In this document: positions 1 through 64,000 of the stretch, piece after piece
How the letters are laid out: every line of letters starts with the position of its first letter
Numbering within the stretch: position 1 is the first letter of the stretch
DNA from: Janthinobacterium lividum
GTDB taxonomy: Bacteria; Pseudomonadota; Gammaproteobacteria; Burkholderiales; Burkholderiaceae_D
Reading direction: 5' to 3'
Assembly (NCBI RefSeq): GCF_034424625.1
Contig: NZ_CP139976.1
Location: 2,542,001-2,606,000, forward strand
DNA length: 64,000 bases
The notes under the pieces: model-generated
Told to the model about the DNA's origin: nothing
What the model saw: the letters and a program-made list of their open reading frames with translations, nothing else
Databases searched by the model: none
Made by a program: the position numbers and the translations under genes

Positions 1-581
1 TGCGCCCCGATTTCTACATCAATGCCTACAACCTCAGCGAGCACCGCATGCAAATCTGGGGCAAGCACGAGATCGAAGCTATCCACGTGCGCGCCGCGTT
101 GTCGTTCCCGTTCCTGTATGCGCCCACGACCATCGCCGGCGACGACTACATTGAAGGCGCGGCGCTCGATACGCTCAATTTCGACCCGTTTATCGAAGGC
201 AAGGGCGAGCACCATGACGCCGATACGCTGGTCATCCTCGACATCCTCGGCGACGAGCGACTGCTGCGCAAGCCGCGCAACCTGTACGACGCCTGGGTGC
301 GCTCCATCATCACGCCGCTGGTGAAAATTTCCAAGAGCGAGCTGCGCCTGTTCGAACTCGAACACAACACGGATGCGCGCACGGGCCAGCCCAAGCGGCG
401 CCTGCTCAAGCTCGACTTGATGGGCGGCATCCCGGAGCAGCACTGGCCCGATACGCTGGACTGGTCCAGTTCGAACATGCAGTTGCTGTTCGACGTGGGC
501 CACAAGGCGGGCCTGGCATTTTGCCGCCAGCATGGCGACTTGCTGCGCCGCGCGCCCGAGGCTTCCCCGCTGGCGGCCTAG
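1..581 (+). CDS. Patatin-like phospholipase family protein, C-terminal part (5' truncated by window edge)
   Basis: The reading frame is already open at base 3 and runs to a TAG at 579-581, so about 192 residues of a longer protein are seen. Patatin-like enzymes hydrolyse acyl esters with a Ser-Asp dyad. The visible part holds the distal half of the domain (HVRAALSFPFLYAP, then YIEGAALDTLN) and the C-terminal extension typical of long bacterial patatins. The Asp of the usual DG[GA] motif reads as Glu (EGA) here. The GxSxG serine lies outside the window. The family call is good; activity cannot be judged. Confidence 0.72.
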   Translation, partial: RPDFYINAYNLSEHRMQIWGKHEIEAIHVRAALSFPFLYAPTTIAGDDYIEGAALDTLNFDPFIEGKGEHHDADTLVILDILGDERLLRKPRNLYDAWVRSIITPLVKISKSELRLFELEHNTDARTGQPKRRLLKLDLMGGIPEQHWPDTLDWSSSNMQLLFDVGHKAGLAFCRQHGDLLRRAPEASPLAA

Positions 582-660
582 CAACCGATCCCCGGCCACC
601 TGATCGGCAGCTACTTATCCTGCCTGGCCTTGCCAGGCTACCTTTTTACTGTGACACACC

Positions 661-2307
661 ATGAATATCACCAAGCAATTAATTCTGACCCTGACCATCG
701 CCTTGCTGGCCCTGCTATTGCTGGGCGCCGGCGGCGCCATCCAGCTGCAGCGCGCCCAGGAGCGTTTTGATACCGTGCAAAACCGCATCATTCCCAGCAT
801 CCAGGGCTTGAATGCGGCCAAGGGTTTCCTGGCCGACTCGCGCCTGGCCGGCTACCGCCTGTCCGTATTCTCGAACCTGGCCGACAAGACGGCGCTGGAC
901 AAGGCCGTGGCCGATGCCAACACGAATTTCGACAAGGTCATCGCCACCTACCGTGCCGAGCGCCTGTATGACGCGACGGACAGCAAGATGCTCGACGCCG
1001 ACCAGGCCGCGATGGAAGCCTACCGCCGCGCGCTGGCGCCATTCTTTGCCGCCGCCTACGCGGGCGACATGGATGGCGTACGCGCCACCTTGCTGGCCGG
1101 CACGCCGCTGGCCATCACGGCCGCCGCCGCGAAGAAAAGCATGGATGACCATATCGCCTACAACAACAAGCTGGTCGATGACGTGAAAGCGGAAAGCCTG
1201 GCCGCCTACGACACGGCGTTCAACACCATGCTGGCCGTGCTGGGCGTGGCCGTGTTGCTGACGGGCGCGCTGGCCTGGCATATCTACCGCACCATCAGCG
1301 GCGGCCTGGGCAATATCGAACACACGCTGGAGCGCGTCAGCGCTTCGCTGGACCTGTCCGCCGCCATGCCCGTCGAGCGCATGGATGAAGTGGGCCGCAC
1401 GGCCACCGCCTTCAATAAATTCCTCGAGCGCATCGTCGGCGTGATCGCCACTGTGCGCGCCTCGGCCGATACGGTCAGCGTGGCGGCCGCGCAGATTTCC
1501 GCCGGCAACGCGGACTTGTCGGTGCGCACCGAACAGCAGGCGTCTTCCCTGGAAGAAACGGCATCCAGCCTGGAAGAGCTGACCTCGGCCGTGCGCCAGA
1601 ATACGGACAATGCGCGCCAGGCGAACTCGCTGGCCGTGTCCGCCTCGGACGTGGCCCGCAAGGGCGGCGCCGTGGTGGCGCAAGTGGTGGGTACGATGGG
1701 TTCGATCAACGAATCGGCGAAGAAGATCGCCGACATTATCGGCGTGATCGACGGCATTGCCTTCCAAACCAACATTCTGGCGCTGAATGCGGCCGTGGAA
1801 GCGGCGCGCGCAGGCGAGCAGGGCCGGGGCTTTGCCGTGGTGGCCACGGAAGTGCGCAACCTGGCGCAGCGCTCGGCGGCTGCCGCCAAGGAAATCAAGG
1901 GCTTGATCGAAGATTCCGTCGATAAGGTCAACACGGGCAGCGCGCTGGTCGACCAGGCGGGCGCGACGATGGAAGAAATCGTCGCCAGCATCCGCCGCGT
2001 GACGGACATCATGGGCGACATCGCCAACGCCAGCCACGAGCAGAGCGCCGGCATCGAGCAGGTGAATCAGGCCATTTCGCAAATGGACCAGGTCACCCAG
2101 CAAAACGCGGCCCTCGTGGAAGAGGCGGCCGCCGCGGCTTCCTCGCTGCAGGATCGTGCCGTGGAACTGGTCGACGTGGTGGCCGTGTTCCGCCTGCGTG
2201 GCGACGCCCAGGGCAAAGCGCTGACAGTGGCGGGTGGCTTGCCGGCCGCGGCTTCAGCCTCAGCCAGCCGGCGCCTGGCGCTGCCTGGCCGCAGTGCCCG
2301 CGCTTAA
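661..2307 (+). CDS. Methyl-accepting chemotaxis protein
   Basis: This 548-residue inner-membrane receptor couples a periplasmic signal to the CheA/CheW kinase. It has a first membrane helix at about residues 5-28, a periplasmic helical ligand domain of roughly 160 residues, a second membrane helix near 187-207, a HAMP domain to about 262 and a long cytoplasmic coiled coil. The hairpin tip is recognisable (GIAFQTNILALNAAVEAARA, followed by GRGFAVVATEVRNLAQRSA). Glu/Gln-rich flanks carry likely methylation sites. The ligand is unknown. No clear Shine-Dalgarno precedes the ATG, but the coding pattern begins there. A strong terminator follows, so the gene is probably monocistronic. Confidence 0.93.
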   Translation: MNITKQLILTLTIALLALLLLGAGGAIQLQRAQERFDTVQNRIIPSIQGLNAAKGFLADSRLAGYRLSVFSNLADKTALDKAVADANTNFDKVIATYRAERLYDATDSKMLDADQAAMEAYRRALAPFFAAAYAGDMDGVRATLLAGTPLAITAAAAKKSMDDHIAYNNKLVDDVKAESLAAYDTAFNTMLAVLGVAVLLTGALAWHIYRTISGGLGNIEHTLERVSASLDLSAAMPVERMDEVGRTATAFNKFLERIVGVIATVRASADTVSVAAAQISAGNADLSVRTEQQASSLEETASSLEELTSAVRQNTDNARQANSLAVSASDVARKGGAVVAQVVGTMGSINESAKKIADIIGVIDGIAFQTNILALNAAVEAARAGEQGRGFAVVATEVRNLAQRSAAAAKEIKGLIEDSVDKVNTGSALVDQAGATMEEIVASIRRVTDIMGDIANASHEQSAGIEQVNQAISQMDQVTQQNAALVEEAAAAASSLQDRAVELVDVVAVFRLRGDAQGKALTVAGGLPAAASASASRRLALPGRSARA

Positions 2308-2324
2308 GTTTAGTCATTGAATTG

Positions 2325-2344
2325 CCCCGGTACGCCGGGGTTTT
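2325..2344 (+). terminator. Rho-independent terminator of the chemotaxis receptor gene
   Basis: A perfect 6-bp stem CCCCGG/CCGGGG with a TACG tetraloop is followed directly by TTTT, 17 bases after the receptor stop codon. It insulates the receptor from the AT-richer island that follows. Confidence 0.85.
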
Positions 2345-2483
2345 GGTGATGTCATTGTTCTATTCGGGGGGGGCGTTGATGTTCGGTATCTGTGACGACG
2401 GTAAGTAAGGTTTCCCGGGCTGACAGGGAAGGAGGGCACTGCCCTGTTTCGCAAGTCAGGGTGCCTGCCTTTCGCACACGTGA

Positions 2484-2507
2484 GTCCGCTTTCGCCCCAA
2501 AGCGGAC
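2484..2507. repeat. Island repeat copy 1 (perfect hairpin form)
   Basis: The arms GTCCGCTTT (2484-2492) and AAAGCGGAC (2499-2507) form a perfect 9-bp stem around a 6-base CGCCCC loop. It lies 9 bases past the stop codon of the last small gene of the island. It shares GTCCGCTT with the other copies but lacks TGGCCG. No T-tract follows on either strand, so it is not a standard intrinsic terminator. Confidence 0.8.
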
Positions 2508-2516
2508 CATCGAGAA

Positions 2517-2831
2517 CTAGGATTCCTTCTTGATGGTAATGTTGTTTGCGCGAATTCTGATGTCGCCGAAGTCACCTTCAAGGATTGCACCATCTTCAGT
2601 TGTCGCCGCACCTTCAAGCTCACCAAGACTTGGAACATTCTCACGAGTTGTGATGTTCCCGGCAAAACGAAGTTCGCCAACTTCAAATCCAATTGGCGAG
2701 CCATCGGAATTTGTCGCCAGCAACTCAAATCGTGTCCCGTCATAGCCAATCAACTTCGTCAGAAAATAGGAATGGCGCTGCTCCAGGTAGAAGGAGAGCA
2801 CGTAGGTCTCAGCTAGGTCTTCGATCTTCAT
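2517..2831 (-). CDS. Small hypothetical protein, island gene A
   Basis: A 104-residue acidic protein without signal peptide or membrane segment; I do not recognise its family. The sequence alternates charged and beta-prone stretches (HSYFLTKLIGYDGTRFELLATN, then EVGELRFAGNITTRENVPS), suggesting a compact beta-rich cytoplasmic fold. The ATG is preceded by AAAGGAA at good spacing, so the start is firm. It is the last of seven co-oriented genes and is followed at once by the hairpin copy of the island repeat. By size and setting it could be an immunity-type protein, but nothing in the sequence proves that. Confidence 0.7.
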   Translation of the reverse strand: MKIEDLAETYVLSFYLEQRHSYFLTKLIGYDGTRFELLATNSDGSPIGFEVGELRFAGNITTRENVPSLGELEGAATTEDGAILEGDFGDIRIRANNITIKKES

Positions 2832-2880
2832 GCGCGATCATTCCTTTAATATTCCTGGCGTTGTTCACGTATTTGGCTAG

Positions 2881-2908
2881 GTCCGCTTTTGGCCGGTTGC
2901 CGCCGTTC
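2881..2908. repeat. Island repeat copy 2
   Basis: Reads GTCCGCTTTTGGCCGG and then a GTTGCCGCCGTTC tail. It lies between genes B and A. The whole 28-base unit matches copy 3 at all but a few positions, so the conserved unit is longer than the shared core. Confidence 0.8.
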
Positions 2909-2943
2909 ATGTGAGACAGCTTCCGTCCCACAGCCGACCTTTC

Positions 2944-3453
2944 CTAACCAATGCTAGCTTGGAAAATTCGATCGCTGGAAGCGAGAAATGCGTTTGGATC
3001 CTTGACGAATCTGGATGCAGACGATGCTTTCAGGGCTTCTGTCACTTGTTCCACTATGGGAGCGATAACTCGTCCCCCTTCGCACAGTACTATGCAGTAC
3101 CCACAGTCATCAGCAATAGCAACGATGCTTTCGAGCAGCCTGATGTTCAGATTTGAACAATCCAGACGAACGTCAACGGAATCGTCCCAAACCTGTATGT
3201 CGTCTGTTTTAGAATTGCCATACATAGTCGCCTCAGCGCTCCAAGAATCAGCTACGGGCAATACACTCTTCGCGAGGGCCTGTATGGCAGATTTGTCTAC
3301 GCCTTCCCAATAATTTGGCCAAACCATTTCATCATCGAAACTTGCGTCTGGCACAACAGCAGCAAACTGAAGCAGGAAATCAGGCACTTTGCCATGTACT
3401 TCGACAATCCTTCTTGCGGGAATCAAGGTGAACTTGAATTGCCATACAGCCAT
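2944..3453 (-). CDS. Hypothetical protein, island gene B
   Basis: A 169-residue soluble protein beginning MAVWQFKFTLIPARRIVEV; I cannot assign a family. The N-terminal half looks like a mixed alpha/beta fold (VWPNYWEGVDKSAIQALAKSVLP). The middle holds IQVWDDSVDVRLDCSNLN, and the C-terminal half is helical. GGAGAA precedes the ATG, which supports the start. G+C is clearly lower than in the flanking housekeeping genes. The gene stands alone between repeat copies 3 (upstream) and 2 (downstream). A role as a stand-alone immunity or stress protein is a guess from context. Confidence 0.72.
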   Translation of the reverse strand: MAVWQFKFTLIPARRIVEVHGKVPDFLLQFAAVVPDASFDDEMVWPNYWEGVDKSAIQALAKSVLPVADSWSAEATMYGNSKTDDIQVWDDSVDVRLDCSNLNIRLLESIVAIADDCGYCIVLCEGGRVIAPIVEQVTEALKASSASRFVKDPNAFLASSDRIFQASIG

Positions 3454-3512
3454 TGAAATTCTCCAGTATTCAAAAAAGCTCGACCGTTCTGCCCCCGAAC
3501 GCTTTGTCGAAC

Positions 3513-3563
3513 GACTGCTTCTGGCCGGTTGCCGTCGTTAGCAGGTTACGCCCCGAAGCAGAC
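3513..3563. repeat. Island repeat copy 3
   Basis: Begins GACTGCTTCTGGCCGG with a GTTGCCGTCGTTA tail (3513-3540). GAAGCAGAC at 3555-3563 is an inverted match to the opening GACTGCTTC with one mismatch, so the unit can fold into a long stem-loop of about 51 bases. It lies between genes C and B. Confidence 0.78.
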
Positions 3564-3601
3564 ATAGATCTGACGCATTCGACATATGCCACCGCAGCCG
3601 A

Positions 3602-4024
3602 TTAAGCGTCGTGATAAACAACGCCGTATGTGTCGAACATAGCTCCAGCTAGCTCGACCATGCTTAAGCCGCTGCGCTCCCAAAAAAACAGAAAGTATTC
3701 CAACTTGTCGTAAGGTGCTTCAGCGTCCATGCCGTGCAGCGCACAAATCGTGGTTCTGATACGCAACACCTCAGGGTCATCCGACATATCGCGTCCTCGG
3801 ATGGTCTCCCAAAGCCTCACCCGGACAGCTAAGGCCTCGCTATCCGTTGCCGCGCCCTCAAGATATCGTTTAGCAGCCAAAACAGAAGACTGCGCGGTAA
3901 CGGGTAGACATTCGATCACCCGAGCCAGGGCGTTAACCATAAAGCGTTGAGCATCACCGTGCTCTACCGGATCATCCAGATCAACGGTGGATGAAATAAC
4001 ATCAAAAGGATCACGGTGAGACAT
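3602..4024 (-). CDS. Hypothetical helical protein, island gene C
   Basis: A 140-residue, mostly helical, acidic cytoplasmic protein beginning MSHRDPFDVISSTVDLDD. It contains RVRLWETIRGRDMSDDPEV and ends with a helix-rich segment (YDKLEYFLFFWERSGLSMVE). I know no family with confidence, though the general pattern resembles small putative immunity proteins. A weak AGAAAG precedes the ATG. It lies between repeat copies 4 (upstream) and 3 (downstream), with about 38 bases from its stop to copy 3. Base composition matches the rest of the island, not the GC-rich flanks. Confidence 0.7.
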   Translation of the reverse strand: MSHRDPFDVISSTVDLDDPVEHGDAQRFMVNALARVIECLPVTAQSSVLAAKRYLEGAATDSEALAVRVRLWETIRGRDMSDDPEVLRIRTTICALHGMDAEAPYDKLEYFLFFWERSGLSMVELAGAMFDTYGVVYHDA

Positions 4025-4061
4025 GCTGACTTTCTGAGTAAAGCTTAATTGGTCAATTGCC

Positions 4062-4088
4062 GACTGTCCGCTTCTGGCCGAAAGCGGC
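4062..4088. repeat. Island repeat copy 4
   Basis: Contains GTCCGCTTCTGGCCG, the consensus form. CCGCTT (4068-4073) and AAGCGG (4082-4087) form a 6-bp stem around the TGGCCG core. It lies between genes D and C. Confidence 0.8.
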
Positions 4089-4098
4089 TTGCCCTGAG

Positions 4099-4485
4099 CT
4101 AACTTACCGCAATAAGCGGACTAGGTAGCTCATATGAGGACTCTGCAATCACCTCACCAGAAAAAACACCAAGCATTGCATGCTCGAACCTCTCCGTAAA
4201 AGCTAAAAGCTGATCTGGTGACAAATTACTAATCAGGAACACGTCATTAACGTTGTAATGTGCCAAAATCAAACTAGAGACTTTTGCGTAGAGAGTTGCA
4301 ACAGCCAGCGCTAGTTCTCTGCTGACAGCCCCATGATGTGCTTCAGAACGTGCGGCTTCCACCAAATCCCAGTGCAGTTTCCAGAACTCGACAATATTCC
4401 AATCACCGTATTCAGTCAGCCTTTCATAGAACGAACCTTGCCAATCAGGATTCCCGGGAAGATTTCTGAATATTTGTTCGTACAT
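4099..4485 (-). CDS. Possible Imm41-like immunity protein, island gene D
   Basis: A 128-residue soluble protein. The N-terminal segment (NLPGNPDWQGSFYERL, then YGDWNIVEFWKLHWDLVEAA) recalls the pattern of the Imm41 immunity family: an N, a short SFxxxL helix, a W-D/N-rich turn, then FWxLxxxL. That match is from memory and unverified. Immunity proteins bind and neutralise a partner toxin of a polymorphic or contact-dependent toxin system, but no toxin gene is adjacent. AGGAGT lies about 13 bases before the ATG. Repeat copy 4 starts 10 bases after the stop codon. Confidence 0.62.
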   Translation of the reverse strand: MYEQIFRNLPGNPDWQGSFYERLTEYGDWNIVEFWKLHWDLVEAARSEAHHGAVSRELALAVATLYAKVSSLILAHYNVNDVFLISNLSPDQLLAFTERFEHAMLGVFSGEVIAESSYELPSPLIAVS

Positions 4486-4520
4486 GATCGGGCTCGGTAC
4501 TCCTGGGAATAAATTTCTAT

Positions 4521-4545
4521 GACTGCTTCTGGCCGGTACCGGGCC
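4521..4545. repeat. Island repeat copy 5
   Basis: Reads GACTGCTTCTGGCCGG, identical to copy 3 over these 16 bases. Between genes E and D, starting 8 bases before the stop of E in coordinate terms. Confidence 0.78.
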
Positions 4546-4553
4546 TAGAGCAA

Positions 4554-5093
4554 TTAGCCGTCAAGCGCCAAATCGAATTCGCTTGGCGAGGCAGCGCCAA
4601 TCGTTAAGCGTGCACCTCGTTCTAATATTGCCAAAGCATCTGGTCCAACCCAATAAGCTTTAACGCGGACAAATTTCTTGGTCAACGCAGTAGAGAACGC
4701 ACGTTGTAGCCTCGTGGCCACCGGAGTGTCTGATGCCGTCGAGATACGACCAGATAACAAAATCTGGTCAGAATAAAAGCCGCCGTGCTGGAAAACAATA
4801 CTATCAGGATTCATCAACTGGTCGATGGCGAATTTTTTTCGCCCATCATTTTGTTGGATGCCCCTACTCTGGATAAGAGACGCCCGATCAGTGACAAGGT
4901 ATCCTGGCCCCGCTACCGCACTAGTAACAACTAAGGCTTTTGTTAGTGTCGGAAGTTCAGCCCCGCTGTCAAACGTCGCGTAAGTATCCTCGTCAAATAG
5001 CCCAGTTCGCGTATAGCCAAGCGGAATCTTCGCCTCAACAAGTTCGAAAACTGGAAGAAGGTCCTTTGCTGTCGCGTAGAAATGGCGTTGCAT
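4554..5093 (-). CDS. Hypothetical protein, island gene E
   Basis: A 179-residue protein from the ATG at 5093 (MQRHFYATAKDLLPVFELVE); a TTG two codons upstream is possible but less likely. The second half carries the motif-like stretch IVFQHGGFYSDQILLSGRIS and then a C-terminal RVKAYWVGPDAL segment. It reads as a conserved hypothetical of proteobacterial accessory regions whose function I do not know. No signal peptide is seen and no good Shine-Dalgarno is visible, so it may rely on translation from the upstream gene. Island repeat copies 6 and 5 flank it. Confidence 0.7.
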   Translation of the reverse strand: MQRHFYATAKDLLPVFELVEAKIPLGYTRTGLFDEDTYATFDSGAELPTLTKALVVTSAVAGPGYLVTDRASLIQSRGIQQNDGRKKFAIDQLMNPDSIVFQHGGFYSDQILLSGRISTASDTPVATRLQRAFSTALTKKFVRVKAYWVGPDALAILERGARLTIGAASPSEFDLALDG

Positions 5094-5115
5094 AAGCAAT
5101 TTTCAAAAAAATATC

Positions 5116-5133
5116 AGTCCGCTTGTGGCCGAC
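5116..5133. repeat. Island repeat copy 6
   Basis: AGTCCGCTTGTGGCCGAC, one base off the consensus core. It lies 5 bases past the stop codon of gene F in the direction of transcription. Confidence 0.75.
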
Positions 5134-5138
5134 ACCCG

Positions 5139-5648
5139 TCAGGTCGGTGAAAGCGACAGCACTCTATCAGAAAGAATCACGCTATCCTTTTCATGCTGCC
5201 CGTGACGCCAAGATGCATCTTCGTAGCGCACATAATACTCAGCACTACGCGCAGCCAAGGCCAACTTGCTTAACATCGACAGGAAATCTATGAGTTTGAA
5301 GGTTTCGCCGTCAAAGTCCTGGGGGAAAAACGTGATCTCACAGAATACTCTGTCTGGTTCATCCCAGCGGAAGTACGCTTGGATATGCTCAGGGTTGCTG
5401 CCGCCATTCCAAACAGTGGATAGCGAGCCAGATGCCTGTCGAAGATTGCTTTGCAACTCGGCTTTTGCAATATCATCGCCCTCACTCGTCATCGCCTGAA
5501 CCAAAGTCCAAGATGATGCTAGAACCCTTAGGACGTCAATGGCTCCAGATGTCGAAATGCATTCGGCGAAGTTGATATCTCTACACGAACCATCACAGTC
5601 CAGAAGAGCGGTTTCAACGCGGCGTCGAGTAAGTTCGTCTATGTTCAT
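5139..5648 (-). CDS. Hypothetical protein, island gene F
   Basis: A 169-residue cytoplasmic protein starting MNIDELTRRRVETALLDCDG. The frame stays open further upstream through repeat copy 7 and into gene G, but protein-like sequence starts at the ATG at 5648. It is mixed alpha/beta with an acidic aromatic stretch (CEITFFPQDFDGETFKLIDF), a pattern often seen in small immunity or SMI1-like proteins, though no family is certain. No strong Shine-Dalgarno is seen. It lies between repeat copies 7 and 6. Confidence 0.68.
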   Translation of the reverse strand: MNIDELTRRRVETALLDCDGSCRDINFAECISTSGAIDVLRVLASSWTLVQAMTSEGDDIAKAELQSNLRQASGSLSTVWNGGSNPEHIQAYFRWDEPDRVFCEITFFPQDFDGETFKLIDFLSMLSKLALAARSAEYYVRYEDASWRHGQHEKDSVILSDRVLSLSPT

Positions 5649-5672
5649 CAGAATTGTAGTTTGGACAGGTAG

Positions 5673-5690
5673 GTCCGCTTTTGGCCGAAC
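5673..5690. repeat. Island repeat copy 7
   Basis: GTCCGCTTTTGGCCGAAC, matching copy 2 over its first 15 bases. It begins 7 bases past the stop of gene G in the direction of transcription. Confidence 0.78.
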
Positions 5691-5697
5691 TCGGTCT

Positions 5698-6117
5698 CTA
5701 ATCAAAAACAATTCGCTGCCCCACTTCGAATGCATTCTCGTGGCAGTAAAACAGGATAAGCGGCGTGTCGTTCGAATAAACCATCGCGTCGTCACGTGAA
5801 GGGATAAAAATATCCGGCCAATTCTCGACCAGGAACACACTGCTACACAAGAAACATTCGTCTTCTCCAAACACCACCACGACCTGCTGGTTTCCCGGCA
5901 CACGGGCACGTAACCATTTGCTTACGATGGCCGCATCGTTTCCGGATGCGAACCGCTCGATCGAGTCAACGGTGTTAACGTTCAGGCCGAGATGGGTCTT
6001 TGAGTCGTGAAGGCCTGCTACCTCATAGGCGCGGCGGGCATCCTCGGCATTCAGCCAGGCGATATCCGCTGAATGATGCTGTAATTCCTGAACCCGCCAA
6101 TGTGCTGTGTTCATCAT
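5698..6117 (-). CDS. Hypothetical protein, island gene G (first of the array)
   Basis: A 139-residue protein beginning MMNTAHWRVQELQHHSADIAW. The core QQVVVVFGEDECFLCSSVFL and the following acidic/aromatic stretch suggest a beta-rich small domain; I do not recognise the family. A weak GAGA precedes the tandem ATG codons, so the second ATG may be used. As the upstream-most gene of the island it is where an array promoter would be expected. The stretch before it is AT-rich, but no convincing -35/-10 pair could be fixed. Confidence 0.68.
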   Translation of the reverse strand: MMNTAHWRVQELQHHSADIAWLNAEDARRAYEVAGLHDSKTHLGLNVNTVDSIERFASGNDAAIVSKWLRARVPGNQQVVVVFGEDECFLCSSVFLVENWPDIFIPSRDDAMVYSNDTPLILFYCHENAFEVGQRIVFD

Positions 6118-6496
6118 TTCTCAAAGTTTCATATGCTCATGGCCATGGCCATGGCGAGCAGCAGCTTGCGGTCGAATCCGGAGCATCCCTTGATCCTGGC
6201 GCAAAACAAGGCTGTCATCATGGACCGGCTTTATCTGCGACCAGTATAACCACAATCTGATTCTATTTGCATGATAAAAAAACAGTGTATCCTGCAATTC
6301 CAGCAGATATATTTTTTTGTCGAGGCAAAGAAATGGCTGCGGCATTTGTTCCTGCTGGCGGAGTATTTTTGAATTGGCGCAATGGCATGGCGATACTGCG
6401 TGATGAATGCTATGCCGCGGGCCAATATTCAGACACTGCACGGCGCCGGATAACAGGCCCAGTTACTTTCACACAATGATAGGGAGATCCCCCAAA
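6118..6496. other. Gene-poor boundary segment of the island
   Basis: No convincing gene was found in these 379 bases. The segment starts with three overlapping CCATGG-type repeats (about 6142-6156) and includes a 38-codon plus-strand frame ending near 6249 that resembles no known protein. It then becomes AT-rich between about 6250 and 6330. The composition drops back to the GC-rich average only within the next gene, so this looks like the outer boundary of the acquired island or a decayed gene. Confidence 0.45.
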
Positions 6497-6964
6497 TTGG
6501 CGCAAATTCAAGAAAGCATCCACATTGCCGTCCCGCCCACGGTCATCGATCAAATTTGGAGCGAGGTCGACCGCTGGCACTTGTGGGATCCCGATACAAA
6601 GCAAGCCCGGCTCAATGGACCGTTCGCGGTGGGAACACAGGGCAGGATAATTCCCAGCAAGGGGATGGGTATTGCGATGCTGGTCACGGAGCGCTCGGCA
6701 GGCCGCTCGTTCACCGTCGAGGGCTACATCCCTTGGTTCCGCATCCACTTCGAGCACACGGTTGTTGCGGCAGAGGGCGGGTCGCAAGTCGTTCACCGCG
6801 TGTGGTTCACGGGAGCCCTTGCCTTTCTGTTCGGCCCAGGCGTTGCCAGACAGGTCCGGGACGGGCTTCCCAGGACGATGCGCTCGCTCAAGGCCTATGC
6901 CGAGAAGCGCAACGACACTCGCCACAATGCCGAGGAGGGCGGAGCTAACGCGACAACAGCCTGA
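6497..6964 (+). CDS. SRPBCC family protein
   Basis: About 155 residues with the START/Bet v1-like ligand-pocket fold. It opens with the typical strand and helix (IQESIHIAVPPTVIDQIWSE, then VDRWHLWDPDTKQARL), and continues with a beta meander ending FEHTVVAAEGGSQVVHRVWF and a long C-terminal helix. Such small proteins bind hydrophobic ligands or act as polyketide-type cyclases; the ligand here is unknown. I chose the TTG at 6497 because AGGGAGA lies about 9 bases upstream and family members start just before this strand. An ATG at 6476 in frame has no ribosome site. Confidence 0.75.
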   Translation: MAQIQESIHIAVPPTVIDQIWSEVDRWHLWDPDTKQARLNGPFAVGTQGRIIPSKGMGIAMLVTERSAGRSFTVEGYIPWFRIHFEHTVVAAEGGSQVVHRVWFTGALAFLFGPGVARQVRDGLPRTMRSLKAYAEKRNDTRHNAEEGGANATTA

Positions 6965-7113
6965 TAGATAGTTTCTCTTCGTCAATTCCTTGCAAACTGC
7001 CCCGTCAAATTAACGTGCCGTTCCCGTCATGATGGAATACAATTCCTGCGTGGCAGCCAGCTTGCCTGGCAAGGCCGGGCACGGCGCCTTTGACCTTGGA
7101 AAGATGTTGGCTT

Positions 7114-8007
7114 ATGACTCTGCAGTTCCCTCAGCGAACGGCGCCTTGCGCGCCATCCACGCTCCGCATTTCACGCAAGCCCCCCGTTTCCCTGTTCGTC
7201 CTGACATTTTCGTGCCTGCTGTTCACGGCGCCCGTCATGGCGGCTGCGCCTGCCAGCAGCAGTGTCATGCTGGAAGAGCTGACCAGCACGGAGTTGCGCA
7301 GCCGTATCGACCACGGCGCCACGACCGTGCTGGTGCCGATTGGCGGCGTCGAGCAGAGCGGGCCGTATATCGCGCTGGGCAAGCACAATGTGCGCGCCGG
7401 CCTGCTGGCGCGGCAGATTGCGCAAAAGCTGGGCAATACCATCGTCGCGCCCGTCGTCTGCTACGTGCCGGAAGGCGCGGTTTCTCCGCCGGCCGGCCAC
7501 ATGCGCTTTGCCGGCACGATCTCGATTCCGCCTGCCGCCTTCGAAGCCGTGCTGGAAGGGGCGGCCGCCAGCCTGCGCCAGCATGGTTTCCGCGACATCA
7601 TCTTTCTCGGCGACCATGGCGGCTATCAAAAAAATGAGCAAAACGTGGCCAACAAACTCAACCGCGCCTGGGGCAAGGCTTCCGCCGGCAAGGATGCGCG
7701 CGCTTACGCCTTGCTCGACTACTATGACATCACGCAATCGGCCTATATTGCCGAGTTACAGAAACGCGGCCACAGCAGCGCCGAGATCGGCCTGCACGCA
7801 GGCTTGGCGGACGCAGCCTTGATGCTGGCGACGGACCCGTCGCTGGTGCGCAGCGACGCCATGGCCCACGGACCCAAGCCCGGCGTGGCGGACGGCGTGC
7901 GCGGTGACGCGACGCGCGCCACGGCTGAACTGGGCCAGATCGGTGTCAAGCTGCAGGTGGATACCTCGGTGGCTGCCATCAAACAGCTGCTGAAACGTAA
8001 TAAATAA
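7114..8007 (+). CDS. Exported creatininase-like protein with altered metal-site motifs
   Basis: A 297-residue protein with a signal peptide (hydrophobic core SLFVLTFSCLLFTAPVMA) followed by a creatininase-fold domain. Creatininase-type enzymes are usually cytoplasmic metal-dependent amidohydrolases. The usual EQHGPH-x-D ligand motif reads EQSGPYIALGKHN, GHGGN reads DHGGY, and HAGE-TS reads HAGLADA, so most expected ligands except the first Glu and one His are replaced. It lies 55 bases before a beta-propeller gene, probably in one operon. It may bind a different metal or be non-catalytic. The ATG at 7114 has GGAAAG upstream. Confidence 0.78.
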   Translation: MTLQFPQRTAPCAPSTLRISRKPPVSLFVLTFSCLLFTAPVMAAAPASSSVMLEELTSTELRSRIDHGATTVLVPIGGVEQSGPYIALGKHNVRAGLLARQIAQKLGNTIVAPVVCYVPEGAVSPPAGHMRFAGTISIPPAAFEAVLEGAAASLRQHGFRDIIFLGDHGGYQKNEQNVANKLNRAWGKASAGKDARAYALLDYYDITQSAYIAELQKRGHSSAEIGLHAGLADAALMLATDPSLVRSDAMAHGPKPGVADGVRGDATRATAELGQIGVKLQVDTSVAAIKQLLKRNK

Positions 8008-8062
8008 CTTCCGCTGGAAGTGCTGAACTTCCGGCTTTTGCAACGAAACGACGCGAAATCAC

Positions 8063-9334
8063 ATGAAAAAATCTCAACGACGCACCATCGTCACCTTGTC
8101 CGCCCTGGCTGCCGCACTGGCCGGCCTGGCCGTGGCCAGCCAGGTCACCGGCGCCAGCACAGCGGCTCCAGCCGCCGTCGCACCGGCCGCCGCCTATTCG
8201 CCGCTGCCGGGCATGCCGCCGCTGGTGGATCCGAAAAACGTGTACGGCAGCATCGCCAGCAGCAATATGAGCCCCGTCGTCAAGGATCATTTGCGCCGTG
8301 TCTACGTGCCCAACCTGCGCTCGAACGATGTCTACGTGATCGACCAGGAGACCCTGAAAGTGGTCGACAAGTTCAAGGTCGGCAGCGGCCCGCAGCACGT
8401 GGTGCCGTCGTGGGACTTGCGCACCCTGTGGGTGGCGAACAATGCCGAGCGCACGGACAAGGGCAGTTTGACGCCTATCGACCCTTTGAGCGGCAAGCCG
8501 GGCAAGGAAGTGCCCGTCGATGATCCCTACAATATGTATTACACGCCGGACGGCAAATCGGCCATCGTCGTGGCCGAAGCGCGCCACCGCCTCGATTTCC
8601 GCGATCCGAAGACCATGGCGGTGCAGTATTCGATCGACACGCCCCAGTGCGGCGGCATCAACCATGCCGATTTCTCCAATGACGGCCGCTACGCCATGTT
8701 CACCTGCGAGTTCGACGGCACCATCGCCAAGATCGACCTGGTGGGCCGCAAGGTCGACGGCTACCTGAAATTGCAGATGCCGGCCAAGCGCTTTGCCGAA
8801 TCCGGCCCCGTGGGCGGCCCGGCAAATGAAATCTGCAGCGTCAAGAAGGGCATGCCGCAAGACATACGCATCTCGCCGGATGGCAAGAAATTCTATATCG
8901 CCGACATGGACGCCGACGGCGTGCACATCGTCGATGGCGCCACCCTGAAGGAAATCGGCTTCATCCAGACGGGCGTGGGCGCGCATGGCTTGTACCCTAG
9001 CCGCGATGGCAAGAAATTGTACGTGGCCAACCGTGGCACGCACCGCATCCACGGCAAGCCCAAGGGCAAGGGCAGCGTGAGCGTGATCGATTTCGCCACG
9101 GAAAAAGTCGTGTCGAACTGGCCGATACCTGGCGGCGGCAGCCCCGACATGGGCAATGTGTCCGCCGATGGCAAGTACCTGTGGCTGTCCGGCCGTTTCG
9201 ACGACGTGGTCTACCGTATCGATACGAACAGCGGCGACGTTGCCAAGGTCAAAGTTGGCCAGGAACCGCACGGCTTGACCGTATGGCCGCAGCCGGGCCG
9301 CTATTCGCTGGGCCACACGGGCAACCTGCGCTAG
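8063..9334 (+). CDS. Exported YVTN/YncE-type beta-propeller protein
   Basis: A 423-residue protein with an N-terminal signal peptide and an Ala/Pro-rich linker to about residue 50. The rest is a beta-propeller of repeated blades such as RRVYVPNLRSNDVYVIDQET, DGKKFYIADMDADGVHIVD and DGKKLYVANRGTHRIHG. Each blade carries the YV-x-N-x-x-SNDV type signature. The fold binds partners or small ligands in the periplasm, and relatives accompany redox enzymes and secretion factors. The immediate upstream gene encodes the exported creatininase-like protein, so the two probably work together. No catalytic residues are apparent. Confidence 0.85.
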   Translation: MKKSQRRTIVTLSALAAALAGLAVASQVTGASTAAPAAVAPAAAYSPLPGMPPLVDPKNVYGSIASSNMSPVVKDHLRRVYVPNLRSNDVYVIDQETLKVVDKFKVGSGPQHVVPSWDLRTLWVANNAERTDKGSLTPIDPLSGKPGKEVPVDDPYNMYYTPDGKSAIVVAEARHRLDFRDPKTMAVQYSIDTPQCGGINHADFSNDGRYAMFTCEFDGTIAKIDLVGRKVDGYLKLQMPAKRFAESGPVGGPANEICSVKKGMPQDIRISPDGKKFYIADMDADGVHIVDGATLKEIGFIQTGVGAHGLYPSRDGKKLYVANRGTHRIHGKPKGKGSVSVIDFATEKVVSNWPIPGGGSPDMGNVSADGKYLWLSGRFDDVVYRIDTNSGDVAKVKVGQEPHGLTVWPQPGRYSLGHTGNLR

Positions 9335-9442
9335 GCTGGCGCATGGCGTTTCCTGAGCAGCCGGATTCGCAGTTGTGGTTGCTTAAAAGGCAATGTTGGC
9401 GCATACTGTACTTCCATTTCACTATCGCCAGGGAGCGCCATC

Positions 9443-9814
9443 ATGATTCTTGATCACATCGGTTTGAATGTCAGCGATGCACAGGCCAGCAAGGCCTTCT
9501 TTTCGGCCGCCCTGGCGCCCCTGGGCGTCGCGGTGGTGATGGAAGAGCAGGGTTGGGTCGGCCTGGGCAAGGATGGCAAGCCCGATTTCTGGTTCGGCGT
9601 GGGCGGCACGCCGCATGCCGGCATGCATCTCGCCTTCGCGGCGGACAACCGTGCCCAGGTGGACGCCTTTTACAAGGCCGCGCTGGAAGCGGGCGGCAAG
9701 GATAACGGCGCGCCAGGCATCCGCGCCCTGTATCACCCGAATTACTATGGCGCTTTCGTGCTGGGGCCGGACGGTCACAATGTCGAAGCAGTCTGCCACC
9801 ATCCCGAGCCCTGA
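9443..9814 (+). CDS. VOC family (glyoxalase/bleomycin-resistance fold) protein
   Basis: A 123-residue protein with the paired beta-alpha-beta-beta-beta modules of the vicinal oxygen chelate fold, starting MILDHIGLNVSDAQASKAFF and ending YGAFVLGPDGHNVEAVCH. His5 of the first strand and the Glu near the end are candidate metal ligands. Members act as glyoxalases, isomerases, dioxygenases or drug-binding proteins; the substrate here is not evident. GGGAGCG lies just before the ATG. A similar but distinct small VOC protein is at 55470-55862. Confidence 0.88.
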   Translation: MILDHIGLNVSDAQASKAFFSAALAPLGVAVVMEEQGWVGLGKDGKPDFWFGVGGTPHAGMHLAFAADNRAQVDAFYKAALEAGGKDNGAPGIRALYHPNYYGAFVLGPDGHNVEAVCHHPEP

Positions 9815-9840
9815 CACCGTTATTTCCTGAAGAGAGCAGC

Positions 9841-10176
9841 ATGAAGCACAGCGCCACCCTGTTTGCCGACGATGCCGGCCGCTATGCCTACGTCAAGGCG
9901 GGTTTTTCCTGGCCGGCCCTGTTCCTGGGCTCGTTCTGGGCCGTCGCCAAGCGCCGCTGGTGGCTGCTGCTGCTCATGCTGGCGATGGATGCGTGCCTGT
10001 GGTTTGGCAGCCATCTGGCCACCGAACTGCGCATCGGCCCGATGATGCTGCTGATGGCCGTCTCGGAGCTCAGTTACCTGCTGGCGCGCGGCTGGTATGG
10101 CAATCGCTGGCTGGAAGCGTCGCTGCGCAGCCATGGCTACAAGCCCGTCGTGCCGGGCGCGGGCGCCGCTTGTTGA
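9841..10176 (+). CDS. DUF2628 domain membrane protein
   Basis: A 111-residue protein with two or three membrane segments. The N-terminal YVKAGFSWPALFLGSFWAVAKRRWW pattern is the hallmark of DUF2628: an F-W-P-A-F turn before a tryptophan-rich helix. The tail ends in a cytoplasmic-looking GYKP stretch. The function of this inner-membrane family is not known. GAGAGCAGC precedes the ATG. It lies 26 bases after the VOC gene and may share its transcript. Confidence 0.8.
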   Translation: MKHSATLFADDAGRYAYVKAGFSWPALFLGSFWAVAKRRWWLLLLMLAMDACLWFGSHLATELRIGPMMLLMAVSELSYLLARGWYGNRWLEASLRSHGYKPVVPGAGAAC

Positions 10177-10456
10177 GCTTGCCTGGCACAGATTTTCCTT
10201 CCCGTCACTGACGTTTGCCAAAGGCAAGCCGTCCAGCCAAAACTTTCTGCGCAGCCTAGCGCACCTTTGATCCAGATCATCCCTCGCCAGCGGTGCTCAC
10301 GTAGCCTTGGGACTCGCGTTGCAAAGCATCTTCCCACCAATCGGATATGTTTTTTCGCGTTTCGTGGCGTAGCCTGGCCGTTTGCCTCACCGTTCGACTG
10401 CCGGTGGTGTCGCCATTTGTTTGTGTCCACCCAACCGCTATTTAATGAGGAACTCC

Positions 10457-11098
10457 ATGTATCCATATTCCCGTAGTGTTACCCCTGCCGCCAAAAACCA
10501 CCTGGAAGCCCAGCTGGCTTTCTTTAATGGACTGTCGAAGTCGCTGTTCCAGTCGGTGCAGCACTTCAGTGACCTGAACATGCAGCTGGCCCAAGGCTTG
10601 CTGGAAGAAACCACGGTCACCAGCCAGAACCTGCTGACGGTCGAGCGCGCTGAAGATGTGTTCCAGGTGGCTGCCGCCTCGGGCCAACCTGCCGCCGAGC
10701 AACTGCGCAAATACCAGCAACAGGTAGCGCGCCTGGCAGCCGATACGCAAGTCGAGCTGGCCAACGTGGCAGAGCGGCATGTGAATGAAACGAGCCGTAC
10801 TGCCAAGGCCCTGGCCGAAGAAGTGGCCCGCACGGCGTCGGAAGAAACGGAGAAAAACGTGCGCAAACAGCAGGAAGCCATGCAGCGCATCGCCGAACCG
10901 TTCCAGGCCTATCATCAGAACGGTGCCAACCGCGAGCAGCAACGCGGCGCGCAAAGCCGTGACGGCCAAAGCCTGCAAAGCGGCAGCCATCAGGGCAGCC
11001 AGCAGTCGGCCGGCAGCGAAAGCTCGGCCAGCGGCAGCGTCTCGCAAGCGGGCTCCGCTCAAAGCAAAAGCAGCAGCAGCGCCAGCCGTAAAGAGTAA
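10457..11098 (+). CDS. phaP: Phasin family protein (polyhydroxyalkanoate granule-associated)
   Basis: A 213-residue, largely helical protein. Phasins coat polyhydroxyalkanoate granules and control their number and size. The domain covers about residues 10-120 (AAKNHLEAQLAFFNGLSKSL, then amphipathic helices with HFSDLNMQLAQGLLEET). It is followed by a low-complexity Ser/Gln/Ala-rich tail ending in Lys-rich residues. GAGGAA lies just upstream of the ATG at 10457; another ATG at 10445 is less well placed. A long leader of 280 bases without genes precedes it. No PHA synthase is in this window. Confidence 0.88.
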   Translation: MYPYSRSVTPAAKNHLEAQLAFFNGLSKSLFQSVQHFSDLNMQLAQGLLEETTVTSQNLLTVERAEDVFQVAAASGQPAAEQLRKYQQQVARLAADTQVELANVAERHVNETSRTAKALAEEVARTASEETEKNVRKQQEAMQRIAEPFQAYHQNGANREQQRGAQSRDGQSLQSGSHQGSQQSAGSESSASGSVSQAGSAQSKSSSSASRKE

Positions 11099-11193
11099 GC
11101 GGGCCGCTGCAGTCAACTGAATCCGCATTCGGGGGCCGAGCCTTGAGGTGCGGCTGGTTGACACGTAGCGTTGCGCGCAGTGGCCAGGCAGAG

Positions 11194-11221
11194 CGCCCGT
11201 CCCTCAGGGGGCGGGCGTTTT
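11194..11221 (+). terminator. Terminator of the phasin gene
   Basis: CGCCCGTCCC and GGGGCGGGCG pair in a 10-bp stem (one G-U) around a 4-base TCAG loop, followed by TTTT. The loop bases contain the reverse complement of the stop codon of the convergent esterase gene, so both transcription units end within this hairpin. Confidence 0.8.
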
Positions 11222-12235
11222 GTCGTGGACGCGCGCCGCGGCTACTTGCGTGGCGGTGCCCTGCGCCATTGCCGGCTGCTGCGGCGTGGCCGGAGGCGTT
11301 GGCCTGGTGTCTTGCGGCGTGCCTCCGTTGTTTGCCGTGTTGTCCGCCGCATGGTCTGTCTTGCTGTTGGCGTCGATAAAGGCGCTCACGGCGTCGAGCG
11401 TGGGCGCCAGCATGCGCAAGGGGCTGGCCAGAGAGGCGACCAGGGTGGTATGGCTGACCTTGTCGAAATACGTTTCCGTCACGGGCCTGGCAAGCGCCCG
11501 CAAGGCCCTGGCCAGGCCACCCGTGTTGCGTTGCGGATCGACCAGCTTATCCTTGCCGGGCGCCGGTGCGATCAGCAGGGCGGGCGGCGCTTCGGCAGTC
11601 ACGTGATGGATGGGCTGCGAAGCGGCGGGCGTGTCCGGGTAAAAGAAAACGGGGCGGGTGATGGTGTTTTCTATTGGCAGGAAATCATAGGGGCCGGCCA
11701 GGCCGATCCAGCCCCGCAAGTCGTGCGGACGCATGCCGTGGCGCGCCAGCAGACTGGCGTCGAGCGCTAACATCGCCGCATTGTAGGCGCCGGCGCTATG
11801 GCCCATGACGAACAGCCGCGCCGGGTCGCCGCCATGACGGCTGGACTCCATCGCGGCCCATGCCACGGCGCGGGCCGCATCCTGCAAGATTTCGGGATAG
11901 TGCACGTCCGGATACAGCCGGTAGTCGGCGATCACGGCCAGATAGCCGCGCGCCGCGAGCGCGTGACCAACGAAGGCATAGTCGGCGCGCTCGCCCGTTG
12001 TCCAGTTGCCGCCGTAAAAGAACACCACCACGGGCACGGGCCCCGTGCGGGTCCTGGGGGCGTAGACATCGAGCTTTTGCCGTGGCAGAGGGCCGTAGGC
12101 CAGGCCGCGCGTCACTTGCGAGGCGTTGCCGGACGACAAGGCATTGATGGCTATCAAGGGCGAGCAGGCGGCCAGGCCGACAGCCAGCGGGATGGCCCCC
12201 AGCAAACCGAGCAGGGTGGTGCGCAGGATCGTCAT
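11204..12235 (-). CDS. Alpha/beta hydrolase lipoprotein (carboxylesterase-like)
   Basis: A 343-residue protein with a lipoprotein signal (VGLAAC lipobox near residue 20), so it is probably anchored in the outer membrane or facing the periplasm. The hydrolase domain shows the oxyanion segment VVVFFYGGNWTTG and the nucleophile elbow GHSAGAYNA, followed by late catalytic residues around SHTTL. This resembles the BD-FAE/esterase-lipase group acting on acyl esters. A Thr/Pro-rich C-terminal tail of about 45 residues is low-complexity. AGGAG precedes the ATG at 12235. It converges on the phasin gene. Confidence 0.85.
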   Translation of the reverse strand: MTILRTTLLGLLGAIPLAVGLAACSPLIAINALSSGNASQVTRGLAYGPLPRQKLDVYAPRTRTGPVPVVVFFYGGNWTTGERADYAFVGHALAARGYLAVIADYRLYPDVHYPEILQDAARAVAWAAMESSRHGGDPARLFVMGHSAGAYNAAMLALDASLLARHGMRPHDLRGWIGLAGPYDFLPIENTITRPVFFYPDTPAASQPIHHVTAEAPPALLIAPAPGKDKLVDPQRNTGGLARALRALARPVTETYFDKVSHTTLVASLASPLRMLAPTLDAVSAFIDANSKTDHAADNTANNGGTPQDTRPTPPATPQQPAMAQGTATQVAAARVHDKTPAP

Positions 12236-12340
12236 GCTTGCTCCTGATGGTGATGGCTGATGCTTGCAGTGTAGGCCAGGCAAGGCAGGGCGCACACGGA
12301 GAAGTTGCTGTCTGGCATAGATAAATGTTGCATGCGTCAA

Positions 12341-13231
12341 TTAGTCCTGTAACAGCCATTTGCGCGCCGTGGCGATGACGGCGTCCGACAGGGTGCGCGT
12401 GAGGGGCGTCTGGATATCCCAGGCATGCCAGGTCAGGGGCACATCGAGCGCCTGACCGGCCGCCACGTCGACCAGCCTGCCGGCGGCCAGCGCCGTTTCC
12501 GCCTGCAGCAAGGGCACCATGCCATAAGCATAGCCCGCTTCGATGAAGCGCACGAAGTCGCGCGCCGAACCGAGCACATGGTGCGGATAGCGGCCCGTGT
12601 AGCCGAGGCGGTGCTGCAGGTAGCGCTCGTGCAGGGCATCCTTGCTGCCAAACGTGATGGCCGGCGCCTGGCTGACGGCTTCCACCGTAAAACCATGGGG
12701 AAACCATTGCTGCGCGAACGCGGGCGAGGCTACGCACAGGTAGCGCATGCCGCCCAGCGGCGTGGCCGTGGTGCCGGCCACCAGGTCGTTGGCACTGGTG
12801 ACGCAGGCAAACACGCGCCCTTCGCGCAGCTGGCTCAGGGTGTGGTCCTGATCGTCGAGGCGGATATCGAGCAGGCACGACGGCGGCGACAGCAGCGGTC
12901 CCAGCGCTTCCGGGATCCAGGTGGCGGCGCTGTCGGCGTTGACGGCGATGGCCAGTTCCGGCAAATGCGTGGTGGGGCCGGGCTGGGCGTCGAGCGCCGC
13001 TTCGAGCAGCTTGACTTGCCGGTAATGGGCGATCAGGCGTTGGCCCGCTTCCGTGGGCAGGGGCGGGTGGCTGCGGATGATCAGCAGGGTGCCTTCGAGG
13101 TTTTCCAGGGTGCGGATGCGCTGCGACACGGCCGGTTGGCTGATCGCCAGCGCCTGCGCGGCCTTTTCAAAGCTTCCCAGGCCGATCACGGCGTCGAGGG
13201 CGGCCAATCCACGGTAATCGACGACGCGCAT
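12341..13231 (-). CDS. argP: LysR family regulator ArgP (IciA)
   Basis: A 296-residue LysR-type protein with the N-terminal helix-turn-helix (DAVIGLGSFEKAAQALAISQ, then PAVSQRIRTLE) and a periplasmic-binding-like effector domain. ArgP senses lysine/arginine and activates the exporter argO. The assignment rests on the AVSQRI-type helix and on its divergent partner, a LysE/ArgO exporter 202 bases away, which is the conserved arrangement. AGAGAAAC precedes the ATG. Confidence 0.88.
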   Translation of the reverse strand: MRVVDYRGLAALDAVIGLGSFEKAAQALAISQPAVSQRIRTLENLEGTLLIIRSHPPLPTEAGQRLIAHYRQVKLLEAALDAQPGPTTHLPELAIAVNADSAATWIPEALGPLLSPPSCLLDIRLDDQDHTLSQLREGRVFACVTSANDLVAGTTATPLGGMRYLCVASPAFAQQWFPHGFTVEAVSQAPAITFGSKDALHERYLQHRLGYTGRYPHHVLGSARDFVRFIEAGYAYGMVPLLQAETALAAGRLVDVAAGQALDVPLTWHAWDIQTPLTRTLSDAVIATARKWLLQD

Positions 13232-13433
13232 AAGTTTCTCTTATATATGGTTAGAATCATTCATTATACTTATATTTACTTTTTCTTTACACTGTTGAAA
13301 TAGGGTAACAACTCCACTCTCCCGCGCGGTCCTGCTGGTACCGCTACACCCTCCACCTACCTTTGATGACTTTGCCGTTGCCGGCAGAGCGTGGGCGGCC
13401 GTGCGCGTGATGGAAAGCAATAAAGGAATCGAT
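13232..13433. promoter_or_regulatory. argP-argO divergent control region
   Basis: A 202-base spacer with an AT-rich core at about 13240-13310 (TTATATATGG, then CATTATACTTATATTTACTT) between divergent argP and argO. The ArgP binding site and both promoters should lie here. LysR sites have a T-N11-A core, but several overlap and none can be singled out by eye. Confidence 0.55.
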
Positions 13434-14039
13434 ATGGACAGCGCAATCTTCTTGAAAGGCATGGGGCTCGGAGCGAGCCTGATCGTGGCCATCGGCACGC
13501 AAAACGCTTTCTTGCTCAAGCAGGGCTTGAAGCGCCATTACGTGCTCACCTGCATTCTGGTCTGCCTGGTGTGCGACGCCATCCTGATCACGGCCGGCGT
13601 GGCCGGCATGGGCACATTCATTGCCGACAATCCCAATTTCCTGCTGTGGGCCAAGGCCGGCGGCGCCACCTTCCTGATCGCGTATGGCTTGCGTGCCGCC
13701 AAGTCGGCCTGGCGCCCAACGGCCCTGACGGTGTCGGCCGCCAAGTCGCCCGAAGGCTACTGGGCCGTGATCGGCGCGGCACTGGCGTTCAGCCTGCTGA
13801 ACCCGCACGCCTTCCTCGATACGGTCATCCTGCTCGGCTCGATCGGCGGCCAGCATGAAGGCGTGGGACGCTTCTACTTCGCCGGCGGCGCCATCATGGC
13901 TTCGGCCCTGTGGTTCTTCCTGCTGGGCTTTGGCGCCCGCTACCTGGCGCCCGTGTTTGCCAAGCCCATGGCCTGGCGCGTGCTCGACGGCATCATCGCT
14001 CTCGTCATGTGGGCCATCGCCGCCTCGCTGTTCCTGTAA
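13434..14039 (+). CDS. argO: LysE/ArgO family amino acid exporter
   Basis: A 201-residue integral membrane protein of the LysE family that exports basic amino acids, probably arginine and lysine. It has six predicted helices, and the N-terminal GLGASLIVAIGTQNAFLLKQGL is the diagnostic start of this family. AAGGA precedes the ATG at 13434; longer frames upstream lack a ribosome site. Regulated by the divergent ArgP. Its stop is 4 bases from the stop of the convergent aldehyde dehydrogenase. Confidence 0.9.
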   Translation: MDSAIFLKGMGLGASLIVAIGTQNAFLLKQGLKRHYVLTCILVCLVCDAILITAGVAGMGTFIADNPNFLLWAKAGGATFLIAYGLRAAKSAWRPTALTVSAAKSPEGYWAVIGAALAFSLLNPHAFLDTVILLGSIGGQHEGVGRFYFAGGAIMASALWFFLLGFGARYLAPVFAKPMAWRVLDGIIALVMWAIAASLFL

Positions 14040-14043
14040 AGCC

Positions 14044-15474
14044 TCAACGCGTCAGGAAGGCCAGCACGCGGCTGGCCAGCTTGCCATACGGTGGCCACAG
14101 CAGTTTCAGCACACTGTAGCGGGCCTGGTAAAACACGGGCCGCAGCTTGCTGAAGGTGTGGAAACCTTCCACGCCATGGTAGTGGCCCATGCCCGATTCT
14201 CCCACGCCCCCGAAGGGCAGATCGTGCTGGCCCACGTGGAAGAGGGCGTCGTTGACGGACACGCCGCCCGACATCACGCGGTCGATCAGCAGCTGCACCG
14301 TGTCTGCCTGCTTGCTGAACGGATAGATGGCCAACGGGCGCGGACCCGCGTTGATGCTGTCGATCACGGTGTCAAGGTTCGCATAGCCGCGCAGCGGCAG
14401 GATGGGACCGAAGATTTCCCGCGTCAGCAACAGGCAATCTTCGGGCGCGTCGAGCACGATGTGCGGCGCGATCTTGCGCGTGACCCGGTCGTACGCTGGG
14501 CCCGGCAACAGCGAAATCACTTGCGCGCCCCGTTCCCGCGCCTCGTCGAGCGCCAGCAGCAGGCGCTCAAAGGCGGCCTCGTCGATGATGGAGGTGTAGT
14601 CGGGCGTGTCCAGCCGCGGGTAGCGCGTGGGCACGATGTCGCGCGCATGCGCGACGAAGGCGGCGATGCTGGCTTCGGGCAGCCAGGCGTGGTCGACGCT
14701 GGTGCAGATTTGCCCCGCGTTCAGGTACTTGACGAACAGGATGCGCTCGGCTGCCGTGCGCACGTCGAAATCGGCGCAGACGATGGCCGGCGCCTTGCCG
14801 CCCAGCTCCAGGGTGACGGGGCATAGATTGCGCGCGGCCGCCGCCATGACGGCGCGGCCCGTCTGGCCGGAACCCGTAAACAGCAGGTGGTCGAACGGCA
14901 ATTGTGAAAATTCCATACCCACGCCGCCCGTCTCGTCAAAAAACTGCAGCTTTTCTGGCGGAAAGTAGGCGGGCATGGTGTCGATCAGCAGCCGCGCCAG
15001 GTGGCGCGAGTTTTCGCTCATCTTGACCATGGCGCGGTTGCCGGCGGCGAAAATATAGGTCAAGGGCACCAGGCTCAGGTTCACGGGAAAATTCCACGGC
15101 ACGATGACGCCCACCACGCCCAGCGGCTGGGGCATCACGCGGTTGCGGGCGCCAGGAAAGCTGCGCCAGTCCACGCCGCGGCGCTGCGGCCGCATCCATT
15201 TTTTCAAGTGTTTTAATACATGGGCTATGCCGTCGATGGTGGGAAAAATCTCAGCCAGCAAGGTTTCGTGCCGGGAGCGGTTGCCATAATCGGCACTGAT
15301 CGCTTCGCATAGCGCATCTTTATGCTCGCGGATAAAGCGCTGCAGAGTCTGCAGGTCGCGTTGGCGCTCGGGCAGGGTCGGCACGGGGTGGGCCAGGCAG
15401 GCCGCGCGCTGCAAGCGCAGGGCGGTAGCCAGCTTGGTGTTCTTCAATTCCATGTTTTCTGCGACATCAGGCAT
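14044..15474 (-). CDS. Coniferyl aldehyde dehydrogenase family protein
   Basis: A 476-residue NAD(P)-dependent aldehyde dehydrogenase of the coniferyl/fatty aldehyde class, which oxidises aromatic or long aliphatic aldehydes to acids. Visible landmarks are the early PLGVVGVIVPWNFPVNLS segment, the GSGQTGRAVM cofactor loop, the general-base Glu in LELGGKAP and the catalytic Cys in GQICTS. The C-terminus shows a hydrophobic tail (SVLKLLWPPYGKL) that could touch the membrane, as in class 3 enzymes. AAGGAA precedes the ATG at 15474. No other aromatic-degradation gene is adjacent. Confidence 0.87.
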   Translation of the reverse strand: MPDVAENMELKNTKLATALRLQRAACLAHPVPTLPERQRDLQTLQRFIREHKDALCEAISADYGNRSRHETLLAEIFPTIDGIAHVLKHLKKWMRPQRRGVDWRSFPGARNRVMPQPLGVVGVIVPWNFPVNLSLVPLTYIFAAGNRAMVKMSENSRHLARLLIDTMPAYFPPEKLQFFDETGGVGMEFSQLPFDHLLFTGSGQTGRAVMAAAARNLCPVTLELGGKAPAIVCADFDVRTAAERILFVKYLNAGQICTSVDHAWLPEASIAAFVAHARDIVPTRYPRLDTPDYTSIIDEAAFERLLLALDEARERGAQVISLLPGPAYDRVTRKIAPHIVLDAPEDCLLLTREIFGPILPLRGYANLDTVIDSINAGPRPLAIYPFSKQADTVQLLIDRVMSGGVSVNDALFHVGQHDLPFGGVGESGMGHYHGVEGFHTFSKLRPVFYQARYSVLKLLWPPYGKLASRVLAFLTR

Positions 15475-15621
15475 TGTTTTCCTTGGCCGGCCCGGCAATG
15501 TGCGCGCCGTTCCAGCACACTATAGTGGACTCTGCGGATAAGTGCCGCCAGCGTGCCGGCGGCGTTGTACGATACACCGTAAAATGTCCATCAACTTGAC
15601 ACTACGCTTTCCTGGAATGCC

Positions 15622-16074
15622 ATGACCTCGACCCCGCCAGACTCCCTGCACATCGTGTGCCCCCATTGCGACGCCGTCAACCGCCTGCCGGCAGCCCGCC
15701 TGATTGAGCAGCCCACGTGCGGCAAGTGCCAGAAGGATTTATTTACGGGCCAGCCCGTGGACCTGGCCAGTGCCCGTTTCCTCAAGCATATCGAACGCAG
15801 CGACATTCCCGTGCTGGTCGACTTCTGGGCGCCGTGGTGCGGTCCCTGCCGCAGCATGGCGCCATTCTATGTGCAGGCCGCCAAGACCCTGGAACCCGCA
15901 TTTCGCATCGTCAAGGTGAATACGGAAGCGTCGCCGGACCTGGGCAGCCGTTTCAATATCCGCAGCATTCCCACCCTGGCCCTGTTTATGCGTGGCGTGG
16001 AAGTGGCGCGCCAGCCCGGTGCCATCGATGCGAATGCTATCATCGCCTGGGCGCGGGACAAAGCCCGCCTTTGA
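15622..16074 (+). CDS. trxC: Thioredoxin 2 (TrxC)
   Basis: A 150-residue cytoplasmic thiol-disulfide oxidoreductase. An N-terminal zinc finger is formed by CPHC (residues 13-16) and CGKC (33-36), the feature that separates thioredoxin 2 from thioredoxin 1. The catalytic WCGPC lies at 72-76 in a normal thioredoxin fold, with the cis-proline in IPTLALF. TrxC is typically induced by oxidative stress under OxyR. The gene stands alone; the MarR gene starts 68 bases after its stop. Confidence 0.93.
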   Translation: MTSTPPDSLHIVCPHCDAVNRLPAARLIEQPTCGKCQKDLFTGQPVDLASARFLKHIERSDIPVLVDFWAPWCGPCRSMAPFYVQAAKTLEPAFRIVKVNTEASPDLGSRFNIRSIPTLALFMRGVEVARQPGAIDANAIIAWARDKARL

Positions 16075-16105
16075 GCCGGCAGGAAAACCATCGCAGGTTT
16101 TCCAT

Positions 16106-16145
16106 TTGACATTTTATATGGTGCCATATTATATTGCGCCATATG
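16106..16145 (+). promoter_or_regulatory. MarR promoter with tandem palindromic operator overlapping the start codon
   Basis: ATATGGTGCCATAT (16116-16129) is a perfect 6-bp inverted repeat. A second copy, ATATTGCGCCATAT (16131-16144), follows one base later and overlaps the ATG of the MarR gene. TTGACA at 16106-16111 and TTATAT near 16129-16134 give a -35/-10 pair at 17-base spacing. MarR regulators usually bind such palindromes in their own promoter, so autorepression is likely. Transcription would begin close to the ATG, with no ribosome site. Confidence 0.72.
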
Positions 16146-16655
16146 ATAAAACTCGAACAGAAATATACGGCCCTGCTGGGCGACGTGCAGCGGCGCGCCA
16201 GCGGTCTCGACATGACGCGCTCCATCGGTCAGTTGCGCCTGTGCTTTGAAGTGCTGGGCCTGGCCTCCGCCATCGATGGCGATTGCGCCGTGCGCCTGGG
16301 CCGGCATGGTTTGTCGGAAGGCAAGTTTGTCTTGCTGGCCCTGCTGCGCGACGTGCCCGGCGGACTGTCGCCGCACGAACTGGCCGAGCGGGCCGGCGTG
16401 ACGCGCGGCACCATCACGGGCTTGCTCGACGGCCTGGAACGCGATGGGTTCCTGGCGCGCCACGCGGACCAGGTCGACCGGCGCAAGCTGCTGGTGCGCC
16501 TGAGTGCCAAGGGAGAAATGGCCGCAGCCACCCTGGTCGATGAGCACGCGCAATGGATCGCCAGCCTGTTTGCCGATTTCACGCCGGAAGAAATGCAGTT
16601 GTTGAGCGCGCTGCTGGAAAAAGCCTGGCGCAAGACGGACCGAGGTGCCGCATGA
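16143..16655 (+). CDS. MarR family transcriptional regulator
   Basis: A 170-residue winged-helix regulator. MarR proteins are dimers that repress their operon until a small ligand binds. The winged-helix core is visible: SEGKFVLLALLRDVPGGLSP, the recognition helix VTRGTITGLLDGLERDG, and the wing VDRRKLLVRLSAKG. No Shine-Dalgarno precedes the ATG, which overlaps the operator. The stop overlaps the start of the AlkC-like gene (ATGA), so the two are translationally coupled and probably co-regulated. Confidence 0.87.
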   Translation: MIKLEQKYTALLGDVQRRASGLDMTRSIGQLRLCFEVLGLASAIDGDCAVRLGRHGLSEGKFVLLALLRDVPGGLSPHELAERAGVTRGTITGLLDGLERDGFLARHADQVDRRKLLVRLSAKGEMAAATLVDEHAQWIASLFADFTPEEMQLLSALLEKAWRKTDRGAA

Positions 16656-17398
16656 GTCGTGGCGTCGCCGACATCGCTCCCGCGCGCCTGGCGCTGCTGA
16701 ACGGGGGAAGCGTGGCCAGCACCACCCTGACGGAAGGGCTGGCCATCGATTTCGCCCAGCTGCTGGCGGCGGCTGTGCCCGCTATCGGCGCGGCCCGGCT
16801 GGAGCAGATGCGCGCGCAGGCCGCAGCCGGCATCACCAAACGCATGGCGCTGGCGGCGCAATTGCTGCTCGACGCACAAGTTGACTTGGCGCCATTGCTA
16901 GCGCATGTTTCCGACACGGTACGAGGCTGGGTCTGCTTTGCCATCGCCGCCCAGGCTGGCTGGACCTTGCCGCAACAGCTGGCCGCCATGCGGCCGCTGG
17001 CCGACGATGGCCACTTCGGCGTGCGCGAATGGGCATGGCTGGCCCTGCGGCCCCATCTGGCGGCGCATCTTGACGACGCCATTCGCTTGCTGGCGCCGTG
17101 GACGTCGGACCCGTCGGAAAGAGTCCGCCGTTTCGCCTGCGAAGCGCTGCGCCCGCGCGGCGTCTGGTGCGCGCATATCGCCCAGCTAAAAGAACAGCCA
17201 CAGCTGGCCTTGCCCGTGTTGCACGCCTTGCGCGCTGACCCGGCCGTCTACGTGCAGGATTCCGTGGCCAATTGGCTCAACGATGCGGCCAAGAGCCGGC
17301 CCGACTGGGTACGCAGCCTGTGTGCGCAATGGCTGCTGGAAAGTGCCAATGCCGCCACGCAACGCATCTGCAAGCGCGCCCAGCGCTCGCTGGCCTGA
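16652..17398 (+). CDS. DNA alkylation repair protein (AlkC-like, HEAT repeat)
   Basis: A 248-residue all-helical protein. AlkC/AlkD-type enzymes excise 3- and 7-alkylated purines, recognising DNA with a HEAT-like superhelix. Recognition here rests on the C-terminal signatures SERVRRFACEALRPRGVW and QDSVANWLNDAAKSRPDW, close to the AlkC pattern. At 248 residues it is shorter than typical AlkC (about 350), and the N-terminal repeats are divergent. Its start overlaps the MarR stop. The DUF6616 gene follows 24 bases later, giving a three-gene operon. Confidence 0.78.
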   Translation: MSRGVADIAPARLALLNGGSVASTTLTEGLAIDFAQLLAAAVPAIGAARLEQMRAQAAAGITKRMALAAQLLLDAQVDLAPLLAHVSDTVRGWVCFAIAAQAGWTLPQQLAAMRPLADDGHFGVREWAWLALRPHLAAHLDDAIRLLAPWTSDPSERVRRFACEALRPRGVWCAHIAQLKEQPQLALPVLHALRADPAVYVQDSVANWLNDAAKSRPDWVRSLCAQWLLESANAATQRICKRAQRSLA

Positions 17399-17422
17399 CG
17401 ATGGATCACTGAAGGAGAAAAC

Positions 17423-17758
17423 ATGCATTACCTGTTAGAACTGTACAGTCCGAAACCGGCCTGGCTGGCCCTCGATGGCGCCGCGCGCCAGGCGTATTTC
17501 GATACGGTGGGCGCCGGCATGGCGGTCTTGTCCGGCACGGGCGCCGAAGCGCTGGCCATGGGCGCCATCGATGGCGGCAAGCTGCATGCGGCTGCCCAGC
17601 AATTCTATGCCGTCTGGCGCTTCCCGGACGAGGCGGCACTGAACGCCTTGCTGGCCGGCATCGCCGCTACGGGCTGGCATGATTATTTCGATACCATCAA
17701 TGCGGCCGGCCCGGCCGTGGATTTTCCTGGCCACCTGGCGCAGCTGGCCGGCGTCTAA
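17423..17758 (+). CDS. DUF6616 family protein
   Basis: A 111-residue protein beginning MHYLLELYSPKPAWLALDGA, the characteristic opening of a small family annotated DUF6616. It forms a mixed alpha/beta fold probably related to dimeric alpha-beta barrel proteins; the function is unknown. AAGGAGAAAAC before the ATG is a strong ribosome site. It is the last gene of the MarR-AlkC operon. Confidence 0.75.
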   Translation: MHYLLELYSPKPAWLALDGAARQAYFDTVGAGMAVLSGTGAEALAMGAIDGGKLHAAAQQFYAVWRFPDEAALNALLAGIAATGWHDYFDTINAAGPAVDFPGHLAQLAGV

Positions 17759-17820
17759 GCGTACGGCGTTTTCCTTGCCGCTGCGGTAAAGTTGGCATTT
17801 TCATCCGACCATTGACGTTG

Positions 17821-18411
17821 ATGCCGACCAAACTGCTCCCCATCCTGATGCTTGCCCTGGCGCCCATGCTGGCGTCGGCCATCCCTGCCACCCCGCAAGC
17901 CCTCGTCGTCGCCGCCCGCAAGCAGGTGGGCGTGACCCTGCAGTACGACCCGCGCTACGAACGGCTCGCCTATCCGGGCGGCGACGTGCCGATAGAGCGG
18001 GGCGTGTGCACGGACGTGGTCGTGCGCGCCTACCGCCAGCTGGGGCAGGATTTGCAGGTGCTGGTGCACGAAGACATGCGCAAGGCGTGGCAGGTGTACC
18101 AGCAGCAGGGACGCTGGCAAATGAAGGGGCCGGACCGCAATATTGACCACCGCCGCGTGCCGAACCTGGGCACGTACTTTGCCCGCCACGGCACCAGCCT
18201 GTCGCCAAGCAAGGAAGCGAACGCTTACCGCGCGGGCGACATCGTCACCTGGCGCCTGCCGCGCAACCTCACGCACATCGGCATCGTCAGCGACAAGCAG
18301 TCATGGAGCGGCGTGCCGCTCATCATCCACAACATCGGCGAGGGTGCGCGCGAGGAAAATATTTTGTTCAGCTATCCCATCACGGGACATTATCGCTGGC
18401 AGCCCCGTTGA
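17821..18411 (+). CDS. DUF1287 domain protein (YijF family), exported
   Basis: A 196-residue protein with an N-terminal signal peptide (LLPILMLALAPMLASA). The domain has the GVCTDVVVRAYRQLGQD segment with a conserved Cys, and the His in the LTHIGIVSD segment, consistent with an NlpC/P60-like papain fold. DUF1287 is thought to belong to cell-wall hydrolases, but its substrate is unproven. The ATG at 17821 is preceded in frame by TTG codons with no ribosome site. Confidence 0.83.
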   Translation: MPTKLLPILMLALAPMLASAIPATPQALVVAARKQVGVTLQYDPRYERLAYPGGDVPIERGVCTDVVVRAYRQLGQDLQVLVHEDMRKAWQVYQQQGRWQMKGPDRNIDHRRVPNLGTYFARHGTSLSPSKEANAYRAGDIVTWRLPRNLTHIGIVSDKQSWSGVPLIIHNIGEGAREENILFSYPITGHYRWQPR

Positions 18412-19852
18412 CGGCCAGCGGTGCTATTTCCTGCAGGATCGCCAGCACCTGGGCCAGCGCCGTATCGATATCGAGCTTGTCGATGGCGCCATAGCCGAGG
18501 AACAGGCCTTCGTGACGCGCCACGCCATGGTAAAAGCCCGATAGCGCATACAGGCTGATGTCCGCCAGGCGCGCGCGGCGCAGCAATTCGGCGATGTCGA
18601 GCGGCGCCTGGGCCAGGGCCGCCACGTGGAAGCCGGCGCTGGCCGGCACGAGGCGGAACCACGGCGCCAACGGGCCGTTGAACCAGTGCTGCAGCCGCTC
18701 GCGGCGGCCCGCATAAATGTCGTGGCAGCGGCGTATGTGGCGCAGCAAATGGCCGTCGCCGATGAACTTGGCCAGCGCATGCTGGCCCAGGCTGGCCGTA
18801 TGGCAATCGCTCAGGTATTTCACCGTTTCCACGGCGGCCACGATGGCTTGCGGCAGCACTGCATAGCCGAGCCGCAATTCCGGCAGCATGATCTTGGAAA
18901 AGCTGCCCACATGGGCCACGACGCCATAGCGGTCCATGCTTTGCAGGGAATCCTCGGGCCGGCCTTCGTAGCGGAAGGCGCTGTCGTAGTCGTCCTCGAT
19001 GATGATGGCACCCAGTTGCTGGGCCCGCTCCAGCAAGGCATGGCGTCGCGCCATGCTCATCGGCATGCCCAGCGGAAATTGATGCGCGGGCGTGACATAG
19101 ATCAAGCGCGTACCGTCGGGAATCTGCCCGACGATGAGGCCATCCTCGTCCACTTCGATGCCCACCACGCGGGCGCCCTGGCTGGCGAACACGGCGCGCG
19201 CCACCGGGTAGCCGGGTTCTTCCACGGCAACCGTGTCACCGGGCTCCAGCAAGGTCAGCGCCAGCAGGTGCAAGGCTTGCTGCGCGCCGCTGGTGACGAG
19301 CACTTGTTCCTCGGTGCAATGGATACCGCGGCTGAAGGCGGCATGGCCGGCAATCGCCGCGCGCAAGGATGGCAAGCCGGCGACAGGCGCATAGCGGCCG
19401 CGCGCCTGTCCACCCTGGCGCAGCGCGTGCAGCATGCAGGCGCGCCATTCATCCTGCGGGAAGTGCGCGGGCGTGGCGCGGCCGCCGATGAAGGCATAGC
19501 GCGCGGGCTCTTCCTGGCTGGCACGGCGCAGGGGCGTGGGTGTCGCTTCCCAGCGGGCGATGCGCTGCGCGCTGGCCAGCGGCGTGCTGGCGTGGCGGCG
19601 CTGCGGCGAGGCGTGCGGCGTCTGCACGAAGCTGCCCACGCCCACTTTGCCGACCAGCAGCTTTTCATAACCGAGCTTGTCATACACGTCGGAGACCGTC
19701 TTGCGCGACAGCCCCAGCTGGCTGGCCAGCAGGCGTGAGGGCGGCAATTGCTGGCCGTCCGTCAGCCGGCCCGAGCGGATGGCTTCGCTGAGCTGGCGGT
19801 ACAGCTGGCCGCCCAGGTCGCGCGTGCCGTCGATCAGGATATGTAATTCCAT
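18380..19852 (-). CDS. MocR-type GntR regulator with aminotransferase domain
   Basis: A 490-residue fusion of an N-terminal GntR winged helix (LYRQLSEAIRSGRLTDGQQL, then ASQLGLSRKTVSDVYDKL) and a fold-type I aminotransferase domain holding PLP (Lys in VGSFSKIMLPELRLGY). MocR proteins sense a vitamin B6 form or amine and usually control a nearby gene. The divergent neighbour is an AhpD-like protein 104 bases away, the likely target. Its 3' end overlaps the DUF1287 gene by 32 bases on the opposite strand. Confidence 0.88.
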   Translation of the reverse strand: MELHILIDGTRDLGGQLYRQLSEAIRSGRLTDGQQLPPSRLLASQLGLSRKTVSDVYDKLGYEKLLVGKVGVGSFVQTPHASPQRRHASTPLASAQRIARWEATPTPLRRASQEEPARYAFIGGRATPAHFPQDEWRACMLHALRQGGQARGRYAPVAGLPSLRAAIAGHAAFSRGIHCTEEQVLVTSGAQQALHLLALTLLEPGDTVAVEEPGYPVARAVFASQGARVVGIEVDEDGLIVGQIPDGTRLIYVTPAHQFPLGMPMSMARRHALLERAQQLGAIIIEDDYDSAFRYEGRPEDSLQSMDRYGVVAHVGSFSKIMLPELRLGYAVLPQAIVAAVETVKYLSDCHTASLGQHALAKFIGDGHLLRHIRRCHDIYAGRRERLQHWFNGPLAPWFRLVPASAGFHVAALAQAPLDIAELLRRARLADISLYALSGFYHGVARHEGLFLGYGAIDKLDIDTALAQVLAILQEIAPLAVNGAASDNVP

Positions 19853-19956
19853 GGTGTGTCTGCTGGTGGTCTGCTGTTTTTCGGGGGGATTGGCCTGCCG
19901 CGCGTACTGCTTGCGCTTCTACAATAGTGCATCTTTACTCTATCAAGGAATGCATC

Positions 19957-20397
19957 ATGACACAGCAACGACTCGACTTCACACAAGCTTCGCCGGACGC
20001 CGTCAAGGCCATGTACGCGCTGGAAGCGGCGATCGCCAAGCTGGGCGTGGAACACTCGCTGCTCGAGCTGATCCGCCTGCGCGCCTCGCAAATCAACGGC
20101 TGCGCCTATTGCGTGGACATGCACACGAGCGACGCGCGCAAGGCCGGCGAAACGGAACGTCGCCTGTATGCCGTGTCCGTCTGGCGCGAAACGCCGTTCT
20201 TCACTCCGCGCGAGCGGGCCGTTCTGGCCTGGACGGAGGCGCTGACCCTGCTGCCGCAGAACCATGCTCCCGACGCAGACTATGCGGCGCTGGCGGAACA
20301 ATTGACGCCGGCGGAAATGGTCAACGTGACCCTGGCCATCGGCTCCATCAATACCTGGAACCGCCTGGCCGTGGGCTTTCGCAAGATGCCCGAATAA
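19957..20397 (+). CDS. Carboxymuconolactone decarboxylase family protein (AhpD-like)
   Basis: A 146-residue all-helical protein with the peroxidase-type CxxC in NGCAYCVDMH and the following His, which together form the AhpD-type redox centre. Family members act as alkylhydroperoxidases or as decarboxylases in aromatic catabolism; with CxxC present the peroxidase-like role is more likely. CAAGGAA precedes the ATG at 19957. The divergent MocR regulator may control it. Confidence 0.86.
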   Translation: MTQQRLDFTQASPDAVKAMYALEAAIAKLGVEHSLLELIRLRASQINGCAYCVDMHTSDARKAGETERRLYAVSVWRETPFFTPRERAVLAWTEALTLLPQNHAPDADYAALAEQLTPAEMVNVTLAIGSINTWNRLAVGFRKMPE

Positions 20398-20477
20398 ATC
20401 CTGTGTTCGTTCGCGAACAGACGCCTGGCTGGTCCCTGGGTAGGCTGGCAAAATAACTTGTCAGCGAGGGAACGGCC

Positions 20478-20774
20478 ATGGAAGTCAATATTAGCGAAGC
20501 AATTGAAAAGACTCCGGAACAGCTGGAAGAGACGCGCCGCGAATTCGTCGCCGAACTGTGGCGGCGCTTTGAAGCCTTGCAGGAGTGGGCCGTCAGCCAC
20601 TGGCCTGACCAGCACAACCCCTTGAGTTCCGCCGACTTCGTCGAGGCGCGCAAGGAAATCTTGAGTCTGCGTTCGCCGGCCGGTTCCTTGAACCAGCCTG
20701 TGCAGCGGAATGAAGCGGAACCGGAGCAGGGCGGGGCGCAATACCAGGATGTGACGCCGGCACCGTGGCCGTAG
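20478..20774 (+). CDS. Small hypothetical protein
   Basis: A 98-residue acidic, helical protein starting MEVNISEAIEKTPEQLEETR; it is rich in Glu and Gln with no membrane segment. I do not recognise a family. GAGGGAACGGCC lies upstream of the ATG. Its stop codon lies within the left arm of the long inverted repeat at 20771-20857. Confidence 0.6.
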   Translation: MEVNISEAIEKTPEQLEETRREFVAELWRRFEALQEWAVSHWPDQHNPLSSADFVEARKEILSLRSPAGSLNQPVQRNEAEPEQGGAQYQDVTPAPWP

Positions 20775-20857
20775 GTCGGATTAGCGCTTGCGCGTAATCC
20801 GACGTCACCCGCCAACAATGTTGTCGGATTACGCGCTTGCGCGCTAATCCGACCTAC
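20771..20857. repeat. Long palindromic element between two convergent genes
   Basis: GTAGGTCGGATTAGCGC (20771-20787) and its reverse complement (20841-20857) are perfect 17-base arms. Each arm continues into a second, inner palindrome around GTCGGATTA/TAATCCGAC, so the element is a nested double hairpin. The stop codons of the upstream plus-strand gene and of the convergent MFS gene both lie inside its arms. It is probably a dispersed REP-like element acting as a bidirectional terminator. Confidence 0.8.
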
Positions 20858-22029
20858 GTTTCTGCCTTACCCTGCGCAAACACCCAGCAAACCAAACTCA
20901 CCAGCAATCCCGCCATCACGCCATACGCCAGATTCAAGGCGCTGTCGAACAGCAGCGGCGCCACCAGGCCCGAGACCAGCGCGAACAGCAGCATCTGGAT
21001 GAACGACTGCATCGACGATGCCAGGCCGCTGTTGTTGGGGAAGTGGTTCAGGGCCATCAGGGTCATCGGCGGCATGGCGATCGACAGGGCGAACGAGTAG
21101 AAGAACAGCGGCAGCACGGCCCACGGCACTTCGGCGGCGAAGACATAGTTGTAGCCGATGTTGGCTGCAGCCGCCACCAGCATCAGGATAAAGCCGGCCC
21201 AGATCATCTGGCGCTGGCTGTAGCGGTGGGCGATCTTCGCCGACAGGGCCGAACCGAACACCATGCCGCTGATCAGGGGAATGAACAGCCAGGCAAATGC
21301 CGTTTCCGGCAGGTGCAGGATGTTGATGATGAAGTAGGCGGCCGAACCGATGTACAAGGCGAAGCCGCCAAAGGCGGCGCCGATGGCTGTCGACAGCAGC
21401 AGGAACTGGCGGTGGCACAGCACTTTCCAGTAATTGACGGCGATATCGCCCAGGTGGAAGGCGTGGCGCTGCTCCTTCGGCAAGCTTTCCGGCAGCGCGC
21501 GCCAGACGACGACGAACATCAGCACGCCAAACGCCGTCAGGAACCAGAAGATCCAGCGCCAGCCCAGGCCCACTTGCAGCCAGCCGCCCAGCACGGGGGC
21601 GATGGCCGGCGCCAGCGCGAACACCATCATGATGTGCGAGAGGATTTTTTGCGCGGCGGCGCCCGAATAGCGGTCTTGCACGATGGCGCGCCCGATCACG
21701 GAACCGGCGCCCGCCGAAAGTCCCTGCAGCACGCGCCAGGCCAGCAGCCAGCCCAGCGACGGCGCCAGCGCGGCGCCCACGGAGGCGATCACATACAGCA
21801 CCAGCGAGACGAGAATCACGGGACGGCGGCCGAACGAGTCGGACAGCGTGCCGTAAAACAGCATCATGAAGGCGAACGTGAACAGGAAAAAGCTCAGGGT
21901 TTGCTGCACCAGCAGGGGGCTGGCATTGAAATCTTGCACGATGGCGGGGAACGACGGCAGATAGGTGTCAATTGCAAGCGGTCCGACCATCGCCAGGCCC
22001 GCCAAAATCCATGTTAATAATTTAGTCAT
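20854..22029 (-). CDS. Bcr/CflA family drug efflux MFS transporter
   Basis: A 391-residue proton-driven antiporter with 12 predicted membrane helices. The start (LLTWILAGLAMVGPLAIDTY, then LPSFPAI) carries the Bcr/CflA signature, and the motif A loop SDSFGRRPVIL is intact. The family exports bicyclomycin, chloramphenicol, sulfonamides and dipeptides. The true substrate is not evident. No regulator is adjacent. Its stop codon lies inside the palindromic element. Confidence 0.88.
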   Translation of the reverse strand: MTKLLTWILAGLAMVGPLAIDTYLPSFPAIVQDFNASPLLVQQTLSFFLFTFAFMMLFYGTLSDSFGRRPVILVSLVLYVIASVGAALAPSLGWLLAWRVLQGLSAGAGSVIGRAIVQDRYSGAAAQKILSHIMMVFALAPAIAPVLGGWLQVGLGWRWIFWFLTAFGVLMFVVVWRALPESLPKEQRHAFHLGDIAVNYWKVLCHRQFLLLSTAIGAAFGGFALYIGSAAYFIINILHLPETAFAWLFIPLISGMVFGSALSAKIAHRYSQRQMIWAGFILMLVAAAANIGYNYVFAAEVPWAVLPLFFYSFALSIAMPPMTLMALNHFPNNSGLASSMQSFIQMLLFALVSGLVAPLLFDSALNLAYGVMAGLLVSLVCWVFAQGKAET

Positions 22030-22218
22030 GTTGAAGAGTGTTTTTGTTAGCCCGTCATTTTACGCTAGTGGACGCAATCGGGTTTGGCGCCGGCCTTGTT
22101 TGTCATTCATATGTGTTTTTCGCATATGGAATCTTGAAATTCTTCGTTTGCATCGCTTGTCGCCACCGCTATGCTTGGGCGACCCGGCTTGTTTGCCATT
22201 TTCTGGAAGTGATACGCC

Positions 22219-23157
22219 ATGCACAGTATTTATCCCGCGGCGCCCGCCGACGACACGGCCCAGTGGAATCTGGGGCCCGTGATCCAGGCCTTGCGCAGCT
22301 CGCGCGAAGACAAGCACAAGATCCGCCATAACGGCAGGGTGCGCGAACTGCCGTCGCGCGAAGCCCTCACCACCATCGTCAACGGCCTGTCGGCGGCCCT
22401 GTTCCCCACGCATTACGGGCGGCCCAACCTGACGGACGAAAGCATCGATTATTTTGTCGGCGACACCCTTAACACCACCCTGAACCGCCTCAGCGAACAG
22501 GTGCGGCGCGGCTTGCTGTTCTCAGTGCCGGCCGGCGATGAGGGGGATGCCGCCAGCGACGACGCGGCCTTGGCGCAGCAGGCGCGCGACATCACCCGCG
22601 CATTCGCCGCCAGCCTGCCCGATATCCGCGCCCTGCTGGTGTCGGACGTGCAGGCCGCGTATGCGGGCGACCCGGCCGCCACCTCGGTGGCCGAGATCAT
22701 GCTGTGCTACCCGGGCACCATCGCCATCCTGTACCACCGCCTGGCGCACCGCCTGCACGCGCTCGGCGCACCGTTCCTGGCGCGCCTGATCGCCGACATC
22801 GCGCACACCCTGACGGGCATCGACATCCACCCGGGCGCGCACATCGGCGCCTCCTTCTTCATCGACCACGGCACGGGCGTGGTGATCGGCGAGACGGCCA
22901 TCATCGGCCAGCGCGTGCGCCTGTATCAGGCCGTCACCCTGGGCGCCAAGCGTTTTCCCGCCGATGCTTCCGGCGCGCTGATCAAGGGCACGCCGCGCCA
23001 CCCCATCGTCGAGGACGACGTGGTGATATACGCGGGCGCGACCGTGCTGGGGCGCATCACCATCGGCGCGGGATCGACTATCGGGGGGAATGTGTGGCTG
23101 ACGCAGAGCGTGCCAGCGAACAGTAATGTATCGCAGGCGCAGATGCGCAACGACTGA
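22219..23157 (+). CDS. Serine O-acetyltransferase (EpsC type)
   Basis: A 312-residue enzyme that transfers acetyl from acetyl-CoA to L-serine, giving O-acetylserine for cysteine synthesis. An N-terminal helical domain of about 170 residues precedes a left-handed beta-helix of hexapeptide repeats. The catalytic motif TGIDIHPGAHIGASFFIDHG, followed by TGVVIGET, and the later GATVLGRITIGAGS are visible. The ending is the long-form (EpsC/SAT-B) type. No cysteine synthase gene is adjacent. It connects to the sulfur genes at 25.6-33.9 kb only through metabolism. Confidence 0.9.
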   Translation: MHSIYPAAPADDTAQWNLGPVIQALRSSREDKHKIRHNGRVRELPSREALTTIVNGLSAALFPTHYGRPNLTDESIDYFVGDTLNTTLNRLSEQVRRGLLFSVPAGDEGDAASDDAALAQQARDITRAFAASLPDIRALLVSDVQAAYAGDPAATSVAEIMLCYPGTIAILYHRLAHRLHALGAPFLARLIADIAHTLTGIDIHPGAHIGASFFIDHGTGVVIGETAIIGQRVRLYQAVTLGAKRFPADASGALIKGTPRHPIVEDDVVIYAGATVLGRITIGAGSTIGGNVWLTQSVPANSNVSQAQMRND

Positions 23158-23166
23158 ATAGTGGCC

Positions 23167-23250
23167 GAGAAAACGTCCATGACGGCGTTGCAGCGCCTTG
23201 GCGTACTAGCGTACTGCCTGCGGCGCTGCGCCTTGCCCTGAACGTTTTTC
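23167..23250. repeat. Imperfect long inverted repeat with AACGTTTT-type ends
   Basis: GCAGCGCC...GGCGCTGC and flanking GTAC/GTAC pairs form a large imperfect stem around TAGC near 23207-23210, with outer ends AAAACGT and ACGTTTTT. It lies between the serine acetyltransferase and the convergent META protein gene, so it could terminate both. The T-run at 23245-23249 would serve the plus strand. The form suggests a dispersed intergenic repeat. Confidence 0.65.
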
Positions 23251-23280
23251 GGGCACTCTTCACATGCGGGAGTGCGGGTT

Positions 23281-23760
23281 TTACTTCACCGTCAGCGCTT
23301 CATAGCGCGCCACGGGCACGCCATCCTTCAGCAGCAGCAATTCCTGGTCGGCGTAGCGGTAGCCATTGACTTCGCCCAGGGTGGTCAGCAGCAGGCGTTC
23401 CAGGTCCATGTCCTGCGGCTGGCACATCATCATGGTGCCGGCCATCTGTCCAAAGTTCAGGGTGCTGACGCCATCGCTGGTGTAGCCGCCCATCATCTGG
23501 TTGCAGCCGCTGTTGCCGCTGGCGCGGCCTTCAGCCAGCAGCAGGGTCACTTCGCGCTGTTCGGGCGCCTTGCGCACCACTGGCTTGCCCTTCAATTCCA
23601 TCAGCTTCCACTGCGTGCCCGTCAGCTTCGGTGCCGGCTTGGCGGGCGAGGTGGCGCCTGGCGCAGCGGCGGCAGCGTCGCTGCGCACCGGCGTTTGCGC
23701 GCAGCCGGCAGTGATGGCGACGATGGCGGCGAGGGGAATTAGGCTGGCGAGTTTGAACAT
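23281..23760 (-). CDS. META domain lipoprotein (HslJ-like), paralog 1
   Basis: A 159-residue lipoprotein (ITAGC lipobox at about residue 18) with one META domain starting at LTGTQWKLMELKG and including SGNSGCNQMMGGYTSDG. The domain is associated with heat-shock protein HslJ and secreted bacterial proteins; its biochemical role is unknown. It probably faces the periplasm. AAGGAAC precedes the ATG at 23760. A close paralog lies at 34588-35055 with the same layout (signal, short linker, META domain, ending LLLKDGVPVARYE). Confidence 0.85.
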   Translation of the reverse strand: MFKLASLIPLAAIVAITAGCAQTPVRSDAAAAAPGATSPAKPAPKLTGTQWKLMELKGKPVVRKAPEQREVTLLLAEGRASGNSGCNQMMGGYTSDGVSTLNFGQMAGTMMMCQPQDMDLERLLLTTLGEVNGYRYADQELLLLKDGVPVARYEALTVK

Positions 23761-23833
23761 GGCGGTTCCTTCTTTAAATGAATGGCGCCAGCGTAGCAGA
23801 TCGGCGCCACGCCAGCGTGCACGGTTGACAAGC

Positions 23834-24733
23834 CTACCGTTCCTGCTCCAGGCGCGCCTCGAGCACGGTGCGCGCCGTCGCCACGTAGGCGCGGCAGGCC
23901 TGCGGGTCGATGAACGCCTCGCTGCCGGCCGTGGCACTCGCTTCCAGCCGCTCCCACAGCTGCGACGCCTCCGGGTGGGCGGAGATCAGCACGTCGCAAG
24001 GCAGTTTTTCCAGGGTCTCGAAGCTGCGGCGCAAGTCCGCCACCGCGTTCGGATATTCGCTGCTGGCGCTGAACTTGAAACCGGGACGCGAGACGGCGTT
24101 GAGGCTGTCCGCGTAGACCATGTTCAGGCAGCGGGGGCCGTCGCACGATTGCCACGTCCAGCTCAAGCCTCCGGGCGTGTGGCCCGGCGTGGCGTGCGCC
24201 GTCAGGTTGACGGGACCGACGTTGAACCGGCCGCCGTCGCGCGCCAGGCGCATGTCCTTGACGGGCGGGTACTTGGGCAGCGCGTGGTATTGCGGGTCGT
24301 CCGGCCCCACTTCGCCCGACGCCAGGTCCAGCGCCGCCGACGGGCTGGCGGCCACCAGCGCATTGCTGCGCTGCTGCAGTTCGGCCAGGCCACCCGCATG
24401 GTCGATATGGCCGTGCGAATTGAGGATCAGCTTGACGTCCTCGATGCGAAAACCCAGCGTGCCGATATTGGCGCTGATCTTGGGCGCCGATTCCGGCAAG
24501 CCGCCGTCGATCAGCACGTGGCCCTGCGGCGACGTCACCAGCACGGAACTGAGGCCTTTGACGCCCACATAATAGGTATTGCCGAAGATGCGAAAGGGGG
24601 CCTGGTCCGCATTCCAGGTGGCGCAGACATCGCAGCCAGGCGTCGGCGGCGTGACTGGCGCTTGCGCCAATGCCAGGGAGCCATGGCCTGCCAGCAGCGC
24701 CAGTGCCAGCGCGCGCGTAAGAGTGGGGGGCAT
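23834..24733 (-). CDS. Subclass B3 metallo-beta-lactamase
   Basis: A 299-residue exported di-zinc hydrolase. A signal peptide ends near residue 23. The zinc ligands are complete for subclass B3: HGHIDH (His107, His109, Asp111, His112), His185 in the PGHTPGG loop and His253 in SAHPE. Paired cysteines near the C-terminus (246 and 280) fit the conserved B3 disulfide. Such enzymes hydrolyse penicillins, cephalosporins and carbapenems; THIN-B of Janthinobacterium lividum is the well-known relative. No mobile element adjoins, so it looks intrinsic. AAGGAT precedes the ATG at 24733. Activity is an inference from the ligands. Confidence 0.87.
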   Translation of the reverse strand: MPPTLTRALALALLAGHGSLALAQAPVTPPTPGCDVCATWNADQAPFRIFGNTYYVGVKGLSSVLVTSPQGHVLIDGGLPESAPKISANIGTLGFRIEDVKLILNSHGHIDHAGGLAELQQRSNALVAASPSAALDLASGEVGPDDPQYHALPKYPPVKDMRLARDGGRFNVGPVNLTAHATPGHTPGGLSWTWQSCDGPRCLNMVYADSLNAVSRPGFKFSASSEYPNAVADLRRSFETLEKLPCDVLISAHPEASQLWERLEASATAGSEAFIDPQACRAYVATARTVLEARLEQER

Positions 24734-24798
24734 TGCGATCCTTATCCGTGGTGCCAGGGTGGCATATGCTGACATGGAACGGGGCGCGACGCAAATGG

Positions 24799-25614
24799 TC
24801 ACAAGGATGCGGGCGGTGTACCGGCGGCATCAAGGTACACCAGTTCTATCAGGGTATCGTCCGCATAGCGGGTGTCGCCCAAGGGGGCCAGGAAGGACGT
24901 GCCGCCATTTTTCACCTGCAGCGCGACGCGGCGCTCGCCATCGAGCAGGGTGGCGCTGGCGATGGCCGGATCGCTGTACGTGCTCATCTTGAGTTCAATG
25001 GCGGAGCACCAGTCGGTGGTGCGCAGCTTGGTGGCGACCAGGGTGCGTAGCAAGAAGGGCGTCTCTTTCTTGGCAATGGCGATGCCGACCTGGCACTGCA
25101 GGCGCAGGTCGCCCAGGCGGCGCATGCCGGGCGGTACGTCGTCGCTGCGGACGCTGGCTTGCCAGCGGAACCGGTCTTTTTTCTGGTTGGTGACCAGGTC
25201 CGCGTCGTCGCTGTCGGCTTGCGCGCTGCGGGGCAGCACAAAGCTGCCATCGGCAGACAGGGGCACGCTGATCGCCGTCTCGTTGCCGACGATGCGCAAG
25301 GTTGCGTCCCGCAGGGCATCGGCCGCGACACCGGGGGCGGGAATCAGCTGGAAGCGCACTTCGCGTGCCCTGGGCGCCAGTGCATGGTGATCGTCAAAGG
25401 CATCGAGGCCGGCGGCCATCACGCGGTAGGACTTGAGTTCCGGGTTGCGGATGCTGCTGACGTGGACGGACTGGCTGGTGTCGGCCGGCGCGGCCCGCTC
25501 GTCGTTTTGCGCGGCGGCCTGGCCACCGCACAGCAGGCTGGCGGCCAGGACGCCGCAGGCGAGGAGGGTAGCTGGTTTGTCTGGAGACGAAAAGGAATGC
25601 ACGCACTTGCCCAT
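24799..25614 (-). CDS. Exported hypothetical protein
   Basis: A 271-residue protein with an N-terminal signal peptide (LLACGVLAASLLCGGQAAAQ). The mature part is beta-rich and acidic, with an early motif SIRNPELKSYRVMAAGLDAFDDH and scattered Cys residues. I recognise no enzyme family, and it reads as a conserved Oxalobacteraceae hypothetical. The start of the next gene downstream (the beta-lactamase) lies 65 bases past the stop, so the two could share a transcript. A GTG four codons downstream is an alternative start. Confidence 0.68.
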   Translation of the reverse strand: MGKCVHSFSSPDKPATLLACGVLAASLLCGGQAAAQNDERAAPADTSQSVHVSSIRNPELKSYRVMAAGLDAFDDHHALAPRAREVRFQLIPAPGVAADALRDATLRIVGNETAISVPLSADGSFVLPRSAQADSDDADLVTNQKKDRFRWQASVRSDDVPPGMRRLGDLRLQCQVGIAIAKKETPFLLRTLVATKLRTTDWCSAIELKMSTYSDPAIASATLLDGERRVALQVKNGGTSFLAPLGDTRYADDTLIELVYLDAAGTPPASL

Positions 25615-25674
25615 GTATTATTAACACGGCAAGCTAACATGAATGGCAGGGCTTGTCACTGCCCCGCCTGGCAT

Positions 25675-27066
25675 TCATGCGGCGGCCAGGGTGGCGCTGT
25701 CCGGTGCGATGCTGACCTGCCGGCCCGCGTGATCGGCGGGCAGGCGGGGGCCCTGGCCGAAGACCTTGTGGCGCAAGCTGCCTTCCTCGTATTGGGTGCG
25801 GTAGCGGCCGCGCCGCTGCAGTTCCGGCACGATGTGTTCCACCACGTCGGCCATGCTGTCGTGGGCCACGGCGAAGGCGAGGTTGAAGCCGTCGATGCCC
25901 GTCTCGTCGAGCCAGTTTTCCAGCTGGTCGGCCACCTGGCGCGCATCGCCCACCAGCACCGGGCCGCGTCCGCCCAGGCCGATGTATTCGGCCGCTTCGC
26001 GTACCGTCCATGTGCGACTCGGGTCGGCCTGGCTGAACGAGGCCAGCGCCGAGCGGCCGGCCGGGGAATCGATGTAGTCGATGGTGGCGTCGAGCGGGTA
26101 GCGGCTGAAATCGACGCCCGTCCAGCCGGACAGCAGCACGAGGGCCGCCTCGATATTCACGTGGCGCAGGTAGTCGGCATGCTTGGCGCGCGCTTCTTCC
26201 TCTGTGGCGCCCGTGATGACCAGCGCCTGCGCGTAGATCAGCAGCGCGTCGCCATCGCGGCCGGCCTGCCGCACGGCGGCGCGCAGGTCGTCGGCGTAGC
26301 GTTTCACAACCGTCTTGCTGGGGCCACTGACAAAGGTGGCTTCCGCATGGCGCGCCGCGAAGCGCGTGCCGCGCGGCGAGGTACCCGCCTGGTACAGCAG
26401 GGGCGTGCGCTGCGGCGACGGCTCGCACAAATGGATGCCGGGCACCTGGTAGTGGCGCCCGGCATGGTTGATTGGATGGACTCTGGCCGGATCGGCATAG
26501 ATGCCGCGTGTCTTGTCGTTGACGACGGCGTCGTCGTCCCAGCTTTTTTCCCACAGCTTGTAGACGACGTCGAGGTATTCGTCGGCCAGGTCGTAGCGCT
26601 CGTCGTGGCCCAGTTGCTGGCCCAGGCCCAGGTTGCGCGCCGCGCTATCGAGATAGCCGGTGACGATATTCCAGCCGATGCGCCCGCCAGTCAGGTGGTC
26701 GAGGGTGGACATGCGCCGCGCGAACGTGTACGGATGTTCATAGGTGAGGGCGCAGGTGACGCCGAAACCCAGGTGCGTGGTCGCCTGCGCCATGATGGGC
26801 ACGAGGGCCAGCGGGTCGTTCAGCGGCACCTGCACGCCGTGTTCCAGGGCCGCATCGAGGCTGCCCCGGTACACGTCATACACGCCCAGCACGTCGGCCA
26901 GGAACACCGCGTCGAACAGACCCGCTTCTAGCAGCCGCGCCAGTTCCGTCCAGTGCTGCGGATCGGTATAGCGGTGGCTGCGGTCGCGCGCATGCGTCCA
27001 CAGGCCCGGCGACTGGTGGCCGACGGTATTCATCTGGAAGGCGTTGAAGCGTATCGTCTTTGCCAT
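25675..27066 (-). CDS. LLM class flavin-dependent monooxygenase (NtaA/SnaA/DszA type)
   Basis: A 463-residue FMNH2-dependent oxygenase of the luciferase-like family. The start (AKTIRFNAFQMNTVGHQSPG, then LWTHARDRSHRYTD) and the segment AGTSPRGTRFAARHAEATF are typical of the NtaA/SnaA/DszA group, which oxidises thioethers, sulfones or nitrilotriacetate. It needs an external flavin reductase, perhaps the SsuE at 29387-30007. It lies 3 bases after the MetQ-like gene in the same operon, which points to organosulfur oxidation. Confidence 0.85.
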   Translation of the reverse strand: MAKTIRFNAFQMNTVGHQSPGLWTHARDRSHRYTDPQHWTELARLLEAGLFDAVFLADVLGVYDVYRGSLDAALEHGVQVPLNDPLALVPIMAQATTHLGFGVTCALTYEHPYTFARRMSTLDHLTGGRIGWNIVTGYLDSAARNLGLGQQLGHDERYDLADEYLDVVYKLWEKSWDDDAVVNDKTRGIYADPARVHPINHAGRHYQVPGIHLCEPSPQRTPLLYQAGTSPRGTRFAARHAEATFVSGPSKTVVKRYADDLRAAVRQAGRDGDALLIYAQALVITGATEEEARAKHADYLRHVNIEAALVLLSGWTGVDFSRYPLDATIDYIDSPAGRSALASFSQADPSRTWTVREAAEYIGLGGRGPVLVGDARQVADQLENWLDETGIDGFNLAFAVAHDSMADVVEHIVPELQRRGRYRTQYEEGSLRHKVFGQGPRLPADHAGRQVSIAPDSATLAAA

Positions 27067-27069
27067 GGC

Positions 27070-27897
27070 TTACTTGGCCGCCGTCTGCAAGGCTTGCTGG
27101 TAGTCGGGTTTCGAATAGCCGGCAAAGTGTTTATTCGTGATGTCGAGGAATTCGCGCGAGCGGTAGGCGGCCGCCAGGTCTTTTGCGAACTGCTTGTCCT
27201 TGTCCGCCGTGCGCACGGCTACCAGGTTGATGTAGTTGGGCGAGATTTTCTCGGCCACCAGCGCGTCCGTCAGTTTCAGCCCCGACGCCAGCGCGTAATT
27301 GCCGTTGATGAAGGAGTAGTCGGTGTCGCCCAGCGAGCGTGGCAGCTGTGCCGCTTCCAGCGGCAGCAGCTTGATTTTCCTGGTGTTGACGGCGATATCC
27401 TTTTCCGACGCGCGCACGGGGTCGAAGCTGGCGCGCAGCTTGATCCAGCCCAGCTGGTCGAGCAGCACCAGCGCGCGTGCCTGGTTGGTCGGATCGTTCG
27501 GCAAGCCCACCGTCGTGCCTTCCTTCACGTCGTCCAGGGTCTTGTGCTTCTTGCTGTAGATGGCAATCGGCGCCGTGGGGATCGTGATCAGGTCCGTCAG
27601 GGCCAGCTTGTGCTCCAGCGCGAATTTCTTCAGGTAGACGATGTGCTGGAAGACGTTGGCGTCCAGCGAACCCTCGGCCAGCGCGAAGTTCGGCTGGATG
27701 TAGTCGTTGAATTCCACCAGCTTGACCTTGTAGCCCTGCTTTTCCAGGATGGGCTTGATGCCCAGCTTGATCTGGTCCGCGTACGGCCCGGCGCTGGTGC
27801 CGATGGTGATGTCCTTCGGGTCCTTGGCGTGGGCGAAGGTGGCCGTCAAGGCCAGGGTCAGGGCGCTGAGGAGGATGCTGCGGCGGGCGATGGTCAT
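27070..27897 (-). CDS. MetQ/NlpA family substrate-binding protein
   Basis: A 275-residue periplasmic binding protein with a signal peptide and the NlpA/MetQ fold. Landmarks include KDITIGTSAGPYADQIKLGI near the start and NYALASGLKLTDALVAE in the middle. Such proteins deliver methionine or related sulfur compounds to MetNI. No MetN or MetI gene is nearby, so this subunit probably serves a transporter encoded elsewhere. AAGGAG precedes the ATG. It sits between two flavin-dependent enzymes of the sulfur operon, so an organosulfur ligand is more likely than methionine itself. Confidence 0.85.
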   Translation of the reverse strand: MTIARRSILLSALTLALTATFAHAKDPKDITIGTSAGPYADQIKLGIKPILEKQGYKVKLVEFNDYIQPNFALAEGSLDANVFQHIVYLKKFALEHKLALTDLITIPTAPIAIYSKKHKTLDDVKEGTTVGLPNDPTNQARALVLLDQLGWIKLRASFDPVRASEKDIAVNTRKIKLLPLEAAQLPRSLGDTDYSFINGNYALASGLKLTDALVAEKISPNYINLVAVRTADKDKQFAKDLAAAYRSREFLDITNKHFAGYSKPDYQQALQTAAK

Positions 27898-27918
27898 GGT
27901 GGCTCCTTGGTGGGTGAA

Positions 27919-29133
27919 TTATGAATACGCGGTTGGTTCGGGCACCGTGCCGGTCAAGGCAAAGCGTCCCAGGTCGCGCAGCTTGTAGTCGATGGGGTCG
28001 TGCAGGGTATGCACGCGCACGTTGCGCCAGAAACGGTCGTAGCCATACTGGGCCGAGGTGGAACGGGCGCCCGTCAGTTCGAACATCTGGCTGCTGATTT
28101 CCAGCCCAGCCTTGTGCGCCAGGCACTTGGCTTCGGCCACGGCCACGGCCAGCAAGCCCCGTTCGCGCGCCGTCACCAGCGCGCCCTTGCGGAACACCTT
28201 TTCCAGTTCCTGCGCCGCCGCGTCGGCCAGCACTTGCGCGGGACGCAGCAAGAGCCACAGCTGGCCGTAGCGGTGCTGCACCAATGGGTCGTCCGTTGCC
28301 TTGGCCACGCCCGAGGCAAACCAGGCTTTCGCCTGCTCGTCCGTGTACCGGCGCGCCGCCTCGAACGCGCCTTCGGCGATGCCCAGATAGAGGTTGGCCA
28401 TGATCAGTTGCGCGATCTGCGAGCGCACGGTGGCTTGCGGCGTGGCGGCCTGCGCGGGCGCTTGCAGCACCAGTTCGCGCGGCAGGGCGACGCCGTGGAA
28501 ATGCACATTGCCGCTGTCCGTCTGGCGCTGGCCGAAGGCATCCCAGTCCGCCTGCACGGTGACGCCATCCTGGCGCGTGGGCAGGGCGGCGATCAGCGCC
28601 GTTTGCGTGGGCGCATGCCAGGCGGAGACGGTCAGCCAGTCCGACCCCACGGAACCGGAAGAAAAGCTCTTGATGCCGTCGAGGGTGAAACCGTCGTCAC
28701 TGTCGGCCGCGGTGACCCGTTTGTCGAGGGGATTCAAGGCATTGCCCCAGAACAGGCGCTCGTCGACCGTCAAGGCGAGCAGGCGGCGCTGCTGCTGCGC
28801 GCTGCCATACAGCTGCAGGCCGGCCAGCTGCAGGTGGTGGAAGCCGAAGACATGCGCCAGTGCGCTGTCGGCCCGCGCCAGGATGCGGATCACCTGGTAC
28901 ACGAGGGGCCACGACGCGCCCTGGCCGCCGAATTCCACGGGGATCGACAAGGTGAGCAAACCCGACTCGCGCAGCCATTCGCGTTCCTGCGCAGCGTGCC
29001 CGCCGGCCTGGTCGCGGGCATTGGCCGTTTCAGCCAGGCGCGCGGCCAGCGACGTGGCGATGCTGATGGCGTCCTGCAGGGGTTCCGGCACAGGTGGCTG
29101 GGGACGGGCGGCATGGAGAAAAACGCTAGACAT
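27919..29133 (-). CDS. Acyl-CoA dehydrogenase-like flavin oxidoreductase (SfnB/DszC type)
   Basis: A 404-residue flavoprotein of the acyl-CoA dehydrogenase fold used as a flavin-dependent monooxygenase, as in DszC or SfnB of organosulfur metabolism. Early helices lead to LTLSIPVEFGGQGASWPLVY and then FGFHHLQLAGLQLYG. The C-terminal region has EAKCLAHKAGLEISSQMFEL. The catalytic Glu of true dehydrogenases is not evident. The ATG at 29133 has CTGGAA about 8 bases upstream; another ATG at 29142 is in frame. It is the first gene of the minus-strand sulfur operon. Confidence 0.82.
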   Translation of the reverse strand: MSSVFLHAARPQPPVPEPLQDAISIATSLAARLAETANARDQAGGHAAQEREWLRESGLLTLSIPVEFGGQGASWPLVYQVIRILARADSALAHVFGFHHLQLAGLQLYGSAQQQRRLLALTVDERLFWGNALNPLDKRVTAADSDDGFTLDGIKSFSSGSVGSDWLTVSAWHAPTQTALIAALPTRQDGVTVQADWDAFGQRQTDSGNVHFHGVALPRELVLQAPAQAATPQATVRSQIAQLIMANLYLGIAEGAFEAARRYTDEQAKAWFASGVAKATDDPLVQHRYGQLWLLLRPAQVLADAAAQELEKVFRKGALVTARERGLLAVAVAEAKCLAHKAGLEISSQMFELTGARSTSAQYGYDRFWRNVRVHTLHDPIDYKLRDLGRFALTGTVPEPTAYS

Positions 29134-29386
29134 GGGTGACATTCCAGAAAGACGATGACGCCGATATTGCACCGCCAGGCACGCGCCGTACACGAAGAAA
29201 ACCGCGCATGGATATGCGAAAAAAGCCGCGCAAGGAGCGGCGACTTCGCTTGCGGGGCGTCAGGCCTGGATAGTCAAAAAACGCATATCGAAGCGCGAAA
29301 GCATTCGTTTTACACGGCTGCTGATGGCGATAGGCTGCAAGCATCCGAGTAACTCCAATCCGACAACGTACAGGGACGGGCATCAC
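29134..29386. promoter_or_regulatory. Divergent control region of the sulfur locus
   Basis: A 253-base spacer between the SfnB-like operon and ssuE, with AT-rich tracts and the near-inverted pair GATATGC (about 29212-29218) and GCATATC (about 29283-29289). CysB, Cbl or SsuR-type control under sulfate limitation is expected here from known ssu and sfn loci, but no site can be assigned by eye. Confidence 0.5.
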
Positions 29387-30007
29387 ATGAGCATCTTGTT
29401 ATTGGGCGGTAGCCCGCAACTCCCATCGAGTTCCAGCCGTCTGCTGCTGCATATCGGCGAACAGCTGGCGCTGCAGGGCCATAGCTACGCCAAGCTGCAT
29501 GTGCGCGACTTGCCGGCACAAGCCTTGCTGCTGGCCGACTACGACGACGCGGCGATTGCCCGCGCCGTGCGCGACGTGGCTGACGCGGACGCCATCGTGA
29601 TCGCCACGCCCATCTACAAGGCTTCATATACCGGCTTGCTGAAAGCCTTCCTCGACCTGTTGCCGCAAGATGGCCTGGCCGGCAAGCTGGTGCTGCCGCT
29701 GGCCACGGGCGGCGGCCATGCCCACACCCTGGCGCTCGACTATGCGCTGCGTCCCGTGCTGCATGCGCTGGGCGCCAAGCAAGTCTTCACCAGCATCTAT
29801 GCCAATGCGCAGCAGCTGGCGTGGCATGAAGAGCGGGGCCTGAGCCTGGATGCGCCGATTGCCGAACGCGTGCAGGCCGGCATCGAGGAACTCTCCACCG
29901 GCCTGTTCGTGCTGCAGGGACAGCGCCCGTCCGCGCCGGCCGATATCCCGTTGCCCGTGCGTTCGCTGCAAGACCAGCCTTACGCGCCCCAGTATCAAGC
30001 CGCCTGA
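29387..30007 (+). CDS. ssuE: NADPH-dependent FMN reductase SsuE
   Basis: A 206-residue flavodoxin-like reductase that supplies FMNH2 to SsuD. Landmarks are SILLLGGSPQLPSSSSRLLL at the phosphate-binding loop and IVIATPIYKASYTGLLKAFL, diagnostic of SsuE. The ATG at 29387 was chosen because GGGACGGG lies upstream and the loop starts there; earlier codons are not protein-like. First gene of ssuEADCB. It may also reduce flavin for the LLM monooxygenase and the SfnB-like enzyme on the opposite strand. Confidence 0.9.
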   Translation: MSILLLGGSPQLPSSSSRLLLHIGEQLALQGHSYAKLHVRDLPAQALLLADYDDAAIARAVRDVADADAIVIATPIYKASYTGLLKAFLDLLPQDGLAGKLVLPLATGGGHAHTLALDYALRPVLHALGAKQVFTSIYANAQQLAWHEERGLSLDAPIAERVQAGIEELSTGLFVLQGQRPSAPADIPLPVRSLQDQPYAPQYQAA

Positions 30008-30031
30008 TTATTCACCGACCAAGGAACTGCC

Positions 30032-31030
30032 ATGACACACCGCCACGCACAACGACTCTCGCGCCGTACCACCCTGGGCCTGCTGTTTGCCGCCGCCGCG
30101 GGCGTGATGGCGGCCGGCATGCCGGCCGCGGCGCAGGCGCAGGCCAAGGGGGAGGTCCGCATCGGTTACCAGAAATACGGCACGTTGACCCTGCTCAAAG
30201 GGCGCGGCACGCTGGAAAAACGCCTGGCAGAGCAGGGCGTGGGCGTGAAATGGACGGAGTTCCCGGCCGGTCCCGTGCTGCTGGAAGGCCTCAACGTGGG
30301 CAGCATCGACTTCGGCACCGTGGGCGAGGCGCCGCCGATCTTTGCCCAGGCGGCCGGCGCGAATCTGGTGTATGTCGGCAATGAGCCGGCGTCGCCGGCC
30401 AGCGAAGCCATCGTCGTGCCCAAGGGTTCCGGCCTGCGCACCTTGGCCGACTTGAAGGGCAAGAAAATCGCCCTGAACAAGGGCTCGAACGTGCATTACC
30501 TGTTATTGAAGGCGCTGGAAAAGGCCGGTGTCGCGTACGCCGACATCCAGCCCGTGTTCCTGCCGCCGGCCGATGCGCGCGCCGCCTTCGAGCGGGGCAG
30601 CGTGGACGCGTGGGCCATCTGGGATCCGTTCCTGGCGGCCGCCGAAAAGCAGCTGGGTGCCCGCGTCCTGGCCGATGGCAAGGGCCTGGTGGCGAACTAC
30701 CAGTTCTACCTGGCCTCGCGCACGTATGCGGAAAAAAATCCCGAGATCCTGCGCATCGTGCTCGATGAAGTGGCCAAGGTCGATGACTGGGGCCGCAACA
30801 ATCCGGAAGAAGTGGCGACGATCCTCGCCGCGCAGACGGGCTTGAGCAAGGATGTCGTGGCGCTGGCCGCTTCGCGCTATGCGTATGGCGTCAAACCCGT
30901 GTCGGTCGATGTCATCGCTTCGCAGCAAAGGGTGGCGGACGCGTTTTCCAGCCTGAAGCTGATTCCGAAACCGATCGTCGTCAAGGACGCGCTGCTGCCG
31001 GCGCGCCAGCTGGCCACCAGCACAAAATAA
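30032..31030 (+). CDS. ssuA: Aliphatic sulfonate ABC transporter binding protein SsuA
   Basis: A 332-residue periplasmic binding protein with a twin-arginine-like signal start (LSRRTTLGLLFAAAAG). It binds alkanesulfonates or taurine-like compounds for import. Characteristic stretches are EVRIGYQKYGTLTLLKGRGT, SIDFGTVGEAPPIFAQAAGA and VDAWAIWDPFLAAAE. AAGGAA precedes the ATG. It is followed by ssuD, ssuC and ssuB on the same strand. Confidence 0.92.
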   Translation: MTHRHAQRLSRRTTLGLLFAAAAGVMAAGMPAAAQAQAKGEVRIGYQKYGTLTLLKGRGTLEKRLAEQGVGVKWTEFPAGPVLLEGLNVGSIDFGTVGEAPPIFAQAAGANLVYVGNEPASPASEAIVVPKGSGLRTLADLKGKKIALNKGSNVHYLLLKALEKAGVAYADIQPVFLPPADARAAFERGSVDAWAIWDPFLAAAEKQLGARVLADGKGLVANYQFYLASRTYAEKNPEILRIVLDEVAKVDDWGRNNPEEVATILAAQTGLSKDVVALAASRYAYGVKPVSVDVIASQQRVADAFSSLKLIPKPIVVKDALLPARQLATSTK

Positions 31031-31063
31031 ACAAGCAAAGAAACAAGCAAAGGAAAGCACGCC

Positions 31064-32224
31064 ATGTCATTGAATGTCTTCTGGTTCATCCCTACCCACG
31101 GCGACAGCCGCTACCTGGGCACGTCGCAGGGCGCGCGCCCCGTCGATGCCGATTATTTGCGTCAGGTGGCGGTGGCCGCCGACACGCTTGGCTACGACGG
31201 CGTGCTGCTGCCCACGGGCCGCTCCTGCGAGGACGCGTGGGTGGTGGCGTCGTCGCTGATCAGCGTGACGCAAAAGCTCAAATTCCTCGTGGCCATCCGC
31301 CCCGGCCTGTCCACGCCCGGCCTGGCCGTGCGCATGGCGTCCACCTTTGACCGCCTGTCGAACGGGCGCCTCTTGATCAATGTCGTCACGGGCGGCGACC
31401 AGGGCGAGCTGGAAGCGGACGGCCTGTTTGCCGACCACGCCAAGCGCTATGAAATTTCCGATGAATTCATCAAGGTGTGGCGCGCCACCCTGGCGGGCGA
31501 GGGCGGCGCGGCCGGCTACGATTTCGAGGGCAAGCATATCCAGGTAAAGGGCGCGAAAACCCTGTACCCGCCCGTGCAGAAACCGTATCCGCCCCTGTAT
31601 TTCGGCGGCTCGTCCGAGCCGGCGCATGAACTGGCGGCCGAGCAGATGGACGTGTACCTGACGTGGGGCGAGCCGCCGGCCGCCGTGGCCGAGAAAATCG
31701 CCGACATCCGCGCGCGCGCCGCGAAAAAAGGCCGCACAGTCCGGTTTGGCATCCGATTGCACGTGATCGTGCGCGAAACCAACGAGGCGGCCTGGCGCGC
31801 GGCCGATGAACTGATCAGTCACCTGGACGATGACATCATCGCCAAGGCGCAGGCGGCCTTCGGCAAGATGGATTCCGTGGGCCAGCAGCGCATGGCGGCC
31901 TTGCATGGCGGGCGGCGCGACAAGCTCGAAGTGTCGCCGAATCTCTGGGCCGGCGTGGGCCTGGTGCGCGGCGGCGCGGGCACGGCCCTGGTCGGCGACG
32001 GCCCGACCGTGGTGGCGCGCATGCAGGAATACGCGGACCTGGGCATCGATACCTTCATTTTCTCCGGTTATCCGCACCTGGAAGAGTCGTACCGCTTCGC
32101 CGAACTGGTATTTCCGCTGCTGGGCAAGGGCAAGGCCTTGGGTGAGCAGTCACTGACGGGGCCCTTCGGCGAAGTCATGGCCAGCAATATCGTGCCGGCC
32201 GCGCCGCAGAAAAAGGCGGCCTGA
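31064..32224 (+). CDS. ssuD: Alkanesulfonate monooxygenase SsuD
   Basis: A 386-residue FMNH2-dependent oxygenase that splits alkanesulfonates into aldehyde and sulfite. It starts [20 protein letters not shown], the SsuD signature, and carries [17 protein letters not shown] and [18 protein letters not shown]; the Arg and His residues of these stretches line the active site. AAAGGAAAG precedes the ATG. Its stop is one base before the ssuC start. Reduced flavin comes from SsuE. Confidence 0.93.
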
Positions 32225-32225
32225 G

Positions 32226-33017
32226 ATGGCGGCCGGCTCCATACAACGGGCAGGCGCCGCGCCGTGGCGTAATGCCTTGGCGCCATGGGCCTTGCCTGTG
32301 GCGCTGCTGCTGGCCTGGCAACTGGCGGCGCAGTGGGGCTGGCTGTCGAGCCGCATCCTGCCCGAGCCGTGGGCCGTGGCGAAAGCCTTCTGGCACCTGG
32401 CCGTGTCGGGCGAACTGTGGCTGCACCTGAAAACGAGCTTGTGGCGCGCGACGGTCGGTTTCGCCATCGGCGCGGGACTGGGTTTGCTGCTGGGGTTATT
32501 GACGGGCAGCTTCCGCCATGCGGAAACGCTGCTCGACACGACCCTGCAAATGGTGCGCAACATCCCCGCGCTGGCCCTGATTCCGCTGGTGATCCTGTGG
32601 TTCGGCATCGACGAGACGGCCAAGCTGTTTCTGCTGGCCGTCGGCGTGTTCTTTCCCGTCTACCTGAATACCTTCCACGGCATCCGCTCGGCCGACCAGG
32701 GCTTGATCGAAATGGCGAAAAGCTATGGCTTGTCCGGCTGGCCCTTGTACCGCGACGTGATCCTGCCGGCCGCCATGCCTTCCATTCTGGTGGGCGTGCG
32801 CTTTTCGCTGGGCCTCGTGTGGGTGCTGCTGATCGTCGCCGAAACCATCTCGGCGCAGGCCGGCATCGGCTACATGACCATGAATGCGCGCGAATTTTTG
32901 CAAACGGACGTGGTGCTGGTGGGGATACTGCTGTATGCCTTGCTGGGCAAGCTGGCCGATTTGTTCTCGCGCCGGCTGGAGCGCCACTGCCTGCGCTGGA
33001 ATCCCGCTTACCGCTAA
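32226..33017 (+). CDS. ssuC: Aliphatic sulfonate ABC transporter permease SsuC
   Basis: A 263-residue inner-membrane permease with about six helices. The coupling loop ([20 protein letters not shown], then [20 protein letters not shown]) is the EAA motif that docks on SsuB. It begins one base after the ssuD stop and its TAA overlaps the ATG of the ssuB frame (TAATG), so expression is probably coupled. Confidence 0.92.
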
Positions 33018-33034
33018 TGACGAAAGAAGACACC

Positions 33035-33865
33035 ATGCTGCTTGCCCCCATCCAGATCGAAACGGATTTCCTGTCGCACTTCGTGCAGTACGACCCGGCC
33101 AGTGCGCCGCCGCAGGCGAAGATAGCCCCACAGGCTCCCTTGCAACGGCGTGGCGTACCCTTGGAGCTGACGAACCTGAGCAAATCCTACACTAGCTGCT
33201 CCGTGCTGAAAAACGTCGACCTGCAGCTGGAAGCGGGCGAATTTGTCGCCATCGTGGGGCGCAGCGGCTGCGGCAAGAGTACCTTGCTGCGCTCGATCGC
33301 GGGCCTGGAAAGCGTCGATGACGGCAGAATCGCCATCGGCAGCGGCATCGGCGCGCCCGACATCCGCATCATGTTTCAGGAATCGCGTTTGCTGCCGTGG
33401 AAGACAGTGCTCGACAACGTGGCCCTGGGCCTGCCCCGTTCCGTCGGTGCGGCGGCCGCTTCGCTGTGGACGGTGGGCCTGGCCGAGCGGGCGGACGACT
33501 GGCCGTCGGCCCTGTCGGGCGGGCAGAAACAGCGGGTTGCGCTGGCCCGCGCCCTTGTGCACGAGCCGCAACTGCTGCTGCTCGACGAGCCCTTGGGCGC
33601 GCTCGACGCCCTGACGCGCATCGAGATGCAGCAGCTGATCGAGTCGCTGTGGCTGGCGCGCGGCTTCACGGCCGTGCTGGTGACGCATGACGTGGCCGAG
33701 GCCGTGGCCCTGGCCGACCGCGTGCTGCTGATCGAGGATGGGCAGATCACCATGGACGTGCAGGTGGATTTGCCGCGCCCGCGACAGCGCGGCCATGCGG
33801 CTTTCGCCGCGCTGGAGCAGGCTATCTTGTCGCGGGTGTTGCAGCCATCTCCGCCAGGACAATAA
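33035..33865 (+). CDS. ssuB: Aliphatic sulfonate ABC transporter ATP-binding protein SsuB
   Basis: A 276-residue ATPase that powers sulfonate uptake through SsuC. Walker A (GRSGCGKST), signature (LSGGQKQR) and Walker B ([12 protein letters not shown]) are intact, followed by the [14 protein letters not shown] switch. An N-terminal extension of about 45 residues precedes the domain. An in-frame ATG at 33017 overlaps the ssuC stop and is an alternative start. The 3' end overlaps the convergent HAD gene by 44 bases. Confidence 0.9.
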
Positions 33866-34532
33866 AGCCGTCACCATCGACGGTTGCCACGATGCGCTCG
33901 TAGCTGTCGATGGCCGGGTGGCGCGTGGCCAGCGGATGTGCATGCGTGGCAGTGACGACGATGACCTTCGCGCCGGCCGCTTCGCCCGCCTCGATGCCGA
34001 CCGAGGCATCCTCGAATACCAGGCAATCGGAGGGTGCCACGCCCAGTTTTTCCGCCGCCAGCAAATAGCAATCGGGCCGGGGTTTGCCCGCCTTGACGTC
34101 TTCCGCCGTCACCATGATGGCGGGGATGGGCATGCCGGCCGCCTTCAGGCGCGCCGTGGCCAGTGCCCTCGGCGCCGAGGTGACGAGGGCCCATTGCGCG
34201 GGCGGCAGCGACTGCAAGAAGCGCAGCGCGCCGGCGATTTCAATAATTCCTTCCACATCGATGATTTCCGCATCCGTGATGCCCTGCGACTCGCGCTGCG
34301 CGTCGACGCCGGGCAAGCGCAGCTTGGCGATGGTGTCGACCGAGCGCGCGCCGTGGATGGTGGGCAGGAAGGCCGCCACGTCGAGACCCTGGCGCTGCGC
34401 CCAGGTGCCCCAGATGCGTTCGGCGGCGGCGATGGAATTGATGACGGTGCCGTCCATGTCGAATAGAAAAGCCCGGTAGCGGCCGGCGGCCGATGGTGTC
34501 GGGGATGAAGACGGCGAGGGCAGTGCGGACAT
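33822..34532 (-). CDS. HAD family phosphatase (sugar-phosphatase type)
   Basis: A 236-residue haloacid dehalogenase-fold phosphatase, subfamily IA. The nucleophile motif DMDGTV ([20 protein letters not shown]), the Thr/Ser motif (LVTSAPR), the Lys motif ([16 protein letters not shown]) and the acidic motif ([12 protein letters not shown]) are present. It resembles YfbT/Gpp-type phosphatases acting on hexose or glycerol phosphates. AAGGAAG precedes the ATG at 34532. It overlaps the end of ssuB on the opposite strand, with no functional link implied. Confidence 0.87.
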
Positions 34533-34587
34533 GGCTTCCTTCCGGATGATGGGCTGGAAGCCATTGTAACGGCAGTCGATTTTTATT

Positions 34588-35055
34588 TCACAGGTAGACC
34601 GATTCAAACCGGGCCACAGGCGCGCCATCCTTGAGCAGGATCAGGTACTCGCCTTCGAAGCGGTAGCCCGTCACGCTGTTCAAATTGGCCAATACCGCGC
34701 TTTCCAGCCGCATCAGGGGCGGCGGGCAGGCCATGCGCGTGCCGGCCAGTTGCGTGAAGCGCAGGACGTTGCCGCTCAAGGTATAGCCGCCCATCACGCG
34801 GTTGCAGCCCGTGAAACCATGGACCTTGCCATCGTCGGTGAGGGTGATGCGCACTTCGCGCTCCTGCTGCGGCGCCATCGTCACGTCGGCGCCATCGAGC
34901 TGCGTCAGCTTCCAGTAGGTATTCGTCAGGCTGTACATCGGTGTCAGACCGGTGTCCGGCTTGGCGCTGTCGGGCGTGGTGGCGCAGCCGCCGGCCATGG
35001 CGATGGCGGCGGCAAGGGGCAGGTATTTAAGATGATGCGTCAGGCGATGCAGCAT
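34588..35055 (-). CDS. META domain lipoprotein (HslJ-like), paralog 2
   Basis: A 155-residue lipoprotein (AMAGGC lipobox) with a single META domain (NTYWKLTQLDGADVTM, then VHGFTGCNRVMGGYTLSG), ending YLILLKDGAPVARFES. It is clearly related to the protein at 23281-23760, with the same length, order and closing motif but a distinct signal peptide. AGGAG precedes the ATG. The gene is the last of a minus-strand pair with the HAD gene, 55 bases apart, and might share its transcript. Confidence 0.84.
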   Translation of the reverse strand: MLHRLTHHLKYLPLAAAIAMAGGCATTPDSAKPDTGLTPMYSLTNTYWKLTQLDGADVTMAPQQEREVRITLTDDGKVHGFTGCNRVMGGYTLSGNVLRFTQLAGTRMACPPPLMRLESAVLANLNSVTGYRFEGEYLILLKDGAPVARFESVYL

Positions 35056-35203
35056 GGGATGCTCCTGTGAGGGGGAATACGTGCAGACTAGCAGGTTTTG
35101 CGCGCTGCTCAGCGCACGGCAACGGCGATTGTTTCCATTTTGCCAGTCCTGGCATTAAACTCATGCTTTCTATTGTTTTAACCTTGATCGGGGAGCCGGG
35201 CCG

Positions 35204-36154
35204 ATGCTGCAAGCGCAAGCGCTGGATAATCGACTGGTCGCCACCAGTGCCGACGATGTGCTGGTCGACCGCATCGTGCCCGGCGCGCCGCTGGTGATCG
35301 CCTTTGGCTTCGTTTCGTGGACCACGCGTCCCGCCTTCGATTTTTACGGGCGCCTGCGCAAGCTGGAGCAGGCCAGCGGCCAGCATCTGAACAAGATCCT
35401 CGTGCGCGATTCGGGCAATGCCTGGTACCACCGCCGCATCGCGGGCCTGGGCAGCCATGTGGATGAAACGGCGCAGGCCCTGCGCGAACTCGTGCGCCGC
35501 ATCGCGCCCAGTCAAGTCACCACCGTCGGCCAATCCATGGGCGCGTACGCGGCCGTCATGTATGGTTTGCTGCTGGACGCGCAGCAGATCGTCGCCTTCG
35601 GGCCGCTGTCCTTCCTCGACGTGCAGCAGGCGCGCTTGTACCATGAGCTGCGCTGGCTGCCCGTGATGGAATCGCTGGCGCAAGACCCGCCGCCGTCTGG
35701 CTACTACGACCTGGCGGCCCTGTGCCGCGCCAGGGCGACGAACGATACGCAGCTGCACCTGGTGTTCGGCACGCGGCCTGACGTGGCCCGGCCTGACGCG
35801 GCCAGTGCCGGCGCCAGCGCCAGCGAATCGGTGAATCTCGACGCCATGCATGCGCAGCGCCTGGCCGCGTTCGGCCGCTGCACCCTGCACCCGTTCCCGC
35901 AGTCGGGCCACGCGGTGGTGCAGCACCTGATCGACACGAAGCGCATCAACGGCTTGCTGGCCGCATGCATACTCGGTCTCACGCTGGAAGATGAGCCCAT
36001 GCCGGAGATCGGCGCCGCCTGGCAAGACTGGGTGGCGGAAAACCTGCGTTTGGGCTGCGCAGGCGAACAGCTGGTGGCGGTGCTGCAGCAGCACGGTTTT
36101 TCGCTGGCCAGCAGCATGGCTGCCGTGGATGCGGCCCGCGCCAAGGCCATATGA
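35204..36154 (+). CDS. Alpha/beta hydrolase-like protein
   Basis: A 316-residue cytoplasmic protein with a hydrolase fold. The nucleophile elbow is GQSMGAYAAVMYG, and a His near the end (FPQSGHAVVQHL) could complete the triad. It is not clearly assigned to an esterase family, and the early segment APLVIAFGFVSW lacks the usual HG oxyanion motif. Its stop overlaps the start of the MocR-type regulator by 4 bases (ATGA), so the two genes are coupled. Confidence 0.72.
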   Translation: MLQAQALDNRLVATSADDVLVDRIVPGAPLVIAFGFVSWTTRPAFDFYGRLRKLEQASGQHLNKILVRDSGNAWYHRRIAGLGSHVDETAQALRELVRRIAPSQVTTVGQSMGAYAAVMYGLLLDAQQIVAFGPLSFLDVQQARLYHELRWLPVMESLAQDPPPSGYYDLAALCRARATNDTQLHLVFGTRPDVARPDAASAGASASESVNLDAMHAQRLAAFGRCTLHPFPQSGHAVVQHLIDTKRINGLLAACILGLTLEDEPMPEIGAAWQDWVAENLRLGCAGEQLVAVLQQHGFSLASSMAAVDAARAKAI

Positions 36155-37626
36155 CGCCGCAGTTTGAACTCGACACCCTGAAAATCCGCATCGCCGCGCC
36201 CGAACTGGCGGCGCTCGATTTGCGCGTGCGGGTGCAGCGCGCGCTGCGCCAGCTGATACTCGACGGCGTGCTGGCGCCCGGCCTGCGCCTGCCGGCCACG
36301 CGCGCGCTGGCGCAATCGCTGGGGGTGTCGCGCGATACGGTGGAAATGGCGTATGCGCAGCTGCGCCTCGATGGCTATCTGCGGCGGCAGGCGGGATCGG
36401 GCAGTTTTGTCTCGCCGACGATAGGCGCGAGCTTGCTGGGCAAGCCTGCGATGACGCTGCCGCCCTTGTCCGCGCAGCCGGTGGCCCTCAGCGCGCGCGG
36501 TGCGCAGATTCTCGCCAGTGGCGGCGTGGCCGACCAGCAGAGCGTGAAGGCATTCGCCACGGGCTTGCCGGAAACGCGGGCCTTTCCGCTCGACGTGTGG
36601 GAGCGCTTGCGGCGCCAGGCGGCAGGCGAACACCAGGCCGGCATGCTGCTGCACGGCGACCCGCAAGGGGCCGGGCCTTTGCGCCAGGCCATCGCCGACT
36701 ATGTGAACCTGGAGCGGGGCGCGCGGGCCACGGCCAGCCAGGTGCTGGTGCTGAGCAGCACGCGCCAGGCCCTGTACCTGTGCGCGCAGGTGCTGGCCGA
36801 CGCGCACGGTCCCATCCTGATGGAAGACCCCGGTTATTTCGGCGCGCGCAAGGCGTTCGAGATGGCGCAATTGCAGGTGATTCCAGTACCCGTCGATACG
36901 CATGGCTTGTCCATCGACCACCTGCGCGCGGACCGCAGCGGCGCCAACACGATTTACGTCACGCCATCGCATCAATACCCGACGGGCGCCACCCTGGCGC
37001 TCGAGCGCCGGCTGGCCCTGACTGCCTGGGCTGCGGAACGCCGGGGCTGGATCATCGAGGATGATTACGACAGCCAGTTTCACTACGCGGGCTTGCCGAC
37101 GGCGTGCGTACAGGGGCTGGACACGCAGCAGCGCACGATTTACCTGGGTACCTTCGCCAAGTCGCTGTATCCGGGCCTGCGCATCGGCTACATGGTGCTG
37201 CCGCCCGCGCTGGTCAAGCCGATGACCCATGCGCGCAGCATTCTCGATGGCCACACGCCGCAGCTGGACCAGCTGACACTGGCCCGTTTCATCGCCGATG
37301 GCCATTTCGCGGCACATGTACGCGCCATGCGCAAGGTCTACGCCGTGCGCCGCGATGCGATGGCGCAGGCCGTGCAGCGGCACTTGCCGCACGTGGTCGC
37401 GGCGCAGCTGCCGCCGGGCGGTTTGCAGATGCCGTGTCTGCTGCACGAGGGCAGGGACGAGCTGGAGACGATACGCCTGGCGGCGCAGGCGGGCATCGTG
37501 CTGCCGGGCCTGAGCCGGCTGTATGCAACGCCGCCCGCGCGGGGCGGCTGGCTGCTGGGCTTTGCCGCACTCACGCCGCACGAGATCGACAGCGGCATCG
37601 TCCGCCTGGCCCGCGCGCTGGGGTAA
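36151..37626 (+). CDS. MocR-type GntR/aminotransferase regulator (PdxR-like)
   Basis: A 491-residue fusion: GntR winged helix (VQRALRQLILDGVLAPGLRL, then SLGVSRDTVEMAYAQLRLDG) and an aminotransferase-like domain with the PLP Lys in YLGTFAKSLYPGLRIGY and the aspartate of EDDYDSQFHY. PdxR-like MocR proteins activate transport or pyridoxal synthesis genes. The next gene is a BenE-type transporter, and two direct repeats sit just after this gene's stop codon, so it probably controls the transporter and possibly itself. Coupled to the hydrolase gene upstream. Confidence 0.88.
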   Translation: MTPQFELDTLKIRIAAPELAALDLRVRVQRALRQLILDGVLAPGLRLPATRALAQSLGVSRDTVEMAYAQLRLDGYLRRQAGSGSFVSPTIGASLLGKPAMTLPPLSAQPVALSARGAQILASGGVADQQSVKAFATGLPETRAFPLDVWERLRRQAAGEHQAGMLLHGDPQGAGPLRQAIADYVNLERGARATASQVLVLSSTRQALYLCAQVLADAHGPILMEDPGYFGARKAFEMAQLQVIPVPVDTHGLSIDHLRADRSGANTIYVTPSHQYPTGATLALERRLALTAWAAERRGWIIEDDYDSQFHYAGLPTACVQGLDTQQRTIYLGTFAKSLYPGLRIGYMVLPPALVKPMTHARSILDGHTPQLDQLTLARFIADGHFAAHVRAMRKVYAVRRDAMAQAVQRHLPHVVAAQLPPGGLQMPCLLHEGRDELETIRLAAQAGIVLPGLSRLYATPPARGGWLLGFAALTPHEIDSGIVRLARALG

Positions 37627-37632
37627 GTCTTC

Positions 37633-37667
37633 AAGTGGTCTGTTATGTATGCATGAAGTGGCCTGTT
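37633..37667 (+). promoter_or_regulatory. Paired direct-repeat operator for the BenE transporter
   Basis: AAGTGGTCTGTT (37633-37644) and AAGTGGCCTGTT (37656-37667) match at 11 of 12 positions and start 23 bases apart, about two helical turns. They lie 59 bases before the transporter start and just after the MocR gene. Known MocR regulators bind such direct repeats containing AAGTGG-type half-sites. Confidence 0.7.
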
Positions 37668-37725
37668 TGAGCAGTCCATGCAAACGCTAAGATGCCCCTT
37701 TTGAACATCAGGCAAGGGCACACGC

Positions 37726-38940
37726 ATGCACACAAGCTCCACATCATCGGCCGCAACCGGCAACAGGCGCCAGGCGCGCTGGCGCGACCTGGCGTCCCCC
37801 GCCATGGCCGCCTTCATTTCCGTCCTCGTCAACTATGGCGGCACCTTCGTGCTGGTGTTCCAGGCAGCCCAGCTGGCCCAGCTGAGCGCGGCGCAGACGG
37901 CATCCTGGGTCTGGTCGCTGAGCATCGGCGTGGGCGTGACGGGCATCTGGCTCAGCTACCGCTACCGCGCGCCCATCATCACGGCCTGGTCCACGCCCGG
38001 CGTGGCCTTCCTGGCCACCGTCATGCCGCACACGCCGTATGCCGAGGTGATCGGCGCCTACATGATCTCCGCCATCGCCTTCATTGTGCTGGGCATGTCC
38101 GGCGCCTTCGAGCGCCTGGTGCGCTTGATTCCTGGCGGCATCGCTGCCGGCTTGCTGGCCGGTATCCTGCTGCAGTTTGGCGTGAATGCGTTTGGCGGCG
38201 CCAGCGCCGACCCGCTGCTGGTGGTGGTATTGCTGCTGTCGTATGCCGTGCTGCGCCGTTTCACGGCACGCTTTGCCGTCGTCGGCATCATGCTGATCGG
38301 CCTGGTCCTGCTGCTGGCACAGGGACGCATCGATGCGCAAGGCATAGCACTGGCCCTGGCCGCGCCCGTGTTCGAGATGCCGCGTTTTTCCGTGGCGTCC
38401 CTGCTGGGCGTGGCGCTACCCCTGTTCCTGATCACCCTGACGGGGCAGTACATGCCCGGCATGCTGGTGCTGCGCAATGACGGCTACCAGGTCAGCGCCA
38501 ATCCCATCCTGACGGTGACGGGGTTCGGTTCGCTGCTCATGGCGCCATTCGGCGCGCACGCCTTCAACGTGGCCGCCATCACGGCCGCCATCTGCACGGG
38601 CAAGGATGCGCATGCGGATCCGTCGAAGCGCTATGTCGCGGGGCTCGCTTGCGGCGTGCTGTACATTCTGGTGGGCATCTTCGGCGTCACCCTGGCCAGC
38701 CTGTTCATGGTCTTGCCGCGCAGCTTCATCACGGCGCTGGCGGGCCTGGCCCTGCTGGGCGCCATCGGCAACAGCCTGGCGCAGGCGATGGCGGACGTGC
38801 GCATGCGCGAAACGGCCTTGATTACTTTCCTGGCGACGGCCGCGAATGTGACACTGCTGGGCGTGGGCGGCGCCCTGTGGGGGCTGGCTGCCGGACTGGC
38901 GGCGCATGGCCTGATGCATGGATGGCGCAAGGCGGCATAG
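37726..38940 (+). CDS. BenE family transporter (benzoate/H+ symporter type)
   Basis: A 404-residue membrane protein with about 12 helices. BenE-type proteins import benzoate or related organic acids with protons. Signatures include the early NYGGTFVLVFQAAQLAQLSA, the WSTPGVAFLATVMPHTPYAE segment and the later FGAHAFNVAAITAAICTGKD with its conserved Asn and His. AAGGGC precedes the ATG. A MocR regulator and its likely operator sit upstream; there is no benzoate degradation gene here, so the substrate may be another carboxylate. Confidence 0.86.
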   Translation: MHTSSTSSAATGNRRQARWRDLASPAMAAFISVLVNYGGTFVLVFQAAQLAQLSAAQTASWVWSLSIGVGVTGIWLSYRYRAPIITAWSTPGVAFLATVMPHTPYAEVIGAYMISAIAFIVLGMSGAFERLVRLIPGGIAAGLLAGILLQFGVNAFGGASADPLLVVVLLLSYAVLRRFTARFAVVGIMLIGLVLLLAQGRIDAQGIALALAAPVFEMPRFSVASLLGVALPLFLITLTGQYMPGMLVLRNDGYQVSANPILTVTGFGSLLMAPFGAHAFNVAAITAAICTGKDAHADPSKRYVAGLACGVLYILVGIFGVTLASLFMVLPRSFITALAGLALLGAIGNSLAQAMADVRMRETALITFLATAANVTLLGVGGALWGLAAGLAAHGLMHGWRKAA

Positions 38941-39026
38941 CAAGATAGGTTGCCCGTTTTGCCAGCCGGCGCATACAATTGCTGCGCCCGTGCCCGTTGG
39001 CACCGTAATCCGACTTGACCCGAACG

Positions 39027-39770
39027 ATGCCCGAGATCATTTCCCTGGCGCAGTATCTGCTGGCGATCACGCCCGCCTTCCTCGTTTGCGGCGCCTTGCT
39101 GCTGGTGTTGCCACGTACTGTGCCACGCTCGGTGCCGCTGCTGCGCGTGCTCGTGCACATTTTATTTTTCGTGCTGGCGCGCGATGCGATGACGGCACAC
39201 GGCTATTGGCAGGTGGCGGCGGGCGGCTTGCGTTTCACGGCGCCGCCGCTGGGCTTGCTGGCGCTGGGCGCCATGTCGCTGGGGCTGGTGGCCAGCACAT
39301 GCTGGCTGGAAAGCGAGGCGCGCCGCCAGATCCACTGGTTCGGCATGCGGCCAGCCCTGTCCGTGCTGCTGGGCGTGGCGGGCGCCGCCCTGATCATCGC
39401 GCTGGCGACGGGCTTGAAAGCCGTGTTTAACTTGCCCTCGCTGGCGCCCGTCGCGCCATCCGCGCTGCCCTTGCTGCTGGGTTTTGCGCTGGCGGCCAAT
39501 TGTTATGAGGAATTGCTGTTTCGCGGCTTGCTGCAGCAGCAATTGCGCGCCTGGCTGCCGGCCTGGCGCGCGGCGCTGGTGTCGGGCCTGCTGTTCGGCC
39601 TGTGCCACGCCTTCCTCGCCACCACCGTCACGCAGGTGGGCGCGCCCATCCTCGTGTTTACCGTGATCGAAGGCGTGGTGGCGGGGCTGGTATATTGCCG
39701 TGCCGGCCTGCTGGGCGCGTCCCTGGCGCATGGGCTGGCGATTTTTGCGCTGGCCGCCGGCTGGGTGTGA
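39027..39770 (+). CDS. CPBP family intramembrane metalloprotease
   Basis: A 247-residue membrane protein with about seven helices. The CAAX protease / bacteriocin-processing (CPBP) motifs EEllFR (YEELLFRGLLQQQL) and GLCHAF are present in the C-terminal half, consistent with the intramembrane glutamic protease active site. The third motif (SLAHGLAIF) has His but not the usual Asn. Substrates are unknown, and relatives process peptides or confer bacteriocin self-immunity. The ATG at 39027 was preferred over the TTG at 39015. Confidence 0.82.
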   Translation: MPEIISLAQYLLAITPAFLVCGALLLVLPRTVPRSVPLLRVLVHILFFVLARDAMTAHGYWQVAAGGLRFTAPPLGLLALGAMSLGLVASTCWLESEARRQIHWFGMRPALSVLLGVAGAALIIALATGLKAVFNLPSLAPVAPSALPLLLGFALAANCYEELLFRGLLQQQLRAWLPAWRAALVSGLLFGLCHAFLATTVTQVGAPILVFTVIEGVVAGLVYCRAGLLGASLAHGLAIFALAAGWV

Positions 39771-39801
39771 ATGTTTACTATTTATGAAGAGTGAGAAAGC
39801 G

Positions 39802-40344
39802 ATGCCTGTCAGTTCCTACCTGAATACCCGCCCCGTCGTGGGCGAGCGCGTCTACCTGCATGACACGGCGCAAGTGATCGGCGATGTGCAGATCGGCGAC
39901 GACTGCTCCATCTGGTGCAACAGCGTGCTGCGCGGCGACGTCAACCGCATCGTCATCGGCGAAGGCAGCAATATCCAGGACTTTTCCATGGGCCACGTGT
40001 CGCACAGGAATGCGGCCAAGCCCGATGGTTCACCGCTGACCATCGGCAACTACGTGACCATCGGCCACTCCGTGATCTTGCACGGCTGCACCATCGGCGA
40101 CGAGTGCCTGATCGGCATGGGCAGCATCGTCATGGATGACGTGGTGGTGGAAAAGCACGTGATGCTGGGTGCGGGCAGCCTGGTATCGCCGGGCAAGGTG
40201 CTGGAAAGCGGCCATCTGTACGTGGGCCGGCCCGCTGCCAAGGTGCGCGCGCTCACCGAAGCCGAGATCGCCTACCTGCGCTATTCGGCCGAGCATTACG
40301 TGCGCGTCAAAAACAATTACCTGGCCGGTGGCGACGGCGCCTGA
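39802..40344 (+). CDS. Gamma-carbonic anhydrase family protein (YrdA-like)
   Basis: A 180-residue left-handed beta-helix protein. Hexapeptide repeats run through (GDVQIGDDCSIWCNSVLRGD, IGNYVTIGHSVILHGCTIGD). The zinc-binding histidines in VSHRN and GHSVILHG are in place, and the C-terminal helix is typical. The family includes carbonic anhydrases and acyltransferase-like proteins whose activity is unproven in most bacteria. An earlier ATG at 39784 is possible, but GAGAAAG favours 39802. Overlaps the end of the convergent desaturase by 28 bases. Confidence 0.85.
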   Translation: MPVSSYLNTRPVVGERVYLHDTAQVIGDVQIGDDCSIWCNSVLRGDVNRIVIGEGSNIQDFSMGHVSHRNAAKPDGSPLTIGNYVTIGHSVILHGCTIGDECLIGMGSIVMDDVVVEKHVMLGAGSLVSPGKVLESGHLYVGRPAAKVRALTEAEIAYLRYSAEHYVRVKNNYLAGGDGA

Positions 40345-41258
40345 GCGCTAGCGGTATCAATGCGGCGCAGTTCCGGCCGCGGCGCCAGGTCTTGCGGCAG
40401 GCGCAAGCTGGACACGAGGCCCAGGCGCCGCAAGAGCAGCAGTACCCACCAGCCCGGGTCCCATTCGCCCGGCAGCAGTCCAAGCCTGGCCGAGCCCGGG
40501 TACGCGTGATGGTTGTTGTGCCAGCATTCGCCCATGGTCAGCAGCGATGTCAGGCGGATATTCCGGCCCTGCACGGCGGCGCCGTCGACATGAAAGTGCA
40601 TCTGGCCATGGTTGTGGGCGAAGTAGCCGATCAGCCAGTGACCGAGCACGCCGGCGCTGACCCGCGCGCAGACGCCCCAGCAGACCAGGCCCCAGCCGCC
40701 CCAGGCGTAGAACAGCACGGCCCACGGCAGTTGCTGCAGCATCCAGGTTCTTTCCAGAAAACGATAGAAGCGGTCGTGCGCGATGCGCGGCTCGATGGCG
40801 ATGTGCGGCGGCTGGTCGAGGTCAAGGCGGCAGAATAATTGCCACCAGGCATCGTTCCAGAAGCCGGCGCCGTGGCGCAGATACGGGTGGCAATCGTGCA
40901 GGCGCTGCGCATAGTCGCGCAGTTCGTGCTGGCGCAGCAGGCCCAGCGGGCCGCTGAGGCCCACCAGCACGCCCAGATACACGAGTACATATGCCAGCCA
41001 TTGCGGGCATTCAAAGCTGTCGTGGATCAGCTTGCGGTGGCTGCCCAGCGAATGGCCGAACAGCAGGACGATGGCCGTGCCGCTCACAAACAGCAGCAAG
41101 CCGGTCCAGCTGAAGCAGAGCAGGGCGCCCGTCACGGCGCCGGCCAGCATGGCTATCAGCCACAGCACTTGCAAAGGCGCAAAGCGTACTGAACCTTTCA
41201 GCACGCTGTCGGCGTAGGTGGCGCGGGCGCGGTGGCTGGCCAGGCTGGCTGCGGACAT
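40317..41258 (-). CDS. Fatty acid desaturase family protein
   Basis: A 313-residue membrane-bound di-iron enzyme. The histidine boxes HSLGSHRKLIHDSF, HELRDYAQRLHDCH and ECWHNNHHAYPGSAR are visible, and four hydrophobic segments surround them, which fits an acyl-CoA or acyl-lipid desaturase. The substrate position is unknown. Its start overlaps the DUF3144 stop (TGATG), so the pair is coupled. A TTG one codon upstream is an unlikely start. Likely role: membrane lipid adjustment. Confidence 0.88.
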   Translation of the reverse strand: MSAASLASHRARATYADSVLKGSVRFAPLQVLWLIAMLAGAVTGALLCFSWTGLLLFVSGTAIVLLFGHSLGSHRKLIHDSFECPQWLAYVLVYLGVLVGLSGPLGLLRQHELRDYAQRLHDCHPYLRHGAGFWNDAWWQLFCRLDLDQPPHIAIEPRIAHDRFYRFLERTWMLQQLPWAVLFYAWGGWGLVCWGVCARVSAGVLGHWLIGYFAHNHGQMHFHVDGAAVQGRNIRLTSLLTMGECWHNNHHAYPGSARLGLLPGEWDPGWWVLLLLRRLGLVSSLRLPQDLAPRPELRRIDTASAQAPSPPAR

Positions 41259-41575
41259 CAACCCTTGGGGGCTGACGACGGTTGCGTGTACTTGTCGAAG
41301 TTGGTGATGTAGTCGTTGAAGTTGTCGGTCAGCATGCGCTTGTACTGTTCCGTGAAGAATGCCACGGCGCCTTCCTTCTCTTCCTGCATCTTGGCCACGT
41401 CGTTGCTCTTGCTGGCGACGAGGAAGGCGTTGAAGCGGGCGGCCGCGTACAGCAGCGAGGTGGCGACTTCATTGCCGCCGCTGTGCATGCATTGTTCATT
41501 GGCCAGGGCGATGACCTGGTCGGCGCGTTCCCAGAATTCTGGGCCCGGTGCTGGTTTGGTGGTTGGTGTGCTCAT
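41258..41575 (-). CDS. DUF3144 domain protein
   Basis: A 105-residue helical cytoplasmic protein. The DUF3144 pattern is clear (FWERADQVIALANEQCMHSG, then NEVATSLLYAAARFNAFLVA and YKRMLTDNFNDYITNFDKY). The function is unknown. Coupled to the desaturase gene downstream. No membrane segment. Confidence 0.83.
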   Translation of the reverse strand: MSTPTTKPAPGPEFWERADQVIALANEQCMHSGGNEVATSLLYAAARFNAFLVASKSNDVAKMQEEKEGAVAFFTEQYKRMLTDNFNDYITNFDKYTQPSSAPKG

Positions 41576-41646
41576 AAAAATCCCTCATGAAAGTGCGCGC
41601 CAGTCTACACAGGGGGCCGCGGACTGTCCAGCCGCGCGGCCGCCAG

Positions 41647-42150
41647 TCAGGGCGTTTGCAGGATCTGTCCGACCAGCACGGCCAGCGGCTGGCGGATGTC
41701 GAGCACGATGCCGGCCTCGTCCGCTTGCAGCGGTTGCAGCGTGGCCAGCTGGCTGTCGAGCAGGCTGGCCGGCATGAAATGGCCGGGGCGCTGCAAACGG
41801 CTTTCCAGCACGGCGCGCGGGCCGTCCAGGTGGACAAAGCGCAGGGCTGGGTCGCCCTCGCGCAGCACGTCGCGGTAGGCGCGCTTCAGGGCCGAGCAGG
41901 AAACGACGAGGCCGTCGCCTTGCGCGCTGGCCGTGGCGATGCGCTCGCGCAGGGCGGCCAGCCAGCCGGCACGGTCGGCGTCGTCGAGCGGGATACCGGC
42001 CGCCATCTTGGCCACGTTTTCCGGGGAATGCACGTCGTCGCCTTCCACATACGGCACGCCCAGTGCGCTGGCCAGCAGGCTGCCGACGGCGCTCTTGCCG
42101 CAGCCGGACACGCCCATCACGACCCAGCGGGCGGGCGCGCCTGTCCTCAT
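41647..42150 (-). CDS. gntK: Gluconokinase
   Basis: A 167-residue kinase that phosphorylates D-gluconate to 6-phosphogluconate. The P-loop GVSGCGKSAVG, the substrate segment YVEGDDVHSPENVAKMAAGIP and the LDD-DR and SCSALKRAYRD stretches are typical of short GntK enzymes. Its ATG overlaps the stop codon of the OmpA-like yfiB gene (ATGA), placing it at the end of the yfiRNB operon, which is an unexpected partner. No gluconate transporter is near. Confidence 0.9.
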   Translation of the reverse strand: MRTGAPARWVVMGVSGCGKSAVGSLLASALGVPYVEGDDVHSPENVAKMAAGIPLDDADRAGWLAALRERIATASAQGDGLVVSCSALKRAYRDVLREGDPALRFVHLDGPRAVLESRLQRPGHFMPASLLDSQLATLQPLQADEAGIVLDIRQPLAVLVGQILQTP

Positions 42151-42650
42151 GGGGCCGAGACGATAACGGTGACGCGGCGGTTTTCCGCCTTGCCGGCCTT
42201 GCTGGCGTTCGAGGCGACCGGTTTGCTCATGCCCAGGCCCTTGACGGTGATATTGCCGCGTGGAATGCCGGCCACGCCCATCGCATCGGCCACCACGTTG
42301 GCGCGCGCCAGCGACAGTTTGTTGTTCAGCACTTCGGCACCTTCGTTGTCCGTATGGCCTTCCACGCGCATGTGCGTGATGCCCACTTTCAGCAGGGCGG
42401 CGCTGATTTTCTGGATGGCGGCCCGGCTCGGCGCCGTCAGGCTGGAAGCGCCGAAATCGAACAGCAGCTTGTCGGTAAAGCTCAGCTCCCAGCCTTCTTC
42501 GGTTTGGTTGAAGCCTTGCTCCTTCAAGGTGGCCACTTGCTCGGCATTGAACAGCGGTTTTTTCTCTGGTGTGCTCTGGCAGGCGGCCAGCAGGCCCAGC
42601 ATGAACAAGCCGAGGAAGACGCGGCGTAATTGTTTGTAGATGGATTGCAT
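42147..42650 (-). CDS. yfiB: OmpA-like peptidoglycan-binding lipoprotein (YfiB type)
   Basis: A 167-residue lipoprotein (MLGLLAACQS) with a C-terminal OmpA domain (LLFDFGASSLTAPSRAAIQK, then RVEGHTDNEGAEVLNNKLS), which contacts peptidoglycan through the TDNEG-type loop. In the Yfi/Tpb system YfiB binds YfiR and releases the cyclase YfiN. It lies 16 bases after the cyclase gene, and its stop overlaps the gluconokinase start. The YfiB assignment rests on gene order more than on sequence alone. Confidence 0.82.
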   Translation of the reverse strand: MQSIYKQLRRVFLGLFMLGLLAACQSTPEKKPLFNAEQVATLKEQGFNQTEEGWELSFTDKLLFDFGASSLTAPSRAAIQKISAALLKVGITHMRVEGHTDNEGAEVLNNKLSLARANVVADAMGVAGIPRGNITVKGLGMSKPVASNASKAGKAENRRVTVIVSAP

Positions 42651-42666
42651 GGTATTGCTCCTTGAT

Positions 42667-43938
42667 TCAGGGGTGGGTATGGGGTTGCGGCAGGCGCGCC
42701 ACCTGGCGCGTGCCGCGCTGCGCCTGCTTGGCGCGGTACATGGCTTCGTCCGCCGCGCCGACCAGCGAAACGGCGTCGATGGCGTGATCGGGGAAGACGG
42801 CCACGCCGATGGTCAGCGAGCTGACGATGCTATTGCCGGTGGGCAGCTCAATGGCTTGCGCCATGGCGGCGATGATGTTGTCGGCGATGTGCATGGCGTC
42901 GCTGCTGTTGCGCAGCGGCTTGAGCAGGATGGCGAATTCGTCGCCGCCCAGGCGCGCCACCAGATCGCCCTCGCGCAATTGCTGCTTGATGCGCGCGGCG
43001 ATCGTCACCAGCACGCGGTCGCCCGAGGCATGGCCGAAGGTGTCGTTGATATATTTGAAACGGTCGCTGTCGAGGAACAGCACGGCCACCTTGCCATTGC
43101 CGACCCGCGCTTCGAGGATGGCGCGTTCCAGCTCCGCTTCCATGAAGGCGCGGTTAGACAGGCCCGTCAGGCTGTCGTGATTGGCGCGGTGCGACAGCGA
43201 GGCGTTTTCCTTTTGCAGATGGCTTTGCCATGCTTCCAGTTCGTCGAGCAGGGCGTTGAAGTCGTCATTGATCTGGTTCAACTCGGCAATATTGGCCGGC
43301 GGCACGCGCAGTTCGAACGAGCGGTCGCGCCGCACGCGGTGGGCCGTTTCCGCCAGGTGGCGCAGGGGCGACGTGATCTCCGTTTCCATGCTGCGCGACA
43401 GGCGCACGGCGACGACGAGGCTGAGCACCAGGCAGGCGAGCAGGCAGGTCAGGCCGCTGAGCAGGAAGGGCAGCAGGCTGCGGCTGTGCGGCACCAGCTT
43501 GATGCTGCCGATGGCCTGTTCGTTGCGCGTGATGGGGAAGGTCAGCGAATCGGGCAGCATCCAGCCCGTCAGCGCGCGTTCGATGTAGTAGCGCGTGCCG
43601 TGTTCGCCCCGTTCCCAGCGGGCCAGCACGTTGCCGGCCGTGTCGCTCACCTGCGCCTGGTCGATGTCTTCATTGACGCCGATCAAGGCCAGCGCTTCCT
43701 TGGCGGCCATGGAATCGCCAAAGACAACGGCCCCTTCCACCGTGTAGCTCATCGAGCGGGCCACCAGGCGCAGGTTCTGGTCCGAATACACGCGCAGGGC
43801 CAGCAGCGCCACGGCTGTCAGGGTCAGGCCAGCCGCCAGCACGGCGATCAGCGACACGCTCAGGTGGGCGCGCCGCAGCACGCTGTCGAGCGTCGGGCGG
43901 GGCCGGCGGGCAGGCTTGTTGCTCATCCGGGCGCTCAT
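42667..43938 (-). CDS. yfiN: Membrane diguanylate cyclase (YfiN/TpbB type)
   Basis: A 423-residue inner-membrane protein with membrane helices near 27-50 and 155-179, a periplasmic CHASE8-like domain between them, a HAMP-like linker and a GGDEF domain. The active site GGDEF is at 331-335 and an intact inhibitory RxxD (REGD, 322-325) lies five residues before it. It makes cyclic di-GMP, lowering motility and raising biofilm. The periplasmic repressor YfiR is encoded just upstream and overlaps by 4 bases (ATGA). Product inhibition is expected from the I-site. Confidence 0.9.
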   Translation of the reverse strand: MSARMSNKPARRPRPTLDSVLRRAHLSVSLIAVLAAGLTLTAVALLALRVYSDQNLRLVARSMSYTVEGAVVFGDSMAAKEALALIGVNEDIDQAQVSDTAGNVLARWERGEHGTRYYIERALTGWMLPDSLTFPITRNEQAIGSIKLVPHSRSLLPFLLSGLTCLLACLVLSLVVAVRLSRSMETEITSPLRHLAETAHRVRRDRSFELRVPPANIAELNQINDDFNALLDELEAWQSHLQKENASLSHRANHDSLTGLSNRAFMEAELERAILEARVGNGKVAVLFLDSDRFKYINDTFGHASGDRVLVTIAARIKQQLREGDLVARLGGDEFAILLKPLRNSSDAMHIADNIIAAMAQAIELPTGNSIVSSLTIGVAVFPDHAIDAVSLVGAADEAMYRAKQAQRGTRQVARLPQPHTHP

Positions 43939-44522
43939 GGCGGCGGTCCCTTGCGACGTGCAATTTGCAAGGCGTTCGGATGCACGCGCAGGCCGCTGCG
44001 GGCGATGGCGTCGAGGTTGACGTCAAAACCGATCTGCGCCTCGGCGAGGCGCAGGCAGAACATGGTGCCCACGGCGCAGGACGTGCCGGGTTCGGCCACC
44101 GATAAAATCGGCTTGCCGATGATCTGCGCCAGCAGATGCTCGCGTTCGCCCTCGGGCAGGCTGCCCAGGTAGACGACGTCGCATTCGCTGACAGCGGCGG
44201 CTGCCGCCGGAATTTTCACGCGGATGCGCTGGCCCAGGCTGGAAGCGGGCGTGTCGACGATGGCCGCGCCGTAACGGGGCGCACCGAGCATGCAGACGCG
44301 CACTTCCTGGCGCGCCACGGGCCAGCGCACATAACTGATGATGCCAAACAGGACCTGGGCCACCTCGGCGGGACGCCTGGCGTCCGCCGCCGCGCCCGTT
44401 TGCGCCCAAGCGCACGGGGCCAGCGCCGTGCAGGCCAGCAATGATGCCAGCAGCGCGGCCAGCAGCACGACGAGCAGGGCGGGCGGCGCGGAGCGCTGCC
44501 GGTGGCGAGGGAAGGAGGGCAC
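43935..44522 (-). CDS. yfiR: YfiR family periplasmic repressor protein
   Basis: A 195-residue exported protein with a hydrophobic signal segment (LVVLLAALLASLLACTALAP). The DUF4154/YfiR domain shows LFGIISYVRWPVARQEVRVC at its start, then ECDVVYLGSLPEGEREHLLA and a late LRLAEAQIGFDVNLDAIARS. Paired cysteines fit the redox-sensitive YfiR fold, which inhibits YfiN in the periplasm. The start is a GTG with no strong ribosome site, so the exact N-terminus is uncertain. First gene of yfiRNB-gntK. Confidence 0.83.
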   Translation of the reverse strand: MPSFPRHRQRSAPPALLVVLLAALLASLLACTALAPCAWAQTGAAADARRPAEVAQVLFGIISYVRWPVARQEVRVCMLGAPRYGAAIVDTPASSLGQRIRVKIPAAAAAVSECDVVYLGSLPEGEREHLLAQIIGKPILSVAEPGTSCAVGTMFCLRLAEAQIGFDVNLDAIARSGLRVHPNALQIARRKGPPP

Positions 44523-44716
44523 GGCGTCGGTGTCTTTATGCAGGTCGGGTTGCTATTCAACTAGTTACTCAGCAACACAGACTCTACGGAAGTCCCTGTT
44601 GAAAGTAAATCACGGCGCTACGCCATAAACCTTGCATTATAAACACGAATGTGAAAACTTGCATTCTTTACCATGAGAATTACTTGTCAACACTGCCGTG
44701 GCGTGCCAAAGTGTTG

Positions 44717-46369
44717 CTATTCTTCCAGTGTCGCTTCCAGCAAGTCGATTTCGCGCAGCAGGCGCAAATGGATGGTGTCGTCCAGTTCGCCCGAGATGCG
44801 GCGGCGGAACAGTTCATCCCGCTCCGCATTCAGCGCTTCCAGGCGCAGCGCCCGTTCGGCCTTGGCCAGTTCCTGCAACCGCATCGCTTCGTCGTTGCTG
44901 CTTTCGCCATATGCGAGGCGGCGCCGGTAGGCTTCGATCAGGCGGTTGGCCGCTTCCGTGACGACTTGCTGCTTGTCATTTTTGTCGATGCCTTCGCACA
45001 CTTTTTCCAGCCGCGCGATGGCCGCTTCGGCGGCAGCGGCGCGCGCATTGCGCTCTTCCGTCGAACGGCGCGCGGGCGGCGCGAACACGAGGCCCTTGGT
45101 CAGCAGGGGCAAGGTGACGCTGGCCAGCAGCAGCGACAATAAAATCACGCCCATGGCCAGGAAGATGACGAGGTCGCGCGCGGGAAAGCGCGTGCCGTCG
45201 GGCAAGAACAAGGGCAGGGTCAGAATGCCGGCCAGGGTCAGCGCGCCGCGCACGCCCGCGAACGACGCCACCAGCAGCAGGCGCAGGCTGGGGCGCGCCA
45301 GCAGCGCCGCGTCCTTCGGTTCGCCTGCCATTTTCTTGTGGTGCTTGAACAGGGTCAGTTTCATGGAAATGAAGACCCAGAGGAAGCGCATGAAGGTCAG
45401 TCCCACCGTGATGGCGATGACGAACAGGGGCAGCTTCCAGGCGCTGCCGGCGCCGATTTCGGCGGAGGCGGCCGGCAAGCCGGCAACGGTGGTGGGCAGC
45501 TGCGCGCCCAGCATGACGAAGATCACGCCATTCAAGACCAGTTGCACGGTATCCCACACGGCCTTGCGTTGGGTGCGCGTGGCGGCCAGTGGGCGGCCGA
45601 TCAGGTCGGCGTAATGCATGGACACGCCCGCCGTGGCGGCGGCCAGGATGCCGGAACCGTGGATTTGCTCGGCGCCCAGGTAGGCGGCGAACGGGATCAG
45701 GATGCTGATGAGGATTTGCAGGCCCGGCTCTTCGCCGACCTTGCTCACCAGCCATTTATTCGCCAGTCCCACGCCCCACGAGATGGCCAGGCCGATGATG
45801 ATGCCGCCGCCCGCTTCCTGCAGGAAACTCAGCGAGGCGGCACCGATGGAAAAGCCGCCCGTCATCATGGCGCCTACGGCAAACGTGAAGCAGACGAGGC
45901 CCGACGCGTCGTTGAGCAGGGATTCGCCTTCCAGGATGTGCATCAGGCGCGGCGGGATCGGGTTGCCGGCGGCGATCGCCGACACGGCCACGGGGTCCGT
46001 CGGCGAGAGGATGGCGCCCAGCGCGAAGGCGACGGCCAGCGGCACGCTGGGGATCAGCCAGTCGATGAAAAAGCCCATGCCCAGCACGGTAAACAGCACC
46101 AGGCCGATGGCCAGCATCAGGATCGAACGGGCGTCGGAAAAGAAGGCGCCCTTGGGGATGCGCCAGCCATCGAGAAACAGCAGTGGCGGGATGAAGAGCA
46201 GGAAGAAAATGTCGGGATCGAGCGGCACTTGCACGCCAAACACGGCCAATCCCGTGCCGCCGGCGATCTGGATCAAGGGCAGCGGCAGCTTGACCCAGCG
46301 CGAGCGGGCGAGAAAGCCGCACAGGACGACGGTCAGAACGAGGATGAGGATGATGGTAACGGTATGCAT
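44717..46369 (-). CDS. CPA1 family Na+/H+ antiporter
   Basis: A 550-residue membrane antiporter with about 12 helices and a cytoplasmic tail of about 150 residues. The ion-binding ND motif lies in GESLLNDASGLV, preceded by ALGAILSPTDPVAVSAIAAG, both hallmarks of CPA1. It exports Na+ or other monovalent cations in exchange for protons, helping pH and salt balance. The coiled C-terminal tail is charged (LEKVCEGIDKNDKQQVVTEA). The start at 46369 lacks a ribosome site. Divergent from the cytochrome gene. Confidence 0.87.
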   Translation of the reverse strand: MHTVTIILILVLTVVLCGFLARSRWVKLPLPLIQIAGGTGLAVFGVQVPLDPDIFFLLFIPPLLFLDGWRIPKGAFFSDARSILMLAIGLVLFTVLGMGFFIDWLIPSVPLAVAFALGAILSPTDPVAVSAIAAGNPIPPRLMHILEGESLLNDASGLVCFTFAVGAMMTGGFSIGAASLSFLQEAGGGIIIGLAISWGVGLANKWLVSKVGEEPGLQILISILIPFAAYLGAEQIHGSGILAAATAGVSMHYADLIGRPLAATRTQRKAVWDTVQLVLNGVIFVMLGAQLPTTVAGLPAASAEIGAGSAWKLPLFVIAITVGLTFMRFLWVFISMKLTLFKHHKKMAGEPKDAALLARPSLRLLLVASFAGVRGALTLAGILTLPLFLPDGTRFPARDLVIFLAMGVILLSLLLASVTLPLLTKGLVFAPPARRSTEERNARAAAAEAAIARLEKVCEGIDKNDKQQVVTEAANRLIEAYRRRLAYGESSNDEAMRLQELAKAERALRLEALNAERDELFRRRISGELDDTIHLRLLREIDLLEATLEE

Positions 46370-46576
46370 GAAGGAGCGGCGGCGTGCTGAAACGCTGATT
46401 ATAAGGCGCGGCCCGTCTGTAGGCACCGCCTGCGTGTCATTGCGTACATACAACAAGTCACAATCGCGGTAAGATTGTCACTGTGGCCCTGCTGCCGCCG
46501 CCGTTGGCCGGCGGCTGGCCGCCTTGCTTGATATCTTTGCTTTTACCCTGGCCTTTACTTTTCACTGGTTCCTGTT

Positions 46577-47875
46577 TTGCTCAAGAAAATCTTCACCGGA
46601 CTGCTGCTGTCGCTGGCATTGCTCATCGTGGCGGCCCTGGCCGCGTATCTGTATTACTGGCGCCCTGCGCTGGCGCCCATCGATCCGCCTGCCGCCACGG
46701 CATTTTCCCCGCAAGTGGTGGAACGGGGCCGCATCCTGGCCGGCATGGGCAATTGCGCCGCCTGCCATACGGCCAAGGGCGGCGCCGATTACGCGGGCGG
46801 CCACGGCCTGGCCACGCCGTTCGGCACGATCTACGCGACGAATATCACGCCCGACAGGCAAACGGGCATCGGCCGCTGGTCGCTGGCCGCCTTCCAGCGG
46901 GCCATGCGCGAAGGCGTGGGCCGCGATGGCGCGCATTTGTATCCTGTCTTTCCGTACACCCATTTCAACCTCGTCTCGGATACGGACCTGACGGCCTTGT
47001 ACGCGTATGTCATGACGCGCCCGCCCGTGTATGCGGTGGCGCCCGCCAACAGCGTGCCGTTTCCCCTGAACCTGCGCCCCTTGCAGGCGGGCTGGAAGCT
47101 GCTGTTTTTCAAGCCAGCGACTTTCCAGCTTGATCCTGCACAAGGACTGGACTGGAACCGGGGCCGCTATCTGGCCGAAGGCCTGGCCCATTGCGCCGCC
47201 TGCCACACGCCGCGCAATGCGCTGGGCGCGGAGCTTGCCGGTTCGTCCTATCTGGGCGCGCCCATCGACCACTGGTATGCGCCGGCCTTGACCAGCGCCA
47301 ACACGGCCCCCTTGCCATGGACGCAGGACGAGCTGTACGCCTTCCTGCGCACGGGGGCGACGGCCCTGCACGGCGTGGCGGCAGGGCCCATGTCGGCCGT
47401 CGTGCATGAAGGCATGGGCGCCTCGCCCGACAGCGATATCCGCGCGCTGGCAACGTATTTTGCCGGCGTGGCCGGGGCAGAGCAACGCCAGGTGGATACC
47501 GATACCGTGGTAAAGGCCGGCATCGCCCGCTCGCAGAGGGTCAGCCTGGTCGACAATGACCGTGGCGCCAGCCTGTACGTGGCCGCCTGCGCGTCGTGCC
47601 ACTCGAACAGCGATGGACAGCCCGCAGCCTTGCGCCCGGAACTGAGCCTGAACAGCGCCGTCAGCGCGCCCGATCCCGCCAACCTGATCCAGGTGATTTT
47701 GCACGGCATCAGCAAGGATGACGCCATGCCCGGCGTGCTGATGCCCGGTTTTGCCGCCTCGCTGACGGACAACGACGTGGCCCAGCTGGCCGCCTATCTG
47801 CGCCGCAGCCGCAGCCATCAGCCGGCCTGGACGAACCTGGAAGCGGCCGTGGGGGGCGCGCGCGCCGGCAAGTAA
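46577..47875 (+). CDS. Three-heme cytochrome c subunit of a molybdenum oxidoreductase
   Basis: A 432-residue membrane-anchored periplasmic cytochrome. An N-terminal helix (LLLSLALLIVAALAAYLYYW) anchors it, and three heme motifs follow: CAACH at about 60-64, then CAACH and CASCH. It resembles the cytochrome subunit of alcohol or aldehyde dehydrogenases and hands electrons from the partner enzyme to the respiratory chain. The only start in frame is a TTG, without a clear ribosome site. The 2Fe-2S and Mo-subunit genes follow on the same strand with short gaps, forming a three-gene operon. Confidence 0.88.
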   Translation: MLKKIFTGLLLSLALLIVAALAAYLYYWRPALAPIDPPAATAFSPQVVERGRILAGMGNCAACHTAKGGADYAGGHGLATPFGTIYATNITPDRQTGIGRWSLAAFQRAMREGVGRDGAHLYPVFPYTHFNLVSDTDLTALYAYVMTRPPVYAVAPANSVPFPLNLRPLQAGWKLLFFKPATFQLDPAQGLDWNRGRYLAEGLAHCAACHTPRNALGAELAGSSYLGAPIDHWYAPALTSANTAPLPWTQDELYAFLRTGATALHGVAAGPMSAVVHEGMGASPDSDIRALATYFAGVAGAEQRQVDTDTVVKAGIARSQRVSLVDNDRGASLYVAACASCHSNSDGQPAALRPELSLNSAVSAPDPANLIQVILHGISKDDAMPGVLMPGFAASLTDNDVAQLAAYLRRSRSHQPAWTNLEAAVGGARAGK

Positions 47876-47899
47876 TTCTTGAAAGTTTCTTAAATATTT

Positions 47900-48367
47900 A
47901 TGTATAACATTACCGTGAATGGCCAACCCTTCGGCACCGAGGCCGACGCCGAGACGCCCCTGCTGTGGGTGCTGCGCGACGAAGCCCGCTTAAAAGGCAC
48001 GAAGTTTGGCTGCGGCATCGGCATGTGCGGCGCCTGCACCGTGCACGTGGATGGCCGCGCCATGCGCTCCTGCATCACGCCGATTGCCGCCGTGGCCGGC
48101 TGCGCCATCACCACCATCGAAGGCCTCTCGCCAGACGGCACGCACCCGCTCCAGCGGGCGTGGCTCGCCACGCAGGCGCCCCAGTGCGGCTATTGCCAGT
48201 CGGGCCAGATCATGCAGGCAGCCACCCTGTTGAAAGACTATCCGCAGCCGACGGATGCGAATATCGATGCCGTCATGAGCGGTAACCTGTGCCGCTGCAT
48301 GGCATATGTGCGCATCCGCAAGGCCATCAAGCTGGCGGCCGGCATGCAGGAGGCGCCCGGTGTTTAA
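47900..48367 (+). CDS. iorA: (2Fe-2S)-binding subunit (IorA-like)
   Basis: A 155-residue small subunit of a xanthine oxidase-family hydroxylase. The plant-type cluster motif [21 protein letters not shown] is seen, and the second cluster uses [10 protein letters not shown] and LCRCMAY. Together they relay electrons from the Mo site to the cytochrome. Relatives act on isoquinoline, nicotinate or aldehydes. The next gene starts within its last codons. Confidence 0.9.
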
Positions 48368-50678
48368 GTTGCCAAAAGAAACTACCAGTGCCCGTCCCAG
48401 CCCGCTGAGCCGGCGCGGTTTCCTGATCGCCGCCGCCGGCACGGGTTTTACCCTGGCCTTCTTGCGCGCCGACAGCTCCTTGGCCGCCGGCAAGGCGGCA
48501 CCCGTGCTGCCAAAACAAACCGCCGCGCCCGCGTTCGATCCCAGCATCTGGTTCCAGATCGGCCGCGACGGCATCGTCACCGTCAACATCGCCAAGGCGG
48601 AAATGGGCCAGCACATCGGCACGGCCCTGGCGCGCATCGTGGCCGAGGAGCTGGAAGCGGATTGGAGCAAGGTGCGCCTGCATTACGTGGATACGGACCC
48701 GAAGTGGGGTTTGATGGTGACGGGCGGCAGCTGGTCCGTCTGGCAGAATTTCGACCCGCTCAGCCGTGCCGGCGCGGCCGGGCGCCTCGCGCTCGTCGAG
48801 GAAGGCGCGCGCCTGCTGCGCGTGCCCGTGTCCGCCTGCCACGCCAGACTGGGCGTCGTGCATGGCCGGGGGCGCTCGATCAGCTATGGCGACATCGTGC
48901 GCCGTGGCAAGCTGGCGCGCCAGTATACGCCCGAGCAACTGAAGGCCATCGTGCTGAAAACGCCGCCGCAGCGCAGCCTGATCGGCCAGCAGGTGCAGGC
49001 GCTGGACATCCCCGCGAAGATCAATGGCACGGCCGTGTACGGCATCGATGCGGAAGTCGAGGGCATGCTGTTTGCGCGCCCGAAGATCCCGCCCACGCGC
49101 TATGGCTCGAAAGTGGTGTCCATCGATGATACGGCCGCGAAAAAGGTCAAGGGCTACCTGCGTTCGTTTGCCTTGCAGGATCCCAGCGGCACGGTGCCCG
49201 GCTGGGTCATGGTGGTGGCTGAAACGTATGCGGCCGCCATGCGCGCGGCCGAGCTCGTGCAAGTGAAATGGCGGGCCGGCGCGGCAGCCCACGTGGCGGA
49301 GCAGGATATCCTCAACTATGGGACCAAGCAGCTGGCCGATGCCAGTCTGGGCGCCCGCGTGGTCGATGATGATGGCGTGGAGCAAGCGTTCAACGATGCC
49401 AGCCTGCAGCTGGAACGCCACTACACGACCAGCACCGTGCTGCATTTTCAGCTGGAACCCGTGAATGCCGTGGCGCAGGAAATCGACGGCGTCTGGCACA
49501 TTCATGCGGGCAACCAGTGGCAATCCCTGATCCTGCCCGTGCTGGCGCAAGCGTTGAAGGTGCCCGAGAGCAATGTCATGCTGCACACCTATCTGCTTGG
49601 TGGCGGCTTCGGGCGGCGCCTGAATGGCGATTATTGCGTGCCGGCCGCGCTGGCCGCGCAGGCCGTGGGGCGCCCTGTCAAGATGATTTGCACGCGGGCC
49701 GACGATGCCCGTTTCGATTCGCCCCGTTCACCATCCGTGCAGCATGTACGCATGGCCTTCGACGACGCCGGCAAGGTGTCGGCGATGGTGCACGAAGCGA
49801 GCGCGGGCTGGCCCACGCAAGCCATGATTCCCGCCTTCCTGGCCAAGGATAAGCAGGGCCATCCGTATGACCCGTTCGCCATCGCCGGCGCCGACCACTG
49901 GTACACGGTCGGTGCGCAGCGCGTGCGGGCTGTGTCGAACGATCTGGCCAACAGCAGTTTCCGCCCCGGCTGGCTGCGCTCCGTGGGGCCCGGCTGGACG
50001 AATTGGGCCGTGGAAAGTTTCATGGATGAGGCCGCGCAGGCGGCCAAGGTCGATCCGCTGGCATTCCGTTTGTCCTTGCTGCAGGGCACGGGGCGCAACG
50101 CGGGCAGCGCGCCGAACGCCGTCGGCGGCGCCGCGCGCCTGGCCCACGTGCTGCAGCGGGTGGCGGACAAGGCCGGCTGGGGCAAGGCCATGCCTCCCGA
50201 CACGGGCCTGGGCATCGCCGCCACGTTCGGCCAGGAACGCGACATGCCCACCTGGACGGCCTGCGTCGCGCGGGTCAAGGTGGACCGCAGCACTTGCATG
50301 GTGAAAGTCGAAAAATTGTTCATGGTGATTGACGCGGGCAGCATCGTCGACCCCGATGGCGCGCTGGCGCAGGCGGAAGGGGGCGCCCTGTGGGGCGTGA
50401 GCATGGCCTTGCATGAAGGCACGGCCTTCCTGAATGGCGAAGTGAAGGACACCAACCTGAATACCTATACGCCCCTGCGCATGGCCGACGTGCCCGAGCT
50501 CGACATTGAATTTGTTGCCAGCACGGCAACTTCGACGGGCATGGGCGAACCGCCCACGACGGCCGTGGCGCCCGCCATTGGCAACGCCATCTTTGCCGCC
50601 GTGGCCTCGCGCGTGCGGCATTTGCCGATCCGCCCGGAAGCCGTGCTGAAGGGGCTGGACCGGCACGGCGCCGTGTAG
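48360..50678 (+). CDS. iorB: Molybdopterin-binding large subunit (IorB-like), Tat exported
   Basis: A 772-residue Mo-cofactor subunit that hydroxylates N-heterocycles or oxidises aldehydes. Its start is a GTG with AGGAGG upstream, overlapping the small-subunit gene by 8 bases. The Tat signal [11 protein letters not shown] follows, so the folded complex is exported. The glycine-rich [14 protein letters not shown] and the C-terminal [17 protein letters not shown] (catalytic Glu) are conserved. Two gene partners precede it. No chaperone gene (XdhC-like) is next to it, so maturation is probably encoded elsewhere. Confidence 0.9.
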
Positions 50679-50863
50679 TCCTGCCATCCTGCTTTCCTGG
50701 CGGCGGTGCGCGAACGGCTGCGCAGGAATGGCTGCGGGCTGCTACACTGAGGTTAGCCGCCCCGGGTATGCAGGCTGTGCCCGTCCCGGCAAGATCAGCG
50801 TAAAATCAGCGCACAGCTCGACTTCAGCTTTAGCTTGATCCCAGCTCGATTGCGGAGGCAACC

Positions 50864-51529
50864 ATGCAAGAACAATTTGTCAGCATTACGGCCGATGAAC
50901 TTCAACTGGATGGCGTGCTTGAAATGCCCGAGCGGCCGGTCGGCATCGTCCTGTTTGCCCACGGCGCAGGCGCCGACAGCGACTATCTGGGCGCCTCCAG
51001 CCACGCCACTTCCCAGGATTTCTTGCGAGCGGGCATCGCCACCCTGCGCTTCGACCAGGGCGGCGTCGGGCCTGGCGGCGGCAGCAATGGCCACGCCTAT
51101 TTCGTGCGCAGCGATATCGTGCTGCTGGCGCGCCAGCTGGAAAAAGCCCTGGGCTGGCTGCAGATGGACGCGTCCACGCGGCGCTTGCCCTGCGGCTTGT
51201 ATGGCTATGGCACCAGCGCGGCCGTCGTGATGCAACTGGCGGCCTGGCGCAGCCCGGAAATCGCCGCGCTGGCCGTGTGCGATGGCCAGGTGGAAATGGC
51301 GGGCAAGGCGGCGCTGGAAAATGTGCGCGTGCCATCGCTGCTGATCGTGGGCGGGCGCGATCCCGACGTGGCTGGCCTGAACCGCATGGCGTTCGCCACT
51401 TTGCGCTGCGACAAACAACTGGAACAGATTGCCGCACCCGGCGGCCCCGACACGCGCCACCAGGCGGCCTTGCTGGCCACGGACTGGTACACGCGCCATT
51501 TCAACGGGCATACCAGCACGTCGCAGTAG
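50864..51529 (+). CDS. Alpha/beta hydrolase (dienelactone hydrolase-like)
   Basis: A 221-residue cytoplasmic hydrolase. The early segment GIVLFAHGAGADSDY supplies an oxyanion-type turn, and the elbow near LYGYGTSAAVVM replaces the usual GxSxG with GYGTS, so the nucleophile is unclear. The late Asp and His (GGRDPD and TRHQAAL) are plausible triad members. Its substrate is unknown. GGAGG precedes the ATG. It converges on the S-formylglutathione hydrolase gene. Confidence 0.72.
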   Translation: MQEQFVSITADELQLDGVLEMPERPVGIVLFAHGAGADSDYLGASSHATSQDFLRAGIATLRFDQGGVGPGGGSNGHAYFVRSDIVLLARQLEKALGWLQMDASTRRLPCGLYGYGTSAAVVMQLAAWRSPEIAALAVCDGQVEMAGKAALENVRVPSLLIVGGRDPDVAGLNRMAFATLRCDKQLEQIAAPGGPDTRHQAALLATDWYTRHFNGHTSTSQ

Positions 51530-51538
51530 CGCGGCAGA

Positions 51539-52405
51539 TCAGGCGGCGCGCAAGTTCTTCGCATGGAAGCGCACATGCTCTTCCATGAAGCTGGCGATGA
51601 AGTAATAGCCGTGGTCATAGCCGGCATGGCGGCGCAGCTGCACAGGCTGGCCGGCGTCGCGGCACGCCGCTTCGAAGACGTCGGGGTACAGTTGCTCGGG
51701 CAGGAATTTGTCGGCCAGGCCCTGGTCGATCAAGATGCCTTCGGGAAATGATGCTGGCTGGCCCTGCCGGCCGCGCATCAGCGCGCTGGCGTCGTACTGC
51801 TGCCAGCTGGCTGCATCGCTGCCCAGGTAGCCCGTAAACGCTTTCTTGCCCCACGGACATTGACTCGGTGCGGCGATGGGGGCGAAGGCGGAGACGGAGC
51901 GGAACAGTTCCGGGTTGCGCAAGGCCAGCACCAGCGCGCCATGGCCGCCCATCGAATGGCCGAAGATGCCCGTGCGTTGCGCATCGATCGCCAGTTCCTG
52001 CTCCAGCAGGGCGCGCAATTCCAGGATGTAGCTGTACATGCGGTAGTGGCTGCTCCACGGCGCCTCGGTGGCGTCCACGTAAAAGCCCGCGCCCACGCCG
52101 AAATCCCAGGATGCGTTCTCGCCCGCGATGTTCGCGCCACGGGGGCTGGTATCGGGCGCGATCAGGATCAGTCCTTCTTCTGCCGCCACGCGCTGCGCGC
52201 CGCCCTTGATCATGAAGGTTTCTTCCGTGCAGGTCAGGCCGGCCAGGTAAAACAGGGCGGGGCGCTTGGTGCTGACCGTGGCGCCTGGCGCCGTGTCGGG
52301 AATGAAGGCCGAGAAACGCATGGGCAAGCCGATGGCTTGCGCGTCGTGGCGATAAAAGCGTTGTACGCCGCCAAAACAGGCGTGTTCACTCAACAGTTCC
52401 AGCAT
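51539..52405 (-). CDS. fghA: S-formylglutathione hydrolase
   Basis: A 288-residue serine hydrolase that splits S-formylglutathione to formate and glutathione, the last step of formaldehyde detoxification. Typical FghA motifs are PALFYLAGLTCTEETFMIK, PDTSPRGANIAGENASWDFG and the nucleophile GHSMGGHGALVL (Ser151), with the catalytic Asp in LIDQGLADKFL and the His in GYDHGYYF. GGAGAA precedes the ATG. The partner glutathione-dependent formaldehyde dehydrogenase is not in this window. Confidence 0.94.
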   Translation of the reverse strand: MLELLSEHACFGGVQRFYRHDAQAIGLPMRFSAFIPDTAPGATVSTKRPALFYLAGLTCTEETFMIKGGAQRVAAEEGLILIAPDTSPRGANIAGENASWDFGVGAGFYVDATEAPWSSHYRMYSYILELRALLEQELAIDAQRTGIFGHSMGGHGALVLALRNPELFRSVSAFAPIAAPSQCPWGKKAFTGYLGSDAASWQQYDASALMRGRQGQPASFPEGILIDQGLADKFLPEQLYPDVFEAACRDAGQPVQLRRHAGYDHGYYFIASFMEEHVRFHAKNLRAA

Positions 52406-52477
52406 GAATTCTCCTCGTTAATCTCACAGTATAGCCAGAGTGGCAGGCGGCTGGAATAGCAGAGCGGCAAGCACGCG

Positions 52478-53032
52478 TCACCACTTGCAGCTGCTGTCGC
52501 CCGTCGCGCCTTTCAGCAGGAAGGGCAGCTTGGCCAGGCCGGCGAATTCCACATTGCCTAGCCGCGGCTTGTAATCGTTGTCGCACTTGGGCCGCGCGGC
52601 GCTGGCGATGGCTTGCGCCGTCCTGTCGCTGGACGTCAGTGCTGGCCCGGCGATGGATGGGCCAGTCTGACGCGCCGCTTCCCTGGCCTGGCGTTTCAAG
52701 GCGTCAAGGTCGAGCGCAGCGGGAGGCGCCAATGCGGCTGCCACGTCGGCAGCGGCAGCAGGTGCAGGCATTGCTGCGGGCACCGGCACGGGCGTGATGG
52801 CTACCGTATGCGGAGGCCGCGCCTGGTTTTTTGAGATTGCTGGCAATAGGGGCTGCGCAGGCGGCGATACGGGGGCCAGCAACAGCAGTTGGGTGCTGCG
52901 CTGTGGCCGCAACGGTGGTGCCGGCAGGTGGTTTGAACGCAGCACTTGCCATAGCAGCACATGCAGCAGCACGGCGATGCCGGCACCGGCCAGCATGCGT
53001 ACCGATTCCCGTGGCTGCGGCGGGGGCGGCAT
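52478..53032 (-). CDS. Membrane-anchored proline-rich protein (TonB-like anchor)
   Basis: A 184-residue protein with one N-terminal membrane helix (MLAGAGIAVLLHVLLWQVL) followed by a Pro/Ala-rich linker. This layout resembles TonB, but the usual TonB C-terminal domain is not clear; instead a short segment with two cysteines (KCDNDYKPRLGNVEFAGLAK, then DSSCKW) ends the protein. Its start overlaps the sirtuin stop (TGATG), so it is coupled to that gene. The role is unknown. Confidence 0.65.
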   Translation of the reverse strand: MPPPPQPRESVRMLAGAGIAVLLHVLLWQVLRSNHLPAPPLRPQRSTQLLLLAPVSPPAQPLLPAISKNQARPPHTVAITPVPVPAAMPAPAAAADVAAALAPPAALDLDALKRQAREAARQTGPSIAGPALTSSDRTAQAIASAARPKCDNDYKPRLGNVEFAGLAKLPFLLKGATGDSSCKW

Positions 53033-53895
53033 CAATCGAGCATGGCCGCGACCAGCGGCAGGATGTCCTGTGCCGGCGCTTCGGTCTTGAATGCCAGTAA
53101 ATGGTCGGCGCGCGTCTTGCCCAGGTTGATGGCGGCCACGGGCTTGCCCGTTTCGGCCGCCATGCGGCACAGGCGAAAGCTCGAATACACCATGACGGAT
53201 GAACCTACCACCAGCAGGGCGCCAGCTTCCATCATCTTGCGCTCGGCTTCGGCCGCGCAGGCGGCAGGCACGCCATCGCCGAAAAACACCACGTCAGGCT
53301 GCAGGGTGCCGCCGCAGCGGGGGCAGGCGGGCACGTGGAAGGTGGCCAGCTGCATTGGTTCCAGCAAGGCATCGCCATCGGGCGCCGGCGTGGCCGTGGC
53401 GCCCAGCAGGTGCGGATTGTCGCGTTCGAGCTGATCCTGGATCAGGCGGCGCGTGTGGCGGGTATGGCAATCGAGGCACACGACGCCATGTATGCTGCCG
53501 TGCAACTCCGTGACGGCCGCGCTGCCCGCTTGCTGATGCAGGCCATCCACGTTTTGCGTGACCAGGCCGCCTATTCTCCGGCGCTGCGCCAGTTGCGCGA
53601 TGGCCAGGTGACCGGGATTCGGCACGGCCCGCGCCAGGGTTGGCCAGCCCACCATGCTGCGCGCCCAGTAGCGGCGGCGCACGGCTTCCTGGCGGCGAAA
53701 ATCGGGACCTTGCACGGGCGCGTTGCCGCGCCGCACGCCCTCCGTGTCGCGGTAGTCGGGAATGCCGGACGCCGTGCTGATGCCGGCGCCCGTCAGCAGC
53801 AGCACGTCGGGATGGCGTTGCAGGAACTGCGCCAGCTGATCGAGGGCGTGGCGGCTGCTGGCTGGCTGCCGGCTGGCGAAGGAAAAATTTTGCAT
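53032..53895 (-). CDS. Sir2 family NAD-dependent protein deacylase
   Basis: A 287-residue sirtuin that removes acyl groups from lysines while consuming NAD. The GAGISTASGIPDYRDTEG NAD motif, the TQNVDGLHQQAG segment and the catalytic His in LHGSIHGVVCLDC are conserved. Zinc is held by CLDC and the later CPRC pair. The ATG at 53895 was chosen as the start of the conserved core; a longer frame from further upstream lacks support. It is followed by the coupled TonB-like gene. Confidence 0.9.
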   Translation of the reverse strand: MQNFSFASRQPASSRHALDQLAQFLQRHPDVLLLTGAGISTASGIPDYRDTEGVRRGNAPVQGPDFRRQEAVRRRYWARSMVGWPTLARAVPNPGHLAIAQLAQRRRIGGLVTQNVDGLHQQAGSAAVTELHGSIHGVVCLDCHTRHTRRLIQDQLERDNPHLLGATATPAPDGDALLEPMQLATFHVPACPRCGGTLQPDVVFFGDGVPAACAAEAERKMMEAGALLVVGSSVMVYSSFRLCRMAAETGKPVAAINLGKTRADHLLAFKTEAPAQDILPLVAAMLD

Positions 53896-53943
53896 GATGC
53901 GCCATGCTAACCGAAAAGCAGGATGCCGTTGCAAGGGCGATAC

Positions 53944-54615
53944 TTACTCCAGTTTCATGCCGAAACGCTGCAGCCGCGGCTGCCAATGTTCCTCGATATT
54001 GGCCGAGACGAGGATGCGCTCGGCCTTGCCGATCAGCAATGCACGGGGCACGAAGCCGAAATAGCGCGAGTCGGCGCTGTTGTCGCGGTTATCGCCCAGC
54101 ATGAGGAAATGGTCGGCCGGCACCGTCACGGGGGCAAAGCTGCGCCGCGCGCCAGCGATTTGCGGCAAGACCTGGATGCGGTGCTGCTCGGTTTGGTTGC
54201 GTTCGCTGATGCGCTGGGCCGTCAGCTGGCCCACGTGGGCGATGGTTTCAGGCGCCGTGTCGAGCGCCGTGTACTGGGCAGGCAGGCCATTGATGACCAG
54301 CTGCTCATTGCGCATTTCCACCGTGTCGCCGGGCAGGGCGATGATGCGCTTGATCAGGCGCGTGCCGTCTTTCGGCGAAGAAAAGGTGACGATGTCGCCC
54401 CGCTGCGGTTCGCCCAGGCGCTGCAGCACGATATCGGTGAGCGGCACTTTCAGGTTGAAGGCCAGGCGGTTGACGAAGACCACGTCGCCTTCGAGCAGGT
54501 TGGGGCGCATGGACGCCGACGGTATCGGATTCCAGTCCGCCACGGCCGTGCGGAACACGCCGAACAGCAGGAGGAACATCAAAAAACCTTTGTTTGCGCG
54601 CATCCATGTGCTCAT
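53944..54615 (-). CDS. lepB: Signal peptidase I
   Basis: A 223-residue membrane protease that cleaves export signals. It has a hydrophobic N-terminal segment and the four typical boxes: catalytic Ser35 in PSASMRP, GDVVFVNRL, the catalytic Lys89 in TRLIKRIIALPGD, and GDNRDNSADSRYFG. It has one membrane helix rather than the two of classic LepB, so it is probably an accessory signal peptidase rather than the only one. No lepA or rnc gene adjoins. Confidence 0.87.
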   Translation of the reverse strand: MSTWMRANKGFLMFLLLFGVFRTAVADWNPIPSASMRPNLLEGDVVFVNRLAFNLKVPLTDIVLQRLGEPQRGDIVTFSSPKDGTRLIKRIIALPGDTVEMRNEQLVINGLPAQYTALDTAPETIAHVGQLTAQRISERNQTEQHRIQVLPQIAGARRSFAPVTVPADHFLMLGDNRDNSADSRYFGFVPRALLIGKAERILVSANIEEHWQPRLQRFGMKLE

Positions 54616-54838
54616 GTCGGCTCTTTCGCTGGGCTGTGCCCGTGATGGTGAAGGGAGGCGCCATTGCTGCTGGCGACCTATTCACGATGCACGGCGAGGC
54701 TGAAGCCAGTCTTAAATGGCGCCAATGCGGGCACCAATGCGCAGGTGAATGGCGGGGATGGCGTACCGCTGTTGCGTGCACGCATCACTACGCCGGCTTC
54801 CGCGATGCCGGCACTTGTCGTGCATGCCATCCCACAGC

Positions 54839-55390
54839 TCACCGAGCGCCGTCATCCATGGTTTGCGTGTTGCGCCGTTCAAAATACAGCAGGTCCGACC
54901 AGACACCCTGGAAGCGCATGGCTTTTTCCGAGCGGCCATACTGGTGAAAGCCGTTACGCTGCATGACGGCGACCGAGCCCAGGTTTTGCGGCCGCGCCGT
55001 CGCTTCCAGGCGCCACAGTTCCAGTGTGCCGAACGCTTCCTCCAGCAGCAGGGCGACCACGCGCGTGGCGTAGCCGCGTCCGCCGAACCGTTCGCCGATG
55101 CGGTAGCCGAGCGTTGCCTTGTTGAAATAGGGGCGCGTGACGGCCGTCAGGTTGACCCGGCCGATGATTTGCCCGTCCAGTTTTGCCAGGTACTGGTAAG
55201 CGAGGTCTTGCTGGCGCTCGCGCTGCGCCTGCTCGATGGCGGCGGCGATGGCTTCCGGGTGGTAGTAGGATGGCGCGCGCGCCGTGACCCAGTTTTCAAA
55301 ATACGCGCGGTTTTCCAGTTCGAAGGCCAGCAAAGCGGGAAGGTCGCTGCTGGCCGGCGGGTGTAGCTGAAGGCGGTCGAGGTCTGGCAT
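54839..55390 (-). CDS. GNAT family N-acetyltransferase (RimJ/RimL type)
   Basis: A 183-residue acetyltransferase. The RimJ-like layout opens with LELHPP-type strand and LLAFELENRAYFENWV, then GRVNLTAVTRPYFNKATLGY. The acetyl-CoA loop is FGGRGYATRVVALLLEEAF, and ends with ATARPQNLGSVAVMQRNGF. It may acetylate a ribosomal protein N-terminus or a small amine; the target is unknown. No regulator is adjacent. Confidence 0.87.
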   Translation of the reverse strand: MPDLDRLQLHPPASSDLPALLAFELENRAYFENWVTARAPSYYHPEAIAAAIEQAQRERQQDLAYQYLAKLDGQIIGRVNLTAVTRPYFNKATLGYRIGERFGGRGYATRVVALLLEEAFGTLELWRLEATARPQNLGSVAVMQRNGFHQYGRSEKAMRFQGVWSDLLYFERRNTQTMDDGAR

Positions 55391-55469
55391 GGGAGCGTGT
55401 CGGAAAGCGATGCGCCATTATAATCAGCTGGCGCATTTCGCCGCACATCTGAATTCATGAAGGAGCAGC

Positions 55470-55862
55470 ATGCTGTCCCATATCTGCCTGGGAACCAACG
55501 ACTTTCCCCGCGCCTACGCCTTCTACACGGCGCTGCTGGGAGAACTCGGTTTGATCGAGAAATTTCATGACCCGGTCAAGCCATGGGCAGGCTGGATGGC
55601 GCACGATGCGCCGCGTCCCTTGTTCGTGCTGACGGCGCCGCATGACGGCTTGCCGGCCGCGCCCGGCAATGGACAGATGACGGCCCTTCTGGCGGCCAGC
55701 CGCGCCCAGGTGGACCGCTGCCACCAGGCCGTGCTGGCGCTGGGCGCCGCGTGCGAAGGGCCGCCCGGCTTGCGGCCCCATTACCACGCCCATTACTATG
55801 GCGCCTACTTCCTCGACCTCGACGGCAACAAGCTGTGCGTCTGCTGCCACACCGAGGAATAG
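55470..55862 (+). CDS. VOC family protein
   Basis: A 130-residue protein of the vicinal oxygen chelate fold, starting MLSHICLGTNDFPRAYAFYT and closing YYGAYFLDLDGNKLCVCCH. His4 of the opening strand and acidic residues near the end could bind a metal. The two Cys near the C-terminus (KLCVCCH) are unusual for the fold. AAGGAG precedes the ATG. Its stop is one base from the stop of the convergent DinB gene. Confidence 0.86.
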   Translation: MLSHICLGTNDFPRAYAFYTALLGELGLIEKFHDPVKPWAGWMAHDAPRPLFVLTAPHDGLPAAPGNGQMTALLAASRAQVDRCHQAVLALGAACEGPPGLRPHYHAHYYGAYFLDLDGNKLCVCCHTEE

Positions 55863-55863
55863 T

Positions 55864-56448
55864 TCAGCGCTGGCCCCAGATATCTTCCTCTGTCCAGCCC
55901 AGCTCCGCAAAATCCTGCGCCCGCTCGTCCGCTTCGCCGGCGCAATAGAATTCGTCGAGCTGCGGCGGCGCGATGCGCGTGCCGGCCAGCATGGCGTGCA
56001 CTTGCCCGCGGTGGTGGATCTGGTGCTGGAACAGATGCGCCAGCATGCGCTGGCGCGTGTCGACTTGCGGCGTGTCGCGCAGGATTGTCACGGGCCGCGC
56101 CAGGTCCGCGTCGCACAGCCTGCGGCAATGGGCGATCAGGCGCGCGTCGGATGCATGCTGTGCCGCCTGCAGCGTGGCGCAGTCGGTAAATGGCTCATCC
56201 TTTTCAAAGAAGACATAGCAGTCGGGATGGGGCGCTTCGCCGCGCAGCTCGCGTTCGAGCGCATCGAGGTAAAACCAGTCGCACGTGAGAATGTGGTTCA
56301 GGGTGGACTGGATGGTGGGGAAAAAGCTGACGCGCGTGGCCTGGAATTCGGCCTGGCTCAGTTCGCCGCAGGCTTTCAGCAGGCGGTGGTTGGCCCAGGC
56401 GTTGTTGTACGCCTGGCTGGTGACGTACTGGGCCAGCAGATTGTTCAT
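55864..56448 (-). CDS. DinB family protein
   Basis: A 194-residue four-helix-bundle protein. The DinB metal triad is visible: His in LNHILTCDWFYLDALE and a pair in LFQHQIHHRGQVHAML, which bind a divalent metal. Relatives include bacillithiol- and mycothiol-dependent transferases and a DNA-damage-induced protein. The substrate is unknown. AAGGT precedes the ATG at 56448. Longer upstream codons are not protein-like. Confidence 0.85.
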   Translation of the reverse strand: MNNLLAQYVTSQAYNNAWANHRLLKACGELSQAEFQATRVSFFPTIQSTLNHILTCDWFYLDALERELRGEAPHPDCYVFFEKDEPFTDCATLQAAQHASDARLIAHCRRLCDADLARPVTILRDTPQVDTRQRMLAHLFQHQIHHRGQVHAMLAGTRIAPPQLDEFYCAGEADERAQDFAELGWTEEDIWGQR

Positions 56449-56606
56449 GATGTACCTTGCAAAGAGGGGGACCTGCGCGAGCGCCACTGTAGCACTTTGC
56501 GGCAGGTGGACCAAGCCGGCCACGCCCGCCGCACTGGCACGGCTGTCATCAAGTAAAATCGCGCAGCGGATGTCGCGATAGTGATGCATATAAGGCTGGA
56601 ATAGCA

Positions 56607-57599
56607 ATGGGTTGGATAGGAAAATTACTGAACGGCGGCGACGGAAAAAACAAGCTCGCGCCAGCCACGGCAGGGGCGGCACCCGAGATGGCACGGCAGC
56701 CAGCCACCATCACCGAAATCGATGCCATCTACTACCGCTGGCTGGCGGCCGCGGGTGCGACGCAGGCGACAAAGCAGGCCGAACAGCAGATGCTGGATGA
56801 ATTGACGCGCCTGGCCAGTGAACCGGTCGCCGGCGCCGCGCTGGTGCCGCGCATTCCGGCCATCATTCCGCAGTTGATGCGTACCTTGCAAAATGAAAAC
56901 ATGAGCGCGGCCGAGCTGTCGCGCCAACTGGCCCAGGACGTGCTGCTGGTCGCCGAGGTCTACCGCGAAGCGAACCGGCCCCGCTACCATTCGCGCTACA
57001 ACGCCAGCCCGTCGATCAACAACATGGAAGGCGCCATCATGCTGCTGGGGCAAAACGGCATGCGCATGCTGCTCGCCCGCGTCGCCTTCCGTCCCATCGT
57101 CAGCATGCAGAGCGGCGGCCTGACCATACGCACGGCGCCGCTGATCTGGCGCCAGTCCGAGAAATGCGCGCTGGCGGCCAACCTGGTCGCGCCCGCCATG
57201 CAGGCCAACGCCTTCGACGCCTATCTGGCGGGACTGATGGCCAATGTCGGCCTGGTGGTGGCGTTCCGGCTGATCGACCAGATGCATGCGCCCGATGCCT
57301 TTCCGCAATCGGATGCCTTCATTGCCCAGGTGTTTGCGCAAGCGCGCATCCTGTCGGTACGGATCGCCGAGTTATGGGAGTTTCCCGAGTCCGTGACCCG
57401 CGCGATCGGGCATGCCGGCGTCGATGCCGATGCCGATCCGCAGGCGCGAGCGCTGGCGCTGGGAGATCGCTTGAGCAAGCTGCGCATGCTGGTCGATACT
57501 GGCCGCTTTCCTGCCGACGATCCCTTCGTGATGACGGGATTGAGCAAGGCCGAGCTGCAGGTGTTCGACAAGCTGGCCGACGAGGACGACGAGGAGTGA
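56607..57599 (+). CDS. HDOD domain signalling protein
   Basis: A 330-residue cytoplasmic protein with an HDOD domain in its middle and end (PRIPAIIPQLMRTLQNENMS, then VYREANRPRYHSRYN, NMEGAIMLLGQNGMRMLLA). HDOD domains lack the metal His-Asp of HD phosphohydrolases and are used in signalling, motility or cell-cycle control. The first 30 residues are low-complexity. The end is acidic (KLADEDDEE). Its stop codon lies in a perfect hairpin that ends before the convergent livF gene. Confidence 0.83.
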   Translation: MGWIGKLLNGGDGKNKLAPATAGAAPEMARQPATITEIDAIYYRWLAAAGATQATKQAEQQMLDELTRLASEPVAGAALVPRIPAIIPQLMRTLQNENMSAAELSRQLAQDVLLVAEVYREANRPRYHSRYNASPSINNMEGAIMLLGQNGMRMLLARVAFRPIVSMQSGGLTIRTAPLIWRQSEKCALAANLVAPAMQANAFDAYLAGLMANVGLVVAFRLIDQMHAPDAFPQSDAFIAQVFAQARILSVRIAELWEFPESVTRAIGHAGVDADADPQARALALGDRLSKLRMLVDTGRFPADDPFVMTGLSKAELQVFDKLADEDDEE

Positions 57600-57616
57600 C
57601 GGCCGCAGGCCGTCAC
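57596..57616. terminator. Hairpin between convergent HDOD and livF genes
   Basis: GTGACGGCC and GGCCGTCAC form a perfect 9-bp stem around a GCA loop. It contains the stop of the HDOD gene and precedes the end of livF by 24 bases. No T-tract follows, so termination activity is uncertain. Confidence 0.45.
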
Positions 57617-57639
57617 GATGGGCATGCGGCGGATATCGC

Positions 57640-58341
57640 TCAGCGCGCAAAATAGAGTTCGTGCAGGTGATCGAGGTCGACCTCGGAAGCCGCCTGCGAC
57701 AGCGCTACTTTGCCGCTTTGCATCAGGTAGACGTGATCGGCCACGCCCACGGCGCGCGCCGTGTTCTGCTCGACGAGGATGATGGTGCGCCGGCCGTCGT
57801 TCAGGCGCGCGAGGATCTCGAACAGCTCGTTGACCACCAGCGGCGCCAGGCCCAGCGACGGTTCGTCGATGATCAATAGCGACGGATCCGACATCAAGCC
57901 CCGCGCCATCGCCAGCATCTGCGCCTCGCCGCCGGATAATGAACCGGCCAGCTGCTTGCGCCGCTCGTGCAGGCGCGGGAACATGGCGTAGGCTTCGGCC
58001 AGGCGCGCCGGCATGTGGCTGCGGTGCTCTTTCGGAAACGCGCCCATGATCAGGTTTTCTTCCACGCTCATGTCGCGAAATGTCATGCGCCCCTCGGGGA
58101 TCATGGTGACCCTCGCGTCGCTCATCTTCCACGTGGGCGTGCCGTTGATGGCCACGCCATCGAGCGCGATGCTTCCCGCGCCCACGGGCAGCAAACCCAT
58201 GATGGCGCGCAGCAGGGTGGTCTTGCCGGCCCCATTCGGGCCGATGATGGTGGTCAGCTTGCCCTTCTGGATCGACAGCGACACATCCCACAGCACATTG
58301 ATGGCGCCATAGCCGGCGCGCAGATTCTCTATGTTAAGCAT
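57640..58341 (-). CDS. livF: Branched-chain-type ABC transporter ATP-binding protein LivF
   Basis: A 233-residue ATPase, one of a pair driving the transporter. Walker A (GPNGAGKTT), signature (LSGGEAQML) and Walker B (LLIIDEPSLGLAP) are intact. The opening MLNIENLRAGYGAINVLWDV is the usual LivF start. The ATG at 58341 has GGGAG upstream and overlaps the livG stop by 8 bases. Last gene of the operon. Confidence 0.9.
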   Translation of the reverse strand: MLNIENLRAGYGAINVLWDVSLSIQKGKLTTIIGPNGAGKTTLLRAIMGLLPVGAGSIALDGVAINGTPTWKMSDARVTMIPEGRMTFRDMSVEENLIMGAFPKEHRSHMPARLAEAYAMFPRLHERRKQLAGSLSGGEAQMLAMARGLMSDPSLLIIDEPSLGLAPLVVNELFEILARLNDGRRTIILVEQNTARAVGVADHVYLMQSGKVALSQAASEVDLDHLHELYFAR

Positions 58342-59047
58342 GCGCGGCTCCCGTGTAGCTTTCGATGACGGCCGGATCGCGGAACACGGCATCGGGCGTG
58401 CCGTCGGCGATCAGCTGGCCAAAATTGAGCACGGCCACGCGCTGGCACAGATTGCTGATGGTTTCGATGTCGTGCTCGATCATGACGATGCCCACGCCAA
58501 AGGCCGCGTGCAAGTCCTTCAGCATGCCCATGAAGCGGCGCTTGCCGTTCGTTTCCAGGCCGGCCAGCACTTCGTCGAGCAGCAGCAGCTTTGGATTGGT
58601 GGCCAGCGCCTTGGCCACTTCCAGCGCCTTGAGTTCCGTCAGCGCCAGTTCGCTGGCCGCGTCGCGCCCGGCCTTGTCCGCCAGGCTGGTGAAGTCGAGG
58701 ATTTCATCGATCTTGCGCATGTCCACCTTGCCGGTGCCGAAGCGCTGCGCCACGATGAGGTTTTCGCGCACCGTCAATTCATGCATCGGTTGCGGAATCT
58801 GGAAGGTGCGGCCCAGTCCCAGGCGGGCGCGCTGGTACATGGGCGTGGCCATGATGTCGCGCCCCTCGAAGCGGATGCTGCCGCTGGTGGGGCGTACCAG
58901 GCCGGAGATCGCGTTGAACAGGGTGGTCTTGCCGGCGCCATTCGCGCCCACCAGGCCGATCACGTCGTGGCTGCCCACGTTCAGGGTGACGGAATCGACG
59001 GCCGTCAGGCCGCCGAAGCGCACGCAGACATTATCGAGTTCAAGCAT
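58334..59047 (-). CDS. livG: Branched-chain-type ABC transporter ATP-binding protein LivG
   Basis: A 237-residue ATPase with Walker A (GANGAGKTTLF) and Walker B (LLLLDEVLAGLE). The opening LELDNVCVRFGGLTAVDSVT is the LivG type. The C-terminal part with VIMIEHDIETISNLCQR holds the switch His. It overlaps the livM end by 8 bases and the livF start by 8 bases, so the genes are translationally coupled. Confidence 0.9.
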   Translation of the reverse strand: MLELDNVCVRFGGLTAVDSVTLNVGSHDVIGLVGANGAGKTTLFNAISGLVRPTSGSIRFEGRDIMATPMYQRARLGLGRTFQIPQPMHELTVRENLIVAQRFGTGKVDMRKIDEILDFTSLADKAGRDAASELALTELKALEVAKALATNPKLLLLDEVLAGLETNGKRRFMGMLKDLHAAFGVGIVMIEHDIETISNLCQRVAVLNFGQLIADGTPDAVFRDPAVIESYTGAAHA

Positions 59048-60002
59048 GTGCTTTCTCCTTCGCTTTGAACGCCTTGCGTAGCAGCGGCAGCAGGCCGTTC
59101 GGACTGAAGACGATCATCGCCACCAGCAGCACGCCCAGCACCAGCTGGTGGCCCGTGGGAATCAGCGATTTGAAAATCAGCTGGTCGACCAGGTAGACCA
59201 CCACGGCGCCCAGCACGGGGCCGAGGATGGTGCGGTAGCCGCCGAAGATGGCCGCCACGATCGGCAACGTCACCCACAGGCTGTTGAAGGCGTAGTCCGG
59301 CTCCAGGAAGTTGATGTAGTGGGCGTTGAAGGCGCCGAACAGGCCTGCCATGAAGGCCGACACGAGCAGCATGGCGCCTTTCAGCAAGGTGCTGTTGACG
59401 CCGACGACGCGCGTGGCGTCTTCGCTGTCGTGCATGGCGCGCAGGGCGATGCCGTAGTGGCTGGCGCGGATGCGGCTGTAGGCAAACGCGCAGCACACCA
59501 CCAGGGTCAGTACCACCAGGTAGGCGCCCGTCTTGCTGGCCAAATCGAAGCCGAAGACGGTGGGCAAGGTCGGGATGTTGTTGATGCCGCCGGCGCCGCC
59601 CGTCACGGAACTCCATTCCGTGGCCAGGATGCGGAAGATGTGGGCGTAGGCGAGGATGGCCAGCGCAAAATACGGCCCGCGCAGGCGCAGCACGGGCAGC
59701 ATGATGACGGCGGCGATGGCCGCCCCCGCGCCGCCCAGCAGCATGGCGGCAAACACGGGCACGCCCAGTTTCACGGTAGCGAGGGCGGAGACATACGCGC
59801 CCACGCCGAAGAAGGCCGCATGGCCGAAGCTGACCATGCCGCCCAGGTTACCCAGCAGGGCCCAGGACATGGCCACGCCGCCGATGATCAGGGCCGCCAC
59901 CACCATGCTCATCACATACTGGTTGCCGCCCAGGGCCAGCGGCACGGCGATATAGGCGGCCAGCAGCAGGCCCGCCGTGGACATCAGTGAAGTACGGCTC
60001 AT
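59040..60002 (-). CDS. livM: Branched-chain-type ABC transporter permease LivM
   Basis: A 320-residue membrane subunit with about nine helices. The loop LRLRGPYFALAILAYAHIFR and the FGHAAFFGVGAYVSALAT segment are characteristic of LivM. Its ATG overlaps the livH stop (ATGA) at 59999-60002. Works with LivH to form the channel; the substrate is set by the binding protein at 60976-62142. Confidence 0.9.
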   Translation of the reverse strand: MSRTSLMSTAGLLLAAYIAVPLALGGNQYVMSMVVAALIIGGVAMSWALLGNLGGMVSFGHAAFFGVGAYVSALATVKLGVPVFAAMLLGGAGAAIAAVIMLPVLRLRGPYFALAILAYAHIFRILATEWSSVTGGAGGINNIPTLPTVFGFDLASKTGAYLVVLTLVVCCAFAYSRIRASHYGIALRAMHDSEDATRVVGVNSTLLKGAMLLVSAFMAGLFGAFNAHYINFLEPDYAFNSLWVTLPIVAAIFGGYRTILGPVLGAVVVYLVDQLIFKSLIPTGHQLVLGVLLVAMIVFSPNGLLPLLRKAFKAKEKAHA

Positions 60003-60871
60003 CCGCGCCTCCGTTGTGCGCCGAACAGGCCGTTCGGCATGATGAACAGCACTAGCAGGAACAGCACCATGCCGGACAATTCCTGCAACGCGGAGCTGGC
60101 CAGGGTGACGGTCAGCGCTTCGGCCACGCCCAGCAGCACGGCGGCGATCAGCACGCCGGGTATCGAGCCGATGCCGGCGAGGACCGTAATGATGAAGGCT
60201 TTCACCGTCAGCGCGCCGCCGTAGGCGGGCTGGATCACGCCATAGCTGAACAGGGCGACGCCGGCAAACGCGGCCAGGATGCCGGCGACTAAAAAGGAAA
60301 CCAGTTCCGTGCGGCCCGGGTCGATGCCCATCAGCTTGGCCGCGTCGCGGTTGCTGGAGACGGCGCGCACGGCGCGGCCATACCAGCTGGTGGACAGCCA
60401 GCGCCACAGGGCCGCCATCAGCACCAGGCTGACGCCAAAGAAGATCACTTCGCTGCGCATGCTGAAAAACGGACCGATCTCGATGCCTTCCTGCAGCCAG
60501 CTCGACGAGGTCGAGCGGATGTCCGCCTTCCATACGAGCAGGATGAAATTGGTGAGGATGACGCCGATGCCATAGGTGAGGATCAGCGAATTGATTTCGC
60601 GGTCTTTCTTGATGCGGCTGACGATCAGGTACACGCCCACGGATGTGAGGCTGACGATCACCAGCGCGATGGGAATGGCGAACATGGGTCCCAGGCCCAG
60701 GCCGGATTCCACGCTGTAGGCGATGTAGGCGGCCAGCAGCACCAGCTCGCCGTGCGCCAGGTTGATCACTTTCATGGTGCCGAAGACCAGCGCCAGTCCC
60801 AGTGCGATCAGGGCGTAGGAGCCGCCCTGCAGCAAGCCAGAATACAAGGCTTGCAAGATTAATTCTGTCAT
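59999..60871 (-). CDS. livH: Branched-chain-type ABC transporter permease LivH
   Basis: A 290-residue membrane subunit with about eight helices. The opening GLLQGGSYALIALGLALVFG and the MKVINLAHGELVLLAAYIAY segment are diagnostic of LivH. The binding-protein gene lies 104 bases upstream, in the same direction. Ends in GLFGAQRRRG at the cytoplasmic side. Confidence 0.9.
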   Translation of the reverse strand: MTELILQALYSGLLQGGSYALIALGLALVFGTMKVINLAHGELVLLAAYIAYSVESGLGLGPMFAIPIALVIVSLTSVGVYLIVSRIKKDREINSLILTYGIGVILTNFILLVWKADIRSTSSSWLQEGIEIGPFFSMRSEVIFFGVSLVLMAALWRWLSTSWYGRAVRAVSSNRDAAKLMGIDPGRTELVSFLVAGILAAFAGVALFSYGVIQPAYGGALTVKAFIITVLAGIGSIPGVLIAAVLLGVAEALTVTLASSALQELSGMVLFLLVLFIMPNGLFGAQRRRG

Positions 60872-60975
60872 GTCGTCATCCCGTCAGGCTTTCCTGGCGC
60901 ATCGCGAAGATGCACCAGGACCGCCGTTCATCGGTGCACGCCCGGCAGGCGTGCGCGTGTGCAGCGGGAGGCTGC

Positions 60976-62142
60976 CTACCAGGGCAGGGCTGGATAGGCC
61001 AGCTTGCCCGTGGCGTGTTCCTTCGGCCAGACGATCACCACTTTCTTGTCCTGGTGCTGCGCCATGCGGTGCACGAAATTCTGGTTGTCGCCATTGGCGG
61101 CGAACTGCACCCGGCCGATCAGGGTTTCACGGTCCGTCTTGCGCATTTCCTCGGCCACGCCGCCTTTCTTGAGCGTGCCCTTGTCGGCCGCGCGCGCGAT
61201 GGCTTCGAACAGCAGCATCGATTGCACATAGCCGAACTGGCCCAGGTAGTCGGGCTCCTTCTTGTACAGCTGCTTGTAGGCGTCGCTGAAGGCCTTGCCG
61301 TCGGCCGTCTTGAATTCCGTGGGGAAGGGCAGCAGGGCCGTGCCGAACACGTTCGGCATCAGGTCGGGGAAGTCGGCCGCCATTTTCGGCGTGGCCAGCG
61401 ACCACACGCCCACCATGGCCTTGATCTTCGGCTTCAGGACGCGGGCGGCGCGGATGATGCCCACGTAATCGTTTTCGTAGCCGACCATGGCCACCACTTC
61501 CGATTTATCCTGCAGCTTGATCTTGTTGATGATGGGCTTGAAGTCGGTAATGGCCGGGTCGAACGAGTGCGTCGTCACTTTCACGCCTTTGGCGGCCAGG
61601 GCCTTTTCCACGTCTTTCGCCAGGCCCGTGGTGGCGTCCTTGGTCGAATACACGATGGAGACGGACTTGGCGCCCACATCCTGCAGCAGGCCCAGCATGG
61701 CTTTTTCGTAGCCGGCCGTGTTATTGATGCGGAAAAAATTCTTGCGCCCGCTGGACACCAGGCTGTCGTCCACGCCGCCCGAGGTGATGTAGACGAGGCC
61801 CAGTTTATTCGCCGTGTCCGAGGCGGGCGAGATATTGTTCGAGCCATAGCCGCCCGTGATGGCCACCACGCCCTGGCTGGCCAGCTTTTCCACGGCGGCG
61901 ATGGCCTTGGCGGGCGCCGATTCGTCGTCGACGGTGATGATCTTGATGGTGTGCTTGCCGTTGGTCTTGTTGAAGACTTCGGCCGCGACCATGATCCCTT
62001 CCTGCATGCCGGCGCCGACCCGCGCCAGATTGCCCGTCAGCGGGATTTCCGCGCCGACCAGAAATTCGTCGGCGCTGGCCTGTGCCATCCAGGCGCTGGC
62101 AAGCAGCGCTGCCATGGCGATGCGTGTATAGGTGCGTTTCAT
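60976..62142 (-). CDS. ABC transporter substrate-binding protein (LivK family)
   Basis: A 388-residue periplasmic binding protein with a signal peptide (AMAALLASAWMAQASA). The mature start EFLVGAEIPLTGNLARVGAG is the family signature of branched-chain amino acid and aromatic/organic acid binders. GGAGGAGAC precedes the ATG. It lies between the acyl-CoA ligase and livH, so the ligand may be an organic acid destined for CoA activation. Confidence 0.9.
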   Translation of the reverse strand: MKRTYTRIAMAALLASAWMAQASADEFLVGAEIPLTGNLARVGAGMQEGIMVAAEVFNKTNGKHTIKIITVDDESAPAKAIAAVEKLASQGVVAITGGYGSNNISPASDTANKLGLVYITSGGVDDSLVSSGRKNFFRINNTAGYEKAMLGLLQDVGAKSVSIVYSTKDATTGLAKDVEKALAAKGVKVTTHSFDPAITDFKPIINKIKLQDKSEVVAMVGYENDYVGIIRAARVLKPKIKAMVGVWSLATPKMAADFPDLMPNVFGTALLPFPTEFKTADGKAFSDAYKQLYKKEPDYLGQFGYVQSMLLFEAIARAADKGTLKKGGVAEEMRKTDRETLIGRVQFAANGDNQNFVHRMAQHQDKKVVIVWPKEHATGKLAYPALPW

Positions 62143-62202
62143 CGTGTCTCCTCCTGTGATGTGGCTTGGTTTTATTGTCGGGTCTGGTACAGCATGGTCA
62201 AC

Positions 62203-63741
62203 TTATCGTGCATTCTGCGCCATTTGCCGCAGCTGCCCCTTTAAAATCTTGCCCGTGGCGGCCGCTGGCAGCGCTTCCATGACGATGATGGCGGATGGGC
62301 ACTTGTACGGCGACAGGGTCTGTGCCAGCCATGCCTGCAATTCTGCCACGCTGGCGGGCTGGCGCGGGTCCAGTTCCACGTAGGCGATGACGTCCTCGTT
62401 GCCATCGGCCACAGTGCGTCCCACTACGGCCGACTGCACCACGGAAGGGTGGGCGTTCAGCGCCGTTTCCACTTCCAGCGGATACACATTGAAGCCGGAG
62501 CGGATGATCAATTCCTTGGTGCGTCCGACAATGAACAGCGCGCCGTCCGCTTCCTGGCGCGCCATGTCGCCCGTATTGAGCCAGCCGCCGTCGCGCATGG
62601 TGGCCGCCGTCATGGCCGGTTCGCGGTAATAGCCGGCCATGATGTTCGGTCCGCGTATCCACAATTCTCCCGGCTCGCCCGGCGTCACATCCGTACCGGC
62701 CAGGTCCACCACGCGCACTTCCACGCCCGGGATCGGCATGCCGACGGAATCGTCGCAGCGCGGCGCTTCCAGGCGCGTCTGGCTGATGGTGGGCGCGCTT
62801 TCCGTCATGCCGTAGCCATTGTGCAGCGCGGTACCCAGCAGCTTTTCCACGTCGCGCTTGAGCGATGGCGCCAGCGGCGAGCCGCCCGCATACGCAAAGC
62901 GCAGCCGCGTGGGCAGCGGCGTATCGGCGCCACCCAGGGTTTGCAGCAGCTTGGCGTACATGGCGGGCACGCCCTGCACGATAGTCAAGCCGTCGTCCTT
63001 CAGGGCCGAGAGGAGGCCATCGACGGAAAAGCGCGGCACCAGATACAGCGCGGCGCCCGCATACAGGGTGCCCAGTGCTACCGAGGCCAGGCCGTACACG
63101 TGCGAAATCGGCAGCACGCCATACGCGCGGTCGCTGCGCGTCAGGCCCCGCAATGTGCTGGAGACTGCGGCGATGAACAGCAGGTTGCGGTGCGTGAGCA
63201 TCACGCCTTTTGACTGGCCTGTCGTCCCCGTCGTGTAGATCAGCGCGGCCACCTGTTCGTTGCCGGGGAGCGTGTCTTCCGCGATGGCGGCGTCGTTCAA
63301 TTCGCCGGCCAGCAGCTCGCCCATGCCATCGACGGTGACAGGGCGGGCGCCGCGCCGCGCCGCATGCACGGCCGCTTCCGGCGAGGCGCCTGCCAGGAAC
63401 AGCACACGCCGCGCGGAACTGTGCGCGGCGATGGTATCGATCTCGCGCGCCGACAGGCGGGCATTGACGTTGACGATCCACGCATCGATGCCGGCGGCCG
63501 CGAAGATCAGCGCCACCTGCAGCGCGCCATTTTCTCCCACCACCATCAGGCGGTCGCCGGCGCGCACGTCGAGGTTGCGCAGCAGCTGCGCTGCACTTTC
63601 CACACTGTGCTGCAGCTGCGCGTAGGTCCAGCTGCGGCCACCTTCATGCAGCGCCGGCGCGTCCGGCGCGCGCGCCGCCCAGTAGACAGGGATGGCCGAC
63701 AGGCGCGCCGGCAAGCCGGCCAGCAGGGTTGGGATGTCCAT
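62203..63741 (-). CDS. AMP-dependent acyl-CoA ligase
   Basis: A 512-residue adenylate-forming enzyme that activates a carboxylic acid with ATP and CoA. The A3 P-loop-like motif YTTGTTGQSKGVMLTHRNLL, the A5 motif YGMTESAPTISQ, the ARTG-type TGDMARQEADG and the catalytic Lys near the end (PAAATGKILKGQLRQM) are complete. AAGGAGG gives a strong ribosome site for the ATG at 63741. It lies between an acyl-CoA dehydrogenase and the liv operon, which fits catabolism of an imported acid. Confidence 0.9.
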   Translation of the reverse strand: MDIPTLLAGLPARLSAIPVYWAARAPDAPALHEGGRSWTYAQLQHSVESAAQLLRNLDVRAGDRLMVVGENGALQVALIFAAAGIDAWIVNVNARLSAREIDTIAAHSSARRVLFLAGASPEAAVHAARRGARPVTVDGMGELLAGELNDAAIAEDTLPGNEQVAALIYTTGTTGQSKGVMLTHRNLLFIAAVSSTLRGLTRSDRAYGVLPISHVYGLASVALGTLYAGAALYLVPRFSVDGLLSALKDDGLTIVQGVPAMYAKLLQTLGGADTPLPTRLRFAYAGGSPLAPSLKRDVEKLLGTALHNGYGMTESAPTISQTRLEAPRCDDSVGMPIPGVEVRVVDLAGTDVTPGEPGELWIRGPNIMAGYYREPAMTAATMRDGGWLNTGDMARQEADGALFIVGRTKELIIRSGFNVYPLEVETALNAHPSVVQSAVVGRTVADGNEDVIAYVELDPRQPASVAELQAWLAQTLSPYKCPSAIIVMEALPAAATGKILKGQLRQMAQNAR

Positions 63742-63752
63742 CGCGGCCTCCT

Positions 63753-64000
63753 TCACTTTTGCGCTGCCTTGATCATGTTGCGGGCGATGACGATCTGCTG
63801 GATCTGCGTCGTGCCTTCATAGATGCGGAACAGGCGCACATCGCGGTAGAAACGCTCGGCCGCGTATTCGCTGATGTAGCCGGCGCCGCCGTGGATCTGC
63901 ACGGAGCGGTCAGCGACCCTGCCGCACATTTCGGAGGCGAACAGTTTGCAGCACGATGCTTCCGTCGAAATGTCTTCCTTGTTGTCGCGCCGGCGCGCCG
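63753..64000 (-). CDS. Acyl-CoA dehydrogenase, C-terminal part (5' cut by window edge)
   Basis: The last 80 or so codons of a larger gene. The ending (CCKLFASEMCGRVADRSVQI, then HGGAGYISEYAAERFYRDVR and IYEGTTQIQQIVIARNM) is the C-terminal helical domain of acyl-CoA dehydrogenases; the IYEGT motif contacts FAD, and the catalytic Glu is in YEG. The stop is 11 bases upstream of the ligase start, so the genes are co-transcribed. The N-terminal half lies outside the window. Confidence 0.88.
   Translation of the reverse strand, partial: ARRRDNKEDISTEASCCKLFASEMCGRVADRSVQIHGGAGYISEYAAERFYRDVRLFRIYEGTTQIQQIVIARNMIKAAQK

Follow-up and report, generated by a model that had tools for sequence, protein, structure and literature searches.

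Cre of phage P1 resolves plasmid dimers at loxP sites of a 13-8-13 layout and is not known to handle cassettes. In Vibrio cholerae, T6SS immunity gene arrays are said, by the title of the report (PMC5361080), to arise via sequential displacement of effector genes. Integron gene-cassette arrays and CALINs are defined in the available part of one published account (PMC8618304). The rAIDs of Bacteroidales, as far as the accessible text of their description goes, combine a predicted tyrosine recombinase with co-oriented genes of about 100–300 codons, conserved intergenic motifs, and orphan immunity genes, and the mechanism of their biogenesis is an area of active research (PMC12247911). The dif (pdif) modules of Acinetobacter plasmids are presented in the excerpt at hand as having short sites in which a 6-bp spacer separates two inverted arms, with identical or nearly identical spacers needed, and as alternating in orientation; the modules are attributed to XerC/XerD (PMC13141974).

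Here, a 64,000-nucleotide stretch of the Janthinobacterium lividum genome (the window) was analyzed around a row of small genes separated by a repeat. It is probable (roughly 60%) that this row is a mobile array of single-gene cassettes exchanged within the six bases TGGCCG by a site-specific recombinase, most likely a Cre-like enzyme.

Organization and cargo of the array

Seven minus-strand ORFs of 104 to 179 codons (g1 to g7; Table 1) occupy positions 2484–6117, g5 reaching 181 codons with a TTG start. The preliminary description of seven co-oriented small genes of low G+C content, with one repeat near each stop, was confirmed at this place. The G+C content is 49.9% over 2484–6117, against 65.7% in the chemoreceptor gene and 64.0% in the whole window; chemoreceptor, SRPBCC, and creatininase are names that we presume for neighboring genes from their sequence. 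A repeat does stand beside each gene, but its distance from the stop, previously given as 5 to 44 bases, was measured as 7 to 74 (18, 48, 74, 18, 18, 7, and 10 bases from stop to 15-base unit for g1 to g7). The promoter scan of 2300–6500 returned one promoter-like site against 4.1 in shuffles.

Table 1. Sites and genes of the array, in window coordinates.
Feature	Position	Strand	Remarks
Array-terminal site	2484..2507	+	GTCCGCTTT-CGCCCC-AAAGCGGAC; 9-6-9 layout kept, spacer different
g1	2517..2831	-	104 aa; no match in Pfam (E<=1) or in NCBIfam (E<=0.01)
Core site 1	2881..2904	+	GTCCGCTTT-TGGCCG-GTTGCCGCC
g2	2944..3453	-	169 aa; no family match
Core site 2	3513..3536	+	long form runs on to 3563 (GAAGCAGAC)
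Duplicated unit carrying g3	3546..4080		535 bp; second copy in this genome at C1:3592620-3593154, 99.1% identity (blastn)
g3	3602..4024	-	140 aa; model all-helical, mean pLDDT 89.5
Core site 3	4066..4089	+	TGGCCG type
g4	4099..4485	-	128 aa; weak Imm41 match, E 0.0028, below Pfam's cut-off
Core site 4	4521..4544	+	TGGCCG type
g5	4554..5093	-	179 aa; genome G459 has a 96% identical copy at this locus, flanked by two sites
Core site 5	5117..5140	+	right arm overlaps g6 stop codon
g6	5139..5648	-	169 aa; no family match
Core site 6	5673..5696	+	behind resident gene g7
g7	5698..6117	-	139 aa; resident anchor gene of the locus; 82-85% identical in 13/21 relatives' loci

The cargo is mixed. The match of g4 to Imm41 is the only immunity-type match in the window array, and the predicted fold of g3 had no match in the PDB at E<=0.001. 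Immunity-like families form a minority among the two protein sets examined, of 98 and 48 proteins (25 of 48 families listed for the 98-protein set), and PADLOC recognized one of the 98. These 98 were hand-picked, mostly from the 119 ORFs of inter-site segments, with some added from outside strict segments; a few may be flank genes, one having an rve transposase domain.

A 24-bp dyad site

With up to three mismatches, the repeat GTCCGCTTYTGGCCG matches the window 20 times, compared with 8.0 ± 3.1 times in shuffled sequence, none of 100 shuffles reaching 20; ten of the 20 lie inside the island, including all seven with 0–2 mismatches. It forms the left portion of a 24-bp dyad, a 9-bp arm followed by TGGCCG and a second 9-bp arm, which recurs in arrays across Janthinobacterium. 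Six copies are of the TGGCCG type, all on the plus strand. The copy beside g1 is of another type (GTCCGCTTTCGCCCCAAAGCGGAC) and forms a perfect 9-pair hairpin (z -4.7), and a terminal-type site with CGCCCC stands at the equivalent position in relatives (e.g., loci L107, L174, L178, L181, and L183). The spacer CGCCCC is unaccounted for by the cassette model.

Among 139 dereplicated array sites, picked by their left 15 bases only so that the right arm was independent of the search pattern, the right arm is conserved at C20, G22, C24, and G19 (0.97, 1.01, 0.74, and 0.41 bits), bases that mirror G5, C3, G1, and C6. Single-sequence folds were strong in two of six sites (z -3.3 and -4.7) and weak to modest in four (z -0.4 to -2.0). 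The long sites are partly self-complementary, with 76% of cells paired; their pair covariation is weak (the score was reached in 15 of 500 shuffles, and in 26 to 133 of 500 by other measures), and RNAalifold predicted no consensus pair on them. Covariation is, however, a poor test of a folded attC-like site here, since the arms derive from different units.

The exchange point lies inside TGGCCG

A comparison of 559 sites, including chance matches of the loose pattern, revealed a sharp switch at TGGCCG, the sequence to its left being tied to one gene and that to its right to the neighbor. In pair tests restricted to sites sharing a flank, pairs with the same left and different right sides (n = 97, 37 independent left flanks) had identities of 0.82–1.0 at positions 1–15 and 0.36 at position 16. 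Pairs with the same right and different left sides (n = 88, 26 right flanks) were near baseline at the variable positions 8 and 9 (0.44 and 0.37 vs 0.28 and 0.34) and reached at least 0.94 at positions 10 to 14. The sequences left and right of TGGCCG thus travel with different genes, which places the exchange within these six bases. The site comparison also indicated that the left arm moves with the gene whose start it precedes, rather than with the gene it follows. The unit had been described as one gene plus one 3' site; this needs a small correction, in that the exchange point divides the site between neighboring units.

An alternative is a dispersed repeat behind genes, with cassettes shuffled by homologous or microhomology-based recombination and no dedicated enzyme. 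In its favor, the palindrome was also found, mostly singly, in other bacteria (6 of 398 phylum genomes) and in 30 stretches of virus contigs. This explanation appears improbable, as only six of the repeat's 15 bases hold the junctions across 37 + 26 independent flanks and the right arm of the dyad is conserved although the search pattern did not include it. No Cre-like gene was found in the 30 virus-contig stretches, and a DNA-similarity search of plasmid and phage collections for the arrays gave no match.

The sites are also a point of comparison with integrons. TIGR02249 exceeded its curated cut-off in none of the 40 genus genomes, and no R''/R' pair was present on either strand of the array (mean of 0.3 in 200 shuffles), in agreement with the earlier remark that the repeat lacks a GTTRRRY/RYYYAAC pair. 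One alternative is a genuine integron whose attC sites are unusual, or a CALIN derived from such an integron; in its favor are the presence of one gene and one partly palindromic site in each unit, the mixed cargo, the lack of an integrase near the arrays, and the self-complementarity of the long sites. Given the IntI and attC-box results, the weak covariation, the lack of an RNAalifold pair, and an exchange at the dyad center that joins arms from different units, this is the least credible of the explanations considered. By the tests of IntI profile and attC boxes, the array works like an integron and is not one.

Single units are mobile and share one orientation

The unit carrying g3 is present twice in this genome, in a stretch that ends in the repeat. 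The g3 gene is 99–100% identical in genomes G123, G005, and G466, while the gene at 7090–8007 is 92% identical in G123, and in other genomes g3 stands beside other neighbors (the segments in this comparison include chance ones within ordinary genes). Likewise, g5 is 96% identical in G459, against 87% for the gene at 7090–8007. At the g7 locus, g7 and its adjoining site are kept together in 14 of 22 loci (14 genomes; up to three mismatches allowed in the site, with two in L171 and L178), next to nine different units, which makes core site 6 the likely recipient (attI-like) position. The same genes with the same repeat thus occur beside different neighbors, single units are gained or lost at one locus, and neither a fixed order in all relatives nor a repeat unlinked to gene gain was observed. 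The reading of the island as an acquired, modular cassette array is therefore supported, and cassette mobility is well supported by comparison between genomes, in which single genes are gained and lost by site-specific exchange, as gene cassettes are.

The same orientation was found in 104 of 108 adjacent site pairs at 20 Janthinobacterium loci and in 49 of 51 at 11 loci of other genera (double calls less than 60 bp apart were dropped), and the longest ORF lies on the gene strand in 110 of 126 inter-site segments. The genus search yielded 220 matches, in 38 of 40 genomes, against five with the reversed pattern. These comparisons of sites and loci show exchange inside TGGCCG, the gain, loss, duplication, and transfer of units, a common orientation, and several arrays per genome.

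The 6-bp spacer and inverted arms would also suit host XerC/XerD acting on dif-like sites, as in the Acinetobacter dif modules, and 40 of 40 genus genomes contain tyrosine recombinases that score below the IntI cut-off, XerC/D presumably being among them. The arms of the array sites nevertheless appear unlike dif arms, and nearly all sites point one way, compared with the alternation given in the available description of dif modules; the XerC/XerD explanation is accordingly improbable, and a little weaker than that of a dispersed repeat. The sites here are chromosomal, and with their uniform orientation single units can move.

A candidate Cre-like recombinase

A recombinase, which the preliminary description had suggested seeking elsewhere in the genome, was found there: a Cre-like tyrosine recombinase gene (C1:3466816-3467835) that is followed by three sites and small genes. 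The product matches PF00589 (3.3e-14), and Cre of phage P1 is its closest solved relative by sequence (phmmer E 4e-8), at low identity. Aligned to Cre, the R, K, H, R, W, and Y positions are invariant in 20 homologues, and the candidate carries the catalytic set R-K-H-R-W/H-Y. A close homologue (at least 70% identity) is present in 36 of 40 genus genomes, for 28 of which flanks were fetched, the other eight being left out. The 6 kb behind the gene held 25 sites in sense (array) orientation against two antisense sites over the 28 flanks. At least one sense site occurred in 12 flanks and at least three in five, while 16 showed no sense site by pattern within 6 kb; a few single sites may be chance, the background being 1 in 57.5 kb on both strands (and four matches in a second stretch of 36 kb chosen for holding matches). 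In about 6 of the 28 loci the far side of the array showed a leader-like end, and in about 4 the recombinase gene was followed by a terminal-type site; the terminal and leader boundaries and the leader-like motif were judged by eye.

The association is less regular in other genera. A homologue at E<=1e-8 was missing from six of ten site-rich genomes, which were selected by number of dyad matches, some of them perhaps chance. Among 15 loci of other genera, three with a homologue showed no array and 12 showed no homologue, and no array was recognized in nine recombinase flanks from other genera. The array stretches, as fetched, contained no recombinase homologue by tblastn or HMM, and a de novo repeat search beside the recombinase at four Janthinobacterium loci and three of other genera gave nothing convincing. 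Tyrosine recombinases follow an overlap rule by which the central bases of two sites need to match, and the conservation of all six central bases fits this rule. The Cre-like tyrosine recombinase is, by inference from these comparisons, the most likely enzyme of cassette exchange.

Alternatively, the enzyme behind the same cassette system could be a large serine recombinase, accompanied by two RepB-like partner proteins (or relics of such a module), in place of the Cre-like one. At L286:5255-8757, a serine-recombinase module (PF00239 and PF07508) is followed by two PF07506 proteins. In L286 and L310, the unit starts inside a core site and the DNA outside differs, identity beginning at L286:4655, six bases into the site at 4649. 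The module adjoins sites in three loci (L286, L310, and L311); in genome G059 it lies within an array, in G026 it is flanked by two sites, and in G082 it has two sites next to it. Herbaspirillum-like genomes are where a serine-recombinase module is found between such sites. On the other side, homologous modules in five plasmid regions and three virus-contig loci had no cluster of sites, the serine recombinase gene of L310 is interrupted, and none of the Janthinobacterium loci fetched contained the module. Serine recombinases, moreover, need a 2-bp overlap, which the six conserved central bases exceed. We regard this explanation as unlikely, though the strongest of the alternatives.

Proposed mechanism and implications

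If the Cre-like reading is correct, a cassette would be a single gene flanked on either side by half of a recombination site, and neighboring cassettes would join at a 24-bp site of two inverted 9-bp arms around TGGCCG. The recombinase would pair two such sites and swap strands within the six central bases, so that one cassette leaves, presumably as a circle, or enters; nothing would be inverted, given the common orientation of the sites within an array. Entry may occur mainly behind a fixed 5' element, g7 here and a leader sequence elsewhere, and the recombinase would act in trans on the window array. We infer the circle intermediates, the polarity of insertion, and the enzyme.

Like integrons as defined in the available text, the arrays hold tandem, co-oriented, mostly single-gene cassettes of mixed cargo, have a tyrosine recombinase as candidate enzyme, probably insert behind a fixed element, and lie far from the enzyme gene, as CALINs do. 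Unlike integrons, they have short dyads exchanged at the center, no IntI at cut-off, and no GTTRRRY/RYYYAAC boxes, and the candidate recombinase sits at the array's 3' end with the genes convergent. With rAIDs, as partly described, they share a candidate tyrosine recombinase, co-oriented genes, and intergenic motifs, and may share orphan immunity genes, a likeness drawn from the description; they differ in phylum, in cargo that is only in part immunity-like, and in that the window array and the other fetched arrays have no adjoining recombinase, 12 of 28 recombinase flanks having at least one sense site. Short sites with two inverted arms and a 6-bp spacer around genes recall the dif modules as excerpted, and arrays that differ between strains recall the Vibrio cholerae T6SS immunity arrays, likened by title alone.

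A broader proposal, which we hold tentatively and at slightly less than even odds, is that the Oxalobacteraceae evolved a second kind of integron, in which a vertically kept Cre-like recombinase, acting on double-stranded 24-bp sites at several loci of the chromosome, gains, loses, and reorders single-gene cassettes, some of which are immunity genes. Integrons are the textbook example of cassettes with one gene each, and a system with the same behavior, other sites, and apparently another enzyme would indicate that the design is not unique. A share of the small unknown genes in these soil and water bacteria may be explained as exchanged cassettes, and the assembly of immunity-gene arrays (rAID) would become testable in a fast-growing proteobacterium. 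If the second kind of integron is real, the collection of gene cassettes would have arisen more than once, and these arrays would provide a tractable model for the building of rAID-type arrays.

Site architecture and point of exchange

The window array consists of seven minus-strand genes (g1 to g7) located between the end of a chemoreceptor gene and an ORF that is presumably SRPBCC-like, with a G+C content of 49.9% against 64.0% for the window. None of the seven matched a Pfam family above the cut-off or an NCBIfam model at E≤0.01; g4 has a weak match to Imm41. No promoters were recognized beyond chance in the window array; several loci have recurring leader-like sequences behind their first site.

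The repeat behind each gene, as given in the preliminary description, is indeed conserved, but its 15 bases make up only the left portion of a longer dyad. In 139 dereplicated array sites, collected by the left 15 bases only, the next nine bases are also conserved (C20, G22, C24, and G19) and mirror G5, C3, G1, and C6 around a dyad centre between positions 12 and 13. This conservation at the mirror positions of the right arm defines a core of 9 + 6 + 9 bases, of which the centre, TGGCCG, is almost invariant in the 139 sites (96–99% per base, TGGCCG being part of the search pattern). Some sites have a longer conserved form, GTCCGCTTCTGGCCGGTTGCCGTCGTTGGCAGGTTCCGCCCCAAAGCGGAC (consensus of 30 examples), and others are short near-palindromes. 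The array-terminal sites have the same arms as these sites, with the spacer CGCCCC in place of TGGCCG.

Cassette shuffling at the site is expected to leave pairs of sites with one flank in common and the other not, and with a sharp switch between them. Among 559 sites, 97 pairs share the left flank only (37 independent flanks) and 88 the right flank only (26 independent flanks). Left-sharing pairs are alike up to position 15, with an identity of 0.36 at position 16. Pairs with a common right flank have an identity close to baseline at positions 8 and 9, which are variable, and become alike at position 10. From these comparisons, the switch is inside positions 10–15, TGGCCG. Core variants go with the left gene, as exemplified by GTCTGCTATTGGCCG, which is common to two sites whose sequences part within three bases after it.

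Coordinates of the features discussed
Feature	Stretch	Position	Remark
Chemoreceptor gene end	Window	2307	
ORF beside array	Window	6407-6964	
g3 unit	Window	3546-4080	
Terminal-type site	Window	2484-2507	
Terminal-type site	L107	6096	
Terminal-type site	L174	4003	
Terminal-type site	L178	5094	
Terminal-type site	L181	3222	
Terminal-type site	L146		near recombinase
Tyrosine recombinase	C1 (own genome)	3466816-3467835	339 aa
Large serine recombinase + two RepB-family genes	L286 (G059)	4655-9045	inside cassette array
Large serine recombinase + two RepB-family genes	L310 (G026)	2973-8224	between two sites; recombinase gene interrupted
Large serine recombinase + two RepB-family genes	L311 (G082)	4497-8672	beside two sites
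Palindrome in repeated context	L191, L193, L197, L198, L200, L204, L215, L219, L220		virus contigs
Palindrome in repeated context	L224 (G558)		
One-direction sites	L195	9548-14193	contig of virus collection
Transposase	L010	4466-5635	HTH_38 + rve domains

Mobility of single units

A second copy of the g3 unit, with 99.1% identity over 535 bp, exists elsewhere in the same genome. There it lies alone between two half sites, and the identity ends within the repeat on both sides. Homologues of g3 occur in eight of 195 family genomes, and full-length copies at 99–100% in G123, G005, and G466, the own genome itself having two such copies. In G136, g3 fragments were seen in contigs C19, C21, C24, and C72, in at least three of them at a contig end or start, a pattern that points to repeated copies at which the assembly broke. 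G136 also has, shortly behind the recombinase, a g3-like frame containing a stop.

At the window locus, 21 relatives were compared (20 further genomes and G123). The anchor gene g7 is kept in 13 of them at 82–85% identity, and nine different neighbours follow past its site in 14 genomes (window included). In 13 of these 14, the distance between the g7 stop and the site is 11 bases. G123 carries g3 and two other units here. G459 carries g5 (96%) between two sites and lacks g7, although its counterpart of the 7090-8007 gene has just 87% identity. Several other relatives have a gap of no more than about 1.6 kb. The 403 inter-site segments, some of which are chance ones, include 54 clusters with at least two members; in 17 of those clusters, two or more different next neighbours occur. 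By these sequence comparisons, the units move one by one.

Distribution

With one mismatch allowed, GNCYGCTTYTGGCCGVNTGC gave 220 matches in 40 Janthinobacterium genomes versus 5 for the reversed pattern, and is present at least once in 38 of them. In a collection of 84,980 species, an exact 25-base form was confined to Janthinobacterium (8 stretches). Of 300 genomes from the order, 2 had a strict form with the far arm, one of these being the own genome. The bare dyad pattern had 90 matches against 13 reversed in 13 genus genomes and 272 against 39 in 182 genomes from the rest of the family. Clear arrays occur in other genera as well and again run in one direction (49 of 51 adjacent site pairs).

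Across the phylum, the short palindrome is rare (6 of 398 genomes). Virus contigs have it too, in 30 stretches, and nine of these have a common context. This repeated context, also found in L224, is possibly a mercury-resistance transposon, because the stretch adjoining the palindrome in L215 is presumably MerR-like. The virus-collection contig L195 has six one-direction sites with small genes between them. Judged by eye, at least one gene there is SUKH-like, and two cassette ends of this contig are similar to ends in G059 (L286).

Candidate enzymes

The own genome encodes a tyrosine recombinase to which Cre is, in sequence, the nearest protein of solved structure. Three sites and small antisense ORFs follow immediately behind its gene. 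It looks like a resident gene, since a close homologue is present in 36 of 40 genus genomes. In the 6 kb behind it in 28 of these genomes, 25 sites are array-oriented and 2 opposite (binomial p 3e-6), with three or more sites in five of the 28; by eye, a terminal-type site stands right behind the gene in several genomes. The six conserved central bases also speak for a tyrosine enzyme. Counting against this candidate, no arrays were recognized in nine flanks of its homologues in other genera, and a homologue (E≤1e-8) is absent from 6 of 10 site-rich genomes of other genera.

Alternatively, a large serine recombinase with two RepB-like genes might drive the exchange; among named proteins, its closest match comes from Herbaspirillum huttiense. 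This module adjoins sites in G059, G026, and G082, and its left end lies inside a core site in the first two; however, such sites are not clustered around homologous modules on five plasmids and three virus contigs, and the module may therefore be a passenger. We consider its role as the driver unlikely. The Cre-like recombinase is the best candidate for the system's enzyme, and would act in trans on the other arrays.

Comparison with known systems and cargo

By two clear negatives, the searches for an IntI-type integrase at cut-off in 40 genus genomes and for attC boxes in the array, the system is not an integron, and by site orientation it is not a dif-module system (PMC13141974). The array layout resembles that of rAID as described in PMC12247911, which presents the mechanism of rAID biogenesis as an area of active research. 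No description of the site or system was found in titles and abstract starts of the literature on Janthinobacterium cassettes, integron-like systems, and acquired immunity genes, a coverage outside which most subscription papers lie.

A transposase, which we take to be IS30-like, was observed within the cluster at C1:3.70 Mb (L010), and a protein with a Tox-REase-5 domain near one array of another genus. Among the matches listed for 98 Janthinobacterium ORFs are isochorismatase, RraB, Tdi1-type T6SS immunity, WapI immunity, Barstar, DUF4304, GFA, and GNAT, and for 48 ORFs of other genera and L195, SUKH, Imm6, RraB, DUF4259, GNAT, and others, with at most two ORFs per family in either set among the matches listed. 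The cargo is an integron-like mix with an immunity-like share.
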